From NCBI GenBank assembly GCA_003135055.1, contig PLDF01000222.1, positions 26,989 through 90,988 of the forward strand: a DNA stretch of 64,000 bases, given 5' to 3'. The notes below the pieces were generated by a model. That model saw nothing but the letters and a program-made list of their open reading frames with translations. It searched no databases and had not been told where the DNA came from. Positions 1 to 64,000 of this stretch are shown one piece after another; within the stretch, counting starts at the first letter, position 1; each line of letters begins with the position of its first letter. A program made the position numbers and the translations under genes. The stretch is from Bryobacterales bacterium. Lineage in GTDB: Bacteria; Acidobacteriota; Terriglobia; Bryobacterales; Bryobacteraceae.

Positions 1-226
1 AACCCCCATTCCCCCAGGCCCCCCCCCAACCCCAACAATCCACACCATCACCATGGCGATCACCGTCGATGGCATGGCGAGGCCCGATTGGAGCTCCGAC
101 AATGCCGGCTCGTTGCTGATTGCCGATCTGGCGAAGAGCCGGTCCGGAGAATCTGCTTCTTTCTCTCGATCCGGTTTGAGTTAGATTACGGTCGATTAGC
201 GGTGTGGCGCGCTCCCCGTTGCGCGA
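1..226. other. Intergenic, no gene seen
   Basis: The left edge begins with C-rich homopolymer stretches followed by ordinary GC-rich sequence. I see no coding signal in any frame that looks better than chance and no RNA gene. It is the downstream flank of the minus-strand barrel gene. Confidence 0.5.
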
Positions 227-1651
227 TCACTGGAGTGCGGGGTGATGCGTCCATTCTATGGAGGCGCGTACTGAGTCCTGCGACGTGTGGGCCGCTGCCT
301 GCAAGCCTCTGGAATAGGTTAAATGGGAGTATTGCGTAAGCAAAACGAAGTGGGCGCCGATTGCCCGATTCAAGCCGACCGTGGAATTCCAGCCGGAAAG
401 GTCCGCAAGGACATTGCCTTGTAGCTGCTGCCAGCCGAAGCTGCTCGCCAGCCACCAGGAACTGCCGCGATGGCGCCACTGCCAGGCCGCATTGGCGGCG
501 GAACTCGTGGAGGCGCCCAGGCCGTACGTGTCGCTCACGGCACGGTCATACGAACCGAGGAAGGTGTGCGAGAGCGTCTTGTAGGTCAAGCTGCCGCCGA
601 TCGCGGGCCCCGGTTTCGCCGATACAATGGCGTTGGCCTCGCGTACGGCATTGGTGACCCCTACTCCGCCGTGGACTTGTACCACCCAGCGCCCCGCCAA
701 AGTCCGGCCCAGGGTGGCCAGTGAAGTGGTGGTGTAGCCGTCGTATATCAAGGAAGAGGTTCGACTGCTCGAGACCGTGCCGCCGATTTGCGTAAGCGGC
801 GACAGAGAATAGGAAACGTTCACGGTCGCATTGCCCGAGGTGGTATTGGGTATGAGCGGGACGTTGCCGACGCCTAAGGCCTGATCGTCTACGTGCTGAG
901 AACGGGCGGCGCCGCCGCTGAAAGTCACCGAAAGACGGGGCGAGTACGAATAGGAAAGCGAGGCGTGCGCCGACGACGTGAACATTCGCTGCCCATAGAG
1001 CAAATTGCTTATGGGCGACTGTGCGAGCGGCGAACTGTTGAGGAGGGCTCCCAATTGCGGGTTGTTGGCGAAGTTCCCCGTCAGCAAGGCGGCAGCGAGG
1101 TCGTTGAAAGTCGCCAGTGCGCCGGCCACATTGCCGAGCGCGGTCGGAGCAAACTGGGACTCCTGCAAACTGGTGAGAGCGCCGGCGGCCGAGAAGCCAA
1201 AAGTCCACTGGGGAGCAATCTTCCGGCTGGTAGTAAGGGAGAGCGCGTGATTCAAGGCGTTCAGGGAGGAATTTCGCACGTAGCCTGTATAGGAAGGAGT
1301 GTAGGTCAAGGAGAACGTGGACCGCTCGGTGAATTTCGTCCAGTCGAATTCGACGCTTCCTCCCGCACCCAGTTCGGAAGGAAGGTTCGTCGTACCAGCC
1401 GCGGCGAAGCCGCCGTTGGGCAAAAAGTTCGAATAGTAAACCGCGTAAGCCGAGACGCTGCGGATTTGCAGCCCACCCTGCGGCAGCGGCGCCGGAGCAT
1501 TCGGGACCGCGGCATTATTGTCCTGATTGTCCTGGGCAAACAGCGCCCCGGTTGCGCATCCCCAGCCGAGAACCAGAACCGTCAAGCAGCGAGCGGCGAC
1601 CCTCGCCGCCATGCGGGTCATTAGCGATGGCGGAACCGATTTGTGGCGCAT
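227..1651 (-). CDS. Outer-membrane beta-barrel protein of the exosortase/EPS module
   Basis: A 474-residue protein. The N-terminus has a basic stretch, then a hydrophobic run (LTVLVLGWG) and an ALFAQ-type signal peptidase I site near residue 40. The rest alternates polar and aromatic residues in amphipathic strands (for example SLSYSYSPRLSVTFSGG and VNVSYSLSPLTQIGG), as expected for a porin-like barrel. Families of this size and style accompany PEP-CTERM/exosortase EPS loci, where they may help export or anchor glycan; that role is inferred from context. An internal Met at residue 11 is an alternative start that would give a cleaner signal peptide. It is the last gene of a run with the cohesin-like and TPR genes. 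Confidence 0.75.
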   Translation of the reverse strand: MRHKSVPPSLMTRMAARVAARCLTVLVLGWGCATGALFAQDNQDNNAAVPNAPAPLPQGGLQIRSVSAYAVYYSNFLPNGGFAAAGTTNLPSELGAGGSVEFDWTKFTERSTFSLTYTPSYTGYVRNSSLNALNHALSLTTSRKIAPQWTFGFSAAGALTSLQESQFAPTALGNVAGALATFNDLAAALLTGNFANNPQLGALLNSSPLAQSPISNLLYGQRMFTSSAHASLSYSYSPRLSVTFSGGAARSQHVDDQALGVGNVPLIPNTTSGNATVNVSYSLSPLTQIGGTVSSSRTSSLIYDGYTTTSLATLGRTLAGRWVVQVHGGVGVTNAVREANAIVSAKPGPAIGGSLTYKTLSHTFLGSYDRAVSDTYGLGASTSSAANAAWQWRHRGSSWWLASSFGWQQLQGNVLADLSGWNSTVGLNRAIGAHFVLLTQYSHLTYSRGLQAAAHTSQDSVRASIEWTHHPALQ

Positions 1652-1681
1652 GTACCTATTCTCTTCCTATTGCCCGGAACG

Positions 1682-2215
1682 TCATCTGCCGACAACCGAG
1701 CCCCTCAGCGGCGGATGCAATCTGCAATCGGAAGAGATATTGGCGCCGGTGACGGAAACGATCTTCGCGGAAATCGGGATCACATTGCCGGCGGCGGAGG
1801 CTGCGAGAGAATAAGCGATTGAAACTGCCGGTGCGCTTGCGCCGGGAGCAAGCACGGCGGTCACCTTTGCAATCACCCCGCTGGGGATGGTGTTCGTATT
1901 TACCCCTACAGCCAGACAGTTGTACGCGGCTGCATTGCCGGCGCAGTAAGCCATTTTCCCGGCCGATGTCAGCATAGGCCCATCGTCCACGGTCAGGCTG
2001 CTGATGTTTGAGGACGCATATTGAAAGGTCCATTGAACGGCCGCCGGCGCCGTTCCGGGCGACGAATACAGAGAAAGATTCATCGACGTGGCGCCGTCGG
2101 AGGAGACGGTTGACGGAGACAGCACGAGGCAGGTCTGCGCGGTTAACCCGCTGGCGCAGAGAAGGATTGGAAGCCAGCAGAGGGCTTTTCGAGAGGCTAA
2201 TCGGAATCCCGGCAC
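1682..2215 (-). CDS. Secreted cohesin-like beta-sandwich protein
   Basis: A 177-residue protein with a signal peptide (hydrophobic ALCWLPILLCASGLTAQ). Alternating beta-type sequence follows (AAVQWTFQYASSNISSLTVDDG, split here as a strand-turn pattern; ISIAYSL-like segments), resembling a cohesin or dockerin-partner fold in which a WTFQY strand is typical. The start is GTG, one base after the TAA of the TPR gene. A strong AAAGGAGG ribosome site about 8 bases upstream supports GTG. The close spacing means co-transcription with the TPR lipoprotein. The cohesin assignment is by fold style only. It may bind the PEP-CTERM protein or a glycan at the cell surface. Confidence 0.6.
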   Translation of the reverse strand: MPGFRLASRKALCWLPILLCASGLTAQTCLVLSPSTVSSDGATSMNLSLYSSPGTAPAAVQWTFQYASSNISSLTVDDGPMLTSAGKMAYCAGNAAAYNCLAVGVNTNTIPSGVIAKVTAVLAPGASAPAVSIAYSLAASAAGNVIPISAKIVSVTGANISSDCRLHPPLRGSVVGR

Positions 2216-2216
2216 T

Positions 2217-4400
2217 TTAGCGGCCTCCTTTGGAAATTTGCTCCAACGCGGCCTTGGCGTTGGCGGCGTAGGGAAACTGCGGATCGGTCCGCAGCGCCGC
2301 CCGCAGAGAGTTTTGCGCCAGCTCGAACTGGCGAGAGGCCATAAAGGCCATGCCCAGATGGTAGCGGTAGATGGGGTTATTGGGAACCTTCTCCGAGGAT
2401 TCTTTCAATTGTACCACGGCGGAATCGAGCGACCCCAGTTTGTAGTAGGCCCAGCCAAGCGCATCGGCGGTGATGGGAGAATCGGGCATCTTTTGCCTCG
2501 CGATTTGCGCCAGCGAGACCGCGGCATTGACGTCGCCACCATGCTCCAGATAAAGAAAAGCGAGCTCGTCGGCAACCATGGGAGAGGCGGGGTCGATATC
2601 GTGGGCCTTTTCATCCAGCCTCTTAGCTTCTTCCCAGTTGCCTTCCTTCTCGTACTGGGTCACCAATGCCACGTAATTCAAAAGGCTGCGCGGATGAGCC
2701 GCAATCGCCGCGCGAAGATCTGCCTTGGCTTCTTCCACCGCTCCTCTGGCGAGATGAATGTTGGCAAGCAAGGTATACGCATCGGGTGTTTTGGGATCTA
2801 GCGCGAGAGCCTGCCGGACGTTGGTTTCCGACTTCTCCAGGTCTTTGAGGCCGAAGTACGCCAGGGCCAGCAGGAAGCGAAGGCCGGCATTCTGCGGATA
2901 TTGTTGAACCAGACCTGTGATCCGCTGAAGCCCTTCCTGCATACGTCCCTCCTGACTGTAAAGATTCAAGAGCGTGGCCAAAGCCGCCAGAGACGAGGGA
3001 TCCCGCCGGAGAGTGTCCTGGAGCGCTGTTTCCGCCTGTCGCGCGTCTCCTTTCGCCATCTGGGCTTGGGCGCTGGCGAGGTAGGCGGAAGGCAGATTCG
3101 GGTCCGCCCGGCGCGCGTTTTCGGCCAGGCGCAATGCCTCGTCGCGGTTGTTCTTAACGGTCAGGCTGGCGAGTGCTGCGGACGCCTGCGCCATCTGAGG
3201 TTCTATCTCTAAGGCGCGGGAGAAGGAAACTTTGGCCAGGTCCGGAAGCCCGGCGTACCGTTGCGCAAGACCTAGAAAGTAATGGGAGGCGGCCGAATTA
3301 GGCTCGGCTTTGGCGGCCCCTTCGAGTGCGGTCCTGGCCTTCTCGTACTGACCTTCGGAAAGAAGGATTCGGCCCTGCGATTCGAGGCCCCGAGGATCGG
3401 TGGGATTGGCGCTCACGATCTCCCGATTGAGAGGTGCAGCCTCTCCGATCCGGTTCAGATCGAGGAGCGTTTCAACCAGCTGGTCCTTGACGAAACTGTC
3501 CTTCGGATGGGCTGTCAGCATCGAGCGGAATTCCGCTATGGCTTTTTCTCTCTGGCCGGAGGATGCGTAGAAGCTCCCCAACGCCCGATAGGCCTGCGGA
3601 TCTTTAGGGGCGATCCTTTTCAAATCTGCATAAAGCTTTTCAGCGTCGGCGGATTTGCCCATAGCCAGCAGGATCCGCGCCAGCAGGAACCGGGGAGGAA
3701 GGGCGCGCAGATCCTGATCGCAAGCGATACGCATCTCGGTTTCGGCTTTGGCCATGCTGCCCTGCGAGAAGTAAAATTGGCTCAACGACATGTGGGCTTG
3801 AGCGGACTTCGGATTGGTCTCCGTCGCCTTCCTGTAGGCGTCTTCCGCCTCCGAAAACCGCCCCGCGGCGCCGTAGGCAGCGCCAAGCGCGGCATAGTTT
3901 TCGACCCGCTGGGGCTCAAGCTCAACCACCTTCTGAAACTCCTGGATAGCCTTCGGGAAGTCGTGGGTAAGGATATGCTTCTCGCCCAATATCGTGAGGG
4001 CCCGGACGTTTCCCGGCTGTGCGTCGAGGACCTTCTGCGCCACCGACTGGGCTTGATCGAACTGTCTGCGGCCAATGAGCAGCGCCGCAAATTCAAGCTG
4101 CGCGTCTGAATTGCTGGGATCGAGGGTTACAGACTCTGTCAGCTCACGATACGCCGAGCCGGGGTTCCTCAGGGTCAGGTAGGCGCGGCCGAGCTGGTAG
4201 TGCGCCGCCGCAAACCGCGGATCGATCTCAAGCGCATTGCGGAATTGGATCACTGCTTCCTGATATTTGCCGGTTTTGAAATAATTCTCGCCGCTGTTCA
4301 GGTATTTGAGCTTCTGCCTGCTCGGGTCCGAGGAACAGGATACCAACAGGGCCGCCCCTGCGATCAGGAGAATTGCTCCGTTGAAGGATACGAATTTCAT
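2217..4400 (-). CDS. TPR-repeat lipoprotein (PrsT-like)
   Basis: A 727-residue protein. It begins with a lipoprotein signal (MKFVSFNGAILLIAGAALL, then VSC with the lipobox Cys near residue 22), so it should be anchored in a membrane. The rest is about twenty 34-residue tetratricopeptide repeats with the usual W/L-G-Y-A-F-P spacing (for example YFKTGKYQEAVIQFRNALEI). Long TPR lipoproteins of this type (PrsT family) are found beside exosortase EPS clusters and are thought to scaffold assembly of the export machinery. Here it is upstream of the cohesin-like and barrel genes in one apparent operon. The role is inferred from context; the repeat architecture is clear. Confidence 0.88.
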   Translation of the reverse strand: MKFVSFNGAILLIAGAALLVSCSSDPSRQKLKYLNSGENYFKTGKYQEAVIQFRNALEIDPRFAAAHYQLGRAYLTLRNPGSAYRELTESVTLDPSNSDAQLEFAALLIGRRQFDQAQSVAQKVLDAQPGNVRALTILGEKHILTHDFPKAIQEFQKVVELEPQRVENYAALGAAYGAAGRFSEAEDAYRKATETNPKSAQAHMSLSQFYFSQGSMAKAETEMRIACDQDLRALPPRFLLARILLAMGKSADAEKLYADLKRIAPKDPQAYRALGSFYASSGQREKAIAEFRSMLTAHPKDSFVKDQLVETLLDLNRIGEAAPLNREIVSANPTDPRGLESQGRILLSEGQYEKARTALEGAAKAEPNSAASHYFLGLAQRYAGLPDLAKVSFSRALEIEPQMAQASAALASLTVKNNRDEALRLAENARRADPNLPSAYLASAQAQMAKGDARQAETALQDTLRRDPSSLAALATLLNLYSQEGRMQEGLQRITGLVQQYPQNAGLRFLLALAYFGLKDLEKSETNVRQALALDPKTPDAYTLLANIHLARGAVEEAKADLRAAIAAHPRSLLNYVALVTQYEKEGNWEEAKRLDEKAHDIDPASPMVADELAFLYLEHGGDVNAAVSLAQIARQKMPDSPITADALGWAYYKLGSLDSAVVQLKESSEKVPNNPIYRYHLGMAFMASRQFELAQNSLRAALRTDPQFPYAANAKAALEQISKGGR

Positions 4401-4974
4401 AAAATGTCGAAAATTTCCCTTACGATTGAGAGAGCATGTAAGGGGCCGTAAGAAATCAAGTTCGTCAGACGCTGTTTATATTGATGGGCTTAAGCTATGG
4501 CGGCAGGGCATTGGGTAGGGAATCCGGCGTACCCCAAAAACTAGGACATCATGCCTGACTATTGGGCTCGGACCGGAGAGATCAATGATTCTTTCACCTA
4601 TTTACTTACGCCGGCCCAAGCGCCGCAAGATTCGAAACTCATCCTGGTAGCTGCCGAAGCCGATGGAGTCGATAGGAAAGACTCGATGAGGGAAGGCGTT
4701 ACACTTCGCGTTATCACGCTCGTGAATCGTGCACCCTTGCCCGTGTTCGGAACAAGCACAGATCGTGTGCCCTTTCGGAGGCTGATCCTCTTTCTTCCAA
4801 CTTACAGGATTTAGGGTACGCAGGGAACAGCTGATCGGCGATGTTATTCGCGATCTTTTTGGGCATTTGTGGATATCTAAGTGGATTTCGAATGAAGATG
4901 CCAAATAGAGGGAAAAGGGAAGTGCCCGGCCCCATTGAGAACGTGGGGGCCGGGGTGGTTCTTCGAAAGTCGAA
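4401..4974. other. Intergenic region, no convincing gene
   Basis: About 570 bases separate the TPR gene start from the end of the PEP-CTERM gene. Short open frames exist on both strands but have no recognisable motif or ribosome site. A minus-strand frame around 4602-4904 is unusually rich in Cys and His, but I cannot match it to a family. The promoter of the TPR operon should lie near 4400-4480; I see no clear sigma-70 boxes. Confidence 0.4.
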
Positions 4975-5748
4975 TTAAGATTGAGTCACTTTCAAGCGAC
5001 GACGGACAAAAAGCATCAGTCCTCCGACAGCCAGCAGGTCCAATCCGAGAAGAGCGGTGGAAGGCGGCTCAGCCATGCTCACCGCGAGGAATTCTTGCGG
5101 CTGAGTACAAACTCCGTTACAACTTCCCGTCGGGGTTCCAGCGCTGCCATCGTAGGAGTAGATCGTGGTGGCGTTGACGTCAGCCTGGACTTGGGCTGCG
5201 TTGGCGGAATTGAAGGCGTACGCGACAGCGCCGTTCAAGTAATTCAGTGCGTTGGTCTGGTCAGTGGGGTAGCCGTTCAACTGGGCCGAGGCTCCCGAAT
5301 AATCAAAAAGCTCCCAGAGTGAATAACTATAATCTTCCTGTGCCTGACTTCCTGTTGCGCTGCTAAGGATGTCGACCGCCAGAACCGCCGCCACAGTATA
5401 GGCCTGAGCTTGGTTTAGCGTCTGCGCGCCAACTGTGGCGCCCTGCCATTTCAGGTAGCCGTCCGTCGCACTCGAAGTAAGACTGGACGCGGACGTTTGG
5501 TAAGCCGTCCACGTCTCGGGGACATAACTGTCGTCGGCAAAATCGTCGCAGATCATATTCATGCTAGAACCGCCGCCGATATTACCAGTATAGGGACTCG
5601 TATAGACACCCGCCAGATTCGCGCCGGAGCCTACACCAGTCAAATTGAACGTCACTGTCGGCGGCATAGCGGCCAGAGGGCCGGTTGCCAAAAGCACGAG
5701 AGCGAGTACTACTACTAGGTACCAGAATTTCTGCATTGTATACCTCAT
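4975..5748 (-). CDS. PEP-CTERM-type secreted protein, likely exosortase substrate
   Basis: A 257-residue protein with a signal peptide (MQKFWYLVVVLALVLLATGPLAA) and a Ser/Thr/Ala-rich passenger. The C-terminus has the tripartite sorting signal: AEPPSTALLGLDLLAVGG, a hydrophobic helix, then FVRRRLK. The usual P-E-P is replaced by E-P-P, a tolerated variant in these families. The passenger has two Cys pairs (MICDDFADD and GSCNGVCT). I chose ATG at 5748 because a purine-rich AAGGACAAAGG precedes it; a second ATG at 5736, with GAGG upstream, is equally plausible. An upstream in-frame extension lacks signal-peptide logic. The exosortase gene lies 1 kb away. Confidence 0.85.
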   Translation of the reverse strand: MRYTMQKFWYLVVVLALVLLATGPLAAMPPTVTFNLTGVGSGANLAGVYTSPYTGNIGGGSSMNMICDDFADDSYVPETWTAYQTSASSLTSSATDGYLKWQGATVGAQTLNQAQAYTVAAVLAVDILSSATGSQAQEDYSYSLWELFDYSGASAQLNGYPTDQTNALNYLNGAVAYAFNSANAAQVQADVNATTIYSYDGSAGTPTGSCNGVCTQPQEFLAVSMAEPPSTALLGLDLLAVGGLMLFVRRRLKVTQS

Positions 5749-6402
5749 TCCTTTGTCCTTGCCTTCCAGATGCGCCGCGGTCACCCTAATGTTGCTTGCC
5801 CCGGCGAATCGGCGTAGAATAAGCACGCTGGTGGCCGTAGCTAAGCACTTGAAACATAACGGTATATAGTACTTTTTCGCGAAAGAAATTGGGTTATCCT
5901 TCCCGAGCTTTCTCCTGTAAGCCAAAGTCTCAGAGCGAGGTCGATCGCTTCTTCAGCGAGTGGCTGGTCTCGACAGAGATGAGACGCGATTTGCTCGTCC
6001 ATTGTGGTGAATGCGGAGGCATGACTTGGTGCGCAATCCCATAGTTCTAGTACCTGAGTCGTGCAGCCGGGCCGCCATCAACATTGTTCGCAATGGGGAT
6101 CGCCCTTCGCTTCAATCAGGCAGCTCTCTGCCAGCGGCAAAAGTTGCTGCCCCGGCGTAATAGCGCGGCTCCGTCATAAGCAAAGGCTGACGGGAGTTTA
6201 CTGTGAATGACGTCACCACTCGAAGAGTACCGAAACCGCAACGCCATTGCTGCTGAATGTGATGGCCGTATTAACCCTAATAAACGGGTGGGGGTAAGAC
6301 GAGATAAATCGAGGCAAGCGCTTCCGGATTCAGAACATCAACTTAGCTTTTGTTCTCAGATTTTCTTAGTAGACTCAGTAAACTCTGTAAACTCCTGCTA
6401 GG
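5749..6402. other. Intergenic region upstream of the PEP-CTERM gene
   Basis: About 650 bases between divergent genes. On the minus strand the sequence just upstream of the PEP-CTERM gene contains an AT-rich patch (TATATAC region near 5860-5875) that could hold its promoter. A short minus-strand frame here (beginning MDEQIASHL) is not recognisable. No RNA gene or repeat was seen. Confidence 0.35.
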
Positions 6403-6431
6403 TTGACAAAACGATGGAAACGTACTAGTAT
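6403..6431 (+). promoter_or_regulatory. Sigma-70 promoter, consensus -35 and near-consensus -10
   Basis: TTGACA at 6403-6408 and TAGTAT at 6426-6431 are separated by exactly 17 bases. The ATG of the small membrane protein begins at 6439, seven bases after the -10 box, where transcription should start. The mRNA would therefore be leaderless. The TTG inside the -35 box is in frame with the gene but is better read as promoter than as a start codon. Confidence 0.7.
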
Positions 6432-6438
6432 TTATAGT

Positions 6439-6642
6439 ATGCAGAGCCCCGCGATTGCCCAGCCTCCCAAGTTTACCGGGACAAAAGAATACCCTGCTCG
6501 CTCACTCAGCAATGATCGTGCGGAGTTGGCAGAAGCGCCCCGGGGTCCTAGCCATGCGGCGCGCGGCGCGGTTGTAGGAATATTGCTGGGCGCGAGCCTC
6601 TGGGCCGCAATTCTGGTTTTTGTTGGCGTTATCAAGCTTTAG
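6439..6642 (+). CDS. Small single-pass membrane protein
   Basis: A 67-residue protein starting MQSPAIAQ. It has a polar, Pro/Ala-rich N-terminal half and one C-terminal transmembrane helix (AVVGILLGASLWAAILVFVG) ending IKL. There is no signal peptide and no known family. Its position between the PEP-CTERM substrate and the exosortase, on the opposite strand, is the only contextual clue. The start was chosen from the promoter position: the ATG lies at the predicted transcription start. An in-frame TTG 12 codons upstream falls in the -35 element. Confidence 0.55.
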   Translation: MQSPAIAQPPKFTGTKEYPARSLSNDRAELAEAPRGPSHAARGAVVGILLGASLWAAILVFVGVIKL

Positions 6643-6747
6643 ATTCAGGTACTTAGACGCCAAATATCCACACCCTTGTCATTGGGCTGCGGGGCCAGCG
6701 TACGCGATTGCCGCTTCCGATTTAGCTAGTTTCTGTCGCGAAACCTA

Positions 6748-7698
6748 TTAGACCAGGCGACGCCAGAACCCAACTGCCGGGATAATTGGTGCGGCCTGGA
6801 AGGAAGCGAATGGGCGCCTGAGCAACCAAAGCAGGACAGCCATCAAGACGAGAGATAGAAGCGAAAACGGCAACCCGCCCTGGCGGTGAAGCGGACCGTG
6901 AAAAAAATCGGGATTCACGTGGATGCCTAGCCACGCGATGGCTACAATCCGTACCGCGTTCTTGAATATGGCGATGGGAAAGATGCACAGGATGAAGCAT
7001 GCCTTCTTCCAGTAACCCTGAAGGATAACGTGCTCTGCCAGCAGACCGGCAATGAACAGGGACAACGCCGAGTGAATGCCGCTGCATTGCTCCGCGACCT
7101 CAATATCGACCCCAGGCAAGGAAAATAGGAAGCCGTGCCGGATTACGGGGATCCCCATGAGACGGAATAAGGCGTAGCAGGTATCCGCGGAGCCCTTTTG
7201 CAAAACGGATACGACGTGTTCCGCCACGACGACTGGGAGCGGGCTCATGAGGAGGAGGAACAGCAGGGGGAACAGAGCGGCCTTAAAGGAACTGGTCCCA
7301 TAAACGAGGATGAACACGCCGATCCACGCCAGAACGATCGAGATTGCGGCCGCGGATAGGCGATTCGTGTCGTGATCCGTGCCGTTCAGAGAGGACATGA
7401 GCGCATTGAGGCTGTACCAGACTACGACCGCCAGCAGAAGTATCGGTGCGCCGATCGAAGGGCAGTAGCGGTGCGTGCGGAAGATTCGTTTCCTCTCGAG
7501 GTAAATGAGGAACGCGCTGATGAGAGGAATCAGGAGGATGTGGGAGGCGAGTTCATCGTGGAACGAGAGGCTTGCCAGAGTGCTCAGCGTTCGCCGAAAC
7601 AGTAACAGGGACAGAAGCCAGAGGATTATGGCATAATCGTGCGGCGCCCGCCCGGAGAGCCGCAGCCACCCCTGCGTTTGCCGCTCAGTCTTCGTCAT
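6748..7698 (-). CDS. Exosortase (EpsH family transpeptidase)
   Basis: A 316-residue polytopic membrane protein with about eight hydrophobic helices. The three catalytic residues of the exosortase/archaeosortase family are visible: Cys205 in VAEQCSGIHS, Arg250 in FKNAVRI and His271 in GPLHRQGG. The enzyme should cleave PEP-CTERM tails in the inner membrane and transfer the protein to a glycolipid or other acceptor. The ATG at 7698 was chosen because it overlaps the end of the kinase gene by 14 bases; the in-frame extension upstream lies wholly inside that gene. No fused EpsI domain is present. The protein at 4975-5748 is the obvious local substrate. Confidence 0.92.
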   Translation of the reverse strand: MTKTERQTQGWLRLSGRAPHDYAIILWLLSLLLFRRTLSTLASLSFHDELASHILLIPLISAFLIYLERKRIFRTHRYCPSIGAPILLLAVVVWYSLNALMSSLNGTDHDTNRLSAAAISIVLAWIGVFILVYGTSSFKAALFPLLFLLLMSPLPVVVAEHVVSVLQKGSADTCYALFRLMGIPVIRHGFLFSLPGVDIEVAEQCSGIHSALSLFIAGLLAEHVILQGYWKKACFILCIFPIAIFKNAVRIVAIAWLGIHVNPDFFHGPLHRQGGLPFSLLSLVLMAVLLWLLRRPFASFQAAPIIPAVGFWRRLV

Positions 7699-8533
7699 GG
7701 GTGCGCTTGGTACCGTCGTAATATTGATAGTAGAGATGATCGCGCGCTTCCATGCCATTGAGAACGACGCCGAGAATGTTCTTCTTCCCGAGCAGCTCGA
7801 TGCTTTTCTCAACCGCCTCGCGGGGAGTTTGGCCGGCTCTTACCACGAGCAGGCTGGCATCGGCGTGCTGCTGCAGCGATATGGAATCGGTGAGCGGGAT
7901 AACCGGCGCGGAATCGATCAGAATCCAATCGAAGCAAGGCGAGAGATGTTCCATGACGCGGCCGAATGCGGGAGTCTGCAACAATTCCGTGGGATTTTTA
8001 CGAGGCTCGCCGGCTGCCAGGATATACCACCCGAGGGGCTCAATGCGCCGAATGGCCGAGAGCGGAGGAGTTGAGTCGTCGACGAGGCATTCCGTCAACC
8101 CTGCCCAAGGCCTAAGCCTGAGTCTATCGGAGAGAGATGAGTTGTGAAGATCGGCCTCTACCACCAGAACGCGGCGTTTCCCTCGTTCCGCCAGGGCGGT
8201 GGCGAGATTCATGACTACGGTCGATTTTCCATCGTGAGCCAGCGGACCGGTGATCAGAAGCTTCTTCAGTTTTCCCGTGGTCCGGAGAGTTTTCAGCTTC
8301 ATCCGGAGGAGGCGGAACCGGTCGGCCGCGGGGCTGCGGGGATCGGTATGAAAGACAAGCCGGTTTTCAGCGCCAACATAAGCCTCCTCAACGGGAAACT
8401 CGGGGAGAGCGGGAGCCGCGGTGGCGACATTGGCGGACGTAACGAAGCTTTCCGAAACCGCTGCCACGGAAGCCGCCTGCGGAATATGTTCGGGCCCCGA
8501 AGGCTTATGAAAAAGGTTGCGGAGGTGACTCAT
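7685..8533 (-). CDS. Tyrosine autokinase / EPS-associated P-loop ATPase (CpsD/BY-kinase)
   Basis: A 282-residue cytoplasmic ATPase. Walker A is GPLAHDGKST (residues 96-105), Walker A' is LVVEADLHN (about 124-132) and Walker B is WILIDSAP (about 203-210). The tail carries a tyrosine cluster (DHLYYQYYDG), the usual site of autophosphorylation in bacterial tyrosine kinases. It lies 17 bases downstream of the Wzz/GNVR gene, the usual split arrangement in which the membrane partner activates the kinase. Phosphorylation cycles regulate glycan chain length. The start at 8533 was taken over an upstream in-frame codon that overlaps the Wzz gene. Confidence 0.9.
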   Translation of the reverse strand: MSHLRNLFHKPSGPEHIPQAASVAAVSESFVTSANVATAAPALPEFPVEEAYVGAENRLVFHTDPRSPAADRFRLLRMKLKTLRTTGKLKKLLITGPLAHDGKSTVVMNLATALAERGKRRVLVVEADLHNSSLSDRLRLRPWAGLTECLVDDSTPPLSAIRRIEPLGWYILAAGEPRKNPTELLQTPAFGRVMEHLSPCFDWILIDSAPVIPLTDSISLQQHADASLLVVRAGQTPREAVEKSIELLGKKNILGVVLNGMEARDHLYYQYYDGTKRTHDED

Positions 8534-8550
8534 CTGTTCGCTTGGACCTG

Positions 8551-10218
8551 CTAACCGCGTATATAGACGTAAGCCTCGGCAGCCGCGACAACCAACAGCA
8601 TCGCGGATGCGGCGGCCCACTGGGACATGCTCCGCAACTTGCCCCGGCGTTGTTCCCCGCGGGTGGGGAGCAGCGGAATTCCGAGGACGAAGGCCGGGGC
8701 AAGGTGTTTAGCGATGTCCTTTTCGGTATGAAAAGACGTGTCCCTCATCTCCATCAAGACGGCCAGCGCCAGCCCCAATACGAGGCCGCCGGCTATGCCG
8801 CCAAAGCTCATCTTGCGCCGGTTCGGACTGGAAGGCAACGAGGGAAGGCTGGCCTGATCGATGAGCCGGAACTGCTGCCCGCCTTGTTGTTTCTCGAGAT
8901 TGGTCGCTAACTGGGATTCCTGCTCTTTCTTTTGCAGTTCGCCATATTCGAGACGCAGCACTTCGGTATCGCGGAGGATGCTTGCCTGTTGCTGTTCCCG
9001 AACCGGCGTCTGATTCAGGCGATTCTCGTATTGGGCGATCGACGCCTTCAACCGCCCCTCGTCGTTGGAGAGGTTCTGTATCTCCAGCCGGTTAGCCTCA
9101 AGGCTGGCTTTGAGCAGGGCGACGGCGGGCTCCTCGATCGCGCCAGGCGCGGGGGATGCGCCGGCGGCGGCCGGTGCGGAAGGGTGGGCTTTTTCGGATT
9201 CGGGCGCCGCGGCTCGCAGGCGTTTGACCGTCTCTTCGGCTTGCGCGATCTCCCGGTTGTTTGTCACTACATCGGGGTGTTGGGCCTTGGCGCCTTTGCT
9301 CTGCAATGCCGATCTTGTGGCTTCCAGGCGGACGAGTTCGCTCTGTGCTATCTCAAGAGGGGTGAGAGTCTGGACGGCATTCGGATTTCCCGGAATGGGA
9401 GCAAGGATGCCATTCTCGGGTTCAGGCCGGCGTCTTGGCGTCGCCTCCAACTGCGCCTGGAGGAGGGGACGTTGCTGCTGGGCGCGATTCAGACTGGTCA
9501 TGGTGTCTCGCAGCTGTCCCTGCAGGCCCGTCAGAATTCCCAGATTCCCCGGCTGCTGCTCAGGGAGTTCACCTACGTGTTGCAGTTTGAAGTCGCGCAG
9601 CTTGTCTTCCTGCGCTGCCAGCAGTTTTCCCTTATCCTCTACCTGCCGATGCAGGAAATTGGTCGTATTGGTGGACTGCTCAGTTCCGGTTCGCAGGTAT
9701 TCATTGATGAAAAGCGAGGTTAAAGTGTTGGTAACCTGCTGGGCGAGCAGAGCGTTTTCCGTGGTGAAAGAGATCCGGAAGGCGTCGAAGTCTTTGTTGT
9801 TTTGCGGTTGTTGCGGATTTTCGTTAATAGGCTCGATAAGGATATTGCCCAGCATCAAGGCGATGAGTTCCTCGGGCGCCAAGCGTTTTCTTTGCTTGGG
9901 ATAAAGGCCGAAATCGTTGATCATCCGGAGCAGCTGAGTGCGCGAGAGGACCTCTTGCTTCATCGCCTGGAGTGCGGAAGTGACGTCCGTCGTGCTGTTG
10001 GGGACCACATAGCGTTGCGGAACCTGCTGCTGTACCACCAGAAGGGTGGCTGTCGACGTGTATCGATTCGGAAGTACCGACAGACCGGCGATGGTGGCAA
10101 GGGCGATGCAACCGAAAGGCAGGAGGATCCACCAGCGCCGCCTGACGGCGATGCCGACGAACTGCCCCAACGTTTCGTTAAGGTTAAGCGAACTTTCTTG
10201 TTCTTCTTCTTCAGGCAC
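8551..10218 (-). CDS. Polysaccharide chain-length determinant (Wzz/GNVR family)
   Basis: A 555-residue inner-membrane protein: N-terminal helix (WILLPFGCIALATIAGL, about residues 30-47), a long periplasmic region rich in coiled coil (about 190-440), and a C-terminal helix pair (GGIAGGLVLGLALAVLMEM, then AASAMLLVVAAAEAYVYI). The PNRRK motif before the C-terminal helix is typical of GNVR proteins. It sets glycan length and activates the tyrosine kinase encoded just downstream. The extra last helix after a cytoplasmic-looking loop is a small departure from the standard two-helix form. GTG start; a run of Glu residues follows. It heads the Wzz-kinase-exosortase operon. Confidence 0.9.
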   Translation of the reverse strand: MPEEEEQESSLNLNETLGQFVGIAVRRRWWILLPFGCIALATIAGLSVLPNRYTSTATLLVVQQQVPQRYVVPNSTTDVTSALQAMKQEVLSRTQLLRMINDFGLYPKQRKRLAPEELIALMLGNILIEPINENPQQPQNNKDFDAFRISFTTENALLAQQVTNTLTSLFINEYLRTGTEQSTNTTNFLHRQVEDKGKLLAAQEDKLRDFKLQHVGELPEQQPGNLGILTGLQGQLRDTMTSLNRAQQQRPLLQAQLEATPRRRPEPENGILAPIPGNPNAVQTLTPLEIAQSELVRLEATRSALQSKGAKAQHPDVVTNNREIAQAEETVKRLRAAAPESEKAHPSAPAAAGASPAPGAIEEPAVALLKASLEANRLEIQNLSNDEGRLKASIAQYENRLNQTPVREQQQASILRDTEVLRLEYGELQKKEQESQLATNLEKQQGGQQFRLIDQASLPSLPSSPNRRKMSFGGIAGGLVLGLALAVLMEMRDTSFHTEKDIAKHLAPAFVLGIPLLPTRGEQRRGKLRSMSQWAAASAMLLVVAAAEAYVYIRG

Positions 10219-10579
10219 AGTAATCTAGTCCGAGTCTACAAACGCTTCGTCGCCGGGCTGGCGCCATTTTGAACTGGAGCCATCTTGAAAGCGAACTGCC
10301 TCCCGCGCGTTAGCGATTTAGCGGGCAACTCCTCAAGGGCGTCAACTGCTAAAGCGCAGTTTGACTGCCACAAATAGATTCATCAGAAGCTGTTTTTATT
10401 CAATGACTTACACCGGTTGATCTGGGGTTGTCGCGAAGGATATTCCCGGGACGGGAAGACGATTGGGATTCACTCCCACTTTGTGGAGCGTTCTTGCCGG
10501 CAGCGCAGCGTGTCCCGGACCGTTCCACTTTGGGGCTTCTGCATCGGGGGCGTGCCATCGGAGGTTCCGACCAGTTTGC

Positions 10580-10727
10580 TGTGTCCGTGCATAGCCGCGG
10601 CGATGCGCTTCCTTCAGCCTGCGAAGCGCCGCTGGGACGATGGGAAATACGCGCACTCTTCAGGCTCGCTGCAATTAGCGGCCGAATCCATCAAGGCGCC
10701 ATCGCGGTCGAAGAATACGGCTGGGGG
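10580..10727 (-). pseudogene. gmhB: Decayed GmhB-type heptose bisphosphate phosphatase fragment
   Basis: Read leftwards from about 10725, the minus strand encodes PPAVFFDRDGALMDS, then EPEECAYFP. This is the HAD motif I region of GmhB, which normally reads FFDRDGTL...PEEV..LPG. At about 10630 the frame must shift by one base to continue as IVPAALRRLKEAHRRGYA, then TQQTG, the counterpart of the ALRRLKEAG...TNQSG stretch. No further homology follows and no complete ORF exists. This is an N-terminal relic of a D-glycero-D-manno-heptose-1,7-bisphosphate phosphatase. It is notable because GmhA, HddA and HddC are intact at 39-42 kb and no intact gmhB is in the window. The HAD assignment is good; the exact subfamily is less certain. 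Confidence 0.6.
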
Positions 10728-11011
10728 ATCGTTTCGAGCGGAAGCTCGCGGACGGTTCGGCGGGGGTCGCGGTTGCGGCGCCGAGTTTGTTCGCGCGGCG
10801 AACCACTTGGCCAGCTCGGCGGCCTCGGCTGCGGTGGCGCTCCCAGCGAGCCCCGGCATGAGGACAGCCATGGCGGTGTCGCCGGAAGCGCTAAGGCGCC
10901 GGTGGCGTGGGCGGGAGGGTAGTGCGGCGAAGCATCGCCGTCGGACCGGAGCATGTCGCGCTCGCCCAGGGTGACGAGCGGACTTTCGGTCTGCCAGCGG
11001 GTTGAGGCAGC

Positions 11012-12379
11012 CTATGTGGCCCCAGGAACAGACGCCTCGCGGGTGTAGATCAGCCTGTCGCCATCGCGTTTGGCATAGGCCAGCCGGGCTCGCTCCTTGC
11101 CGGGGCCCTCAATCCGCCAGCTGTTGCCTTCCGGCGCCAGGGTCATCTTGCTCCGCTGCCTCCACCACTCATTGACTTGATTCGGCAAGGCGATCCACAT
11201 CTTGTGCTCGGATTCGAGCTCCGACAGGTATGCGACCAGAGCCCGATACATGCACTGAGCGCGTTTGTCGAGCAAATAGTCCGGATGGCTGAGAAGGCTC
11301 AGCAGGCCGTGCTTTTCCATCACCAGTGCGGCCTGGGTTTTCCAGAGGTCGATCCGGTGCTCGCGCAGGATGTGGAACAGAGAGTGATCCTGTGTTGTGG
11401 TGAGCGGGATCTCGAGGATATCGCCGATGAAATAGGGGAACACCGTGCAGCATCCCCCACCCTGCGGCTCCAGGCGCCCGGTGTTGGGCACCGACATGTC
11501 ATATTCAAACGCTAGCGCATCGAACCAGTTGAGGTTTCGATATAGGATCCCGGAGCGGAAGCCCTTTGCGCCCCAGAGGCGGCCGTATTCATTGATTGCT
11601 TTGACCCGGCACAGGAACTGGCGCCTGTCCCGAAAGAGGTTGCCGTCATGGTTGAGGTCCTGAACATTGATCTCGTGCCCGCGGTCCCGGATTGCCCTGA
11701 GGAAAGCCGTGGTGACCGGATAGCGTGCTTCAGGGACGATTTGAAAGGAGGCGCGAAATCCGAAAGATTCATCGATGTCCATCAAGCGCGGGCAGAAGTC
11801 CCTGCCTCGCGCCGTTTCGACGTCATGGGTCAGAATCGCCGCGCTTGGGGCGCCGTCGGGCCAAAACCAAATGAAGGGGACGGCGTCGATCCCGCTGGAC
11901 TTCATGCACAGCAGCAGAACGGTTTCGAGCAGATTTTCCACGGTCAGATCCAGCGGCCAGGCGGGGAAAGCGATCTTTTCCCATCCGCGGAAGTACATCC
12001 TCTGCAGCGGGATGCGGAGCGGCGCAGGGAGAAGGGGACGCACGGAGTAATAGAGTTTGCTCAGCAGAGGGTTTGAGACGCTGCCGGGCGACGTTCCATG
12101 CGCATTAGTCAGGTAGCGCTCATGGGTAAGGTTGTCGACTAGTTGGGTGACGTCAAAGGGAAGCTGAACATCCGGGTGGTCTGTCCGTACCTCGCCGAGC
12201 AGGTCGGGCAGGCGATCGGCGGCGGATGCAGCCGGAATGGCGCCACAAGGCCGACCGTAACAGATAAGATCGCGGCCGAACCGAAAGTAGCCGTTTTCAG
12301 CGGACAGCGGGGTAGCTAAAGAGGTTCTGACAAACTGCTCGGGACAACGGTAACGATCGGAAATGGCTTTGCATAACAT
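11012..12379 (-). CDS. Polysaccharide deacetylase-like protein
   Basis: A 455-residue cytoplasmic-looking protein with no signal peptide. The central part resembles the NodB-type deacetylase fold: AAILTHDVE (metal-binding Asp position of motif 1) and INVQDLNHDGNLF (a degenerate His motif), then KGFRSGILYRN, which matches the Arg-containing motif 3. Such proteins are common in EPS loci, some active and some structural. It stands alone between relics, with inverted repeats upstream. ATG at 12379 was preferred; a TTG six codons upstream is possible. Substrate unknown. Confidence 0.65.
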   Translation of the reverse strand: MLCKAISDRYRCPEQFVRTSLATPLSAENGYFRFGRDLICYGRPCGAIPAASAADRLPDLLGEVRTDHPDVQLPFDVTQLVDNLTHERYLTNAHGTSPGSVSNPLLSKLYYSVRPLLPAPLRIPLQRMYFRGWEKIAFPAWPLDLTVENLLETVLLLCMKSSGIDAVPFIWFWPDGAPSAAILTHDVETARGRDFCPRLMDIDESFGFRASFQIVPEARYPVTTAFLRAIRDRGHEINVQDLNHDGNLFRDRRQFLCRVKAINEYGRLWGAKGFRSGILYRNLNWFDALAFEYDMSVPNTGRLEPQGGGCCTVFPYFIGDILEIPLTTTQDHSLFHILREHRIDLWKTQAALVMEKHGLLSLLSHPDYLLDKRAQCMYRALVAYLSELESEHKMWIALPNQVNEWWRQRSKMTLAPEGNSWRIEGPGKERARLAYAKRDGDRLIYTREASVPGAT

Positions 12380-12433
12380 GTAAAGAGTCCGGCTCAAGCG
12401 CGGGAGGCGACGTCTGTTCGTTGCCGTTGGAAA

Positions 12434-12476
12434 CCACGCAACGCGTGGAACCTGCTAATTAAACCACGAAAAGCGT
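12434..12476. promoter_or_regulatory. Pair of inverted repeats upstream of the deacetylase-like gene
   Basis: A perfect 6-bp inverted repeat with a 3-base loop (CCACGC AAC GCGTGG, 12434-12448) is followed about 30 bases on by an imperfect version (CCACG...CGTG, about 12464-12476), each preceded by AAA. The spacing of about three helical turns and the position 55-100 bases upstream of the gene suggest an operator for a dimeric regulator. This is inferred from symmetry alone. Confidence 0.35.
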
Positions 12477-12514
12477 GCTGGCGACGTGTATCATTCGTAC
12501 TTATAGTTATCGGA

Positions 12515-12662
12515 TCTTAAGGCTAGGGCGATGACTACTTTTCCAGACCGGCGAGGCAGTACTTGTAGGTCCAAGCGAGGCAGTACTTATATAGGTTTTC
12601 GTGATCTTTTTAATTAGGTCGTGGGTTCGCAATCGCTTCATCAGACGGGAGACTCGGTCCAT
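12515..12662 (-). pseudogene. Decayed winged-helix-type fragment
   Basis: The minus strand encodes VSRLMKRLRTHDLIKKITKTY (12591-12653, one residue over the limit if joined with its flank), a helix-turn-helix-like segment seen at the C-terminus of conserved hypothetical proteins. The sequence then changes frame to KYCLAGLEK and again to KVVIALALR, as a continuing but broken gene would. A 14-base direct repeat (GCGAGGCAGTACTT at 12551 and 12576) disrupts it. The family is remembered by pattern only, so the identification is tentative; the remainder of 12380-13085 holds no other gene. Confidence 0.3.
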
Positions 12663-13085
12663 GTTTTCGCCTTTGACGGACTTGGCGGCGACGTTCGTTA
12701 TCGGCAGTCGCGGAGATGCAGTGGCCGCTAATCGCAAAGAACAATGGCACGCCGATCCAAAGCCGCCTGAACGCCGCATTGCCGATGTTCCAAGGAGATG
12801 GCGCGGCAGGGGAGCCCGCAAGACGCTATTTCCCAGTGATGCACGATCACTATCAGGCAGCCATGCCCCGCCCGAAAGTCGAGCGAATGATAGCGAGTGC
12901 TGGACGAAGCGGCAGGTTGAAGAGGAGACGCTTATAAATTGGCTTAGTTTCCTTATAGGGCCGCGATCGGCCGGATGCGCGACGGTCTCCGCGCATCGGA
13001 TTCGATCCGCGTACAGCGAGAGTTGTCCCGCGCCGGTAATACTCTATGCCGTGTTTCCAGCTTACGCACCTGGACCCGAATCGGA

Positions 13086-15233
13086 CTACAGTCCGAACTC
13101 GAACAGTGCCTTACCCGCCGCCACCAAGATTACCTGGCGCCCGTCCACGGTGAATGAGATCGGCGGCGCATAGGTGTCTCCTCCCAGGTAAACGCGCCAC
13201 AATTCGCATCCGTTCGCCGAATCTATGGCAAAAACGAACCCTCTCGATGCCCCGAATACAAGACCCCCGCCTGTCGCCAAGAGCCCACTATAACCACCAG
13301 CGAAGGCCCCACCTGCAATTGGCGAGGAACGCTGCCATTTTTCCTTGCCGGTCGCAACATCTAACGCCTTGACGACCGTGGCGCCCCCTGAGGCATCGAG
13401 GCCGGCGCTGCCGGGGTAGAATCCAAAATCCCCGCGCTGAGGGTTCGCAGCCTTTGTGAATACAGAAGCCTCTTCGGCGGCAGGGACGAAGAACAATCCG
13501 CGCTTGGGGTCAAACGCCTCATTTTGCCAGTTAGTGCCGCCCCCGAGGCCGGGCTTCGTCAGTCGGCCCGCGAGTGAAACTCCGCCGCCCGTAAAGAGGA
13601 TCGGGCGCCCCGCCGAATCGAGACCTTTCGCCCAGTTCTGTTCGACGAAAGGCACACCCATGAGGAATTCGCCGGTTGCTCTGTCGAGTACATAGTAGAA
13701 CCCGTTTCTGTTTGAAGTGCAGACCGCCCGGCGTAAGACGCCCTTGATTAGGATGTCCGCCAGGATAGGAGTCTGGGTTGCATCCCAGTCGTGTTCATCG
13801 TGGGGAGTGAATTGGAAATACCATGCCAGTTTTCCTGTGCCTGCATGCAAGGCGATCAGGCTGTCGGTGAACAGGTTGTCGCCTGGACGGACATCTCCCT
13901 GAAGACCCGGGGCCGGGTTGCCTACGCCCCAATAAATAAGGTCCAGCGCCGGGTCGTAACTCCCCGTGATCCAGGTTGCGCCGCCACCGGTTTGCCACGC
14001 ATTGTTCTTCCAAGTGTCGTGTCCGAATTCGCCCGGACCGGGGATCGTGTCGAACCTCCATTGCTGCTTACCGGTTTGCGCATCGTAGGACGCCAGGAAA
14101 CCGCGAACCCCGAACTCGCCGCCGGCGACGCCAATGACGACCGATCCGTTTACGATGAGCGGCGCTCCGGTCAGCGTGAAACCGTCGGACGGTTTGACCA
14201 CCTCGGTTTGCCAGATCACACTCCCATTGGTTGCATTAATGGCGACCAGAAAGCCCTCGAAACTACCCAAGAACAACACGTTCCCCAGAACCGCGAGACC
14301 CCTGTTCGTCGGCATGATGCTCTCGACCGGCAGCCTATCGGGCAGACTCCGGGTGTACCGCCATCTTAACTCCCCGGACTTAGCATCCAAGGCAACCACA
14401 TCGGAAGGCGGTTCCGACCTGAAAATGATCCCGTTAACGACGATCGGCGTCGATTCGGTCCTTGACACGGATGTGCCGAATTGGCGAATCCATCGAACTT
14501 GAAGTCGCGAAACATTCTCGGGGGTCATCTCGGTCAACGGCGTGTAATGGTGTCCATCGAGAGAGCCTGAGTACGTCAGCCACTGATCCGGCTTGGTTCC
14601 GGCAGTGCGAATCTGTTCATTACTCACTTTGACGTCTATGGGGGGCAATCGATCCACGGACTGGCTGGAAGTAGCAGCCTGCAGAGTCTGCAGATAGCCG
14701 ATGACCTGCCACCGTTGCTGGGGAGACATGGCGACGCCAGCCATGCCCGTTTTAGGAATACCGTCTCTCACAACTTTGTAGATAGCGAGCTCGCTATCGC
14801 CATGGCTGAATCCCGAACGATTCAGCGGCGGGGCATGCGCCCCCTTTCCCTCTTCACCATGGCAAACCGCGCAGCGTTCGCGGAAGATCCCCGCGCCGCT
14901 TTGATGATCCGCATTTGTCGTGAAGGGATTCACGACCATGCCATCCAAGCTAATCCCCGTATTAACAAAGGCTTCCAGGCCGAAACCACCGCGAGCGTGG
15001 GTCATGAACCAAAGCTCGCGCCATGACAGGTCGGGGATGGCGCCTTCCGCTTTGCGCGCAAACAGCTGCGCGCGCCATGAAATCCTCTCCCACGTCCATC
15101 CATCCGGGGTGGAACGCAGCGACTTGAGTGTGAAGGCTGCCCATACCGCGATGCCAATTACAACAACGGCTGCAACAGCCGCCAGGCGCTTGCGCCGCTG
15201 TCTCGCTTTCGATGGATAATCGGTCACGATCAT
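13086..15233 (-). CDS. Membrane-anchored cytochrome c / PQQ-dependent dehydrogenase, copy 1
   Basis: A 715-residue protein. One N-terminal helix (RLAAVAAVVVIGIAVWAAF, about residues 17-35) anchors it in the membrane. A class I cytochrome c domain has CAVCH at 121-125 and a distal Met candidate near GIPKTGMAGVAM. The rest is an eight-bladed quinoprotein propeller (about 210-715) with tryptophan-docking repeats (TGKQQWRF, SGELRWRY, TGKEKWQR) and GNPAPGLQGDVRPGDNLFTDS, the metal/PQQ region of alcohol dehydrogenases. It should oxidise an alcohol or sugar in the periplasm and pass electrons through its own haem. The ATG at 15233 overlaps the stop of the HNH-like ORF (ATGA), which supplies the coupling that a weak ribosome site lacks. 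Confidence 0.9.
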   Translation of the reverse strand: MIVTDYPSKARQRRKRLAAVAAVVVIGIAVWAAFTLKSLRSTPDGWTWERISWRAQLFARKAEGAIPDLSWRELWFMTHARGGFGLEAFVNTGISLDGMVVNPFTTNADHQSGAGIFRERCAVCHGEEGKGAHAPPLNRSGFSHGDSELAIYKVVRDGIPKTGMAGVAMSPQQRWQVIGYLQTLQAATSSQSVDRLPPIDVKVSNEQIRTAGTKPDQWLTYSGSLDGHHYTPLTEMTPENVSRLQVRWIRQFGTSVSRTESTPIVVNGIIFRSEPPSDVVALDAKSGELRWRYTRSLPDRLPVESIMPTNRGLAVLGNVLFLGSFEGFLVAINATNGSVIWQTEVVKPSDGFTLTGAPLIVNGSVVIGVAGGEFGVRGFLASYDAQTGKQQWRFDTIPGPGEFGHDTWKNNAWQTGGGATWITGSYDPALDLIYWGVGNPAPGLQGDVRPGDNLFTDSLIALHAGTGKLAWYFQFTPHDEHDWDATQTPILADILIKGVLRRAVCTSNRNGFYYVLDRATGEFLMGVPFVEQNWAKGLDSAGRPILFTGGGVSLAGRLTKPGLGGGTNWQNEAFDPKRGLFFVPAAEEASVFTKAANPQRGDFGFYPGSAGLDASGGATVVKALDVATGKEKWQRSSPIAGGAFAGGYSGLLATGGGLVFGASRGFVFAIDSANGCELWRVYLGGDTYAPPISFTVDGRQVILVAAGKALFEFGL

Positions 15234-15505
15234 GAGTAACAGCCCGCCGGTGAAGATACGCCGTAGCGGAACCCGAGCTGCCGCCAAAACTCTCCCGCAC
15301 AAAACGACCTATATGTGCCCCCAAAATAATAGCGATACGCAAGCGGGTGCGCCTTATGCGACTTGCTTTCCCTTCCAGCAGGCGTAGCCACCCCGGCAGT
15401 GGTCTTACCTCCGAGCCAAGGCCGATACGCCTGATACCCACTGGAACGATCTGCACGCCGCCAGAAACGATTATCGTTATCCTCTAGCACACCGCAATTA
15501 CCCAT
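15230..15505 (-). CDS. HNH-endonuclease-like N-terminal fragment ORF, copy 1
   Basis: A 91-residue ORF starting MGNCGVLEDNDNRFWRRAD. It resembles the first half of phage-type HNH endonucleases, whose pattern is RFWxxVDxSGG...CWxWxG...GYGxF...AHRxAYxxxxGxIP. Here RFWRRADRSSGYQAYRPWL and SHKAHPLAYRYYFGG are visible, but the Cys of CWxW is Tyr, the HR is HP, and the ORF ends before the C-terminal HNH metal ligands, so nuclease activity is unlikely. Its TGA overlaps the ATG of the quinoprotein. All three tandem copies keep the frame through indels of whole codons, which suggests it is translated, perhaps now a leader. Confidence 0.65.
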   Translation of the reverse strand: MGNCGVLEDNDNRFWRRADRSSGYQAYRPWLGGKTTAGVATPAGRESKSHKAHPLAYRYYFGGTYRSFCAGEFWRQLGFRYGVSSPAGCYS

Positions 15506-15510
15506 GACTA

Positions 15511-15534
15511 ATAGTACCATAACTTCAAAGTCAA
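15511..15534 (-). promoter_or_regulatory. Extended -10 promoter of unit 1
   Basis: On the minus strand, TGG-TACTAT (15519-15511) is an extended -10 element. The -10 box ends five bases before the ATG at 15505, so the transcript would be leaderless. TTGACT at 15534-15529 is conserved but too close (12 bases) for a standard -35 with that box; it would be 15 bases from an alternative TATTAG box. Confidence 0.5.
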
Positions 15535-15792
15535 GACATTCTCAGGCGTAAGAATTCAAAGACACGGAATCCTGAATTAGTTCACCGAGGCCGGGTATCG
15601 ATGAGTACGGTAATCGGGCGCGATCCAAAGCGCCGGGAATTCCAAGGTCGGCAGTCTTCTCATCACATTCGATGTCGCTTAAAGCTTAAAATAAGGCTTT
15701 GCGCAGGAATTCGAAAGCCTAGCCGAAATACGGTTTGCATAGACGCGGTATTCGTCGAGGTCCGTGACGGCGTGCACTGGACCCGAATCGGA

Positions 15793-17934
15793 CTACAGTC
15801 CGAACTCGAACAGCACCCGGCCTGCAGATACCAGGATTACCTGGCGCCCATCCAGGTTGAATGTGATCGGCGCTGCATAGGTGTCCCCTCCTAAGAAGAC
15901 ACGCCACTGCTCGAGTCCGGTCGCCGAATCTATCGCAAAGACGAACCCTCCCGATGCTCCGAAAACGAGGCCCCCGCCTGTTGCCAATAGCCCACTGCAC
16001 TCAAAACTGGGTAATGGCGTATCCCATCGCTCCCATTTTTTCGCGCCGGTTGCGGCATCTAACGCTCGCACGACCGGAGTTGACGGCTCATTGGCGCCGG
16101 CGCTGCCCTCGAATAACCCATGGTCCCCGTGCCTGGGATGCGGGGACTTCGTGAATATGCCAGCCCCTTCAGTGGCCGGGATGAAGATCAATCCGCCTTT
16201 GGGGTCGAACGCCGCATTCTGCCAGTTGGTTCCACCCACGGCTCCAGGTCTCGTCAATCGGCCCGAGGATGAAAATCCGGCGCTCGCGGAGAGGACCGGA
16301 CGCCCCGCCGAATCGAGACCGTTCGCCCAGTTCTGTTCGACGAACGGCACGCCCACGAGAAATTCACCGGTTGCTCTGTCGAGCACATAGTAGAACCCAT
16401 TCCTGTTTGCAATGCAGACCACTCGACGTACGACGCCTTTAATCGAAATGTCCGCCAGGATAGGAGTCTCGGTTGCATCCCAGTCATGGATATCGTGAGG
16501 AGTGAATTGGAAATACCATGCCAGCTTCCCCGAGCTGGCATGCAAGGCCAGTATGCTGTCGGTGAACAGGTTGTCGCCTGGACGTACGTCTCCGTTATAA
16601 GGCGGGGACGGATTCCCTATGCCCCAATAAAGAAGGTCCAGCGATGGGTCGTAACTCCCCGTGACCCAGGTTGCGCCGCCACCGGTTCGCCACGCATCGT
16701 TCTTCCACGTGTCGTGTCCGAATTCGCCCGGACCGGGGACCGTGTTGAACCTCCATTGTTGCCGGCCGGTTTGCGCGTCATAGGCCGCGAGGAAGCCATT
16801 AATCCCGTATTCGCCACCGGCGACGCCAACGACAACCGACCCATTTACGATGAGCGGCGCTCCCGACATCGAATAATTGTCGGACGATTTGGCCACGGTG
16901 GTTTGCCAAATCACGCTCCCATTGTTTGCGTCGATGGCGACCAGGACGCCATCCAGACCGCCCAAGAACAATAGTTTCCCCAGAACGGCTAGACCTCTGG
17001 TGCCCCCATGAACGCTTTCCGTCGGTAATTTATCGGGCAGATTTCGCCTGTACCGCCATCTTACCTTCCCGGACTTGGCATCTAAGGCAACGACATCGTT
17101 AGGCGGCTCCGTCGTGAACAGGACTCCGTCAACGACGATCGGCGTCGATTCGCTGCCATATGACTCGGGTGCGTCGAATTGGTGGACCCATCGAACTCGA
17201 AGTCGCGCAACATTCTCGGGGGTGATCTCGGTCAACGGCGCGAAGCGCCGTCCATCGAGAGAGCCTGAGTAGGTCAGCCACTGATCCGGCCTGCTTCCAG
17301 CAGTGCGAATCTGTTCACTGCTCACTTGGATGTCTACGGAGGGCAATTGTTCCGTGTTCTTGATGGAAGCGGCAAGCTGCAGAGTTCTCACATAGCCGAC
17401 GACCTGCCACCTTTCCTTGGGTGACATGGCGACAGCGGCCATGCCCGTCCGGGGAATGCCGTCTCTCACTGTTTTGTAGATAGCGAAGTCACTCTCGCCA
17501 TGGCTGTATCCCGAACGATTCAGCCGCGGAGCATGCCCTCCCGTTCCCTCTTTACCATGGCAGACCATGCAGCGTTCGCGGAAGATCCCCGCACCGCGCT
17601 GAAGATCGTCGTCTGTGGCGTATGGGTTCAGGAGCGTGCCATCCAAGCTAACTCCCTGGTTAACGACTCCTTCCAGGCCGAAACCGCCGCGAGAGTGCAT
17701 CATGAACCAAAGCTCACGCCATGAGAATTCGGGGATGGCGCCTTCCGCTTTGCGCGCAAACAGCTGCGCGCGCCATGAAATTCTCGCCCACGTCCATCCA
17801 TCCGGGGTGGAATGCTGTGACTTGAGCGTGAAGGTTGCCCATACCCCGATGCCAACTACAACAACGGCGGCAACAATAGCAGCCAGGCGCTTGCGCCGCG
17901 GTCTCGCTTTCGATGGATAATCGGCCGCGATCAT
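15793..17934 (-). CDS. Membrane-anchored cytochrome c / PQQ-dependent dehydrogenase, copy 2
   Basis: A 713-residue paralogue with the same order: anchor helix, cytochrome c domain (CMVCHGKEGTGGHAP), quinoprotein propeller with GNPSPPYNGDVRPGDNLFTDS. It differs from copies 1 and 3 throughout, for example VPGPGEFGHDTWKNDAW against IPGPGEFGHDTWKNNAW and a divergent last blade (TPLPSFECSGLL). Different substrate preference is possible. The start at 17934 (MIAADYPSK) overlaps the upstream HNH-like ORF by ATGA; an in-frame start 20 codons earlier would lie inside that ORF. It is the middle gene of the triplication. Confidence 0.9.
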   Translation of the reverse strand: MIAADYPSKARPRRKRLAAIVAAVVVVGIGVWATFTLKSQHSTPDGWTWARISWRAQLFARKAEGAIPEFSWRELWFMMHSRGGFGLEGVVNQGVSLDGTLLNPYATDDDLQRGAGIFRERCMVCHGKEGTGGHAPRLNRSGYSHGESDFAIYKTVRDGIPRTGMAAVAMSPKERWQVVGYVRTLQLAASIKNTEQLPSVDIQVSSEQIRTAGSRPDQWLTYSGSLDGRRFAPLTEITPENVARLRVRWVHQFDAPESYGSESTPIVVDGVLFTTEPPNDVVALDAKSGKVRWRYRRNLPDKLPTESVHGGTRGLAVLGKLLFLGGLDGVLVAIDANNGSVIWQTTVAKSSDNYSMSGAPLIVNGSVVVGVAGGEYGINGFLAAYDAQTGRQQWRFNTVPGPGEFGHDTWKNDAWRTGGGATWVTGSYDPSLDLLYWGIGNPSPPYNGDVRPGDNLFTDSILALHASSGKLAWYFQFTPHDIHDWDATETPILADISIKGVVRRVVCIANRNGFYYVLDRATGEFLVGVPFVEQNWANGLDSAGRPVLSASAGFSSSGRLTRPGAVGGTNWQNAAFDPKGGLIFIPATEGAGIFTKSPHPRHGDHGLFEGSAGANEPSTPVVRALDAATGAKKWERWDTPLPSFECSGLLATGGGLVFGASGGFVFAIDSATGLEQWRVFLGGDTYAAPITFNLDGRQVILVSAGRVLFEFGL

Positions 17935-18218
17935 GAGTAGCATCCCGCTGGTGAAGGTATAGGGTAGCGGAACCCGGCGAACTGCCGCTGCCAAAATTCT
18001 CCCGCACGAGACGACCTATGTATGCCCCCAAAATAATAGCGATACGCATTCCGGTGCGCCTCATGCGGCTTGCCTTCCTGGCCAGCAGGCGTAAGCACTC
18101 CATAACCGCCAGTTGTCTTACCTCCGCGCCAAGGCCAATACGCCCGATACCCGCCGGAACCATCTAAACGCCGCCAGAAACGATTATCGCTACCCTCAGG
18201 CACACCACAAATACCCAT
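17931..18218 (-). CDS. HNH-endonuclease-like N-terminal fragment ORF, copy 2
   Basis: A 95-residue ORF (MGICGVPEGSDNRFWRRLD) with the best match of the three to the HNH pattern: GGYRAYWPWRGGKTTGGYG, then EAHRNAYRYYFGGI. It keeps the AHR that copies 1 and 3 have lost. The C-terminal half of the domain is missing and replaced by an unrelated tail (AGEFWQRQ...SPAGCYS) shared by all copies. Two extra codons relative to copy 3 lie in the middle loop without a frame change. The stop overlaps the quinoprotein start (ATGA). Confidence 0.65.
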   Translation of the reverse strand: MGICGVPEGSDNRFWRRLDGSGGYRAYWPWRGGKTTGGYGVLTPAGQEGKPHEAHRNAYRYYFGGIHRSSRAGEFWQRQFAGFRYPIPSPAGCYS

Positions 18219-18224
18219 AGGCTA

Positions 18225-18248
18225 ATAGTGCCATAACTTCCAGGTCAA
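18225..18248 (-). promoter_or_regulatory. Extended -10 promoter of unit 2
   Basis: TGG-CACTAT (18233-18225 on the minus strand) corresponds to the TGG-TACTAT of units 1 and 3 with one weaker base. The ATG follows six bases after the box. TTGACC is at 18248-18243. The same leaderless geometry is predicted; a weaker promoter than in units 1 and 3 is likely. Confidence 0.4.
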
Positions 18249-18635
18249 GACATTGGAATCCCGATTGGTTCACCGAGGCCGGGTATGGATGAGTACGCCG
18301 ATCGGCGCGCGATCCGAAGCGCCGGGAATCCAAGGTCCCCAGTTTTTCATCACGCTCGATGTCGCCGATAAAGCTTAAATACGGCTCTGCGCAGGAATTC
18401 GACGGCCTGGCTTTGCTAGTCGCGGTATTCGTCGTGGTCCGTGACGCGGTGCATATTCGCAACCGGGCGAACAAATTGGCTTGGTTTCCTATACACGGCC
18501 GCGATCGGCCCGGGGCCAGGTTCCTCTTGCGGATGGATGCGCGACCATCTCCGCATCGGGTTCGATCCGGCGTCCGGCGAGAGTGTCCCGCTCCGGTATT
18601 ACTCTACGGCGTGTTTCCCGGACTCGAATCGGTTA

Positions 18636-20783
18636 CTACAGTCCGAACTCGAACAGTGCCCGGCCCGCCGCAACCAAGATGACCTGGCGCCCGTCCACGG
18701 TGAATGAGATCGGCGGCGCATAGGTGTCTCCACCCAGGTAAACCCGCCACAATTCGCATCCGTTCGCCGAATCTATGGCAAAAACGAACCCTCTCGCTGC
18801 CCCGAAGACGAGACCGCCGCCTGTCGCCAAGAGCCCACTATAACCACCAGCGAAGGCCCCACCCGCAATTGGCGAGGAACGCTGCCATTTTTCCTTGCCG
18901 GTCGCAACATCTAACGCCTTGACGACCGTGGCGCCCCCGGAGGCATCGAGGCCGGCGCTGCCGGGGTAGAATCCAAAATCCCCGCGCTGAGGGTTCGCAG
19001 CCTTTGTGAATACAGAAGCCTCTTCAGCGGCAGGGACGAAGAACAATCCGCGCTTGGGGTCAAACGCCTCATTTTGCCAGTTAGTGCCACCTCCGAGGCC
19101 GGGCTTCGTCAGTCGGCCCGCGAGTGAAACTCCGCCGCCCGTGGAGAGGATCGGGCGCCCTGCCGAATCGAGACCTTTCGCCCAATTCTGTTCGACGAAA
19201 GGCACACCCACGAGGAATTCGCCGGTCGTTCGATCGAGTACATAGTAGAACCCGTTTCTGTTTGAAGTGCAGATCACCCGGCGTAAGACGCCATTAATCG
19301 GGATGTCCGCCAGGATAGGAGTCTGGGTTGCATCCCAGTCGTGTTCATCGTGAGGAGTGAATTGGAAATACCATGCCAGCTTTCCCGTGCCGGCATGCAA
19401 GGCGATCAGGCTGTCGGTGAACAGGTTGTCGCCTGGACGGACATCTCCCTGAAGACCCGGGGCCGGGTTGCCTACGCCCCAATAAATAAGGTCCAGCGCC
19501 GGGTCGTAACTCCCCGTGATCCAGGTTGCGCCGCCACCGGTTTTCCACGCATTGTTCTTCCACGTGTCGTGTCCGAATTCGCCCGGACCGGGGATCGTGT
19601 CGAACCTCCATTGTTGCTTGCCGGTTTGCGCATCGTAGGACGCCAGGAAACCGCGAACCCCAAACTCGCCGCCGGCGACGCCAATGACGACCGATCCGTT
19701 TACGATGAGCGGCGCTCCGGTCAGCGTGAAACCGTCGGACGGTTTGACCACCTCGGTTTGCCAGATCACACTCCCATTGGTTGCATTAAGGGCGACCAGA
19801 AAGCCCTCGAAACTACCCAAGAACAACACGTTCCCCAGAACGGCGAGACCTCTGTTCGTCGGCATGATGCTCTCGACCGGCAGCCTATCGGGCAGACTTC
19901 GGGTATACCGCCATCTTAACTCTCCGGACTTAGCATCCAAGGCAACCACATCGGAAGGCGGCTCCGACCTGAAAATGATTCCGTTAACGACGAGCGGCGT
20001 CGATTCGGTCCTTGAAACGGATATGCCGAATTGGCGAATCCATCGAACTTGAAGTCGCGAAACATTCTCGGGGGTCATCTCGGTCAATGGCGTGTAATGG
20101 TGTCCATCGAGAGACCCTGAGTACGTCAACCACCGATCCGGCTTGGTTCCGGCAGTGCGAATCTGTTCATTACTCACTTTGACGTCTATGGGGGGCAAGC
20201 GGTCCACGTACTGGGTGGAAGTAGCAGCCTGCAGAGTCTGCAGATAGCCGATGACCTGCCACCGTTGCAGGGGGGACATGGCGACGGCAGCCATGCCTGT
20301 TTTAGGAATACCATCTCTCACAACTTTGTAGATAGCTAGCTCACTATCGCCATGGCTGAATCCCGAACGATTCAGCGGCGGGGCATGCGCCCCCTTTCCC
20401 TCGTCACCATGGCAAGGCGCGCAGCGTTCGCGGAAGATCCCTGCGCCGCTTTGATAATCCGCATTTGTCGTGAACGGATTCACGACCATGCCATCCAAGC
20501 TAATTCCCGTATTAACAAAGGCTTCCAGGCCGAAACCACCGCGAGCGTGCGTCATGAACCAAAGCTCACGCCATGACAGGTCGGGGATGGCGCCTTCCGC
20601 TTTGCGCGCAAACAGCTGCGCACGCCATGAAATCCTCTCCCACGTCCATCCATCCGGGGTGGAATGCAGTGACTTGAGTGCGAAAGTTGCCCATACCGCG
20701 ACGCCAATTACAACAACGGCAGCAATAGCCGCCAGGCGCTTGCGCCACTGTCTCGCTTTCGGTCGATCGTCGGTCACGATCAT
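18636..20783 (-). CDS. Membrane-anchored cytochrome c / PQQ-dependent dehydrogenase, copy 3
   Basis: A 715-residue protein nearly identical to copy 1; scattered differences include CAPCHGDEGKGAH instead of CAVCHGEEGKGAH in the haem motif and changes in the first 15 residues (MIVTDDRPKARQWRKRL). All family features are kept: N-terminal anchor, CxxCH haem site, propeller with GNPAPGLQGDVRPGDNLFT. High identity to copy 1 despite copy 2 lying between them suggests recent duplication or gene conversion. The start at 20783 overlaps the HNH-like ORF by ATGA. Confidence 0.9.
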   Translation of the reverse strand: MIVTDDRPKARQWRKRLAAIAAVVVIGVAVWATFALKSLHSTPDGWTWERISWRAQLFARKAEGAIPDLSWRELWFMTHARGGFGLEAFVNTGISLDGMVVNPFTTNADYQSGAGIFRERCAPCHGDEGKGAHAPPLNRSGFSHGDSELAIYKVVRDGIPKTGMAAVAMSPLQRWQVIGYLQTLQAATSTQYVDRLPPIDVKVSNEQIRTAGTKPDRWLTYSGSLDGHHYTPLTEMTPENVSRLQVRWIRQFGISVSRTESTPLVVNGIIFRSEPPSDVVALDAKSGELRWRYTRSLPDRLPVESIMPTNRGLAVLGNVLFLGSFEGFLVALNATNGSVIWQTEVVKPSDGFTLTGAPLIVNGSVVIGVAGGEFGVRGFLASYDAQTGKQQWRFDTIPGPGEFGHDTWKNNAWKTGGGATWITGSYDPALDLIYWGVGNPAPGLQGDVRPGDNLFTDSLIALHAGTGKLAWYFQFTPHDEHDWDATQTPILADIPINGVLRRVICTSNRNGFYYVLDRTTGEFLVGVPFVEQNWAKGLDSAGRPILSTGGGVSLAGRLTKPGLGGGTNWQNEAFDPKRGLFFVPAAEEASVFTKAANPQRGDFGFYPGSAGLDASGGATVVKALDVATGKEKWQRSSPIAGGAFAGGYSGLLATGGGLVFGAARGFVFAIDSANGCELWRVYLGGDTYAPPISFTVDGRQVILVAAGRALFEFGL

Positions 20784-21061
20784 GAGTAACAGCCCACCGG
20801 TGAAGATACACTGTAGTGGATCCCAAACTGTCGCTGCAAAAATTCTCCCGCACGGAACAACTTATCTATGCCCCCAAAAAAATAGCGATACGCAAACGGG
20901 TGCGCCTTATGCGACTTGCCTTCCCTTCCAGTACGAGCAAACACCACATAACCGACAGTCGTACCTTCGAGCCACGGCCAATACGCCCGATACCCACCGG
21001 AACGATCTACACGCCGCCAGAAACGATTATCGTTACCCTCAAGCACACCGCAAATACCCAT
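20780..21061 (-). CDS. HNH-endonuclease-like N-terminal fragment ORF, copy 3
   Basis: A 93-residue ORF (MGICGVLEGNDNRFWRRVD) with SGGYRAYWPWLEGTTVGY, then KSHKAHPFAYRYFFGGI, the same truncated HNH-like pattern. The tail ends SVSSPVGCYS, matching the other copies. Its stop codon overlaps the start of quinoprotein copy 3. Conservation of W, F and Y positions among copies while loops vary is what selection on a peptide would leave, although recent duplication alone could explain part of it. Confidence 0.6.
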   Translation of the reverse strand: MGICGVLEGNDNRFWRRVDRSGGYRAYWPWLEGTTVGYVVFARTGREGKSHKAHPFAYRYFFGGIDKLFRAGEFLQRQFGIHYSVSSPVGCYS

Positions 21062-21066
21062 AACTA

Positions 21067-21090
21067 ATAGTACCATAACTTCCAAGTCAA
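21067..21090 (-). promoter_or_regulatory. Extended -10 promoter of unit 3
   Basis: TGG-TACTAT (21075-21067 on the minus strand) is identical to unit 1, with the ATG at 21061 five bases further on. TTGACT lies at 21090-21085. Same predicted leaderless start. Confidence 0.5.
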
Positions 21091-21359
21091 GACATTCTCA
21101 GGCATATACTTCTTAAAGACATGGAATCCTGAATTAGTTCACCGGCGCCGGGTATGAACGAGTACGGTAATCGGGAGCGATCCAAAGCGCCGGGAACCAA
21201 GGTCCTCAGTTTTTTCATCGCATTCGACGCCGCTTAAATCTTAATTAGGGCTCCGCGCAGGAATTCGACGGGCCTAGCCGAAATACGGTTTGCTAAACGC
21301 GGTATTCCTCGACTGTCCGTGACGCGCTGCACAGTCGCAACCGGGCGATCAAGCGCCGA

Positions 21360-21907
21360 TCGGGTCAACCTAAACCTACAAGGGTAATGAAGAAGCGCTG
21401 GGGCTTGGGGCCGGAGATGCCAAGTTCCGGCTTCAAGCGCCAGCAGGGTCGATTGGCGCCCCTAAACCAGCCCTATATTCTGCCGCAGCCTTGGCTATGA
21501 GTCGGCGAACAGTGAGGCGCACCGCCCGCCGTTTTTCATGCAACGGTGAAAGAGGGGCGTAGGCAAGGGCCGCTCAGCGGATTTTTTTCAGCGGGTACGA
21601 CGACGCGGCGCCGATAGCGCCGGTCTGAGCGCACGCGCCTCGGCCGGGCGTGCGACGCACCGGCACGCCATGTCTGAGCAAGGGAAGTATCGCGTCTGCG
21701 GTCCCGGGGGCAGGCGGACCATCGAGGAAGTGTTCCGCGGGCCGGGAAGGGTGAGAGCGCCGTGGGGTCCTTCCCACCAATGGGCCGGGCATTTGCTGCG
21801 GTTGCACACATTCGCCGCGGCAATCGGTTTGAAAGTCGCCGGCAACTGTTGGATTCATCACCTAAGTCACGTACGTCAGCGGACGCGCCCACTAATAGGA
21901 GCATTAA
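21360..21907. other. Intergenic, no gene recognised
   Basis: About 550 bases between the triplication and the plus-strand secreted protein. Overlapping minus-strand frames at 21536-21904 are long only because the DNA is GC-rich; none carries a motif I know. No RNA or repeat unit was seen. Confidence 0.35.
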
Positions 21908-21922
21908 TTGGCCGGCGGAACT

Positions 21923-21931
21923 TGCTATGAT
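21923..21931 (+). promoter_or_regulatory. Extended -10 promoter of the plus-strand secreted protein
   Basis: TGC-TATGAT (21923-21931) is an extended -10 element, with the hexamer at 21926-21931. The GTG at 21938 begins six bases after the box, giving a predicted leaderless mRNA. No good -35 box is present at 16-18 bases, which an extended -10 promoter does not require. Confidence 0.5.
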
Positions 21932-21937
21932 GCTTTT

Positions 21938-23482
21938 GTGGGCGCTAAAATATTAAGATACCGGGTCCGGCCCGAAACTATACTAAGATTCTTCCCGTTT
22001 CTCCTCATTGCTTGGACAGCATGGGCTCAGACCCCAACCCTCGTACAAAGCAAGATTTGGCTTGGAAACGGCTCCACCGAGACAGGTAACAACTTCGTAG
22101 CTCATCTTAATGGGCCAACAGGCGCTGGCAACCTGCTCGTGGTATTTGTAAATTCGCCGGCCGGCGCCAGTTCCCCGACCATCACTGACAATACAGGGAG
22201 TACGACTTGGATTAACGCCGGAGTCTCCGGCTGTGCAACGACCGGATTATCGGAGGCTCAGAGAAAGCATCAGCTTTTTTACTCCCAGAACGCGGCCGGT
22301 GGAATTGAAACTATCACCATCGCATTCTCTTCCGCGCAGTTCAATATCAACTTCGGAATCGCCGAATTCTATAATGTCGCCGCGTCGGTTGACGCAAGCG
22401 TCTGCGCCGTCCAGCAAACCGGGCCGAACGTATCGTCAGGCTCGCTGACCACGGCCGCCGACGGCGATTTGATCGTGAACTTTGTGGACGATGAAGCCGA
22501 TGGTAATTACAACGACAACAGCGCCATCAGCGCCATCGGCTTGTGCCCGACCTGCACGGGCCTGTACGCAGATCAGCGTTGGGGCATGGCCGGGCAGTTT
22601 GCGATTCAGCCAACGCATGGCGCCATGAGCCTGACTTCGACATGGACCCAAGGCACCCATGACCGATTCGGTTCTTTAGCGGTTGCCTTTAAGGCGGCGT
22701 CCGCGGGAACTGCACCGGCCGCCGGCATTCGCATCGTCCGGATGTACGTTACCGAAATTAACTCTACCACACAGCCATTTTCCTTTCCGTGTTCCGGAAA
22801 TCTCCTCGTGGCCGAGTCTCCCGAGGGAACGTTTAGCGTTCCGATCACTTCAATTACCTCGACCCCTTCTCATACCTGGGCCGCAATCAACGCGGGTGGC
22901 AGCCTGTACGCGCAGTTGTTTCATGTCGACAACATTACGGACTGCCCCGCAGGCCCGGGAATGCTGACCGGAACGATTCATTCCTCTTCGATTATTGGCC
23001 AGTCTTTTGTTTATTTTTTCGATATCGCCGGCGCGGCGGCATCCCCGGTCGACACCAACGCGACCTGCCCGGCGCCTTCGGCCAGTGGCGGGGCGGCAAC
23101 CGGCTCATGCTATAACTCCGCCGGCCAGAGTAGCGCCGGTCAGAGTATTACTGACGCGCCGGATATCACCCCTTCGACGCCGAATGGGCTGGTCATTTCC
23201 GGCCTTAACTTCGGAATAGGCCCATTCAGCGGTATGATCGGGGCGGGATTTGTGTTCGATGCCGTCTGGAACACCAATGAGAGCGACCAATCTCTTTTTG
23301 CCGACGGAGACGGCGAATCGCACATTTACAATTCCGGCGCTACAGCGCTCAAGTTTCAATACACCACCGCGAACAACACCGCGGCATATTGGCAGGCAAT
23401 GGCGACGGCGTTCAAGGCTGGCGCGACTACCGGCGGCCAGCCACCCGCCCCAGCGACAGGCCTGAGCGTCGCTGTCCATTGA
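21938..23482 (+). CDS. Secreted surface protein with lectin-like repeats
   Basis: A 514-residue protein from GTG at 21938. The signal peptide has a hydrophobic core (ILRFFPFLLIAWTAWAQ) ending at AWAQ. The mature part has long Gly/Ser/Thr-rich beta sequence in two related modules, each beginning near a GN.LVV..NSP or GNLLVAESPEG strand and ending in TAFKA-type or AVAFKAAS strands. Cys pairs (GLCPTCTG) are present. The C-terminus ends GGQPPAPATGLSVAVH, resembling the tail of the beta-helix protein at 47976. It is one of the few plus-strand genes. The start is set by the -10 box; an in-frame TTG at 21908 lies upstream of the promoter. No enzyme motif is visible. Confidence 0.7.
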   Translation: MGAKILRYRVRPETILRFFPFLLIAWTAWAQTPTLVQSKIWLGNGSTETGNNFVAHLNGPTGAGNLLVVFVNSPAGASSPTITDNTGSTTWINAGVSGCATTGLSEAQRKHQLFYSQNAAGGIETITIAFSSAQFNINFGIAEFYNVAASVDASVCAVQQTGPNVSSGSLTTAADGDLIVNFVDDEADGNYNDNSAISAIGLCPTCTGLYADQRWGMAGQFAIQPTHGAMSLTSTWTQGTHDRFGSLAVAFKAASAGTAPAAGIRIVRMYVTEINSTTQPFSFPCSGNLLVAESPEGTFSVPITSITSTPSHTWAAINAGGSLYAQLFHVDNITDCPAGPGMLTGTIHSSSIIGQSFVYFFDIAGAAASPVDTNATCPAPSASGGAATGSCYNSAGQSSAGQSITDAPDITPSTPNGLVISGLNFGIGPFSGMIGAGFVFDAVWNTNESDQSLFADGDGESHIYNSGATALKFQYTTANNTAAYWQAMATAFKAGATTGGQPPAPATGLSVAVH

Positions 23483-23654
23483 TTCCCTGGTTTCCCCGGA
23501 ACATGCATTCCGCTACCATGGCCGGCTGGCGCAGGGGGAGAGCTTTGGAGAGGCGGTAAGACTCCGTCCAGACGTCAACTGGAACGATCGGATCTCCTAC
23601 CTACGTACCTAGTGGAGATTGAGTCTACAACGGGAGCGGATTATTCGTCCATTA

Positions 23655-23671
23655 CCTCTCTTGATGAGAGG
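23655..23671. terminator. Hairpin between convergent genes
   Basis: CCTCTC-TTGAT-GAGAGG forms a perfect 6-bp stem in the gap between the convergent secreted-protein gene and the PIG-L gene. No T-run follows on either strand, so it may help termination or RNA stability but is not a textbook terminator. Confidence 0.3.
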
Positions 23672-23685
23672 CCGTGCGCTTCAGT

Positions 23686-24333
23686 TCACAGGATCATCTT
23701 GCGGCAGAAAAAGGCCTCGGCATAACCGCCCGGAGCGTTGCATTCCATGCCGCGCAGTCTCATGAGAGATAGAAACGTGTCTTCCTCAAACCAATGTTTG
23801 GAGCGCTGCGATTGAAAGGCCTCGAGAAGATAACGGACCTTTGTCTGGCAAACCGCCTTTTCGAGCGGCACGAAGACGCTGGGCTGTCCCATGTCTCCGT
23901 CGTACTTCGGAATCTCGTACTCGAGGATGAAATGATTGCGAAAGGTATTCCAGGTCGATTCCGCGATCAAACGGTGGTCTTGATGCGCATCCCGGCGGCT
24001 GTGAGTGAAAATGACGTCCGGCGAGAGAGCCTTCAGCTCCTCGAACACTTCCTTTACCGCAGCCCCTTCAAATGGCATGAAACCGTCGCGAAAGTTCTTG
24101 AGCAGCGGCCCGCGCAGCCGGTCGCCCGCAAACAGCGTCGCCGCGCGGCGGGCTTCCTCTCCGCGGGCCCCATTGGCGCTGAATACCACCCAGTGGAAGA
24201 CGGCGCCGGGATATTCTTCGGCTAGCCGGAGAATAGTGCCGCCGCAGCCGATTTCGATATCGTCGGAATGGCAGCCCAGACATAGGACTTGGAGCGCTCC
24301 GTCGGTTCGCCCCTCCAGCTTCAGATGAATCAT
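23686..24333 (-). CDS. PIG-L/LmbE family deacetylase
   Basis: A 215-residue zinc-dependent deacetylase-like protein. The family signature CLGCHSDDIEIGCGGT (normally AHPDDxE) is visible with its His and Asp ligands; Pro is replaced by Ser. The second signature THSRRDAHQDHRLIAE supplies the distal His residues (HxDH). Members remove N-acetyl groups from sugars, such as GlcNAc-PI or bacillithiol precursors. It overlaps the cytidylyltransferase stop by four bases (ATGA), so it likely acts in the same sugar pathway, perhaps exposing an amino group. An in-frame extension upstream was rejected because it lies inside the neighbour. Confidence 0.88.
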   Translation of the reverse strand: MIHLKLEGRTDGALQVLCLGCHSDDIEIGCGGTILRLAEEYPGAVFHWVVFSANGARGEEARRAATLFAGDRLRGPLLKNFRDGFMPFEGAAVKEVFEELKALSPDVIFTHSRRDAHQDHRLIAESTWNTFRNHFILEYEIPKYDGDMGQPSVFVPLEKAVCQTKVRYLLEAFQSQRSKHWFEEDTFLSLMRLRGMECNAPGGYAEAFFCRKMIL

Positions 24334-25151
24334 GCGTGGGCCGTCAGGACGGTGGGACTTTCGGGAATTGCGGCGGCTGCGCGCCGCCAGACTTTCCACG
24401 GCGCGGCGCCTTGATTCAACTCCTCCAGGCACTGCTTGTCCTTGAATGTATCCATGCACTGCCAGAAGCCGCTGCACTTGTATGCCAGCAACGACCGCTG
24501 CTCGATGAGCCGTTGGAACGGCTGCCTCACGAGCTCTTCACCGGGGTGGATATAGTCGAAAATCTCATTGCGCATCACGAAGAAGCCGCCGTTGATCCAG
24601 ACGTCGGCCTGGGTCAGGGAATCGATCCCCGCCACGGCGCCGCCGGGTCCCAGGCGGACGATATCGAAGCTCGCAGTGGGCTGCACCAACAGCAGGGATG
24701 CCGCCGCGTTGGTGCCGCGGAACGAGTCGATCATGGAATTCAGATCGACGTCGCTCAGACCGTCGCCGTAGTTCGCCAGGAAGAATTCCTCGCCCTGCAA
24801 GTACGGCTCGACCGCCTTAAGCCGCTGGCCGATGTTGGCGTTAGCGCCGGTATCGACGAACGTGATGGTCCAGTCGTCGATGTCGCGGCTGATGAACTGC
24901 ACCTTTTTCCCGCCCTGCGACCAAACGAAGTCGTTCGAGGCCGCTTCGTCGTAGTGCAGGAAGTAGTCCTTGATCACGTTGCCCTTGTGTCCAAGGCAAA
25001 GAATGAAATCCTTGTGCCCGAAGTGGGCGTAGTATTTCATCAGGTGCCAGAGAATGGGCCGCGTGCCGATCTGCACCATCGGCTTCGGGACATCGTCTAC
25101 GTACCCCCTGAGCCGCATGCCGGCTCCGCCACAGAAGAGCACCACTTTCAT
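24330..25151 (-). CDS. rfbF: Glucose-1-phosphate cytidylyltransferase (RfbF-like)
   Basis: A 273-residue nucleotidyltransferase with the signature LFCGGAGMRLRG, KPMVQIGTRPILWHLMKYY and FFLANYGDGLSDVDL, very close to RfbF. It makes CDP-glucose from CTP and glucose-1-phosphate, feeding 3,6-dideoxy or branched sugars. Length is close to the usual 257 residues. A GGAG ribosome site precedes ATG at 25151. No CDP-glucose 4,6-dehydratase with a full RfbG signature is nearby, so the SDR at 27155 or a gene elsewhere must carry on the pathway. Downstream genes overlap it. Confidence 0.88.
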   Translation of the reverse strand: MKVVLFCGGAGMRLRGYVDDVPKPMVQIGTRPILWHLMKYYAHFGHKDFILCLGHKGNVIKDYFLHYDEAASNDFVWSQGGKKVQFISRDIDDWTITFVDTGANANIGQRLKAVEPYLQGEEFFLANYGDGLSDVDLNSMIDSFRGTNAAASLLLVQPTASFDIVRLGPGGAVAGIDSLTQADVWINGGFFVMRNEIFDYIHPGEELVRQPFQRLIEQRSLLAYKCSGFWQCMDTFKDKQCLEELNQGAAPWKVWRRAAAAIPESPTVLTAHA

Positions 25152-25223
25152 AAGGTTTCTCCAAGTTTTCCGTTCGCATCGGCCGCATACAAGACGGCCC
25201 GCGCCGGCCCCCCCCGAAAGATC

Positions 25224-26549
25224 TCAGGCATAGACACCTAACAACTCCTCCAGCCAGGCCTCATCGCGGAAAAAACGGTACTGCTCCGCGCGCAACTGAT
25301 CGGCCAGCCGGTCCGGCGGAAGCCTCACATCGTTATAAGTGACGACGGCGTCTTTGGACACGTCCCGGAGCAGCTTGCAGCCTTCGACGAGTCCTTCCGG
25401 CAGGTATCGCCCGCCGCTCATCTCTTCCACGTTGACCGCTTCACCGTAAGTCATGAACATGCCGTAGTCGTCGAGAATTTCGCCCGCCTTCAGATCGCGC
25501 TTGGCGACGGCGCAGACTTCCACCACGGGCCCGGCCAGCGGCTTGGCGACCGAGTCGCGGAACAGCACCGCGCGGGCGATGGCATTCGGCGCTTCGAAGT
25601 GCACCAGGTGATAGGGGATGAAGAACGAATATAGCGGTCCTTCGCCCATCTTGTAGAGATTCAGATAGTGCTGCTGTTTGGGGTCGGGGTGCTCCGCCAG
25701 ACAGTACACCTTAGTCAAGGGCGTGCCCACCACGTAGTCGATGATGCCGCCAAGCCGGCGCGCCTCCTCGACATCGTAAAGCGAGCCGATCTTCATCACG
25801 TCGCCGCGATACTCGAGGCCGCGCGACATGCCGCGCGATTTCACTTTGAATCCCGTAGCGTTGGCAACGATGGCCTGCTCGAAACTGATCTTGGAGCCGT
25901 CGGCGAAGCTGGTGACCATGGCCGGATTCTGATTCCACCGCTCGGCGAAGCCGCGCTGCGTGTCGGGATTGCGGTAGGGATCCTGCAGTCCCTTGATGTT
26001 GCCCATGACGCGCGGAGTCAGGCCGAGCCCTTTCACCCAGCGGTAGAGATTCATCTGCAGGCCGGGCTCGTCGCCCTCCGTGGCCGACAAAATGACGCCG
26101 TACTTGGCGGCGTAGTTTTGCAGGATGGGGCCGACCGTAGCGTCGATCTCGGCGTTCATCAGCACTACGTCTTTGCCGTGCTGGAAGGCATCGAGAACGA
26201 AACGGGCGCCGAATTCGACCGAGCCGGTTACGTCCACCAGCACGTCGATCTGCGGGGAGCGCGTCAGCAGGAAAATATCTTCGGTAACCACTGGCCTTCC
26301 GGCCGCGATGGCGTCTTCCACCTGACCCTGCGTGGTGGCCGCCACGGCGTCTTCCCTGCCGGCATAGGCGAACATATCGATCGCGCGCTGGCCGCTCCGG
26401 TTGTAGGCCGCCACCATGCGCATTCCGGGAACGCTGTTGACGATCTGATTGGTCAGTCCCCGCCCCATGAAGCCCGCACCCACGCAGGCGACTCGAATCG
26501 GCCGGCCTTCGGCTTCCCGGGCTTTCAATGCAGTGTCGACAATGATCAT
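25224..26549 (-). CDS. SAF-domain NAD(P)-dependent oxidoreductase
   Basis: A 441-residue protein. The N-terminal Rossmann fold (VACVGAGFMGRGLTNQI) resembles homoserine dehydrogenase. A catalytic-like region (EGDEPGLQMNLYRWVKGLG) follows, and a C-terminal SAF-like domain (about 330-400) contains AVAKRDLKAGEILDDYGMF. This family is regularly found with RfbF- and RfbC-type genes in glycan loci, where it is thought to build or reduce a modified sugar; the exact reaction is not established here. A perfect AGGAGG ribosome site lies five bases before the ATG. It is 10 bases downstream of the epimerase gene. Confidence 0.8.
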   Translation of the reverse strand: MIIVDTALKAREAEGRPIRVACVGAGFMGRGLTNQIVNSVPGMRMVAAYNRSGQRAIDMFAYAGREDAVAATTQGQVEDAIAAGRPVVTEDIFLLTRSPQIDVLVDVTGSVEFGARFVLDAFQHGKDVVLMNAEIDATVGPILQNYAAKYGVILSATEGDEPGLQMNLYRWVKGLGLTPRVMGNIKGLQDPYRNPDTQRGFAERWNQNPAMVTSFADGSKISFEQAIVANATGFKVKSRGMSRGLEYRGDVMKIGSLYDVEEARRLGGIIDYVVGTPLTKVYCLAEHPDPKQQHYLNLYKMGEGPLYSFFIPYHLVHFEAPNAIARAVLFRDSVAKPLAGPVVEVCAVAKRDLKAGEILDDYGMFMTYGEAVNVEEMSGGRYLPEGLVEGCKLLRDVSKDAVVTYNDVRLPPDRLADQLRAEQYRFFRDEAWLEELLGVYA

Positions 26550-26559
26550 GAGTTCCTCC

Positions 26560-27132
26560 TCAGACCGCCACCAGGCTCATTCGCCGGCCGAGATCGGCTT
26601 CCTGCGCTTCAAGCAGAGGCCACGCCTGGTCCTTATCCGACATGGCGGTCACCGGCAGCGGCCATTTCAGCCCCAGTTTCGGATCGTTGAACAGGAGGCC
26701 GCCCTCATCGCCGGGCGCATAGAACTCTCCCATCTGGTAACTGGTTTCGGTTGTGTCTTCGAGCGCCTGATAGCCGTGCGCGAATCGCTCCGGAACGTAG
26801 AGTGCGCGATGGTTGTCGGCGCTCAACTCGACCTCAATGTGCCGCAGGTAGGTGGGGCTTTCCGGGCGCAGATCGACGATGATGTCGAGGATGGCGCCGC
26901 GGGTGCAACGCACAAATTTCGATTCGGGAAACGGCGGACACTGAAAATGCATGCCGCGCAGCGTGCCTTTAATGCGATTGAACGCCACGTTGGCCTGGGC
27001 GATTACCGGTTTCAGCCCATGCGCGGCAAACTCCCTTTGGCAGAATGTGCGCGAGAAGAAGCCCCGGACATCCGGCCTGGGCTCGATATCGATGATGTAT
27101 GCACCCTTGAGTGCGGTTTCGGTGAAAATCAT
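26560..27132 (-). CDS. rfbC: dTDP-4-dehydrorhamnose 3,5-epimerase family protein
   Basis: A 190-residue cupin-type epimerase: IDIEPRPDVRGFFSRTFCQ, then GTLRGMHFQCPP (catalytic His in RGMHFQ), DIIVDLRPESPTY and ERFAHGYQAL, all typical of RfbC. It inverts a 4-keto-6-deoxy sugar at C3 and/or C5. In this operon the nucleotide is probably CDP, given RfbF next door, so the name rfbC is by family. ATG at 27132 follows AGAGG; upstream in-frame residues overlap the SDR gene and were left out. Confidence 0.85.
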   Translation of the reverse strand: MIFTETALKGAYIIDIEPRPDVRGFFSRTFCQREFAAHGLKPVIAQANVAFNRIKGTLRGMHFQCPPFPESKFVRCTRGAILDIIVDLRPESPTYLRHIEVELSADNHRALYVPERFAHGYQALEDTTETSYQMGEFYAPGDEGGLLFNDPKLGLKWPLPVTAMSDKDQAWPLLEAQEADLGRRMSLVAV

Positions 27133-27154
27133 ATTGGGTAAAGTCCTCTCGCGT

Positions 27155-28198
27155 TCAAACGCCGGCCGGTACGGCTTGGAGCCAGCGTAGGGAGGAGTCG
27201 ATCTCCCCGGCATCGATGAGACGCTGGATATTGGTTATGCGGATATAGCGTCCGAGCGCCAAGTCGTCCGCGTTGAGCCCGACCGCGCGGCAGGCATCGT
27301 GCAACTCGTGTGCGCCTTTGCGAGCGGTCCACTGCGGCTGAAAGTCCGGCAGCACGCGTCGGATCTTGTCGAAATTGATGCGGTAGCAGCGCTTGTCCGG
27401 ACCGCCGCCGGCGGCATACTCGATACGGCACCCTGGCACAGTTTCCGCCACGATGTCGGCGAGCTCGCTGATGCGATAGTTCTCCTGCGTCTGGCCGACG
27501 TTGAAGACCTCGTTGTGGACCGTTTCGCGCGGCGCGTTAAGAACGCTGATCATAGCGGCGATAATGTCGCGAATATGCACGATCGGACGCCACGGCGTGC
27601 CGTCGCTTTTGATGTGGATCCGGCCGGTGGCGTATGCCGATGCCACGAAGTCGTTCAGTACCACGTCGAGCCGCAGGCGCGGAGAAACTCCGTAGGCGGT
27701 CGCGTTGCGCATTGAGGTCGGACTGAAATCGTCGTCCGCCAGCCGGCTGAGATCGCGCTCGAACATGACTTTCGTCTCGGCATAGGCCGTAACCGGGCTC
27801 AGAGGCGCAGTTTCGTCGTGGATCGCGTCTCCCGCCGAGCCGTAAGTACTGCAGGAGGAAGAGAAGACAAACCGCTTGACGCCCGCCTGTTTTGCCATTT
27901 CGGCCAACCGGACCGATCCGCCGTGGTTGATGTCGTAGGTGAGACTCTTGTCGAAATTGCCCAAGGGGTCGTTCGATAGCGCCGCCAGATGCACCACGGC
28001 ATCGAAACCTGCGAGATCGGCTTTCTCGATGTCGCGCATGTCTTTACGAACCTCGGGCAGCCTGGGAGGCGCTTCGCCAAAGTCGCACCCATCGAACAGG
28101 TCCGTGTCTAGTCCGACCACCTCATGACCTGCGGAATGAAGCATGGAGGCCGCAACAGCCCCGATATACCCTTTATGACCCGTCAGTAGTATTCGCAC
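27155..28198 (-). CDS. NAD-dependent sugar epimerase/dehydratase (extended SDR)
   Basis: A 347-residue SDR. The nucleotide motif is [15 protein letters not shown], the catalytic triad is visible as Ser in [12 protein letters not shown], and YxxxK as YAETKVMFE. Proteins like this act on CDP-, UDP- or dTDP-sugars; the second half ([18 protein letters not shown]) is typical of the UDP-glucose 4-epimerase-like branch. It is first in the operon. The start is GTG with GGGGAG upstream. It may supply the 4,6-dehydratase or epimerase step for RfbF product; substrate not determinable by eye. Confidence 0.85.
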
Positions 28199-28971
28199 GT
28201 ACTAAACTCCCCTGCCGCTATAAGCACATCACAGCCCAATCCGCTTGTCTAGCCCATAAAGTATTGATTCTTATGTATTTGTTTAGAAACCCGAAGCACG
28301 TTACTTCCAAAACTTCGGGGTTGTTTATAAAACTATCGCCTCGACTCCCAGTGGTCCGATTCGCGACCCTTGTCCGGAGCGTAGGTGGAGATGTCTGGAG
28401 CATATGTGGAGAGCCGCCGCGGCTCCGCCCATCTAAGGATTCAGGGCGGAGATCGCTTTTGAGAGGCTTCGCGGTGCGCATTTCACGCCACCGACAGTCT
28501 GTACACCGGATTCCCCGCCGCGGTCTGTCCGCAATCGGGCAAATGCGACAGTCTTCTTCCTGCCCGCTTCTGCCAATCTCCGGCGCAACTGTCAGGTTTG
28601 GTGAAACTGAGGAACGGCAAAGTCTCGAGCATGTAAGCCATGACCGAACGCTGCCCCGCCGGTCTTTAGAGTCGATCGACCCGCTTTGCTCTGCATCAGA
28701 CCGGCCCAGGTCCGGCGTTCGGGCGCCCGCCTTGCCCTCCCAGGGTGGCCTTCCAAAATAACTGAGAGCCGCAGAGGGGCTGCAACCGGAACATCCAACA
28801 GCGATACCTGTAAACCAGCGGTCTTTCTAGCACAAAGCCGGATCGACGCCACCGGGCGAAGCGCCGGAGAATGCCACTCGGATGTTCGCCGCATCTCCGC
28901 AACAATCGGTCGAATTACTCTTAAGGGAATCGCCGGCAACCTCGGAACATCGGCCTCTTCTTGCAAAGGCA
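28199..28971. other. Intergenic region, promoter side of the RfbF operon
   Basis: About 770 bases with no credible gene; minus-strand frames at 28218-28481 and 28592-29038 lack motifs and ribosome sites. The AT-rich segment at 28255-28330 just upstream of the SDR gene is the likely promoter region. A 25-base tandem repeat marks its right edge. Confidence 0.4.
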
Positions 28972-28997
28972 TTATCGGCCTCTTCTGGCAAAGGCCC
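28949..28997. repeat. 25-base tandem duplication at the 3' end of a glycosyltransferase gene
   Basis: The unit ATCGGCCTCTTCTTGCAAAG plus five bases (28949-28973) is followed by a near-identical copy (28974-28997). The copies span the stop codon of the glycosyltransferase, so the codons for AFARRGR occur twice, the second time after the stop. A replication-slippage scar. Confidence 0.8.
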
Positions 28998-30192
28998 TTT
29001 GATAGGCCGCAACCAGATTCCCTACGGAATATTCCCACGCCAGTTCTTCCTGAACCCTCCTGCGTCCGAACTCTCCCATTGTCTTTCGTTCTTCGGGATT
29101 TTCCAGCAGCCAGAGAATCTTGGCTGCGAAATCGGGCGCCTGATTCCGGTTGTCGGCATACAGCGACGCCGCTTGTGCGCTCACTCTGCCCTCCTTCAAA
29201 TCGAATTGCACGATCGGCTTTCCCAGGGCCATGTATTCCATAATCTTGATCATGGTCGATATATTATTCATGTCGCACGGCTTATCGGGATTGACGCAGA
29301 CATCGGCCGTCGAGAGAATATCCAGCAGTTGCCGGTCTGGGATCCGTCCGGTGAAATCGACCATTTCGTCGAGGCCCTTGTCCCGAACCATTTTCCTGAG
29401 CCCCGCCAGGCCCGGGCCTCCTCCGACGCACGTGAAATGTATATCGCGGCGGCCCAGATCCTTAATATGCAAGGCCACGTCCAGGAGAATATCGAGGCCC
29501 TCCTGGATGCTCATGGTCCCGACGTATCCGACCAAATACGTTTTGCCGTGCTTCAGCGCGGGATTGGGAGGCGCCGGCTTGAACGTCTTCAAGTCGGGCC
29601 CGTTGCGAACCACAAAAACGTCTTCCGGCGCCAGACCGCCGCGCCTGATGGCGAGCTCTTTATAACTGCCGTTGGTCGCCATGACGACATCGCTGAAACG
29701 ATAGGTGATTTTCTCCAGCCAGACTTGCGTCTTGTAGAAGAATCCCTCCCGCTCGAATTTGGAAAGGTACAATTCCGGGTTCGCGTCGTGATGATCGAAG
29801 ATATACTTGACGCCTAGAAGCTTGAAGGGTAGCGCGACGAAAACGATGTCGTCGGGAGGATTGCAGCCCTGCATCACCTGAAAGCCGCGTCGCAGGAAGA
29901 TCCACCACGCATACCAGAACTCCCAAAACAGCGCCCAGCCGTATTCCCAAATATATCCAAAGGCGGTGTTTCCCTCCTTGGGCATCGGATGGCGGTAGAC
30001 GTGAATGCCTTCGAGCAGTTCGTAGTTTTTGGTATAACCTTTGCCGCGCGGGCACAGGACCGTTACCGCGTAGCCCGCGGCGCGCAGGGAACACGCCTCC
30101 TTCCATACGCGCGAGTCGAAAGGCACCGGCAGGTTTTCGACGACGATGAGAATCTTCTTAGCGGCGCCTGCGTGGCTTTGCTCTATATCCAC
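28972..30192 (-). CDS. Glycosyltransferase family 4
   Basis: A 406-residue GT-B enzyme. N-terminal domain: KKILIVVENLPVPFDSRVWK and the DHHDANPELY segment. C-terminal domain: GYVGTMSIQEGLDILLDVA, then GGGPGLAGLRKMV, and the donor-binding EX7E-like region IKIMEYMALGKPIVQFD. It should transfer a sugar from a nucleotide donor during repeat-unit assembly at the cytoplasmic membrane. GTG at 30192 is chosen: it overlaps the stop of the decayed toroid gene by ten bases in another frame, the remnant of former translational coupling. An in-frame ATG further upstream lies wholly inside that relic. Confidence 0.85.
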   Translation of the reverse strand: MDIEQSHAGAAKKILIVVENLPVPFDSRVWKEACSLRAAGYAVTVLCPRGKGYTKNYELLEGIHVYRHPMPKEGNTAFGYIWEYGWALFWEFWYAWWIFLRRGFQVMQGCNPPDDIVFVALPFKLLGVKYIFDHHDANPELYLSKFEREGFFYKTQVWLEKITYRFSDVVMATNGSYKELAIRRGGLAPEDVFVVRNGPDLKTFKPAPPNPALKHGKTYLVGYVGTMSIQEGLDILLDVALHIKDLGRRDIHFTCVGGGPGLAGLRKMVRDKGLDEMVDFTGRIPDRQLLDILSTADVCVNPDKPCDMNNISTMIKIMEYMALGKPIVQFDLKEGRVSAQAASLYADNRNQAPDFAAKILWLLENPEERKTMGEFGRRRVQEELAWEYSVGNLVAAYQRAFARRGR

Positions 30193-30790
30193 TGGTAAAG
30201 CCCCGAGAGCGCCCACGGCATCGCCGCCGGTCCCCACTGAAGGGTTGGTGTTTGGTCGGCCAACCGTTCCGAGTAGCGGCGGCAGTAGAAATACCCAATG
30301 CGGTCCTCGATGTTCGCAACCATCCATTGCGCCGCTTCGAGCGCCTGCGCCAGCGCGTCCCGATCGCGATCCGGAAAGAAGAAAAGCGGATCGATCGCCC
30401 GTGAACGGCGCCGGTTATCGGGCGGCAGCGTCCTGCGATGGTAGTATCGCGGGGTTCCGTCCGCCGGGAAGAACGTCTTTTTCCGGTAATCGTAGCCGGA
30501 CATCATTGAGTGGTCGAACCGATCGTCATCGGCGCTTTCGCTGTAGTACTTGAAACAGTCGAGGACATCTGTCGTGTGGAAGTTATCCACCGAGTGAAGG
30601 TTCGCCTTCCCGCCATAATACCACGAGGCATCCGGTCTCCGATGCTGCTGCGCCGCGTATGGAATCGACTTCCTCGCCAAGCCGCCCTAACCCCGGTTCC
30701 GCGTGCAGGAATGGGTGCGCGCCGGCAGGCTGCCGCCGGGTGTGCCGGCCATATGCGGACCGGGCGCGATCGACATTGCGTTCGCATCGA
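30183..30790 (-). pseudogene. Decayed C-terminal copy of the alpha/alpha-toroid protein
   Basis: The minus strand encodes RPDASWYYGGKANLHSVDNF, then DVLDCFKYYSES and YHRRTLPPD, to the end PTLQWGPAAMPWALSGLYQWI in full frame. The intact paralogue at 35751-36956 reads RPDASWYYGEEGNLHWVDNF, DCFKYYGES, PTLHWGQATMLCALAGLYKLL. Upstream, a TAG at 30687-30689 interrupts it and homology continues weakly to about 30790 (MAGTPGGSLPARTH against NANTLGASLLARTY). The N-terminal half is missing and a minisatellite occupies its place. Its stop overlaps the start of the glycosyltransferase, so it was once part of that operon. Confidence 0.82.
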
Positions 30791-30823
30791 TGGCGGTCGC
30801 TGCGACTGTCTGCATTTGCCCTC

Positions 30824-30892
30824 TGTTCGTTCCGCCTGTGTTTGTTCCGACTGTTTGTTCCGACTGTTTTGTCCCGACTGTTTTGTCCCGAC
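30824..30892. repeat. Minisatellite of 13-15 base units
   Basis: Five units: TGTTCGTTCCGCC, TGTGTTTGTTCCGAC, TGTTTGTTCCGAC and twice TGTTTTGTCCCGAC. It sits just upstream (in transcription sense) of the truncated toroid relic, where the missing N-terminal half should be. Confidence 0.85.
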
Positions 30893-31382
30893 TGGATCGT
30901 TGCAGTCCGACGCGACTCCACGTCCGCCGGCCGGCGAAAATCTCTTGGGCACTATCTTCCATCCTGTCGAGAACAACCGGCGATCCGACCCGTAGGTTTG
31001 CTTTACTGTCGAAGGTTACCTGAGGTGTACCTGGAGCGCGGCGGCCCGTCCGGTTCGCCGCATTGCCCGGACTCCTCGGCCTTAGCTTAGTTCCCGTTAT
31101 GCGGCGCCCAATGAGAATTTTGTTCTCGTCGTATTGGCAAGTCCATTCGACTCAAGCGCCCGCCTTCCGACTTCTGGCTCCTGACTCCATCGACTCCCGT
31201 ATCCCGCAGGGATATCGAGGGCGAAGCCCCTGGGCTAGTTTAGTTAGTTAGCCGCAGCGAGTCTCCGGCAGAGATACAAATGCCTCCGGATGCCGCGCAG
31301 CGCGGGTGACTGGCAGCGAACGCCAATCGGCGATCGCGAAAACTCTCCGCTTCACACACGCCTCCCCGGGGCTGGAATCGCG
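30893..31382. other. Intergenic, nothing recognised
   Basis: About 490 bases between the toroid relic and the end of the deacetylase-like gene. Frames on both strands are short and without motifs. No hairpin with a T-tract was seen after the deacetylase-like gene. Confidence 0.4.
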
Positions 31383-33164
31383 TCAATATTTGCCCGAGAA
31401 GCGGCGTTGCAGCGCCTTGGCCGCCGTCAGCACAGGCCGACTCTTGCTGAGGTAGTTGTCTCTCACTTCCGAGAGCCTTCTTCGCAGGAACGCACCGGCG
31501 TTATGCCGGATACCGAGACCCGGAAATCGGGAACCGTCGTTCGGGTATGAGAGAGAGAGAGTCCGCGAACTGTGAGAGGCTATCTCAAGCGCCGCCTGGA
31601 TTCGTGTATCGTCCATCGCCAACGTACCGGCCGGCTTTCCGTCCGAAAGGACCTCCTCAACCACCGCCCCGGGGCTGCCACGGATCCACTCAACCGCGAA
31701 GCGGGCGGTGGAATCTGTGTCGTTGGCTATGCGCACGGTCCGCGAATACGCCCGAATGCGATGTTCGCCATCCGCCGCGCGCCGCCGCCAGAACGAACTG
31801 GCAACCGCGTCGCCGAGGTTCGACCAGCGGATTCCCGGAGCGACCGAGTTGATTCTCGAAACGGCCTCAAGCAGAGGCCGAGGATCCCGAAAGGCATCGT
31901 GATGCTCCACGATCAAAACGGGCTTGCCGAAGAACAGGTTGAAAGCGATGCCCTCGTTGCGGATATCCGCAATTTTACTGCGAAGAAAGAGCGGGAACCC
32001 GGCGTAGCGAAGGAGGGCGGGCTGAGCGAGCTCCCCGATGGTCAGCCGGGCAGCCTGCCGCCTTGGGTAAGCGCCCGTGTTTACGGCGCAGTCGAAGTTC
32101 CGCGATCGGAGGACGCTCATGGCCTCGACGGAAAAGTTCCCCTGGGGAAACACCATCACGCGGTCGCAATCGAGGCCGGTGGTCTTACTGTGAGCGCCGA
32201 TTCGATGCTCCGCCGCCTGCAGCATCGAGTTTAGAAGACCCGTATCGGCGGCGGCGAATTCGGCGCCGGTGTGGTCGTTTCCGTGAAAGCAAAGCGAAAG
32301 GCGGCCGGAATTCTCCCGAAACATCTTGCCGGTTACCGGAGAGCTTCGCCGGAAATTACGCGGAATGAAAGCGATCGTCGTGTGGAAATTGTAATCCTTC
32401 GTCATCCCGAGCAGTTTGTCGAAACTGAGAAAACCGTAGTTCCGCCGCAGCAGCGGATCGTCGACGATCACACATGCATTCCGGTGGCGCGGCCGCCAGC
32501 TTTCCTCGCCGAAAATACTCCGCAGCGCCATGGCGTAGGGCAGCAGCCGGGAGAAATAATCCGCCGTGTCGTCGCCGGCTTCGGCGTCCAGGTCGGCGAT
32601 ATCCGCGCCTCCTAGAAACAGAATTTCACGGTTTTCGCGCCTCACGGCCGCCATCAAGGCGCGTCCGCCGATCGCAATGAGGGTGCGTGCCTGTGAACCC
32701 GGCGATAACGTCCGGAAAACCCGATCGTTTGCGGGATTCGCCGGGCCGAAGGAAATGCCGGCGAACGCCTCGCAGACATCCTGCGAGTCCGCGGATATTT
32801 CGTAGGATTCGGCGGCGCCAATTCCCTCGACGCCGCCGAGGCGTCCCTCGGATAGCGCTTCAATGACGGATGCGTCGAACGGATCGGCGCTGGGGGCGTG
32901 AACCAGTAAGCGCGGAAAGCGGGAGCAAAGAAACGGCGCCAGACCCGGCGGAAGGCGTCCGTCCGTCCATTGCTTGATTACTTGCGGACGAACCGCCAGA
33001 CAGGAATCCTGGCATGGAACCGCGTCCGCTAAATACCCGGCGTACGCTTCCGCCGGCTGGTCCAAAAGCAGGGGCTCGCAGGCAACTCCGAGAAACTCCG
33101 CTAAACGGATGAGGCGGGCATCCACGGCCTCCATCCGGCCCACGTAGGGAACGATTAACTTCAC
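31383..33164 (-). CDS. Large deacetylase-like protein of the acyl-decoration operon
   Basis: A 593-residue protein without signal peptide. Its central part (about 250-500) looks like a NodB-type fold: NACVIVDDPLLRRNYGFL in place of motif 1, TTIAFIPRNFRRS, LSLCFHGNDHTGAEFA for the His motif, VMVFPQGNFSVEAM, and VLIVEHHDAF near the end. The first 200 residues are unfamiliar. It may be an enzyme on a glycan or a substrate-binding protein. GTG at 33164 overlaps the acyltransferase stop (GTGA). It is the last gene of the AlgD-FkbH operon. Confidence in the fold is moderate, in activity low. Confidence 0.6.
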   Translation of the reverse strand: MKLIVPYVGRMEAVDARLIRLAEFLGVACEPLLLDQPAEAYAGYLADAVPCQDSCLAVRPQVIKQWTDGRLPPGLAPFLCSRFPRLLVHAPSADPFDASVIEALSEGRLGGVEGIGAAESYEISADSQDVCEAFAGISFGPANPANDRVFRTLSPGSQARTLIAIGGRALMAAVRRENREILFLGGADIADLDAEAGDDTADYFSRLLPYAMALRSIFGEESWRPRHRNACVIVDDPLLRRNYGFLSFDKLLGMTKDYNFHTTIAFIPRNFRRSSPVTGKMFRENSGRLSLCFHGNDHTGAEFAAADTGLLNSMLQAAEHRIGAHSKTTGLDCDRVMVFPQGNFSVEAMSVLRSRNFDCAVNTGAYPRRQAARLTIGELAQPALLRYAGFPLFLRSKIADIRNEGIAFNLFFGKPVLIVEHHDAFRDPRPLLEAVSRINSVAPGIRWSNLGDAVASSFWRRRAADGEHRIRAYSRTVRIANDTDSTARFAVEWIRGSPGAVVEEVLSDGKPAGTLAMDDTRIQAALEIASHSSRTLSLSYPNDGSRFPGLGIRHNAGAFLRRRLSEVRDNYLSKSRPVLTAAKALQRRFSGKY

Positions 33165-33718
33165 GATTCGCCTTCGACTGCCGGCGTCTTGGCGGGCTTG
33201 CCTTGCGCCGGCGGTATTGGTCTCGGTTTGGGAACGGCGATCGGCTTCAGGCGCTGCGAAAACTCTTTCGCGGTAATGTCCGGTCCCAGAGGAATTCCGC
33301 ATCTCGCAACCGGAACGGCGGGATTTCCCTGGACGACTGTCATCGGCGGCACCGAACGGGTAACTACGCTTCCGGCCGTCACGACCGCGCCCCGGCCGAC
33401 CACCACGTTGGGCAGGATGATGGCGCCCGGTCCGACAAACGCATCCTGCTCGATCTTAATACCGGTCGAGCCCCGAAAATGGGCGACTAAAGTGGCGCGC
33501 ACGCTGAGCGTACAACGGTCCTCGAGCGTAATCAGAAAGGGGCGCGAGGTGTCTAGAATCACATCGTATCCGATCCAGACCTGCTTGCCGATCTGAACTC
33601 CCCGGGCGCGATGCAGTTTTACCCGAAGCGACTGAGCTCCCGGCAGAATTCGAGCCAGGTGTTGCAGGATCCGGTTGGCCAAGCCACGCAGCAGGCTTTC
33701 CTTCACCCGCGGGCTCAC
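33161..33718 (-). CDS. Hexapeptide-repeat acyltransferase
   Basis: A 185-residue left-handed beta-helix acyltransferase of the WcaF/NodL type. Hexapeptide repeats run from about residue 45 (VQIGKQVWIGYDVILDTS, then IKIEQDAFVGPGAIILPNVV, VGRGAVVTAGSVVTRSVPP) and end in the usual MTVVQGNPAVPV. A Pro-rich tail follows (PKPRPIPPAQGKPAKTP). GTG at 33718 overlaps the acyl carrier protein stop (GTGA); the in-frame upstream residues lie inside that gene. It is a natural candidate to move the acyl group from the carrier protein onto a sugar. Confidence 0.85.
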   Translation of the reverse strand: MSPRVKESLLRGLANRILQHLARILPGAQSLRVKLHRARGVQIGKQVWIGYDVILDTSRPFLITLEDRCTLSVRATLVAHFRGSTGIKIEQDAFVGPGAIILPNVVVGRGAVVTAGSVVTRSVPPMTVVQGNPAVPVARCGIPLGPDITAKEFSQRLKPIAVPKPRPIPPAQGKPAKTPAVEGES

Positions 33719-33987
33719 TTCTCGGGCGCTTCCAGGCGTTCGACGTAAGCCCGGAACGCCTCGTATGAATCCAAAGTAGAAAGCTCGTCTTGCCCGATTT
33801 CCACGGCGAACTCTTCCTGCACGACAGCGATTAGCGTAACCAGCGAAAGGGAATCCCAAGTACCCTGTTGTGCGCTGCCAGCCCGGATCTCGTCCGGAGT
33901 GAGGCCCGGAAAAACCGACTCGAAGCACCGCATCAGGCGATTCTCCCGATCGGACATAGACGGATTAGACATGTTCGGATCAGACAT
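33715..33987 (-). CDS. Acyl carrier protein
   Basis: A 90-residue carrier domain: GTWDSLSLVTLIAVVQEEF has the phosphopantetheine-accepting Ser46 in DSLS, and helices 2 and 3 follow (DELSTLDSYEAFRAYVERL). The acidic helix after the Ser is typical. Overlaps FkbH by eight bases and the acyltransferase by four, so the three are made together. FkbH proteins load glyceryl groups from 1,3-bisphosphoglycerate onto such stand-alone carriers in some polyketide pathways; that chemistry is inferred here. The repeated MSDPN/MSNPS start leaves the exact first Met open. Confidence 0.85.
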   Translation of the reverse strand: MSDPNMSNPSMSDRENRLMRCFESVFPGLTPDEIRAGSAQQGTWDSLSLVTLIAVVQEEFAVEIGQDELSTLDSYEAFRAYVERLEAPEK

Positions 33988-35719
33988 GAACGGCCCCTTC
34001 CACGCGATGGAACAAAGCCGGCGCGCTTGCGTCGAATCGCGCCCGGGTTATGGTGCAATCGGGAATTGGTTCGTCGCCGAACAAATCGCGAAGGAACTGC
34101 TGCAACGGCGTGTTGCGGGACGTGGCTTCATAGTGGAATATAGCCTCGTCCGCATCCAGGGCGTCGAACAAATGCCGCAGGCACTGATATTCGATGCGGC
34201 GGGAAAATGCCCGGCAACTCAGTACCCAGCTATCCAGGCTCACCTTCCGGCCGTGCGTGGATCCAACCAGTACCGCGACTTTTCCCAGCGCGCCGAACTT
34301 GTCTTTGTAAGACGCGGTAAGCAGGAATGCCGCCGGATTGGCGAAGTACTCTTTCCACTGCTGCTCGCTGAAGCGCTTGCCGTTAAGATTGAACTGATTC
34401 GTCTTGTTGACCAGCTCAAACGCTCTCGCGTCATCCCCGGCCTGAGCAAAATCGAATGTGATGCAGGCTTCGGCAGCCTTGAGGAAATCGTCGGAAACGC
34501 CGGCGGAAGATTGGCCCGCATCCCGCCAGGCCGCGGAATCCCGTATGCTGCTCAACCGGAGCGCATCGTCTCCGGTAAGAATCGCTTTCCCGAAGACGCC
34601 GCGAAGGTGGCGTAGTAAGCTCCAGAAAGCCGCATAATCGTCCTTGGGAAAAACGATGCATTCCATTTCCGGAAAGGAAGCTTTTACCTCCGCCGTCTCC
34701 ATCCGGCTGTCGTCGATGAAAACCACTGAATCCGCGCTCACATTCCAGGTCGCGAGGATACGCTCCACAGACTTCGATTTCCCCGACCAGTGCGCCTCGA
34801 TCGGAAAGATATCGTTTGGGGAGATCAAGAGGTCCTGACGTTCGAAAGCCAAGTCGACGGTAGCCCGATCGTTCTTGCTTGCCACGCCAACCAGGACGCC
34901 GGCGCTCGCCAAAGACGCCAGAAACTGCTGGTACAGGCCGTGCAGGTGCGATCCGTGGTTCAGCGTCCAGGAAACGCCTTCGACCCCATCATCCCCCAGA
35001 ATCCCGGCCCACAGCGTGTCGTCGAGGTCGGTGATCAGCCCTTTTTTGGGCGCACGGTTCCAGATCAAACCGGCGATCGACTCTCCGGCCGCGGAGGCGT
35101 GTTGGAGACTGTACGGGAACCCGGAATTCACGTCCGATTTCAGATCGTATCGCTTGGCCGCCGGAGAATTCTCATCGAGAAGCTGCGCGTTGGCGATGCG
35201 GATGGCGGGATGCCGGGACAGCATCTCCGCTAAGGACGCGACCATGCGCCGCAGACTCAACTCAGCGGCCGTGGCCTGATCCGGAGGCGCCGAAAACAGG
35301 GGCGGAAAAGGGAGCGACGGCAGGAAGACGATCGTAGCTAGCCGGCCAGCGATCTGCGAAATCGATCGTTCGAGCCGTGCGGCGGCGCGGTTGGCGCATT
35401 CCACCGCATCGTTCACGTCGGCTGGCCGCCAACCGCCCAGGTTGCGCACCGCGAGGCGGGGATCGAGATCGCCCCATTCCAGAACCACGATCAGCGCATC
35501 GGCGCTCGCGGGATTGAGGCGTTCGATGTTTCCGCATAAGTCGCCGAAAAGGCCCGCTTCGACCTTCACGCGCTTTCCGGGATTAAGCCGCTGTAGGTGC
35601 GCCGCTATAAACGTTCGCAGGTGAAGCGGCTCGAAGCCGCAGGCCAAAAACGCTCTGAACTCCGGGGAGGCGTCCGCGACCGGCTGCCGAAGAATTTCCA
35701 ATGCTTCAATGAGCTTCAT
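33980..35719 (-). CDS. FkbH-like protein (HAD-IIIC phosphatase with C-terminal acyltransferase-like domain)
   Basis: A 579-residue protein. The FkbH HAD signature GLITDLDDTLWAG has the nucleophile Asp231 and Asp233, followed by GVASKNDRATVDLAF and VFIDDSRMETAEV (motifs II-IV of the HAD fold). The last third (about 430-579) resembles a GNAT-like domain, FELVNKTNQFNLNGKRF, typical of full-length FkbH family members. Known members make glyceryl-S-ACP from 1,3-bisphosphoglycerate, and here an ACP is the next gene, overlapping by eight bases. It therefore likely loads a C3 acyl group for glycan decoration. N-terminal 200 residues are the usual SGNH-like region. Confidence 0.85.
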   Translation of the reverse strand: MKLIEALEILRQPVADASPEFRAFLACGFEPLHLRTFIAAHLQRLNPGKRVKVEAGLFGDLCGNIERLNPASADALIVVLEWGDLDPRLAVRNLGGWRPADVNDAVECANRAAARLERSISQIAGRLATIVFLPSLPFPPLFSAPPDQATAAELSLRRMVASLAEMLSRHPAIRIANAQLLDENSPAAKRYDLKSDVNSGFPYSLQHASAAGESIAGLIWNRAPKKGLITDLDDTLWAGILGDDGVEGVSWTLNHGSHLHGLYQQFLASLASAGVLVGVASKNDRATVDLAFERQDLLISPNDIFPIEAHWSGKSKSVERILATWNVSADSVVFIDDSRMETAEVKASFPEMECIVFPKDDYAAFWSLLRHLRGVFGKAILTGDDALRLSSIRDSAAWRDAGQSSAGVSDDFLKAAEACITFDFAQAGDDARAFELVNKTNQFNLNGKRFSEQQWKEYFANPAAFLLTASYKDKFGALGKVAVLVGSTHGRKVSLDSWVLSCRAFSRRIEYQCLRHLFDALDADEAIFHYEATSRNTPLQQFLRDLFGDEPIPDCTITRARFDASAPALFHRVEGAVHV

Positions 35720-35750
35720 GTTGTAACAGTCGTGTCCGCCCCGCTTCGCA

Positions 35751-36956
35751 CTATAGCAGCTTGTATAATCCGGCCAGGGCGCACAGCATGGTCGCCTGTC
35801 CCCAATGCAGCGTGGGAGTCTTATTTACCACCCATGGAGAATAGCGGCGGTAATAAAAATAGCCGCTGCGGTCCTGCATGTGCCGGATGGTAAATTCCGC
35901 CACTTTGACCGCCAGCGGCAAGCTGTCCTTATCGCGATCGTGGAAAAAAACCAGGGTGTCGATGGCTTGGGAACTGCACTGGATGTCGAGCGGCAGGGTC
36001 TTATGGCTGTAATACCTTGGCGTACCGTCCGGAAGAAAAAAAGCGTTCTTCCAGTAGTAGTAACCGTCCATGAGTTTCCGGTCGAACTGCGCGTCCCCCG
36101 TGCTCTCGCCGTAGTACTTGAAGCAATCGAGCACATAAGCGGTGTGGAAATTATCGACCCAGTGCAAGTTGCCTTCTTCCCCGTAATACCAGGACGCATC
36201 CGGCCTCTGGTATTGCGCCGTGTATTGCATGGCTTTCCGGGCGAACTCTCGAAGAGACTCGTCTCGCGTATGCAAGTACGTGCGGGCGAGCAGGCTGGCG
36301 CCAAGCGTATTCGCGTTGTGGACCTGGTGTTTCGAGGTTGGGAAGTAATGGATGCAATGCGTCTCCCCTTCGCGGTATGCGCCCAGGTCGCGCTCGATAT
36401 GCTCGCAGGCGCTGACCGCGATCTCCAGAAACCGCTCCCGGTGAAAGCAGTCGTACGCGTCGAGAAACGCGTGCCCGATGAGCGAGGTCCACACCACCGA
36501 CGGAATATCCTTGGTGACGTAGGAGCTGCGCGATTGATAATCGAAGTGATTTCCCCAACAAGCTCCGCTGTAGCCGGGCGATCGGTTCTCGATCAGCCAT
36601 TGCAGACACATCTCGGCCTTGTCGCGCCAGACGGCGTCTCCGGAGGCCTGGTACAGCCGGATAAAACCACGGGCCAGAAAACCCATTCCCTTAGTCGAAT
36701 GGTTCTTCCTTATCCCCAGAAAGGGGCGCAGGTTCAGCGGAAAGCGCCGAACGCCTTGTTGGAGCGTCATGCGCAAATACTTGTTTTCGAATGTCAGAGG
36801 CCGCACGAACTTGGCGTTCAGGCCGTCGAAGGTATCGTAGCCCTTGTAGTCGTTCCTTTCCAGCCAATCCGACAGCCGGTTAATCGATCCGTAGATCCGC
36901 TCCTTCACGAGTTGGTTGCCGGAGCGGGTCGCGGCCGGTTTACCAACAGATGCCAT
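35751..36956 (-). CDS. Alpha/alpha-toroid (six-hairpin) protein
   Basis: A 401-residue soluble protein built of helical hairpins with recurring patterns, such as FIRLYQASGDAVWRDKAEM, VVWTSLIGHAFLDAYDCF and NTLGASLLARTYLHTRDE. This looks like the (alpha/alpha)6 fold of uronate-active enzymes such as unsaturated glucuronyl hydrolases or C5-epimerase tails. WYYGEEGNLHWVDNFHTAYV may form the active cleft. No signal peptide, so it would act in the cytoplasm or on lipid-linked intermediates. It overlaps the AlgD-type gene by 17 bases, linking it to uronic acid metabolism. A decayed paralogue lies at 30183-30790. Specific activity unknown. Confidence 0.7.
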   Translation of the reverse strand: MASVGKPAATRSGNQLVKERIYGSINRLSDWLERNDYKGYDTFDGLNAKFVRPLTFENKYLRMTLQQGVRRFPLNLRPFLGIRKNHSTKGMGFLARGFIRLYQASGDAVWRDKAEMCLQWLIENRSPGYSGACWGNHFDYQSRSSYVTKDIPSVVWTSLIGHAFLDAYDCFHRERFLEIAVSACEHIERDLGAYREGETHCIHYFPTSKHQVHNANTLGASLLARTYLHTRDESLREFARKAMQYTAQYQRPDASWYYGEEGNLHWVDNFHTAYVLDCFKYYGESTGDAQFDRKLMDGYYYWKNAFFLPDGTPRYYSHKTLPLDIQCSSQAIDTLVFFHDRDKDSLPLAVKVAEFTIRHMQDRSGYFYYRRYSPWVVNKTPTLHWGQATMLCALAGLYKLL

Positions 36957-38253
36957 CATACTTGCCTTCCTCGCTCCTGCGGTCCGCGATGCGCACCAGA
37001 TCGACCAGCACCTGACCGTCATGCAGCCTGTCCAGGACGGACGAAAAATCGGGATCCTTGGTGCCTACCACGACGGTCTGCGCATGGCTCAGAACCGCAT
37101 CGATGTCGCCGACCATAAGCCGGGAGATATGCGGAATGCGGTTGAGAATGAAATCGCGGTTGGCGCCGACCAGACTGGCCACATTCACGTTTTTGTCGTA
37201 GATCCGCAGGTCGTAGCCCTTGCCGATCAGACGCTCGATGAGCTCGATGATGGGGCTCTCCCGCAGATCGTCGGTTCCGGCTTTGAAGCTGAATCCTAAA
37301 ATGCCGATGCGCCTGTGCCCGGGCGCGAGGATGAGTTGCAAGCCCTTGTTCACCTGCATCTCGTTGCTCGGCAGAATGGAAAACAGAATCGGCATTTGCA
37401 CGTCGTGCATTTTCGCGCGGTACGAGAGCGCGCGAAGATCTTTGGGCAAACAAGAGCCGCCGAATGCGAAACCCGGCATCAGATACGCCGGCGAGATATT
37501 GAGCTTCCGGTCCTGGCAGAAGATCTTCATGACGGCGTGCCCGTCGATGCCCAGGCTCTTGCAGAGGTTACCCAGTTCGTTGGCAAACCCGATCTTAAGC
37601 GCGTGCCAGCAGTTGTCGCCATACTTCACCATCTCGGCGGTTTCCAGATCGGTTCGGATTAGCGGCGCCTTAAGCTTCGCGTAGAGCGATGCCAGTTTGT
37701 CGCCACTGGCCTTATCCAACTCGCCGATTACAGTCTTCGGAGGATCGTTGAAATCGTTTACCGCCGAGCCTTCGCGCAGGAATTCCGGGTTGTGGCAGAT
37801 GCCGAAATCGACTCCGGCCTTTTTCCCCGACCACTCTTCGAGTACGGGGATCACGATCTTGTGCATCGTGCCCGGCAGGATCGTGCTCCTGACGACGACC
37901 ACGTGCCAGGCTGCCTTTTGCTTCAGAGCCTCACCGATCTGTTCACAAGCCCGGCGGACATGGGTCAGATCGAGATTGCCGTTGGGCTGGCTCGGCGTGC
38001 CGACGCAAACGAACGACAGCTCCGATTCGCAGATGGCCCGCATGGGGTCCGTCGTAGCGCGTAACGCGCCGGACTCAATCATGGATGCGACGATTTCCCC
38101 GATGTCGGCCTCGATAATCGGCGAGCGGCCGCTGTTGATCAGATCCACTTTCGTTTGAACGGGATCGATGCCGATGACTTCATGCCCGTCGAAAGCGAAG
38201 CACCCCGCCGACACCGTCCCGACGTAACCCAAACCAAAAATGCTTATTCTCAA
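36940..38253 (-). CDS. algD: GDP-mannose 6-dehydrogenase (AlgD-like)
   Basis: A 437-residue UDP-glucose/GDP-mannose dehydrogenase family protein. From TTG at 38253 it reads LRISIFGLGYVGTVSAGC, matching the AlgD start; the catalytic Cys falls at residue 268 in FGGSCLPKD, the position known for AlgD. Three domains are visible: NAD-binding, helical linker with AEMVKYGDNCWHALKI, and C-terminal sugar-binding (GFSFKAGTDDLRESP). It oxidises GDP-mannose to GDP-mannuronate in two NAD-linked steps. The TTG start is supported by an AGGAGAGG ribosome site eight bases before it and by alignment; a GTG 21 bases upstream is an alternative. Head of the acyl-decoration operon, after the short coupled ORF. Confidence 0.88.
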   Translation of the reverse strand: MRISIFGLGYVGTVSAGCFAFDGHEVIGIDPVQTKVDLINSGRSPIIEADIGEIVASMIESGALRATTDPMRAICESELSFVCVGTPSQPNGNLDLTHVRRACEQIGEALKQKAAWHVVVVRSTILPGTMHKIVIPVLEEWSGKKAGVDFGICHNPEFLREGSAVNDFNDPPKTVIGELDKASGDKLASLYAKLKAPLIRTDLETAEMVKYGDNCWHALKIGFANELGNLCKSLGIDGHAVMKIFCQDRKLNISPAYLMPGFAFGGSCLPKDLRALSYRAKMHDVQMPILFSILPSNEMQVNKGLQLILAPGHRRIGILGFSFKAGTDDLRESPIIELIERLIGKGYDLRIYDKNVNVASLVGANRDFILNRIPHISRLMVGDIDAVLSHAQTVVVGTKDPDFSSVLDRLHDGQVLVDLVRIADRRSEEGKYDGICW

Positions 38254-38462
38254 GCGTTGTTCCTCTCCTCGCACCGGATTGGTGCGCCGTATGTTTGCGC
38301 CTTTGCGGCGGCCTCGAACCGGCTTCCCCGGCTGCCCTTTTCGCCGGGAGCCTGTTTCCGAACGTTAAGCCGGACGCCTTCCTCTAATATTTCCCGGACC
38401 ATGGAGATACCTATGTTTTCCTCAGATATCGAATTACGCAGACTCGCCAAAATGCGACTCAT
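38250..38462 (-). CDS. Short ORF coupled to the AlgD-like gene
   Basis: A 70-residue frame beginning MSRILASLRNSISEENIG, predicted as two amphipathic helices and a basic tail. Its stop overlaps the TTG start of the dehydrogenase gene (TTGA), and its last codons contain that gene's ribosome site. The first six residues recall the MSRI..AL start of EPS tyrosine kinases, which may be chance. No family recognised. It could be a real small protein, a coupling leader or chance. Confidence 0.35.
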   Translation of the reverse strand: MSRILASLRNSISEENIGISMVREILEEGVRLNVRKQAPGEKGSRGSRFEAAAKAQTYGAPIRCEERNNA

Positions 38463-38659
38463 GACGGTGTTCGTTCATCCTCGTGCCGGCCCCGCCGATC
38501 GGCTGGCCCGAGTTCCACGAATATACCGATGCGCTGGGGCAATTACGATACTGTGAATGCCCGCCCGGTTCGCTAACCCGTTGGCGTCCGGCAACTCCGC
38601 GCGGCAACCTCCGCCCCGCATCTTCAATGATACTAGCTACTAGCGTTTTCCCCTCGCCG

Positions 38660-38962
38660 TACGCCGATCCCGTTCCGGCGCCGCAAACCCTGCCGGTCTC
38701 GTTCTACATATCCGCGAATCCGTCCTGGCGGCCCAGCTGCAAAGCCTGGCCGGCCGCCGGTCCGGATATGACGAACGGGGACGCCGCCGATACCGGGAGC
38801 CATGCTAACGCAATCCCGGCGCAGGACTGCGACACGAACATTATGGGAGGGTCGGGCGGCGGAACAGCCGGTAGCGCCCCAACTTTCAGCCCCGCGACCC
38901 GCTACGGACAACCGGGCCGGCGATCGACGATCGATGCGCCCGCGAATCCGAGCGTCGTGGTT
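38660..38962 (+). pseudogene. Decayed C-terminal fragment of the beta-helix protein family
   Basis: The plus strand encodes YADPVPAPQTLPVSFYISAN, then PSWRPSCKAWPAAGPDMTNG, then HANAIPAQDCDTNIMGG and YGQPG. The intact protein at 47976-50129 ends with YANPVPASTALPASFYLSSR, PSWWPSAKPWPAIGPDVTGG, HANTIPAADCYTNKMLG and YGQQTVG. The frame stays open but nothing upstream belongs to the family, and the normal stop is lost, so this is a 100-residue 3' remnant. It lies on the strand opposite to all its neighbours, so an inversion or insertion took place. The rest of 38463-39030 holds nothing else. Confidence 0.82.
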
Positions 38963-39030
38963 AACCGAAGAGAGCGCATGGTGGCGCCGCCAAACCTGGG
39001 GTAGCCGGCCTTTTATCCGGCTGCGGCTTG

Positions 39031-39648
39031 TCAACGAACCAGCTCGGCGCTTTCGACGTTTGCCGATTGCGCGCGCGTCTCGGTGACGGCCTGTTCCACG
39101 GCATCGCAGAGCGCGTGCCCGATCAGGATGTGGCACTCCTGAATACGCGGCGTCTCTTCGGAGGGGACCGCGATCAAGGTATCCACCAAGCCCTTCAGCT
39201 TGCCGCCGGTTTTGCCCGTAAGGGCAATGGTATAGACGTTCAGCCGGCGCGCCCGAACCACCGCCTCGATCACGCTCTGCGAGTTGCCCGAAGTGCTGAT
39301 CGCTATGGCCACATCGCCGGCGGCGGCGAGGGCTTCCATCTGACGGGAGAAGACGTACTCGTAGCCATAATCGTTGCCGATCGCCGTCACGATCGAGCTA
39401 TTCGCATTCAGCGCAAGCGCCGGCAGGGCGGCACGCTCCTTCAAATAACGGCCGACCATTTCCGCGGCCATATGCTGCGCATCGGCGGCGCTCCCGCCGT
39501 TGCCGAAGAAGATTGCCTTGCGGCCGCGAGCGTACGCCGCCACAAGGGCGTCGGCCGCGGCGGTCATGGCCGGAAGGCAAGCGTCCATCAGGCGGGAATG
39601 CACCTCGATGCTACGCTCCACGTTCTTACGAAGAATATCTACGTTCAT
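39031..39648 (-). CDS. gmhA: Phosphoheptose isomerase
   Basis: A 205-residue SIS-domain enzyme: RKAIFFGNGGSAADAQHMAA, then GNDYGYEYVFSRQMEAL, ISTSGNSQSV and ALTGKTGGKLKGLVD. These are the GmhA hallmarks, with active-site Glu and His in the helical parts (HILIGHALCDAVE). It turns sedoheptulose-7-phosphate into D-glycero-D-manno-heptose-7-phosphate, the first step toward GDP- or ADP-heptose. Start and previous stop share one base (TAATG). The HddC/HddA pair upstream directs the product to the GDP branch. Last gene of the heptose operon. Confidence 0.92.
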   Translation of the reverse strand: MNVDILRKNVERSIEVHSRLMDACLPAMTAAADALVAAYARGRKAIFFGNGGSAADAQHMAAEMVGRYLKERAALPALALNANSSIVTAIGNDYGYEYVFSRQMEALAAAGDVAIAISTSGNSQSVIEAVVRARRLNVYTIALTGKTGGKLKGLVDTLIAVPSEETPRIQECHILIGHALCDAVEQAVTETRAQSANVESAELVR

Positions 39649-40646
39649 TACTGCGTCGCTCCGAGATACGTCTTGGGTTCGTCCGCCATGTCGGGCCCGA
39701 CGCTGAATTCACCCTTCAAGGCGCGCCTCCACCACTCGAGCATGTCTTGAATTGTTTGCGACAGCGGGACCGTGGGCGCCCACCCGGTACGGGTCCGAAA
39801 CTTCGTCGTATCTCCCGCGATAACCGGCTCGTCGCAGCCCCGCATCAGCACCGGATCCTGGTCCGGATCGAATGCCACGCTCACGCCGGCGCGGATGCGA
39901 TCGACGATCTCTTGCACCGCGTAAATCTCCTGGCCGCCGACATTGTAGACTTCTCCGGGCTCGCCGCGCTCCGCCGCCATCCATAGCCCGCGCGTCATGT
40001 CGCGAACGTCGATCAGCGCCCGCCGCGTGTGCAGGTTGCCGACCCGCAAATGGGGCGCCCGCATCCCGAGTTCGATCTCGACGGCTCTTCTCGTCAGATC
40101 CGAGCAAACGTCGCCGATCTTACCGGGCCCGGTCGTATTGAAAATACGAATCCGGATCGAGGGGATGCCGTAGTTCAAGAAATATTGCAACGCCAGCAAA
40201 TCCTGGCCGACCTTGCTGACGCCGTAAGGATGCAACGGCCGCAGCGGGTGGGTCTCCCGCGTGGGCAGATCGGCGGCCGCTACCAGTCCGTATTCCGCGC
40301 TCGAGCATGCCACGACGATCGTCGGCATCAGCTCCGCCTCGCGCACGCACTCGTAAAGGTTCACCGTGCCGCCTATGTTTATATCCAGGGTCTCCCTTGG
40401 ATGAGTCATCGAGACGGTAGGATAGCTCTGCGCCGCCAAGTGGAATATCCGGTCGGGCCGGAACTCACGCAAGAGCGGCAGTAATCGCGAGCGGTCCCGA
40501 ATATCGCACCGTTCGAATGCGCCCGAGGTCCATGCTTTTGAAGGCGCTTCGGGCCCAAATCCCAGCACCCTATGTCCCTCGGCGCTGCACTGTTCCGCAA
40601 GAAATCCCCCGATAAAGCCGGCGGCGCCGGTAATCATCACGTTCAT
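39648..40646 (-). CDS. GMD/RMD-type SDR acting on a GDP-hexose or GDP-heptose
   Basis: A 332-residue SDR: MITGAAGFIGGFLAE, ACSSAEYGLV and the catalytic YGVSKVGQDLLALQY, then FNTTGPGKIGDV and RVGNLHTRRALIDVRDM. The GNLxTRRxxxDVRD segment is typical of GDP-mannose 4,6-dehydratases and GDP-6-deoxy-4-keto-mannose reductases. The SSAEYG stretch, with no TDE/TSE triad, leans to the reductase side. In this operon the substrate may be GDP-D-glycero-D-manno-heptose, giving a 6-deoxyheptose as known in some Campylobacter and Yersinia capsules; inferred from context. Confidence 0.8.
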   Translation of the reverse strand: MNVMITGAAGFIGGFLAEQCSAEGHRVLGFGPEAPSKAWTSGAFERCDIRDRSRLLPLLREFRPDRIFHLAAQSYPTVSMTHPRETLDINIGGTVNLYECVREAELMPTIVVACSSAEYGLVAAADLPTRETHPLRPLHPYGVSKVGQDLLALQYFLNYGIPSIRIRIFNTTGPGKIGDVCSDLTRRAVEIELGMRAPHLRVGNLHTRRALIDVRDMTRGLWMAAERGEPGEVYNVGGQEIYAVQEIVDRIRAGVSVAFDPDQDPVLMRGCDEPVIAGDTTKFRTRTGWAPTVPLSQTIQDMLEWWRRALKGEFSVGPDMADEPKTYLGATQ

Positions 40647-40649
40647 AAG

Positions 40650-41357
40650 TTATTCCACCCCTGCTAATAGATTCTGTGCATCCTGGTAGCGCTCCGGGGT
40701 GCCGATGTCTACGCAACTCCCCGCCCAGACGAATGCCCGGATGTCTTTTCCTTCGCTCACCCAGCGCGGGAAAAGTTCGTTTTCCAGCGAAACCTGCCGC
40801 CCCTCCGGAATTTCCCGAAGCAGGCTGGCCCGCGCCAAATAGACGCCCGCGTTCACGTAGCGCTGCTCGCCGCTCTTTTCCCGGAAGTCCGTCAGCCTTC
40901 CATTCGCGTCCACCCCTACCGAGCCACAGTCGCTGCGGCCATCGGCGGGCACAACCAAAACGGACGCGTCCGCGCCGGACTCGCGATAATTCGCCAGAAA
41001 CCCGCCAAGATCGGCGTCCGTGTAACTGTCTCCATTCATGATCAGCGCATCGTTCGCTTCCACTAGCCCGGCGGCATTCCGCAGAGCGCCCCCGGTTCCC
41101 AGCGGCGACGCTTCCACCGCGTACTCTAAATCGAGTCCGGTGGACCTGGGACCGAAGTGCGTGCGGATCGCTTCCCTCTGGTAGCCGACGGCCAGAATCA
41201 CGCGCCGCGCGCCGTGCCGCCTTAGTTGCCGGAACAGAACCTCGAGAAATGGCCGGCCCGAGACGCTGGCCATTGCCTTGGGGGACTCGCCGGTAACGCT
41301 CCTCAGGCGGGTTCCCGAGCCTCCGCAGAGCACGATGACGTCGAGAGCGCTAAGCAT
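40650..41357 (-). CDS. hddC: D-glycero-D-manno-heptose-1-phosphate guanylyltransferase (HddC-like)
   Basis: A 235-residue nucleotidyltransferase: VIVLCGGSGTRLRSVTGESPKAM-type signature (LCGGSGTRLR, SPKAMASV), then GTGGALRNA, LIMNGDSYTDADL and the C-terminal SLENELFPRW and DIGTPERYQDAQ. These match HddC. It makes GDP-D-glycero-D-manno-heptose from the 1-phosphate and GTP. The ATG at 41357 overlaps the end of hddA; a GTG three codons earlier is possible. The step before it needs GmhB, found here only as a relic at 10.6 kb. Confidence 0.86.
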   Translation of the reverse strand: MLSALDVIVLCGGSGTRLRSVTGESPKAMASVSGRPFLEVLFRQLRRHGARRVILAVGYQREAIRTHFGPRSTGLDLEYAVEASPLGTGGALRNAAGLVEANDALIMNGDSYTDADLGGFLANYRESGADASVLVVPADGRSDCGSVGVDANGRLTDFREKSGEQRYVNAGVYLARASLLREIPEGRQVSLENELFPRWVSEGKDIRAFVWAGSCVDIGTPERYQDAQNLLAGVE

Positions 41358-42387
41358 ACGCAACACAGCGCCGGGCGCTCAGGGCTTCGTCATAGGTCTC
41401 TTCCGGCTCGTGCACGACGACCTGGCTGCCGCGCTGCGAGAAGCCGAACGGAACGCAAAGCAGCCGCTGCAGGCGGCTCTTGAGCGCCTCGCGTTTATCC
41501 GGCGTAACATAAAACAGCATGAAACCCCCGCCGCCGGCCCCCAGCAGTTTCCCGCCGAGCGCCCCAGCCTCGATTCCCGCGTTATAAATCTCGTCGATGC
41601 TTTGGTTGGTGATTTTATGCGTGAGCGTTCGCTTGATCTGCCAGCTCTCGTTGAGAAGCCGGCCAAAATCGTCCATCGACCGGTTCGGGTTTGTGACAAT
41701 CCCCTCCGCCTCATCCACCAGTTGGAGCATGGTCTCCAATTCGCGCTGGCGGTGCGGAGTCATTTTCAACTGCTCTTGAGCGATCTCCGAGGCAGTCCGG
41801 GAGAAGCCGGTAAAGAACAGCACCAGATTCCGCTCGAGATCCGCCAGCCGCTCCACCGAGGTCTGGACGCGGCTCACCTCGACGCCGCCGTCCCGCCGAA
41901 AATTGATGCGATTGAAACCGCCATAGGCGGCGCTCACCTGATCCTGAGAACCTACAGCCTCTCCAATCAGGTTCTGTTCTACGTGAATAGCGTCGGTGGC
42001 AAGGGCATCTTTGCCGCGCATCTGGTTCTTCAGCGCATAGAGACCGAGCAGCAGTCCCACCGTAAACGCCGAGCTCGTTCCCAGGCCCGTCCGGGCCGGC
42101 AGATCCGCGACGTGATGGATCTCGACGCCTTCTTCCATACCCAGATATTGCAAGCATTCCCGCACCGAGGGATGGTCGATGGCGCGGTTGTCGCTCACGT
42201 TCTCCACTCGGGAGTAGGAGACCCTGCTGTGATAATCGAAAAATGGCGGGCACCGCCGGCAGGTGATATAGCAGCACTTATCGATCGTAGTCGACAGCAC
42301 CGAGCCGCCGTGCTCTCTGTACCAGACCGGATAATCGGTTCCACCGCCAAAAAACGATATGCGCAGCGGGGTTCGGGTGATGATCAT
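41350..42387 (-). CDS. hddA: D-glycero-D-manno-heptose-7-phosphate kinase (HddA-like)
   Basis: A 345-residue GHMP kinase: TRTPLRISFFGGGTDYPVWY at the N-terminus, ATP motif LPARTGLGTSSAFTVGLL, and GKLLGAGGGGFMLFYV near the end, as in HddA. It phosphorylates the 7-phosphate at C1 to give the 1,7-bisphosphate. ATG at 42387 follows AAGAGAAG. Overlaps hddC by eight bases. First gene of the heptose operon, separated from the pyruvyl transferase by a strong hairpin. Confidence 0.9.
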   Translation of the reverse strand: MIITRTPLRISFFGGGTDYPVWYREHGGSVLSTTIDKCCYITCRRCPPFFDYHSRVSYSRVENVSDNRAIDHPSVRECLQYLGMEEGVEIHHVADLPARTGLGTSSAFTVGLLLGLYALKNQMRGKDALATDAIHVEQNLIGEAVGSQDQVSAAYGGFNRINFRRDGGVEVSRVQTSVERLADLERNLVLFFTGFSRTASEIAQEQLKMTPHRQRELETMLQLVDEAEGIVTNPNRSMDDFGRLLNESWQIKRTLTHKITNQSIDEIYNAGIEAGALGGKLLGAGGGGFMLFYVTPDKREALKSRLQRLLCVPFGFSQRGSQVVVHEPEETYDEALSARRCVAYA

Positions 42388-42451
42388 GCTTCTCTTGCCT
42401 TTCTTTCAACTGAATCGGGGATATCTCTTGCAACTTATGGGCCGCGCCTGC

Positions 42452-42477
42452 AACGCCGCGGATCGACCCGCGGCGTT
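42452..42477 (-). terminator. Ten-bp perfect hairpin between operons
   Basis: AACGCCGCGG and CCGCGGCGTT pair perfectly around a six-base loop. It lies 13 bases after the pyruvyl transferase stop and 65 bases before hddA. No T-run follows, so it is either a factor-assisted terminator or an RNA-stability element separating the two operons. Confidence 0.45.
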
Positions 42478-42490
42478 CGTTTCCAATGCC

Positions 42491-43726
42491 TCAGACCATG
42501 CTGAATATCCGCGCGTACTGCTCGTCCAGCTCGGTCCGGTATGCCTCTGTTCTTGCCTCGATTTTCGGGCGAACCGCATCCCGCATCTTGTCCAGCGTCG
42601 TAACCTGCTCGATCAGCTTGTCGATCTTCAGCTCTTCGATATCCTGACAAAAGTCCTGCAGTCCAACCCCGGACACGAGCGCTTCGACTTTTTGGTGGTA
42701 GGAGATCGCGACCACTAACTGGGTGACCATAAGGCCAAGCAGCACGTTATGAAAGCGGCTGGCAATCAGCATATCCGTGGAAGCCAGCTGCGTTAACACG
42801 TCGCCCATCGATTCGGCGGGCTCGTCGATGATCCGGCCGTCCCGATAGCTCACTCCCTGCGCTTCGAGAACTACCTTCAGGTCTTCGCGCACGCGCTGAT
42901 CGTAAACCACGTCCCCGATGAGTAGCCGGACCCGATAGTCGTGATCGATCAGCCAGCGCACCAAATCGGCGATCTTGCCGATGTAGTTGCGATAAACTTC
43001 GTCGGCATCCTCCGCTTGCGACCGGCGGTCGAAGTACGTGATTACGCCGACGCCAATCACCGGCCGGCCGCCGTTTCTATCGTGTCTCTTCGGAATTTCC
43101 GTTCTTGGAAGGCTGAATGCCAGGTCCGGATAGACTCTGTCCGCATTTCTCTTGAACCCAATGCTTTCCATGTACTCTTTGGAAAAGCTGTCGCGGTACG
43201 AACGGTAGTCGGCGAGGGAAAGGGCCGCCTTGACGAAGCGTCTGCTCAAGGGATCGTGAATCGGGCCCGCGCCGACGCTTAAAAACAGGAGTTTCGTCCC
43301 CGAGAGCTTCGCGGCGATCGACCACCGGAGGATCTCGTAATGCAGCCCAAAAGCGCTGATTCCGAAGTCCCCCAGCATTCCGGTCCCGACCATCACGAGC
43401 ATGTCGGCGCCCCGCATCACCTGGACCGCGCGGCGCCATCGAAGCAGGTCGGTGGGAATTCCGACTACTATTTTTCTCAAGATCCGAAAAATCTTGCTTC
43501 TCGCGGGCCCCTTGCCCTTACGATCGCCCGTTTTGATCGGAACAGCGTCAATGCCGTATGTTGCGGTCACCTCGCCGGGACCAGTGCAAATACAATTGAC
43601 CTTGGCGCCCGGCAGGTGCTCCCGCAGGTTATACAGGAGCGCCTGAAGCGTGCATTCGTTCCCCAGATTACCGGCCCCAAATACGCCAAACAGACTAATA
43701 ACCGGACTTTTTGCCTTATTGGACAT
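42491..43726 (-). CDS. Polysaccharide pyruvyl transferase family protein
   Basis: A 411-residue GT-B-like enzyme. Visible family features are SLFGVFGAGNLGNECTLQAL at the N-terminus, MVGTGMLGDFG, LFLSVGAGPIHDPLSRRFV, YRSYRDSFSKEYMESIG, and the C-terminal LIASRFHNVLLGLMV with its Arg-His pair, as in CsaB and WcaK. It would add a ketal pyruvate from phosphoenolpyruvate to a sugar of the repeat unit. ATG at 43726 was preferred to an upstream in-frame start that overlaps the methyltransferase gene. The ribosome site is weak. Confidence 0.85.
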   Translation of the reverse strand: MSNKAKSPVISLFGVFGAGNLGNECTLQALLYNLREHLPGAKVNCICTGPGEVTATYGIDAVPIKTGDRKGKGPARSKIFRILRKIVVGIPTDLLRWRRAVQVMRGADMLVMVGTGMLGDFGISAFGLHYEILRWSIAAKLSGTKLLFLSVGAGPIHDPLSRRFVKAALSLADYRSYRDSFSKEYMESIGFKRNADRVYPDLAFSLPRTEIPKRHDRNGGRPVIGVGVITYFDRRSQAEDADEVYRNYIGKIADLVRWLIDHDYRVRLLIGDVVYDQRVREDLKVVLEAQGVSYRDGRIIDEPAESMGDVLTQLASTDMLIASRFHNVLLGLMVTQLVVAISYHQKVEALVSGVGLQDFCQDIEELKIDKLIEQVTTLDKMRDAVRPKIEARTEAYRTELDEQYARIFSMV

Positions 43727-43770
43727 TTTTTTGAATACGCTTGGAGGAAATTTACGGAATCCTGCCGCGG

Positions 43771-44445
43771 TTAGCGCGCGCGGATGTCGTCGGAGCGGCG
43801 GGGAGAGCAAATGAAAAAATACTCGATCGCGAAAAGGCGGCTGATCAACGGAAGGTTCAGCCTGAACGGCATCTGAAGCGCCTTCATATAGGAACGATTC
43901 GGCTCATGATGGTGCCAGTGATGCGAAGTCGCAAAGCATCGCTTGACATGAAAATGGCTCTCCAAGCTCTTGCGAAACTCCTTGGCAGGCTGGACGTTGT
44001 TGTAGATTACATACCGATCGCGGTTCAGGTGATCGAAGTTAACGTATGACGCCACGAAGGAGCCGTCGTCCTTCAGCGCCTGGCGGATTTCCGCAAACTT
44101 TTCGGACTGCGTGCGGCCCACGTACTCGAACACGCCTTGGGCGACGACGATGTCGAAACGCTTATCCTGGAATCCGATTTTGCCCTCGACAAAATCCGCT
44201 TGGATCAGGTAGGGCGCCGGATTGTGAATCGCAATGTCGATGCCGTGATAGGTAATGTTATCCGTAAGGAATTGCCTCAGCGTGGCCGGGCCGCAGCCGA
44301 CGTCCAGCAGATCGCATTTCCGTCCTTTGGCAATATCGTTTACGAGGCGGGAGCACTTGTCGAGCCGGAAGTGAGGCTTGACGTAACTCAGATTCTCGTT
44401 GATCCAAAAGTCTCTTTTGTAATACCTGGTGGCGCCTAAATCCAT
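43771..44445 (-). CDS. SAM-dependent methyltransferase (class I)
   Basis: A 224-residue protein with the SAM-binding motif LLDVGCGPATLRQFL (about residues 46-60), then GIDIAIHNP, DIVVAQGVFEYVG and LKDDGSFVASYVNF. Substrate probably a sugar or lipid-linked intermediate, by context. ATG at 44445 follows GGAGATCGG. It lies 12 bases downstream of the glycosyltransferase and 44 bases upstream of the pyruvyl transferase, in one operon. Confidence 0.85.
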   Translation of the reverse strand: MDLGATRYYKRDFWINENLSYVKPHFRLDKCSRLVNDIAKGRKCDLLDVGCGPATLRQFLTDNITYHGIDIAIHNPAPYLIQADFVEGKIGFQDKRFDIVVAQGVFEYVGRTQSEKFAEIRQALKDDGSFVASYVNFDHLNRDRYVIYNNVQPAKEFRKSLESHFHVKRCFATSHHWHHHEPNRSYMKALQMPFRLNLPLISRLFAIEYFFICSPRRSDDIRAR

Positions 44446-44457
44446 TTCCGATCTCCT

Positions 44458-45669
44458 TCAACTTTGAGCGCCGGCGAAAGCGGACTGCTCGGATTCTTGC
44501 CTGTTCTTTAGCGAGCGATTTACATGCACTTCGCTGGCCGCGACGGAATCGGCCGCCATATCGGCCAGTTCTCTCAGCCGACGCTCGCGCGCCGCCAGAC
44601 GAGCGGATGGTTCGATCCCGGCTGTCCGAAGGATTTCTTTCCACCGGTATAGCCAGTCGTGACGCAAAAGTGCGTCCGCCGCGTTTCGCCGGCTCATGGC
44701 CGAAAAATGGGCCGGATCGGAATCGAGATCCGCCAAAACCTTCAGAACGTCGGACCCGTCCGGCTGGACAGGCACTACGGTATCGGCGCGAGGGAATAGT
44801 TCCCGGTAAGCGTCGCAATCCGGCGATTGGCCGATCATCACCGTCCCCGCAGCCTGCCCTTCGTAATACCGGTAGCCCACTTCGATTTGAGCGTGCGTCT
44901 CCTCCGGGGTGTTGATCTTGCCCGGAGCCACGGTGAAATAGCGGCTGCGCTTGGCCGTATTCGCAAACAGCTCGCGATGCTGCCGGTGATCGTAGACCTG
45001 CCGTTCGGCGATGCTTGGAAAACTGTCGTGGACGTAATATGCGCCGCGCTTCCGCGATCCGTCGAGCAAGGCCCGATGAATGCCGTCCCATCTCCGTCCC
45101 ACGCTATAGACGTCGACGAGGCGCTCGGGCGGATTCGGATATGGCGTGAACCGGAGAGCGTCGACCGCGCCGGGCAGCCAGTGGCAAGTCTTACCGATGG
45201 CCTCCGACAAAGGGCGCGCCGTGCCTTTGTATCCGATAAAGACATGGTCGAACTGCCTCAGAGCATGCAGCCAGTACTTGTACGACGGGAGCTGCGCCAC
45301 CCACATCTCGTCGATCCAGAGAACGCTGGTCTTGCAATGGTCCTTCCATCCCTCGATCGCCCCCACATAGAGAAGATCCCAGTAAGTCGGGCACATCACC
45401 ACGAACAGATCGTATTCCTGGGTGAGCCGGACGCGCTTCAACCCGGGGTTCATGAAGATGAGCCGCTTCGAGAAATCGTGGTATAGCAGCCTTTTGTGCC
45501 AGCTCTCGCGAACCTCGAAGTTCTTCCCGGGCTCGAGACCGATCTGGTCGACGTCGTCGATCTCGGAGAGAACGTCCTGCGCTTCGTAGAACGCGCACTG
45601 GAACGCCCGGCGGGTGAAGTTCCGCCCTGTCGGCATGCAGATGCGAGCCTTGCCTTCGCGAATTCCCAT
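44458..45669 (-). CDS. Glycosyltransferase-like protein (GT-B)
   Basis: A 403-residue protein. The C-terminal half has RYFTVAPGKINTPEETHAQ, VGYRYYEGQAAGTVMIGQSP and LFPRADTVVPVQPDGSDV, typical of glycosyltransferases with a GT-B fold whose donor-binding Glu lies in YYEGQAAG. The N-terminal half has the lobes FVVMCPTYWDLLYVG and HVFIGYKGTARPLSE. ATG at 45669 follows GGCGG; in-frame codons upstream overlap the repeats and were excluded. Sugar donor unknown. Confidence 0.75.
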   Translation of the reverse strand: MGIREGKARICMPTGRNFTRRAFQCAFYEAQDVLSEIDDVDQIGLEPGKNFEVRESWHKRLLYHDFSKRLIFMNPGLKRVRLTQEYDLFVVMCPTYWDLLYVGAIEGWKDHCKTSVLWIDEMWVAQLPSYKYWLHALRQFDHVFIGYKGTARPLSEAIGKTCHWLPGAVDALRFTPYPNPPERLVDVYSVGRRWDGIHRALLDGSRKRGAYYVHDSFPSIAERQVYDHRQHRELFANTAKRSRYFTVAPGKINTPEETHAQIEVGYRYYEGQAAGTVMIGQSPDCDAYRELFPRADTVVPVQPDGSDVLKVLADLDSDPAHFSAMSRRNAADALLRHDWLYRWKEILRTAGIEPSARLAARERRLRELADMAADSVAASEVHVNRSLKNRQESEQSAFAGAQS

Positions 45670-45700
45670 ATTTTGTTTTCCGCCTGGTTGCGCCCCTGAG

Positions 45701-45752
45701 GCGCTTAGTCGTGCGAGCACAAGGCTGCGCTTAGTCGTGCGAGCACAAGGCT
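45701..45752. repeat. Perfect 26-base tandem duplication at the flippase stop
   Basis: GCGCTTAGTCGTGCGAGCAC plus AAGGCT occurs twice in direct succession (45701-45726, 45727-45752). The flippase TAA lies inside the right copy, so the left copy is a post-stop duplicate of its last seven codons. Confidence 0.95.
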
Positions 45753-47314
45753 CCCGCCATCACCGATACGGTCTCATATCCGCCGGCTCGCGCCAATCGC
45801 GGGGGCAGGAAATCGCGTACCAGCAGCAGCACCACTCCGAGCGGCATTTGCAGCCGGAACACGCCGACCACCACCGCGCAGTAGATGGCAAGGTACGCGG
45901 TTCCGAGACCCGCCGACATGGCGATTACAGACGCGCCGGCGAAGATCGTCCACCGCAACAGGAAGCCGGCCGCAACCGCGATCAGCGACCCCGCCATCTG
46001 CCGCCATACCGCTTTGATCACGTCCCCGGCGCCGATTCCCAGCGGCTTTCCCGCGTACGATACCGCCGGCACGAATAACAGGAACATCAGGATCACATAA
46101 GCGATCACGACGCCGCGCGGCCCAAAGGGCAACCCTATGAACAATGCGATCAAGTGGGCGCACATTCCAAAGATGCCCCAGCGCATCCAGCGGTCGGTTC
46201 TGCCCGCGGTTACGTGGAGCCAGCCCAGCGTTCGTTCGACCGATTGCGGGATGCCGCGGATGGCCAGAATACTCAGGAGCACCCCGGCGCTGGCCCACTT
46301 CTTTCCGAGGAGAAAAGGAATCAGGTCCGTAGCCGTCACTGCCAGCACGCCAAAGGCGGGCATGGCGAAGAAGGCCATGGTCGACAGCGCTTTGCGCCAC
46401 AATCTTCGAAGCTCCGGCGGATCGTCTCGCACCTTGCTGAAGGCCGGCACGGCCACGCCAAACGTAGACAGTACCAGGATGTCGGTCAGGCTGTCGTAAA
46501 CAAACATCGCATTCTGGTAAAACCCAAGCGATCTGGCGCCCGATCGATACCCGATCAAGACTCTGTCGCACGACCTGGAGGTGAAATCCGTGGCTGTAAA
46601 ACCCGTGCTGTTCAGGCCGAATTTCAGCATCTCCTTTGAGGCAGGGGTCAGAGCCGGCCTCGAGGGGACCCATCGGCATTCCAACCAGACGCCCAACGCC
46701 GTGAACGATTGCATGGCGAACGGCCGCAGCACCAAAGCCCAGTAATGAAATCCGAATAACGCAAGCCCGATCGCTCCGCCGGCGCTCAACAGGTTTGCGG
46801 TGATTTCGATAATACTTAGCTTCCGAAACTCCATCGATCTCCGCAGGAGCGCAGAATGCTGGCAGGCCAACGCCGATACGACGAAGGTGAGGGACAACGC
46901 GATGGTGATCGGCACCAGGCGCGGCTCGTGGTACAACCGCGCGATCAAAGGCGCGCAGCCAACCCCGATCGCCGCAAGTGCGCACCCGACCGCCATGGTG
47001 ATCCAGAAAACCGCGCTGACGTCCTTTTCCGTGATCCGCGGCCATTGCGCCACCGCGTCGCGAGTGCCCAGACACACCACCAAAGGCGCGAACCCGGTGA
47101 TCGCGGCCACCATCGCCACCAGACCGTAGTCTTCCGGCGAAAGGAGACGCGCCAAAAACAACACCGAGCCAATCTGAATCAGCGCATTGATTACCCGCGC
47201 GGAGATCGCCACCGCGCCGCCGCGCAGAGACCTCTGGCTATGCCCCGCCTCACTCTTGTGTTCGGCAAAAAAACGTGCAGTCGATTTTTCTAAGACCAAT
47301 TTTTCTAAGACCAT
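45731..47314 (-). CDS. wzx: Oligosaccharide flippase (Wzx family)
   Basis: A 527-residue integral membrane protein with about 12-14 helices, beginning VAISARVINALIQIGSVLFLA, then LLSPEDYGLVAMVAAITG, the signature of the MOP-superfamily polysaccharide flippases. FLLGKKWASAGVLLSILAI and GRTDRWMRWGIFG fit too. It moves lipid-linked repeat units to the periplasmic side, where the ligase/polymerase at 52974 acts. The first ten residues contain a duplicated VLEK coming from a 15-base tandem repeat. It precedes the glycosyltransferase gene. Confidence 0.9.
   Translation of the reverse strand: MVLEKLVLEKSTARFFAEHKSEAGHSQRSLRGGAVAISARVINALIQIGSVLFLARLLSPEDYGLVAMVAAITGFAPLVVCLGTRDAVAQWPRITEKDVSAVFWITMAVGCALAAIGVGCAPLIARLYHEPRLVPITIALSLTFVVSALACQHSALLRRSMEFRKLSIIEITANLLSAGGAIGLALFGFHYWALVLRPFAMQSFTALGVWLECRWVPSRPALTPASKEMLKFGLNSTGFTATDFTSRSCDRVLIGYRSGARSLGFYQNAMFVYDSLTDILVLSTFGVAVPAFSKVRDDPPELRRLWRKALSTMAFFAMPAFGVLAVTATDLIPFLLGKKWASAGVLLSILAIRGIPQSVERTLGWLHVTAGRTDRWMRWGIFGMCAHLIALFIGLPFGPRGVVIAYVILMFLLFVPAVSYAGKPLGIGAGDVIKAVWRQMAGSLIAVAAGFLLRWTIFAGASVIAMSAGLGTAYLAIYCAVVVGVFRLQMPLGVVLLLVRDFLPPRLARAGGYETVSVMAGALCSHD
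47284..47313. repeat. Perfect 15-base tandem duplication at the flippase start
   Basis: ATTTTTCTAAGACCA occurs twice (47284-47298 and 47299-47313), giving codons LVLEK twice at the flippase N-terminus. A second slippage scar on the same gene, whose 3' end carries the 26-base duplication. Confidence 0.9.
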
Positions 47315-47511
47315 TCCAACCTTGAATTAAGTCGCTTACCCCGGCGGAGCCCCGTAAACTTCGCTCGTCGTCCCGCCAACCGTTTCCCAAGAATGCCGTC
47401 CGGTGGCGTATTCCCGTATGTGGCTGCGTCGCCCGTCTATTTTAGTTCCTGGAACAGATCGCCGGCGAATTATTCTTCGAGGCGTAAACGACAGTCGCAA
47501 CCTGGGGTCGT

Positions 47512-47930
47512 CTCGGATCGAAGAAGAGGCGGGCCGGCAGCTCGAGCGTCGGCAGCTTGTGAATGCCGGTCGTATAGTTCCGGCGCCCCTACGGCGTCCG
47601 CGTACAATGCCCTAAAGAGTTTTTTCGTTCCATGCGGGGTCTCGAAAGCGTGCGCGGACCGAGCGGCATCTGCACCACGTACGAGGACAGGAAATCGCGC
47701 TGCCAAAGACGATAGTGCGGGAACTTGCGCCTGCCCGGGAACAAGCGCTCCGGGCGCAGGGCCGAGAGAAGCATGGCCGGTACGAGCCCCTGTTGCGGCA
47801 GTGCCATAGTCATGCACATATTCCGATTTGAAAGCGAATTCCAGCTTAGCTGAGCTAGGAATGCGCGCGCCGCGGGCCGAAGTCATACGCGTCGAGCCTC
47901 CCGCGCCGATCCGAACGAATCCGGGAGTCT
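47512..47930 (-). pseudogene. Decayed C-terminal fragment of the asparagine-synthase-like protein
   Basis: Reading leftwards: PSSAKLEFAFKSEYVHDYG (frame 1), then ERLFPGRRKFPHYRLWQRD and DPRT-like GPRTLSRPRMERK (frame 2), then RRNYTTGIHKLPTLELPARL (frame 3). The intact gene at 55576-57396 has ISSAMARRLLEFTFKAEYAY, ERLFLGRHKFSHYRLWYRN, DPRTLSRPYLERK and DRNYTTQIHKLLTLELLQRL in the same order. At least two frameshifts separate the pieces and the first 450 residues are missing. It is a 3' remnant of a paralogue, upstream of the flippase and just downstream of the beta-helix gene. Confidence 0.85.
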
Positions 47931-47975
47931 CGCTTTTCGGCACCAGCGGCTGCGACGACGCGTCAGGCCGCCTCA

Positions 47976-50129
47976 TCATTCAACTGTCACCAGGAGGCCT
48001 GCCGGAGCGGCAGGAGGGCCCACTGTCTGCTGCCCGTAGCACGCCGCTGCATTGAACGACAATACCGCCCCGGTTCCATCGGCGGGGCCAAGCATCTTAT
48101 TCGTATAGCAATCCGCTGCCGGAATGGTGTTGGCGTGGCCTCCCAAGCCAGCTATATTTCCCCCGGTGACGTCCGGACCGATCGCCGGCCACGGTTTGGC
48201 GGACGGCCACCAGGAAGGCCGGGAGCTGAGGTAGAAAGACGCCGGCAGAGCCGTGGAAGCCGGGACCGGATTCGCGTAGTTCGCGATGCCGCTTGGTATC
48301 TCCGACGTGCTTGCGCAAGTCGTGCTCCATCCGGGATCGGAAGAGTTTCCACACCACCGGACCGCGGCCGTCACCACATCGTAGTTTCCCCAGAGCATGA
48401 GGGTGCGCTTGACGTTTATGTCGTTCACGACTCCATTTCCAAACCCGGCTACGATCACCGCACTGTTACCCGGGAGGCTGCCCAGGTTGGAAAAGTAATT
48501 GGTAAACCCCGCGGCTTTCGTGCCAAGCACATTTCCGATGACGTTGTAAAACCGGCTGTAAGCGAAAAGCAGAAGCGGACCCAGGCCGTTGGTCGTGGTA
48601 GCGCCGTTGTTGGGCTGAAATCCATCTAAGTTATTCCGAAAGATGGTCTGGAAATGATGCGTGCCGTGAAAGTTATCGCTGTAAATGCCGGCCCCTTGAT
48701 TGCCCTCGATCAGCATGTTTTCGTCGCCCACCGCGTGTGGATAGATGCCCTGCTGCTGCCACACCGATGGGGAAAAATATTCGTCGATGTCGAAGTTATA
48801 GGCGAGGACGCACCCCGAGCACGATCCGGTCACCACCAGAGGTCCGGAAATGGCTTGCAGGATGTTGTTCTGCACCAGGACGTCGGAGCCGGGGATCTCC
48901 TCCACCCCGTAGCTCGCCGAAGATTGGCTCGCCGTGCGCCACAAGTAGTTGTTGGCTATGGTAATGCGGTTGGACTGAAAGACCTGCACATGAGACCGGC
49001 TCGGATCGATACTCCGGATGCCCGTGACCCAACAGTCCACGCAATTGAAGAATCCGACCCCCACCGAAGCGCCGCCATTGCTGCTGTCTACGCTCAGGTT
49101 CTCGACGCCGACCTTAGAGATCGGGTGGGTAGCCCACCATGCTTGAGGCATTTTGCTGGCAGTCCAATTAGGCATTCGGATCGCCGGAAAGATGCCGATT
49201 GTATACGGGCCGCTCCCGCCGATGCTCGTAACCGTTACCATCTGCTGCTGGCTGCGTCCCGGGCGCGGCCCTCCTCCATTGTCGCCGTTGGAGCTGCACA
49301 CGTACTTGGCATAACAGAGGAAGATGTCTCCGGTATCGGTTGCAGCCGCGACTCCATAGTTGGTAAAGGCCGTGCCTGGATCGGAAGTGCTGTAAACGTA
49401 CAGAACGTTATTCGCCCAATACCATTCATTGGCCGCCGTGATCGCGCCGACCGATCCCACGAGCGTTCCCTGCGTTAGGTTGAAGTAGACGGTATTCGGC
49501 TGAAAGCTCGACAAAGCCACTTCCCAGACGTTTCCCGTGTCGAGCGTCCACCCCGATGTTAACAAAGCGGCGGAGTCATCCAATTGGTCGAGCATGATCG
49601 GGGAACCAACCGCCAAATTCGTCTTGCCGCTCAAGGTTATGGACGTAGATCCCGCCGAATAGCCCGCCGTCCAGTTCCCCAGGTTCGACGGAGCGCCCCA
49701 GTAATTCACGTCGGTGCTGTCCATGCAGATCGAGGCCCAAAGCCCTTCGCAGCCATCGTCTCCCGTCATCGCCAAAAAGGTCTGATTCGCCCCCATGCCG
49801 CGGAGGGCCACGTTGCTATGGCCGAAGAAGGTGACGCCCGTGCTCAAATAAAACGTCCCCGCTCCCAATTGCACGTACTGGTTCGCGCCACAGGCCGAAA
49901 GCGCATTACTGATAGTAATGGCGGGGGTCGGCGATTCGCTGCTGCCATAGGCCGCGATAGTCGATCCACACTGCGTCCAGGCAGCGTCGGGAATCCCGCC
50001 CAGCACGCCGGCGCTGGACCAGTCGGTGGCGCGACTGGGACTGAGGATACCGGACCAGGATTGAGCGAGTAGAGACCCAGAGAGGCAAAGGAAGACAACA
50101 GGATAGAGAAACGCTCGCGTGGGCATCAT
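47976..50129 (-). CDS. Secreted right-handed beta-helix protein
   Basis: A 717-residue protein with a signal peptide (AFLYPVVFLCLSGSLLAQ). Residues about 330-520 show parallel beta-helix rungs (VGVENLSVDSSNG, ITIANNYLWRTASQ, VLVQNNILQAISG, MLIEGNQGAGIYSDN), the architecture of pectate-lyase-like glycan-active enzymes and tailspikes. Cys pairs occur throughout. The tail has PSWWPSAKPWPAIGPDVTGG and ends VGPPAAPAGLLVTVE. A decayed copy of this tail lies at 38660. It could trim or bind the EPS made here. ATG-ATG start; a -10 box lies five bases upstream. Confidence 0.8.
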   Translation of the reverse strand: MMPTRAFLYPVVFLCLSGSLLAQSWSGILSPSRATDWSSAGVLGGIPDAAWTQCGSTIAAYGSSESPTPAITISNALSACGANQYVQLGAGTFYLSTGVTFFGHSNVALRGMGANQTFLAMTGDDGCEGLWASICMDSTDVNYWGAPSNLGNWTAGYSAGSTSITLSGKTNLAVGSPIMLDQLDDSAALLTSGWTLDTGNVWEVALSSFQPNTVYFNLTQGTLVGSVGAITAANEWYWANNVLYVYSTSDPGTAFTNYGVAAATDTGDIFLCYAKYVCSSNGDNGGGPRPGRSQQQMVTVTSIGGSGPYTIGIFPAIRMPNWTASKMPQAWWATHPISKVGVENLSVDSSNGGASVGVGFFNCVDCWVTGIRSIDPSRSHVQVFQSNRITIANNYLWRTASQSSASYGVEEIPGSDVLVQNNILQAISGPLVVTGSCSGCVLAYNFDIDEYFSPSVWQQQGIYPHAVGDENMLIEGNQGAGIYSDNFHGTHHFQTIFRNNLDGFQPNNGATTTNGLGPLLLFAYSRFYNVIGNVLGTKAAGFTNYFSNLGSLPGNSAVIVAGFGNGVVNDINVKRTLMLWGNYDVVTAAVRWCGNSSDPGWSTTCASTSEIPSGIANYANPVPASTALPASFYLSSRPSWWPSAKPWPAIGPDVTGGNIAGLGGHANTIPAADCYTNKMLGPADGTGAVLSFNAAACYGQQTVGPPAAPAGLLVTVE

Positions 50130-50134
50130 ATTTT

Positions 50135-50140
50135 AGTATA
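50135..50140 (-). promoter_or_regulatory. -10 box close to the start of the beta-helix gene
   Basis: TATACT on the minus strand ends five bases before the ATG at 50129. No clear -35 box is visible. The geometry matches the other leaderless candidates in the window. Confidence 0.35.
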
Positions 50141-50348
50141 GTAATCCTTGCTGGTCGGTAATGCCACGTACAGATCTACGAGGCGTTTCTAGCGATTATG
50201 TACTGCGAAGTACGTTAGCGGGCGGAACCTGCTTGTGGCGCCGGCCGGCGACTCAATCCAGTCCTCGATCCAGTCGAAGATACGGGACGCCGCACGCCTT
50301 CCCAAGCCTATTCCACTCCTGCGCATCGTACGCGGCGGCCGGGATCGC

Positions 50349-51530
50349 CTACCTCTTCAACCACCCGGCATATACGCTCCGCGTCATCTCGCCTACCAGA
50401 TCCCAGGAATGGCGCGCTCTCACATAATCCTGGATCTCCTGCCGGCGGGTGTCGAGAGCCTTGAATAATTCGCTTTCAAAATACTTCTCGATCGCTCCAG
50501 CTAAGTCGACGGGATCGCAAGGCTTACACAAGAATCCCGTACGGCCCTCGATGACATCGTCCTCGAAGGATCCCGCGTTAGTGGCAATCACCGGAAGGCC
50601 GAAGCTGTACGACAAAAAAAGCACGCCGCTTTGAAAAATTTTGGTATAGGGCAACACCAAGACGTCAGCCGCCTTGAAATACAACTCCGTGTCGGCGTCG
50701 GGAATGTATTGAATTTCCACGATGATCCGGCTGCGGTTCACATCCTGGCTGATGGCCCTCCTGATGTCGTCTACGTATTGCTCGGACCCTTTCTTCCGTT
50801 CGCCCGCGACGATCAGGCGATAATCGGCGCGCTCGCTCGCAAGCTGGCGAAACGCCGCGACCAGGTATTCGAGACCCTTGGAAGGCCGAATGGCGCCGAA
50901 AAAAAGGATCGCCTTCTCACCGTCCCCGATCCCCAGCCGCTGCCTGGCCTCCGCGGTAGTGAGCTCGGTATGCGGAACGGCATTGTTGACTCCGAAGGGA
51001 ATGACGCTGACCGCCTCCTCGCTGGCGCCAAAGGCCTGGACGATCTCACTCTTCATCTTTTGGGTGTGGACGAAAATATGATCCGCCAGGCGATACTGCA
51101 CTTTCAAAGAGAGACGATTCAGCACGGAGTCCTTCCCATCTCTGGCGCCGGTATTCACGTTGTGCGCCGTGAATGCGATCTTCTTCCGCCGAAGCTTAAA
51201 GTACAGCATCAGTAGAGTTCGGTCGAAGAACTGCAACTTGTTGTTCCAAAGGATATGAAAGATTTTCGGCTTTGCGGCCGAGGCATAGCGAATGAACCGA
51301 ACATAAAAAGCCAGCACTCCCCATGCTCGCCGCGCAAAACCCTCCTTTGGCCCCGCGGCGTGTTGCAGGTTCAGAAACGTCAGCCCGGGAGTGGTATGCA
51401 TCTCACTGCGATCCACCTTGTCGCTTCCAATAACCTCCAGCGAAACGCCTTTTGAGTTGAGCGCCATAGCCAGGCCGAAAACATACGGAGGATCTATACC
51501 ACCCGTCAGGAGCGCGACTTCGATCTTCAT
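50349..51530 (-). CDS. Glycosyltransferase family 4
   Basis: A 393-residue GT-B enzyme: VALLTGGIDPPYVFGLAMAL at the N-terminus, KIAFTAHNVNTGARDGKDS, FGAIRPSKGLEYLVAAFRQL, RLIVAGERKKGSEQYV, and the donor-binding end LVLPYTKIFQSGVLFLSYSF with a Gly where many enzymes have Glu, then LPVIATNAGSFEDDV. It adds one sugar of the repeat unit. An in-frame extension of 34 residues is possible; ATG at 51530 fits the family start (MKIEVALL). Confidence 0.85.
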   Translation of the reverse strand: MKIEVALLTGGIDPPYVFGLAMALNSKGVSLEVIGSDKVDRSEMHTTPGLTFLNLQHAAGPKEGFARRAWGVLAFYVRFIRYASAAKPKIFHILWNNKLQFFDRTLLMLYFKLRRKKIAFTAHNVNTGARDGKDSVLNRLSLKVQYRLADHIFVHTQKMKSEIVQAFGASEEAVSVIPFGVNNAVPHTELTTAEARQRLGIGDGEKAILFFGAIRPSKGLEYLVAAFRQLASERADYRLIVAGERKKGSEQYVDDIRRAISQDVNRSRIIVEIQYIPDADTELYFKAADVLVLPYTKIFQSGVLFLSYSFGLPVIATNAGSFEDDVIEGRTGFLCKPCDPVDLAGAIEKYFESELFKALDTRRQEIQDYVRARHSWDLVGEMTRSVYAGWLKR

Positions 51531-51895
51531 TGGCGGGGACCCCACCGCGCCGCCGAGGTCGCCGTTCTCGACGGCGCCTCGTCCTAAACTCGCGCGAAGC
51601 CCCGGCGCGAGCGTTGATGACTGCTTAGGCATTTGCTAAATCCCCAAATCGGGCAGGAGCGGCGCCTACGCTCACGGGGTCCCGAGTCTTATCGACTCCG
51701 TGGAATACACTACTCAAATCCTGGACCTTCAAATGATGCCATCCTGCGCTAACTGAGCGGAGGCATGTGACTCGGTCGCGGCGCAAAACAGTCTCAGTCG
51801 AGTCCATGTTTGACAGTGTAGCCACCTTTATCGCGGCCGCTTTCGGTACAGCAATGACCGCGCACATAAAAACCAACCACATTGGCCTAATCGCC

Positions 51896-52130
51896 TTAAA
51901 ATGCCGCTTCAGTAAAACTTATAAACGAGCGCTGCTCCACTTGGAACCGACGGGCAATCGCCAAAATTTGATCCTGGGAGCCGTCGTCGACGACGATGCT
52001 CTGATTTCGGCCCCAGTTCTGCCCAATCCCCGCAGGCAGCGTATCCCCGATCCATTCCTGAGCCTTGTACGCGGGGACCGGAGTGGATACTGGAGCTTTC
52101 AACCACAACTTCCTGGCACAGCGGCGCCAT
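51896..52130 (-). pseudogene. Decayed N-terminal fragment of a GT2 glycosyltransferase
   Basis: The minus strand encodes KAPVSTPVPAYKAQEWIGDT, then SIVVDDGSQDQILAIARRF, the N-terminus of a family 2 glycosyltransferase, which normally runs VSVLIPAYNAEEWI...IIVVDDGSQDRTLAIARRF. The frame stops within 20 codons and nothing else of the enzyme follows. It sits just downstream of the FkbM methyltransferase gene. The rest of 51531-51895 is featureless. Confidence 0.72.
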
Positions 52131-52132
52131 CG

Positions 52133-52984
52133 TTATCGTTCAACGATGCACGAGTTTCTCCAGTATACTTCCACGCTTGACGCGGTGCACTTTTCCAAAA
52201 CCCGGGAAAGGGTAGGGGCGTCCAACCATCGGTCCGCCGCCAAGACTTCTCCACAATCGACCGCATAGTTGAACTTCCCCCCCGGAGCCAGCCGTCTTAG
52301 CAATTCCACACACTCTAGCCCTTCGGACCTAAACTCCGGCAGATTTACCTCAAAGGACAGATACGGGACGGGACGTTGCAATCCTCGCAACACGGTCCTC
52401 TCATAACCTTCGACGTCGATTTTTACGTAGAAAGGCGTACCGTGCGCAACCATAAGCTGGTCCAACGTCGTTGTCTCGACCTTCTTCTGGCGCGCAAACT
52501 CCTGGCTGTCGAGGTCGCTGTGAGTTCGCCTTGGACCACCCCGCAAGGCGTCAACCCACTTTTCACTCAGGGTGTTTATCGCGGATCCCGGTCCATCGAT
52601 CCACATGGTCTGAATCGTGTCTCGATCGCTTAATGCCTTACCAATGACAACTACCGGCTTGGGAGAGAATCTATATGCCAGAAACTTCTCCCGCAGGATG
52701 GACTGGTTTTCATCGTCCGGGTCCACTGCAACTACCCGCGCTCCCAGTCGCAAGAAGACATCCGTCTTCTGGCCGCAGTTGGCTCCAACATCGAAAATCA
52801 AATCCTGCCGCCGAAACCCTTGCAGAACGGTGCGGTAGAACTCAACCTGCCTATATCTGGCTTCAATCACACGCCGGTCGGCCATCTTCCAATAGAAATC
52901 GTATATGCATGACGCCTTCAGCCGCTGATGAACTCCGACCTGGCTCAAAGTCGTTTGAAGATACTTCTTTACTTTAGATCGCAT
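52133..52984 (-). CDS. FkbM family methyltransferase
   Basis: A 283-residue SAM-dependent O-methyltransferase: LIFDVGANCGQKTDVFLRLG is motif I, VVAVDPDDENQSILREKF is motif II, then TTTLDQLMVAHGTPFYVKID and VEGYERTVLRGL, the FkbM hallmark. Probably methylates a sugar hydroxyl of the glycan. ATG at 52984 overlaps the ligase stop by 11 bases, so the two are coupled. In-frame residues upstream are inside the ligase repeats. Confidence 0.88.
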   Translation of the reverse strand: MRSKVKKYLQTTLSQVGVHQRLKASCIYDFYWKMADRRVIEARYRQVEFYRTVLQGFRRQDLIFDVGANCGQKTDVFLRLGARVVAVDPDDENQSILREKFLAYRFSPKPVVVIGKALSDRDTIQTMWIDGPGSAINTLSEKWVDALRGGPRRTHSDLDSQEFARQKKVETTTLDQLMVAHGTPFYVKIDVEGYERTVLRGLQRPVPYLSFEVNLPEFRSEGLECVELLRRLAPGGKFNYAVDCGEVLAADRWLDAPTLSRVLEKCTASSVEVYWRNSCIVER

Positions 52985-54398
52985 GGAAACTCTCCTCGAT
53001 GGAACCGTTAGAAGTAAGGGAAGTGGGGGAAGTGGGGGAAGAAGCGGCCGTCGACGTTTTGACGGAAGATGCGGCGACAACTTCCAAGGGGCGCATCTTC
53101 GTCGCCATGATCGCCCATACGAAAAATATCCATACCGGGTCGCTCATCTTGAACGCAGCTTCCGTAAGGTTGTAAATCAGCGCGGATACGAAAAACGCCA
53201 GCGCCAGACATTCTCTTTGCGGATCCCGCCGCAACCTCTGCATAATCTTGCAATAGCCGTGGATGATAAGAGCCGCGAGGAAGATAATCCCCACCCATCC
53301 CAGATTGACTAGGATCTCGAGATAGCCGTCGTGCGCCTGAACCGGGGCTTGCCCGCTAAGCCGCCACATCATATTCAATCGATCCCCGAGCCAGAAGCTC
53401 TCATAACCGGCCCCGACCAGCCGGCTTACAGGAATGGTGAGGACCTCGGACCATAACTCCGTCCTTCCCGTCAACGTAGAATTTCTTCCCAGGTTCCCTA
53501 ATAAACTGCCGGTGAAGAACAGGGCCGAGACTGAAATGCCCACCGCCCCGGCCACCAGAAGGTGAACCACGGCCGGCTTCCGACCGAACCGGAACAGCTT
53601 CACTACCGCGATTATGCCGCCGCATAAGTAGAGGCAGGACTTGGAAGTGGCGGAATCGGCTACATATAAGAGATATGCGCTTAGCAGGAGAATAAAGCCA
53701 TTGGCGAGCAGCGGGCCATGCCGGCCACGTGCCTTTCTGTTTTGCCACTCTTCCAGAGTGCGCCACCAACAATAGAGGCCAACGATCATGCAGAGCATGC
53801 CAAAGGTGTTTTTGTTGGTAGTCACACCGGTGAAAAACATTCGGCCACTGGCGGGTTCGTAGGTTCGGCCAAGGTCGGGAAAATACCTGTTGAGCAGCAC
53901 GGAAAGCGGTATGAGGGTGAAGGCAACTCGCGTAAATACACGGTCCACTGCGGCAGCCGGCTCTCGATCGGTCAGAACAATGAGGACCATTTCGAGATCC
54001 CCTAACAACTTGGTCCACCGTTTGAAGCCAATCGTCGGAAAGTCGGACCACAGCAGGCTGAGACCACAATACAAGACAAACGCTACAATCGGGCCGTTCG
54101 CCCGCACGAACTTCCCGACTCTGCCGCCTCTCATCAGCAGGACCACGGTAGCTAAAGCTATGATCGCAGAGAAGATGTTGCGCTCAAATGGATTTCCCTC
54201 TATATACTCCTCGCCCGCCCCGGCCATCGTGTCGCCCGGCCCCTTAAACCATGCGGCAGGAGCCCGCGAAAGAGCTATTAAGAGCCAGACGATCGGTATC
54301 CAAAGCGCCTTGGAAGTTCGAGCCGATCGATCGTAGTTGATATAAAACAGGGCGCCCATGAACAAGACGCATGCCAAGCTCGCCAGGGAAGGCGTCAC
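52974..54398 (-). CDS. O-antigen ligase / polymerase family membrane protein
   Basis: A 474-residue protein with about ten to twelve helices. The large periplasmic loop and Arg/His motifs of the Wzy/WaaL superfamily are visible: NSTLTGRTELWSEVLTI, then GAGYESFWLGDRLNMMW and QAHDGYLEILVNLGWVGI (catalytic-type His in AHDGYLE). It is likely the Wzy polymerase or the ligase for this glycan. The C-terminal tail has 9-base codon repeats (SPTSPTSLTS). GTG start with GGAG upstream. Confidence 0.85.
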   Translation of the reverse strand: MTPSLASLACVLFMGALFYINYDRSARTSKALWIPIVWLLIALSRAPAAWFKGPGDTMAGAGEEYIEGNPFERNIFSAIIALATVVLLMRGGRVGKFVRANGPIVAFVLYCGLSLLWSDFPTIGFKRWTKLLGDLEMVLIVLTDREPAAAVDRVFTRVAFTLIPLSVLLNRYFPDLGRTYEPASGRMFFTGVTTNKNTFGMLCMIVGLYCWWRTLEEWQNRKARGRHGPLLANGFILLLSAYLLYVADSATSKSCLYLCGGIIAVVKLFRFGRKPAVVHLLVAGAVGISVSALFFTGSLLGNLGRNSTLTGRTELWSEVLTIPVSRLVGAGYESFWLGDRLNMMWRLSGQAPVQAHDGYLEILVNLGWVGIIFLAALIIHGYCKIMQRLRRDPQRECLALAFFVSALIYNLTEAAFKMSDPVWIFFVWAIMATKMRPLEVVAASSVKTSTAASSPTSPTSLTSNGSIEESFHAI

Positions 54399-54496
54399 TT
54401 ATCGGCTCCGAGCGAAGGCTTCGCAGAGACTCACGCAAACTTTCCGCCCCAGGTATGCGGTATCCAGATCCAACGCCTTCACGGCTTCACCGCCAA

Positions 54497-55576
54497 TCAT
54501 GCAAACACGGCCCTGTAAAACCTGTCAATCGTAGCCGAGCGCGGTCGAGCGCGATCCACAACTGCGACGCTGGCCATGGTCAGAACTAATCCCGCAAGCA
54601 ACGACGCCGGCAGAATCCATATTCCAGCGCTAATATAGCTCGCGATTCTGTGCAACAGCTGAAGAATCGCTATCTGCGAGATATACCCCAGGAGCGAGTA
54701 TCTGCCCAGAACGACAAGGCGCCGCCGGCGCGGCTCGCTCAGCCGTGCGGCCACGGCGTAGATCAGCGCCAGCGTCAGACAAACTCCGGCGATTCGCAAC
54801 CCAAACGGCACATCCCAAAGGGTTATAGCCGCGAGATAGGCGCAGTAAGCAAGGATAATAGCGTATAATCGACGGCCAAGCTGCGCGATCTTCGCGCTCG
54901 GGGTATAGCCCGCTACGACTCCGAGCAATCCGATGGCGATGAGCTCCAGGTTCGTGGTATGAAGGCCCACGCGATCCAAGAGCACGGTGCACGCTAGCGA
55001 AATGCCGCAAGCAAGATGGAACGGATAGGACAATACTCTTGATAAGCTCAGTAACCCGGACGAGGCTATCAGCAAATAACCAATCGGCACCAGGATCGTA
55101 AACGATGCCGCCTTTCCTAGTCCGCCTGGCAGAAAATTCCCTGTAATGAAAATAGCCTTGAGGGATGGAAGCGCCGCGGGAGTGAAGATTGCCCCGCGAA
55201 GCGGCGATCCTGGAAATAGTACTGCCATGCCAACGTTCAGCCCGACAAAGACAGCTAATATCTTCAGGCCACGCAACGCTAAACGCCTGGTAAGTTGCGA
55301 GCGGGCGCTGCTATACTTCGATGCCGATAGATGGGATATAAGGAAGCCGGTGATAAAAATAAAGGATGGAGTCAGGAACCTGAGGTATCTATAGAAGTCG
55401 CCCTCCGTTCCAACAAAGTAGTTCAGCCAATGATAGAGCACCATAAACAAGACGAGGACGCCCTTGGTGAAGTCGAATTCGGGAATGCGCTGGGTTGCGC
55501 CTCCCTTTTCAACGGTCGTCACTTTGTGCTTTGTCGCCGCCGGCCCCATGTTTGTCTGTTGCAACGCGCGCGCCAT
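54497..55576 (-). CDS. Membrane acyltransferase (DUF1624/OpgC-like)
   Basis: A 359-residue protein with ten hydrophobic helices and the N-terminal signature RIPEFDFTKGVLVLFMVLYH-type (FDFTKGVLVLFMVLYHWLNY). Acyltransferase-3-related membrane enzymes of this kind put acetyl or succinyl groups on glycans. ATG at 55576 overlaps the TGA of the upstream gene (TGATG); the GTG one codon earlier is an alternative. Acts on the periplasmic side or the membrane interface. Confidence 0.8.
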   Translation of the reverse strand: MARALQQTNMGPAATKHKVTTVEKGGATQRIPEFDFTKGVLVLFMVLYHWLNYFVGTEGDFYRYLRFLTPSFIFITGFLISHLSASKYSSARSQLTRRLALRGLKILAVFVGLNVGMAVLFPGSPLRGAIFTPAALPSLKAIFITGNFLPGGLGKAASFTILVPIGYLLIASSGLLSLSRVLSYPFHLACGISLACTVLLDRVGLHTTNLELIAIGLLGVVAGYTPSAKIAQLGRRLYAIILAYCAYLAAITLWDVPFGLRIAGVCLTLALIYAVAARLSEPRRRRLVVLGRYSLLGYISQIAILQLLHRIASYISAGIWILPASLLAGLVLTMASVAVVDRARPRSATIDRFYRAVFA

Positions 55577-57396
55577 CACTTTGAATCGATGAACAATCGT
55601 TGTAGAAGCTCTAAAGTGAGCAGCTTATGAATCTGAGTCGTATAGTTGCGGTCTCCCGCAAGGTGGCCCTTCACCGTGGCTTCGACCGCTTTCCGTTCGA
55701 GGTACGGCCGCGAGAGCGTCCGGGGATCGAGCAAAATCTGCCGGACATATTCGGCTAACCCATTGCGGTACCACAGGCGATAGTGGGAGAACTTATGCCT
55801 GCCCAGAAAAAGCCGCTCAAGGTGAAGGGGCGCGAGCGTACTATCGATTTTGGCTAGCCAATGCGGCATGCCGTAGTCGTAAGCATACTCGGCCTTAAAC
55901 GTAAACTCAAGCAAGCGGCGGGCCATCGCCGAGGAGATGCCCGATCGTCCTCCGAGACCCCGGTCGCTTCGAATCCGCCCCAGCGCGGGATCGCCATCGC
56001 CGATCAACCGAAGGCGGACGTCGGCGCTCCGATCGCTCCCTTGCGGAGCGCGAAAAACGGTGCGGACGAAATCGTTATCGAGATACGGGGAACGGACGGT
56101 AAGCTGTGTTTGCTCAAGCGAGAGAATGCCGTGATGATACCAGGGCGACTGGCGGAAGGCGGCGAAGGTGACCGGGTGTTGAAGACGGACCTGAGCGTAA
56201 GTCGCTCGCGCCTGGGCGGCGTAAGAGTCGAACTCCGGAGAGAACAAGCCGGATAGCGGCGAGGCCGGCTTGAACATGACGTCGTGGCGGACTATTTCAC
56301 TTCCATAGGTTCCTACGAGTTTTACGGGCGCTATCTGGCGAGCTCTCTCACTGACATAGAGATCCGAAGAACGATAGACGTCCACCCCGCCTTCGGTCAA
56401 ATACACGCTCCGCTCGGCGTAATAAGGAAAGCGCTTGAGGAATTCGTCTCCGACGGTAATCACCTCATGCGATTGGCGGCACAGATTGGCGACTCGCCGC
56501 GCCATCACGACGTCCTGGCAGTCGCGGAACGTTCCGCCAAACGTGTAACACGGAAGCGTCCGCGGAAGGTGCTTCTGCCACGCCATGAGTACCCGCGTGT
56601 CCAGGCCGCCGGTGAGGGCCACGCCGATCGGCTCCCGGCCGGCGAAGTATCGTGGAAGGTTTCGCGAGAGAACATTCCGCAGTTCGCGATAATAAGACTC
56701 CGGATCGAGGGCGTCTTGCTCCTCCCACTCGCGGGGCTCGAAGTACGTGCCTCGCTTTTCGAGCGAGCCGGCGCGAAAAACCCAGGCGGAAGCTCCGGGC
56801 AGAACGCGTACTCCCGGAAACATGGTGCGGTTCTCCAGGACGCAGCCAAGGGAGACAAACTCCCCGAGGCCCCGCGGATCCGCCGTCCTGAGGCCGCTTC
56901 GTACCGCTAGTATGGCTTTGGCTTCGGCGGCGAAATAGAACCCTTCCTCCGACTCGTGATAGTAGAGGCGATGCATCCCGAAGCGATCGTTGAAGAGCGT
57001 CGCCGTACCACGCGTCCGGTTAATCGCCAGACCGTGAAACATTCCGTTCAGGCCCTTGGGAAAGCTCGGATCTTCCTCATAGAGGTGTACGAGATACGAT
57101 AGCCCTTCCGAATCGAGCGAATGGCCTCGCTGCCTCAGGCCGCCTACGACCCCTGGCTCGGGGTATTCCTCGCCGGAAAAAACGAGATCGACATCCCCTT
57201 GTTCGTTGCGAAGCGGCATTCCATCGGAGAACGACTTCTTCCGGGCCGTCCAACCCACGTATACGCCCAGGGATTCGTCGATCCGGGTGCCCGTCTCGTA
57301 GAAATCTTCGTGGCGCAAGGTCTCGACCATGCGCGACAACTCTGCCTCAGCCCGTTGGCGTGGCATTCTGGTGATAAGTCCTACGATTCCGGGCAT
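55576..57396 (-). CDS. Asparagine-synthase-related protein lacking the glutaminase Cys
   Basis: A 606-residue relative of AsnB. The N-terminal Ntn-hydrolase-like domain starts MPGIVGLI, where true glutamine-dependent enzymes start MCGI: the catalytic Cys2 is Pro, so glutamine hydrolysis should be lost. ATP-pyrophosphatase motif GVALTGGLDTRVLMAW (usually SGGLDS) and HEVITVGDEF are present. Similar proteins in EPS loci amidate uronic acids or act as acyl-AMP enzymes using ammonia. ATG at 57396. A decayed paralogue lies at 47512. Overlaps the acyltransferase. Confidence 0.82.
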   Translation of the reverse strand: MPGIVGLITRMPRQRAEAELSRMVETLRHEDFYETGTRIDESLGVYVGWTARKKSFSDGMPLRNEQGDVDLVFSGEEYPEPGVVGGLRQRGHSLDSEGLSYLVHLYEEDPSFPKGLNGMFHGLAINRTRGTATLFNDRFGMHRLYYHESEEGFYFAAEAKAILAVRSGLRTADPRGLGEFVSLGCVLENRTMFPGVRVLPGASAWVFRAGSLEKRGTYFEPREWEEQDALDPESYYRELRNVLSRNLPRYFAGREPIGVALTGGLDTRVLMAWQKHLPRTLPCYTFGGTFRDCQDVVMARRVANLCRQSHEVITVGDEFLKRFPYYAERSVYLTEGGVDVYRSSDLYVSERARQIAPVKLVGTYGSEIVRHDVMFKPASPLSGLFSPEFDSYAAQARATYAQVRLQHPVTFAAFRQSPWYHHGILSLEQTQLTVRSPYLDNDFVRTVFRAPQGSDRSADVRLRLIGDGDPALGRIRSDRGLGGRSGISSAMARRLLEFTFKAEYAYDYGMPHWLAKIDSTLAPLHLERLFLGRHKFSHYRLWYRNGLAEYVRQILLDPRTLSRPYLERKAVEATVKGHLAGDRNYTTQIHKLLTLELLQRLFIDSK

Positions 57397-57409
57397 GGCT
57401 GAATCTCTT

Positions 57410-58306
57410 TTAGGAAAGCTCTGTCGCGGACCGGAATTTGCGGTTGTACCATGCGTTCCGGAGTTCACGAAGCTTGGCGCCCACGAATCCCGGGAGATGG
57501 TCCACCAGCCTGTGGTGCAAACCGAACCGAAGGGTAAGCCGGCCGGTCAGGGTCAACGGGATGTAGTAGCGAGGCAGATCGATCCGCTGAAATCCATTTC
57601 GCTCCTTAAAGTCGCTGAGGCTGTCGGTTTGCTTCTTCCCATAGGCGAAGTTCGAGTACGTCAGATAAGAGATCGCCCGGTCGGCGCACGATCGGACCGC
57701 CTGAGCAAGCAGCGCATTCGTCGGAGCTTTGTCTCTGTGTCCGACCATCGAGACAATGTGCATCAGCCCCGCGTGGGTTCGACTTTCGTCGATCACCAAC
57801 TTGATGAAGCCGATCAAACGGTCCTCGAAGAAAGCTCCGATGAAGACGCTGCTGTCAAGGAAAGTCCCCGCATACTCGCGCGCTCTCTCAAGCGTCATCC
57901 CGTAGTGAGGAAACCGCCTTCCCTGGCGTATAGGGCACTCATTGTAGATGTCGCAGATTCCCTGAACCAGAGGCTCGCCGAATGGCACCTCCCGCAGCAC
58001 CACGCCCTTCTTGCCGGCTTGCTTGGCTTTATTGCGGGCTTTGAAACCGATCTGGTGTCCCCACCAATGTTCGAAGGTAGACACGGGCAGAACCGCCAGG
58101 TTGTCCCATTCCATGGGATAAGAATACTTTGGCGAGGTCTCTGAGGCTCGCTGAATAAACGTGAAGAGGTCGGCGCGCGGGCCGGACTTCTTCAGGGCAT
58201 TGAGAACTGCCTGAGGATCGTCGGGAAACTTGAATTTTTCCCCGTCGACCCTGGCGATCCGGATTAGCCGGCCGTCAATCTTAAAGTCTTTGCTGCAAGC
58301 CTTCAT
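57410..58306 (-). CDS. GNAT/FemAB-like acyltransferase
   Basis: A 298-residue protein with a GNAT-type core (about 120-230): FLDSSVFIGAFFEDRLIGFI, then LIGFIKLVIDE, GLMHIVSMVGHRDKAPTNAL and YLTYSNFAYGK. It resembles FemAB-like proteins that add amino-acyl or other acyl groups to glycan. ATG at 58306, GGAG nine bases upstream. It stands 13 bases upstream of the asparagine-synthase relative, a plausible partner in sugar amidation or aminoacylation. Confidence 0.7.
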   Translation of the reverse strand: MKACSKDFKIDGRLIRIARVDGEKFKFPDDPQAVLNALKKSGPRADLFTFIQRASETSPKYSYPMEWDNLAVLPVSTFEHWWGHQIGFKARNKAKQAGKKGVVLREVPFGEPLVQGICDIYNECPIRQGRRFPHYGMTLERAREYAGTFLDSSVFIGAFFEDRLIGFIKLVIDESRTHAGLMHIVSMVGHRDKAPTNALLAQAVRSCADRAISYLTYSNFAYGKKQTDSLSDFKERNGFQRIDLPRYYIPLTLTGRLTLRFGLHHRLVDHLPGFVGAKLRELRNAWYNRKFRSATELS

Positions 58307-58499
58307 GAGGGACACTCCGATTCTTTGCGAATTCGTTGCGAAGCAGGCTACGGAACGCCCGCGAAAGGATCGTCCCCGCCGCCGCAAGCATCAATGCTTG
58401 CGGTGGCATCAAAAACACGGAACCGGACTCTATCCGCCGCGGTGCTGCATAGCCCTCTGCGTGCGGGGGCGGAGTCCGTCGCGCGGAGCGCCAGGACCG

Positions 58500-58599
58500 T
58501 GGCGAGAGGAAAGGGATTCGAACCCCGCCGAAGCCGTCGCAGCGGGCAAGCCCGAGGTCCGCCTTGCCTAAGCGGCGGCCTCCGCAGGGCGGCCTCTCC
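58500..58599 (-). pseudogene. tRNA-Ser-like element, aberrant
   Basis: On the minus strand, GGAGAGG (58599-58593) can pair with CCTCTCG next to an encoded CCA. A T-arm GGGGTTCGAATCCC and a D-arm-like hairpin CCGCC..AGGCAA..GGCGG are present. However, the middle holds a duplicated CCGCC/GGAGG segment and the anticodon position is a tight hairpin CGGG-CTTG-CCCG with no 7-base loop. It is probably a tRNA-Ser relic or a non-canonical tRNA-like RNA. Confidence 0.4.
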
Positions 58600-58673
58600 A
58601 CAGGGTTATATCGTACCTTACTGTAGAGGTAAGTCAAACGCGGGGCAATAGGCTGGATTTAGCGCTTGCAGGC

Positions 58674-59318
58674 TCACCTGCTTGCCTTGGCAACCTTGGG
58701 CCGAAAGACAATTACGGTTGCCGCACGTTTGCCGCCGTATTCGCCTTTTTCCAAAACGTCAAAGTTGTTCTCGATGATTTGTACCATTTTGGTCGGCCGA
58801 AATTTGTTCTTGCCATTCATGGCAAGGTACATTCTGACAATGAAGACTCCCCCATCTTTCAGATATTCCGAGTAATGTTTTAACACCGGTTTGATCTTAC
58901 CTAGCGGAACATGGTACATGGACTCCCGGAATAGGACCACGTCAAACTGATCCGCCGTTTGATAGTTGAGAAAATCTCCCTGTGCGAACCGGTTTTTGTG
59001 CGTTCGACCGGTGGCCTCCGTCCTCTTCGCGGCTTTTCCCAGGGCTTCCTCGGATATATCCACCCCAATGTAGTTCCGGTATGCGGCGTCGGATAATTCC
59101 GTCGCCGTGTTGCCTGGGCCGCATCCGAGATCCAGAATGCTTCCGTTTCTGGCATACTTCTCAAGGTGTGGGTACACGCAGTCGCCAACTGTGTTGTCGA
59201 TGAAGTTCCACTTGCCTCCCGAGAATTCCTTATCCCAGAGCCGCCTCTTAATGCTTGATGGACCGTAGCTCATTACGAACCCACGGATAAATGTTAATGC
59301 GCGCGTCACGATATACAT
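58674..59318 (-). CDS. SAM-dependent methyltransferase (class I)
   Basis: A 214-residue protein: SILDLGCGPGNTATELSD (motif I), GVDISEEALGKAAKR (motif II), FDVVLFRESMYHVPLGKI and LKDGGVFIVRMYLA. No close substrate clue; sits alone between two tRNA-Ser-like elements. ATG at 59318, GGAG ten bases upstream; an internal Met (MSYGPSS) is an alternative start. The AT-content of this gene is a little higher than that of its neighbours, which hints at transfer. Confidence 0.82.
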   Translation of the reverse strand: MYIVTRALTFIRGFVMSYGPSSIKRRLWDKEFSGGKWNFIDNTVGDCVYPHLEKYARNGSILDLGCGPGNTATELSDAAYRNYIGVDISEEALGKAAKRTEATGRTHKNRFAQGDFLNYQTADQFDVVLFRESMYHVPLGKIKPVLKHYSEYLKDGGVFIVRMYLAMNGKNKFRPTKMVQIIENNFDVLEKGEYGGKRAATVIVFRPKVAKASR

Positions 59319-59470
59319 ATTGTAATCTCCGCGGCGAGATGCCGCCTTATAGGGTTGTTGAATTCGGGGCGATTTACGGCAGGGAATGCGCGCGTCGAGA
59401 CCAGCGGCACTGCCGACATCCGTTAGCCGTCTGTTGCGGAGGCAACGGAGCCAACGAGACTCATAGGGAT

Positions 59471-59561
59471 TGGCGGAGAGGGAAGGGATTCGAACCCTCG
59501 GATGGTTTTACCCATCGCGGCCAGCAAGCCAGCCGCTGCTTTAGCCAACAGCGACCTCTCC
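59471..59561 (-). tRNA. tRNA-Ser-like gene with an abnormal anticodon arm
   Basis: On the minus strand the acceptor GGAGAGG (59561-59555) pairs with CCTCTCC, followed by G and an encoded CCA (59473-59471). D-arm GCTG-TTGGCTAAAG-CAGC, long variable arm GATGG-GTAAAA-CCATC and T-arm GAGGG-TTCGAAT-CCCTT fit a class II (Ser) tRNA. The anticodon arm GGCTGG-CTTG-CTGGCC forms a hairpin with a four-base loop instead of seven, and one extra base lies between T-stem and acceptor. GCT (Ser) can be read in TTGCTGG but not in a normal loop. Could be a pseudogene or an unusual tRNA. Confidence 0.5.
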
Positions 59562-59653
59562 ATTCGCTCAACTGTAGCACATTCCGCGGTTCTGAGACTA
59601 AGAGCCGCCGGACTTACATTGGATGGGCTGACCGCGGAGCATCGACTTCGCCG

Positions 59654-60568
59654 CTACGCGTCACCGGCGCCATTTCTTGGCGCGAGCCGAGTCGGAGTCT
59701 TGCCGGCCAGAAACCTGCTCAGCCGCTGCATCTGCTCGCGCCGGGTAAACGCCACCAAGTCGTGGGACACCGGCCTTTTCAGCCGCCGCACCATCGACCA
59801 GGCATAGCCGGAACCGAGGGCCAGTCCCCCCATTACGAAGGGCGGCTGCGTCATCTGATAGAACATTCTGAACAACTGCCAGACCGGATGGTTCCCCACC
59901 GAGTAGTCCTTGGCTCCGGTTTTGAACTTGGCTGCCAACGCGCCTTGCTGAGCCGTCCCCATCTCCCGATGGTGCAGACAGATTTTCTCCGTAAAGGTCC
60001 TGGTCTTCCAGCCCTTCATCCTTGCCGAGACGACCGCAATGTGATCGATGCAGCCGCCTTTCACCGGCGCGTACCCGCCGATGTCTTCAAAGCACTTCCG
60101 CCGGAACAATTGGCAGCCGCCCCAAACGTTCTCGATGTTAGTGAATCGGTAATCGTATTGGTGGGTTCCCTCCCGGAAAGGCGCTCCCACCACACCCAGT
60201 TGCGAATTCTCCGCGAATTTTGCTACCAGAAACTGAAAGTGCTCCGCCTCAAATGTAACATCGGCATCGAGGTTACCAATCACTTCGAATCCCAGATCCG
60301 CTACCCTGGCGCGGCCCGCGTTGAATGCGTGCACCTTTCCGGCGAAATTCCGCTCGCGGCGTTCGGGCATCCGGACCAGTTCCATCCAGGAGTGGTCAGC
60401 CGCGTAGCTGCCGACGATTTCGTCGGTGCCATCGGTTGAACCGTCGCTGACGATTACCCACTTGACCGGACGCGCCGTCTGCGCCACCACCGACTGGATG
60501 GTCAGCTCGATATATTGAGCCTCGTTTCGCGCCGGAGTAATCAAAACGTACTTTGGCAGGGTCGGCAT
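59654..60568 (-). CDS. Glycosyltransferase family 2
   Basis: A 304-residue GT-A enzyme: YVLITPARNEAQYIELTIQS, WVIVSDGSTDGTDEIV, the metal-binding DxD in IGNLDADVTFEAEHF, and GVVGAPFREGTHQYDYRF. The C-terminal tail has hydrophobic stretches (FVMGGLALGSGYAWSMV). It transfers a sugar in the repeat unit. It is 12 bases downstream of the aminotransferase gene. Confidence 0.88.
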   Translation of the reverse strand: MPTLPKYVLITPARNEAQYIELTIQSVVAQTARPVKWVIVSDGSTDGTDEIVGSYAADHSWMELVRMPERRERNFAGKVHAFNAGRARVADLGFEVIGNLDADVTFEAEHFQFLVAKFAENSQLGVVGAPFREGTHQYDYRFTNIENVWGGCQLFRRKCFEDIGGYAPVKGGCIDHIAVVSARMKGWKTRTFTEKICLHHREMGTAQQGALAAKFKTGAKDYSVGNHPVWQLFRMFYQMTQPPFVMGGLALGSGYAWSMVRRLKRPVSHDLVAFTRREQMQRLSRFLAGKTPTRLAPRNGAGDA

Positions 60569-60580
60569 GCAATCAGCCCT

Positions 60581-61816
60581 TCAACCGCGGGAGCTCCCCG
60601 CCATTGCCGCAAACGCAGCCTCGGCCTCCACGCCCAGGAATGCCTGCACGCATTCCGCAACGCGTATCCGATCCTCGTATCTCAGGCCCGGAAACATCGG
60701 CAATGAGAGGATCTCCGCGGCGCATCGCTCCGCAATTGGGAAATCTCCCGCTTGATAGCCCGATGTCGCATACGCTTTCTGCAGATGCAGGGGAACCGGA
60801 TAGTGAATCGCCGTCGCGATTTTTTCCGCCGCCATGTGCCGTTGAAGCTGCTCCCGGTCTTTCACCCGGATCGCATAGACATGGTGCACCGCCTTGCTCC
60901 ATTCCGGCTCCACGGGAATCGCCACGCCTTCGGTCGAACCAAGCAATTCCGCATAATGCCCGGCGCTCTGCCGGCGCTGTTCGTTCCAGGCTGGCAGGCG
61001 CGCCAACTTGACCCTCAAGATACCCGCCTGAATCGCATCCAGTCTTCCGTTGTAGCCCTCGACATCGTGATAATATTTCTGCGCCTGGCCGTGGTCGCGC
61101 AGCATCCGGATCTTCCGCGCCAGCTCGGCATCGTTGGTCGTCACCGCGCCGGCTTCTCCGCAAGCCCCCAGATTCTTGCCGGGATAGAAGCTGAACGCGG
61201 CCGCCAGCCCCATCGACCCGGCCTTCTTCCAACATCCGTCTCTTTTGGAGAAGTACTCCGCTCCATGCGCCTGGCACGCGTCTTCGATCACGAGGAGCTT
61301 ATAGCGTTCGGCCAGCTCGAGGATCGGGTCCATATCCGCCGTCTGCCCGTAAAGGTGCACCGGAACGATCGCCGCAACCCGTCTTCCCAGCTTTCGATCG
61401 ACTAAGTATCCCGTAGCGCCGTCTACGCAGCACTCGCCATTGAGGTATTCTTCCAGCTTCCGAGGGTCCATGTTAAAGGTCCGCTCGTCGATATCCACAA
61501 AGACGGGCCGGGCGCCCGTTTGGGAGATAGCCTCGGTTGTCGCGATAAACGTATTCGGAACGGTTACGGCTATGTCGCCTTCGCCTACGCCCGCCGCAAT
61601 CAGGGCGAACCGCAGCGCGTCCGTGCCGCTGCCCACCCCGGCGCACTGAGACACGCCGCAAAATGCCGCGAACTCCCGTTCAAATGCCTCCACTACGGCG
61701 CCACCTATGAATCCGGCGGTATCCAGAGCGGAATTGAAGACCTCAAGCAACTCCTCGCGCAACTCCCGGTGGGGCGTCACGAGGTCCAAAAATGGGATTC
61801 CATTCGTCTTTATCAT
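60581..61816 (-). CDS. DegT/DnrJ/EryC1 sugar aminotransferase (WbpE-like)
   Basis: A 411-residue PLP aminotransferase: [67 protein letters not shown] and [20 protein letters not shown], whose Lys binds PLP. Members add the amino group to a 3-keto or 4-keto nucleotide sugar. With the WbpB- and WbpD-like genes upstream it fits the 3-amino step toward UDP-2,3-diacetamido-2,3-dideoxy-glucuronate. ATG at 61816; a TTG six bases earlier overlaps the previous stop and is also possible. Confidence 0.9.
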
Positions 61817-61818
61817 AC

Positions 61819-62313
61819 TCAAGCTCTCACACGTCCTTCTTCGGAATTTCGCAACACGCGCGCCGGATTGCCCGCGACGATTGCGTTAGGGGGAACACTC
61901 TTGGTCACCATGCTGCCGGCGCCCACCAAGGCGTTTTCGCCGACCGTCACGCCTGCGAGGATGGTGGCTCCGGACCCGATCGAAGCGCCCTTTTTAATCA
62001 GCGTCTTCTCCACCTTCCAGTCGCTCTCCGTCTGGAGTCCGCCCGCCGCCGTCGCGGCGCGCGGATACATGTCGTTGATAAAGGTCACTCCGTGACCGAT
62101 GAATACCTCGTCTTCGATCGTGACTCCCTCGCAGACGAAGGTATGGCTGGAAATCTTGCAGTTCCTGCCCACCGTGGCATTCTTCTGGATCTCGACGAAC
62201 GCCCCGATCTTGGTGTTGTCGCCGATCTCGCAGCCGTACAGGTTGATGAAGCTCGACAGCTTGACGTTCTCGCCCAGCTTCACGTCCGGGGTGATGCACA
62301 GATAAGGATTCAT
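61819..62313 (-). CDS. N-acetyltransferase, left-handed beta-helix (WbpD-like)
   Basis: A 164-residue hexapeptide acetyltransferase: [40 protein letters not shown], then [20 protein letters not shown] and the [20 protein letters not shown] end. It is closest in length and pattern to WbpD/WlbB, which acetylate the 3-amino group of UDP-2-acetamido-3-amino-glucuronate. ATG at 62313 overlaps the oxidoreductase stop (ATGA); upstream in-frame residues are inside that gene. Confidence 0.88.
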
Positions 62314-63311
62314 ACGCTGATGGCTTTTCCCCGTTCTTTCAACGACCGCTCGGCGGCCTCCAATAGCTTCACCACCCGCAAACCCGCCGCTCCATCGTTG
62401 AAGGGAGTCTCCTGCTTCTCGATGCAGTCGATGAAATACCTGGCTTCGACGCGCAGCGCTTCCGCCTGTTCGATCTTCGGCGCCCACATATCGCCCGACC
62501 GATAGCTCACCAGCAGGTCGTACACGTTCTCGCCGCCCTTGATATCGACGCCCTTGTCGTATACTTTTACTTTTTCGTCGGCTTCCAGATCGTTCCAGAC
62601 CAGCATCTTTTTTTCGCCGCCCAGCAGCGTCGTCCGCACTTTCACCGGAGAGAGCCAGTTCACGTTGATATGGGCGATTACGGAGTTCCCGAAGTAGATG
62701 GTGAGATATGCCACATCCTCGTGACAGTTGAGGTGGCTCTGGCCGGTGGCGATAACAACGTCGGGCTTAGCGCTGATCAGATGGTCCATGATGGACAGAT
62801 CGTGAGGCGCCAGGTCCCAAAGAACGTTGACATCGTGTTGGAACAGGCCCAGATTAACCCGCGTCGAGTCGTAGTAATACAGTTTCCCTAGAGCATCCGC
62901 CTCGATCAATTGACGAATCTTCTTTACCGCTCCGGTGAAAAGGAACGTGTGATCCACCATGATCATGAGATGCTTTTGGGCGGCCAGCTCGATCAATTCC
63001 TCGGCTTGGGCCACAGTCGACGTGAACGGCTTCTCCACCAGGACATGTTTGCCGTTTTGAAGGGCGGTTTTTGCCAGCTCAAAATGGGTCCAGACCGGCG
63101 TGATTACGGCCACTGCATCTATGTTGGGTGAAGTCAGCACTTCATTGGCGTCACACGTCACTGTTACCGCCGGATGGGCTTGCTTAGCCCGCCGGAGCGA
63201 TTCAGGCGATTTGTCGCAGATCATGGACAGTTCACAACCAGGCAGTCCGTGAAAGTTTCTCGCGATGCCCGGGCCCCAATAGCCGTAACCGATAATGCCG
63301 ACTCGAATCAT
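62310..63311 (-). CDS. Gfo/Idh/MocA oxidoreductase (WbpB-like)
   Basis: A 333-residue oxidoreductase: RVGIIGYGYWGPGIARNFHG, NIDAVAVITPVWTHFELAKT, VLVEKPFTSTVAQAEELIEL with the catalytic EKP, then LWDLAPHDLSIMDHL. WbpB oxidises UDP-GlcNAcA at C3 using NAD and a 2-oxoglutarate coupling. The WbpA-type UDP-GlcNAc 6-dehydrogenase that should precede it is not seen next to it. First of the three overlapping genes. Confidence 0.86.
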   Translation of the reverse strand: MIRVGIIGYGYWGPGIARNFHGLPGCELSMICDKSPESLRRAKQAHPAVTVTCDANEVLTSPNIDAVAVITPVWTHFELAKTALQNGKHVLVEKPFTSTVAQAEELIELAAQKHLMIMVDHTFLFTGAVKKIRQLIEADALGKLYYYDSTRVNLGLFQHDVNVLWDLAPHDLSIMDHLISAKPDVVIATGQSHLNCHEDVAYLTIYFGNSVIAHINVNWLSPVKVRTTLLGGEKKMLVWNDLEADEKVKVYDKGVDIKGGENVYDLLVSYRSGDMWAPKIEQAEALRVEARYFIDCIEKQETPFNDGAAGLRVVKLLEAAERSLKERGKAISV

Positions 63312-63431
63312 AGTTTTCCTTAAGTAGATTTCCTGTGGGAGACAGTTTCGTAAGAAGCGGGATCGAGGCCGGATCTAGGCTGGATCTAGACCTTGCGGCG
63401 TCCCGAAATTGGCGGGCGCATATTCAGCCCC

Positions 63432-63487
63432 GGATTGACCGGCACGGATTGACCGGCACAGACTGACCGGCACGGAATGACCGGCAG
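63432..63487. repeat. Four 14-base tandem repeats
   Basis: GGATTGACCGGCAC (63432-63445), an identical copy, AGACTGACCGGCAC and GGAATGACCGGCAG. They lie in the 254-base gap between the WbpB-like gene and the phosphoglycosyl transferase, where no other feature is visible. Confidence 0.9.
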
Positions 63488-63566
63488 ACCCAACCGGGAC
63501 CGGCCGATAAGAGCCCGGGGAACTTAGAGGGGAGGACTGGCGTTGTTAAGGGTAGCCATCGGCTGC

Positions 63567-64000
63567 TTAGCAGGCGCCGGCGCCCGAAATAACAGCGTGC
63601 GGGGTCTGCGCCAGTATTTTGATGTCCAGCCAGAGCGACCAGGATCTGGCATAGCGGATATCCAAGCGGACCATCTCGTCGAATTTAACCCTGCTGCGGC
63701 CGTCCACTTGCCATAACCCGGTGATTCCAGGTTTGGCCGCCAGCAGGCGCTGTTTGTGCCACAGGTCGTAACGTTCGAATTCGTAAATGACAGGCGGCCG
63801 GGGGCCCACCAGCGACATCTCCCCCAGCAGCACATTCAGAAACTGCGGGATTTCATCCAGGCTGGTGTTTCGCAGCAATCGTCCGACCCGTGTGATCCTC
63901 GGATCGGCCGTCAATTTGTACAGTTTCTGGTGGTTCCCGGCGGTCTGCCCGGCGCCGGGCACTCCCAGAATGAATCGCGTGACGTAGTCTTCATGGATCT
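63567..64000 (-). CDS. Phosphoglycosyl transferase (WbaP/WcaJ family), partial
   Basis: The C-terminal 144 codons of a bacterial sugar transferase, running off the right edge. The minus strand reads [90 protein letters not shown] and [20 protein letters not shown]. The conserved DE-IPQ, GPRP and PGITGLWQV blocks are those of polyprenyl-phosphate hexose-1-phosphate transferases. It loads the first sugar on undecaprenyl phosphate, starting repeat-unit assembly for this locus. Start and N-terminal helices lie outside the window. The partial frame opens without a stop to position 64000. Confidence 0.9.

Follow-up and report, generated by a model that had tools for sequence, protein, structure and literature searches.

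A possible HNH endonuclease-derived translated leader in front of three tandem quinoprotein genes in a Bryobacterales bacterium

Organization of the quinoprotein locus

In a contig of a Bryobacterales bacterium, three tandem quinoprotein genes on the minus strand are each preceded by a short open reading frame (ORF) that resembles a part of a phage nuclease. This raises the question of where these ORFs came from and whether they have a role in front of the quinoprotein genes. The analyzed window, i.e., the whole stretch of DNA, comprises 64,000 nucleotides and belongs to an assembly of 10.7 Mb in 515 contigs (99.9% complete, 9.3% contamination estimate).

The three quinoproteins consist of an N-terminal cytochrome c and a PQQ propeller, and both domains exceeded the Pfam cut-offs. 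Their nearest relatives are acidobacterial. The ORFs in front of them were found to be 91, 95 and 93 codons in length, in line with the range of 91 to 95 codons given in an earlier note on this DNA. At all three junctions, the TGA stop of the ORF overlaps the ATG of the quinoprotein gene on the same strand as ATGA, so that the overlap described there was confirmed. The ORFs measure 276 nt (A), 288 nt (B) and 282 nt (C) and thus differ by whole codons, as had also been claimed. The features of the locus are listed in Table 1.

Table 1. Positions of the features of the three repeat units in the window.
Feature	Position	Strand	Evidence or remark
Quinoprotein A	13086..15233	-	TM anchor, cytochrome c, PQQ beta-propeller; Pfam PF13442, PF01011; TM anchor by reading
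ATGA, stop of ORF A and start of quinoprotein A	15230..15233	-
ORF A, HNH-derived leader candidate	15230..15505	-	91 aa; phrog_826 E 0.098; tblastn with HNH proteins E 0.004-0.16
HNH-like segment, ORF A residues 12-62	15320..15472	-	more decayed
Conserved 5′ non-coding block, copy A	15506..15767	-	frequent single-base indels
Quinoprotein B	15793..17934	-	Pfam PF13442, PF01011
ATGA, stop of ORF B and start of quinoprotein B	17931..17934	-
ORF B, HNH-derived leader candidate	17931..18218	-	95 aa; phrog_826 E 7.2e-7; Skermanella HNH 44% over 52 aa
HNH-like segment, ORF B residues 11-66	18021..18188	-	similarity stops before catalytic motif
Conserved 5′ non-coding block, copy B	18219..18444	-
Quinoprotein C	18636..20783	-	Pfam PF13442, PF01011
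ATGA, stop of ORF C and start of quinoprotein C	20780..20783	-
ORF C, HNH-derived leader candidate	20780..21061	-	93 aa; phrog_826 E 2.1e-6
HNH-like segment, ORF C residues 12-66	20864..21028	-
Conserved 5′ non-coding block, copy C	21062..21322	-	repeat unit starts here

The three copies, which have a 5′ block in common, are the result of one tandem triplication and not of three captures. Therefore, they count as one acquisition instead of three independent events. Identity between quinoproteins A and C amounts to 96% (dS about 0.11), but to 85% between their leader ORFs. Quinoprotein B is close to A (92%) near the 5′ end only and about 75-85% identical beyond. This suggests gene conversion or recombination limited to parts of the repeat units, and gene conversion is plausible because of these differences.

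A large exopolysaccharide cluster (positions 2217-63311, judged by reading translations) encloses the quinoprotein triplet. It contains genes for an exosortase, a Wzz-like chain-length protein and a polysaccharide deacetylase as well as nucleotide-sugar and glycosyltransferase genes. An antisense frame of 197 codons (20470-21063, plus strand) spans ORF C. It is interrupted by stops in copies A and B and is therefore probably due to chance.

Similarity of the ORFs to HNH endonucleases

The profile search against PHROGs matched the ORFs to phrog_826 (HNH endonuclease) across residues 11-66, with the E-values given in Table 1. Using copy B as tblastn query, 36 phage records were found, and nearly all of those listed are annotated as HNH endonuclease. 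Among those listed, the matches end by residue 67. Copy B also shares 44% identity, over 52 residues, with an HNH protein encoded on a plasmid of Skermanella rosea. The multiple alignment with HNH enzymes yielded the common motif RFW.+VD.SGG...WPW...GYG...AHR.AY...G, and the HNH-like core motif is common to all three copies. The pattern RFWRR.D.S.GY.AY.PW ... AH..AYRY.FGG, which had been assigned to HNH endonucleases from the letters alone, is borne out by phrog_826 and by the phage tblastn matches.

Compared to the phrog_826 enzymes (e.g., Mycobacterium phage Minerva gp137 and the Skermanella rosea plasmid homolog), residues 11-66 of copy B align with 38-44% identity. The motif shared with this family is RFW.+VD.SGG..CWPW..GYG...AHR.AY..G, whereas the cysteine of CWPW is a Y in the ORFs. 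The ORFs differ further in that the catalytic half (H.C.NP.C.NP.HL) is missing and the last ~30 codons are unrelated to HNH endonucleases. The aligned part stops at residue ~66, just short of the catalytic HNH motif, and the metal-binding His/Asn and the zinc-binding Cys are absent from the ORFs. The earlier statement that the metal-binding C-terminal half is lacking was thus correct. A search with full-length HNH proteins did not find the C-terminal half elsewhere in the window. The DNA upstream of the orthologous quinoproteins, searched for the junction, showed no similarity to the ORF tail.

Neither Pfam nor NCBIfam returned an HNH match for any copy, and Pfam returned none for the consensus of the three copies. 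Hence, the specific name HNH_3 proposed earlier is unsupported. The consensus reached 37.5 bits with phrog_826, compared to 30.0, 28.5 and 13.2 bits for the individual copies. This is compatible with decay since the triplication, although higher scores are common for consensus sequences in any case. Considering the PHROGs and tblastn matches over residues 11-66, the shared motif and the missing catalytic half, the ORF is likely to stem from the first half of an HNH endonuclease gene.

Distribution of the ORF

Beyond the three copies, the ORF was found in the same genome neither by protein nor by DNA search. It was found in none of the 150 relatives searched, and no match was obtained in the viral contigs searched. 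Two weak matches among the relatives were rejected as chance after reading the frames: one lies inside a TerC-like membrane protein (L007), the other in a long frame without HNH features (L006).

The quinoproteins resemble acidobacterial PQQ-dependent dehydrogenases with cytochrome c, which carry Pfam PQQ and cytochrome CBB3/c domains. Full-length orthologs with 57-70% identity were found in L038-L043 (L009 is apparently the same contig as L039). In contrast to the locus described here, these orthologs have no such ORF upstream, with only 160 nt of upstream sequence in L038. Since the closest orthologous quinoproteins lack it, the leader is dispensable in general. One full-length homolog, from Mesorhizobium caraganae LMG 24397 (L043), is 57% identical to quinoprotein C. 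Most acidobacterial paralogs are more distant from quinoprotein C than this homolog, which may point to horizontal transfer. The arrangement was not found described in a literature search.

Substitutions and reading frame

Relative to their consensus, the three copies carry 19 synonymous and 47 non-synonymous changes, corresponding to an omega of 0.94 (95% CI 0.54-1.70). The changes are distributed over the codon positions as 23/25/18, i.e., an excess at the third position is absent. Pairwise dN/dS between the ORF copies ranged from 0.7 to 1.0, and omega of the HNH-like part was 0.9-1.2. The third-position GC content of the ORFs is 0.50-0.54 and not above that of the other positions, compared to 0.65-0.80 for the quinoproteins and neighbouring genes. 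The divergence between copies amounts to 0.15-0.17 for the ORF and 0.12-0.17 for the 5′ block. Purifying selection on the amino-acid sequence of the ORF was not detected by omega or codon positions in these three copies, and this sequence looks unconstrained among the copies.

The reading frame presents a different pattern. No stop was found in the three ORF copies, where 2.8 in total were expected from neutral simulation; with P about 0.055, this absence is borderline. In a nucleotide-only alignment, the gap events of the ORF were 3, 6, 3 and 3 nt in length, i.e., four of four are multiples of three. The corresponding events in the 5′ block were 1, 1, 10, 1, 1, 2, 1, 1, 2, 1, 27, 1 and 1 nt, with one of 13 being a multiple of three. 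This difference is significant (Fisher P=0.002) and was unchanged under three alignment settings. However, the test rests on four indels, some of which lie in short repeats favouring 3-nt slippage, and the copies may have kept their frame passively, through gene conversion among them. The evidence covers one genome and three copies of one triplication.

The main rival to a coupled leader is a dead or chance-open relic: a remnant of the HNH gene carried along with the triplicated quinoprotein, open by chance and gene conversion and without a role. The neutral substitution pattern, a divergence in the range of the non-coding block next to the ORF, a codon-position GC content unlike that of the neighbouring genes and the absence from relatives and from the upstream regions of the orthologs all fit this explanation. 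It is at odds with the indels, which are all whole codons in the ORF while 12 of 13 are out of frame in the neighbouring block, with three copies free of stops and with an ATGA intact in all three of them. Altogether, we regard a dead remnant as doubtful, though with a sizeable probability.

The kept frame and the core motif common to all copies would also agree with a small functional protein, e.g., a partner or assembly factor of the quinoprotein that evolves fast or diversifies between copies, and the confidence interval of omega extends down to 0.54. The estimate itself, the lack of a third-position excess and the values for the HNH-like part argue against such a protein. Half of a His-Me finger domain would be unlikely to fold alone, and a homolog of the whole ORF was found nowhere else in the searches made. 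The comparison of dN/dS between copies and the search for the ORF before homologous quinoproteins, both suggested in the earlier note, thus speak against a functional protein, which we consider improbable. They do not refute a sequence-indifferent leader, since frame breaks are absent as well.

Possible role as a translated leader

A translated leader that is indifferent to its sequence would account for both patterns. According to this proposal, a gene fragment for the N-terminal half of an HNH endonuclease, extended by about 30 codons, would have come to stand before a quinoprotein gene so that the reading frame ran through to the quinoprotein start codon, and the unit of 5′ block, ORF and quinoprotein gene would then have been tandemly triplicated. 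The peptide would be functionless and drift freely. Ribosomes translating the ORF would terminate at the ATGA and restart on the quinoprotein (termination-reinitiation). With ribosomes delivered via the ATGA, selection would act against frameshifts and stops in the ORF and not against amino-acid changes. A frame kept open up to the ATGA with indifferent amino acids is what termination-reinitiation predicts.

For a decayed HNH relic serving as such a leader coupled to the quinoprotein, we see even chances. The further reading, in which a phage-type HNH half was exapted from a selfish gene fragment to a pure translation signal for an adjacent respiratory enzyme gene, with the frame selected and the peptide irrelevant, is put forward tentatively, at somewhat below even chances. 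That the locus is transcribed, that the ORF is translated and coupled to the quinoprotein, and that this has any regulatory value is what we infer from the sequence, and the capture of a selfish gene and control of expression by the leader are likewise presumed. Of the earlier proposal of an HNH fragment used as translated leader, the derivation from the N-terminal part of an HNH protein is supported, and the leader role gains only indirect support from the frame, the ATGA and the initiation signals.

Coupling at ATGA is well known: of 14 cases of ATGA or TGATG pairs examined in E. coli and Haloferax, 13 showed strict coupling (Huber et al., 2019; PMC6728339). The ORFs share with these pairs the four-base overlap, the same direction and a first frame that is kept. 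Those pairs usually consist of two functional genes, whereas here the first frame is neutral as a protein and the coupling is predicted. A short upstream ORF is also found before iraD of E. coli, which is translated through it; coupling and control by CsrA were demonstrated experimentally (PMC5574718). In contrast to iraD, the upstream ORF described here is a nuclease fragment whose translation is predicted from the sequence. What is unusual is the HNH origin and the combination of a neutral protein with a kept frame.

If the leader reading is true, translational coupling of the ordinary kind has here drawn on an unusual source, and the locus shows how part of a mobile nuclease can join the signals by which a host gene is expressed while keeping no protein function. 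The signature of neutral codons and a protected frame could then be used to find other sequence-indifferent leader ORFs in genomes. Caution is advised against annotating such leader ORFs as HNH proteins.

The 5′ block and initiation signals

The ORFs are preceded by a 5′ block of 226-262 nt with 83-88% identity between the copies. The conserved promoter claimed earlier can be maintained with respect to this conservation only, as a sigma-70 promoter scan of the block recognised none. A structured 5′ untranslated RNA or a DNA regulatory element with an incidental open frame would explain why block and ORF are similarly conserved between copies, but no Rfam family matched and the indel patterns of block and ORF differ sharply, as expected of a reading frame, making this explanation very improbable.

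A clear Shine-Dalgarno sequence was not found before the ORF start, so the ORF may be leaderless or weakly initiated. Just before the ATG, a box of the TAnnnT type was identified as TACTAT (A, C) and CACTAT (B), which was considered as a candidate for a leaderless start. The quinoprotein start has a moderate Shine-Dalgarno sequence (-4.1 to -6.2 kcal/mol), and most of this region is predicted to be base-paired in each copy (unpaired probability 0.03-0.26). An ORF without Shine-Dalgarno sequence in front of a quinoprotein with a paired one is, as modelled, suggestive only as support for the translated leader.

Within the 5′ block, conservation is highest in the stretch AATGTCTTGAC.T.GAAGTTATGG.ACTATTAG, found at positions 21062-21110 and at the corresponding site upstream of ORFs A and B. 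It runs to the start codon of the ORF, and its spacing does not match the standard sigma-70 spacing.
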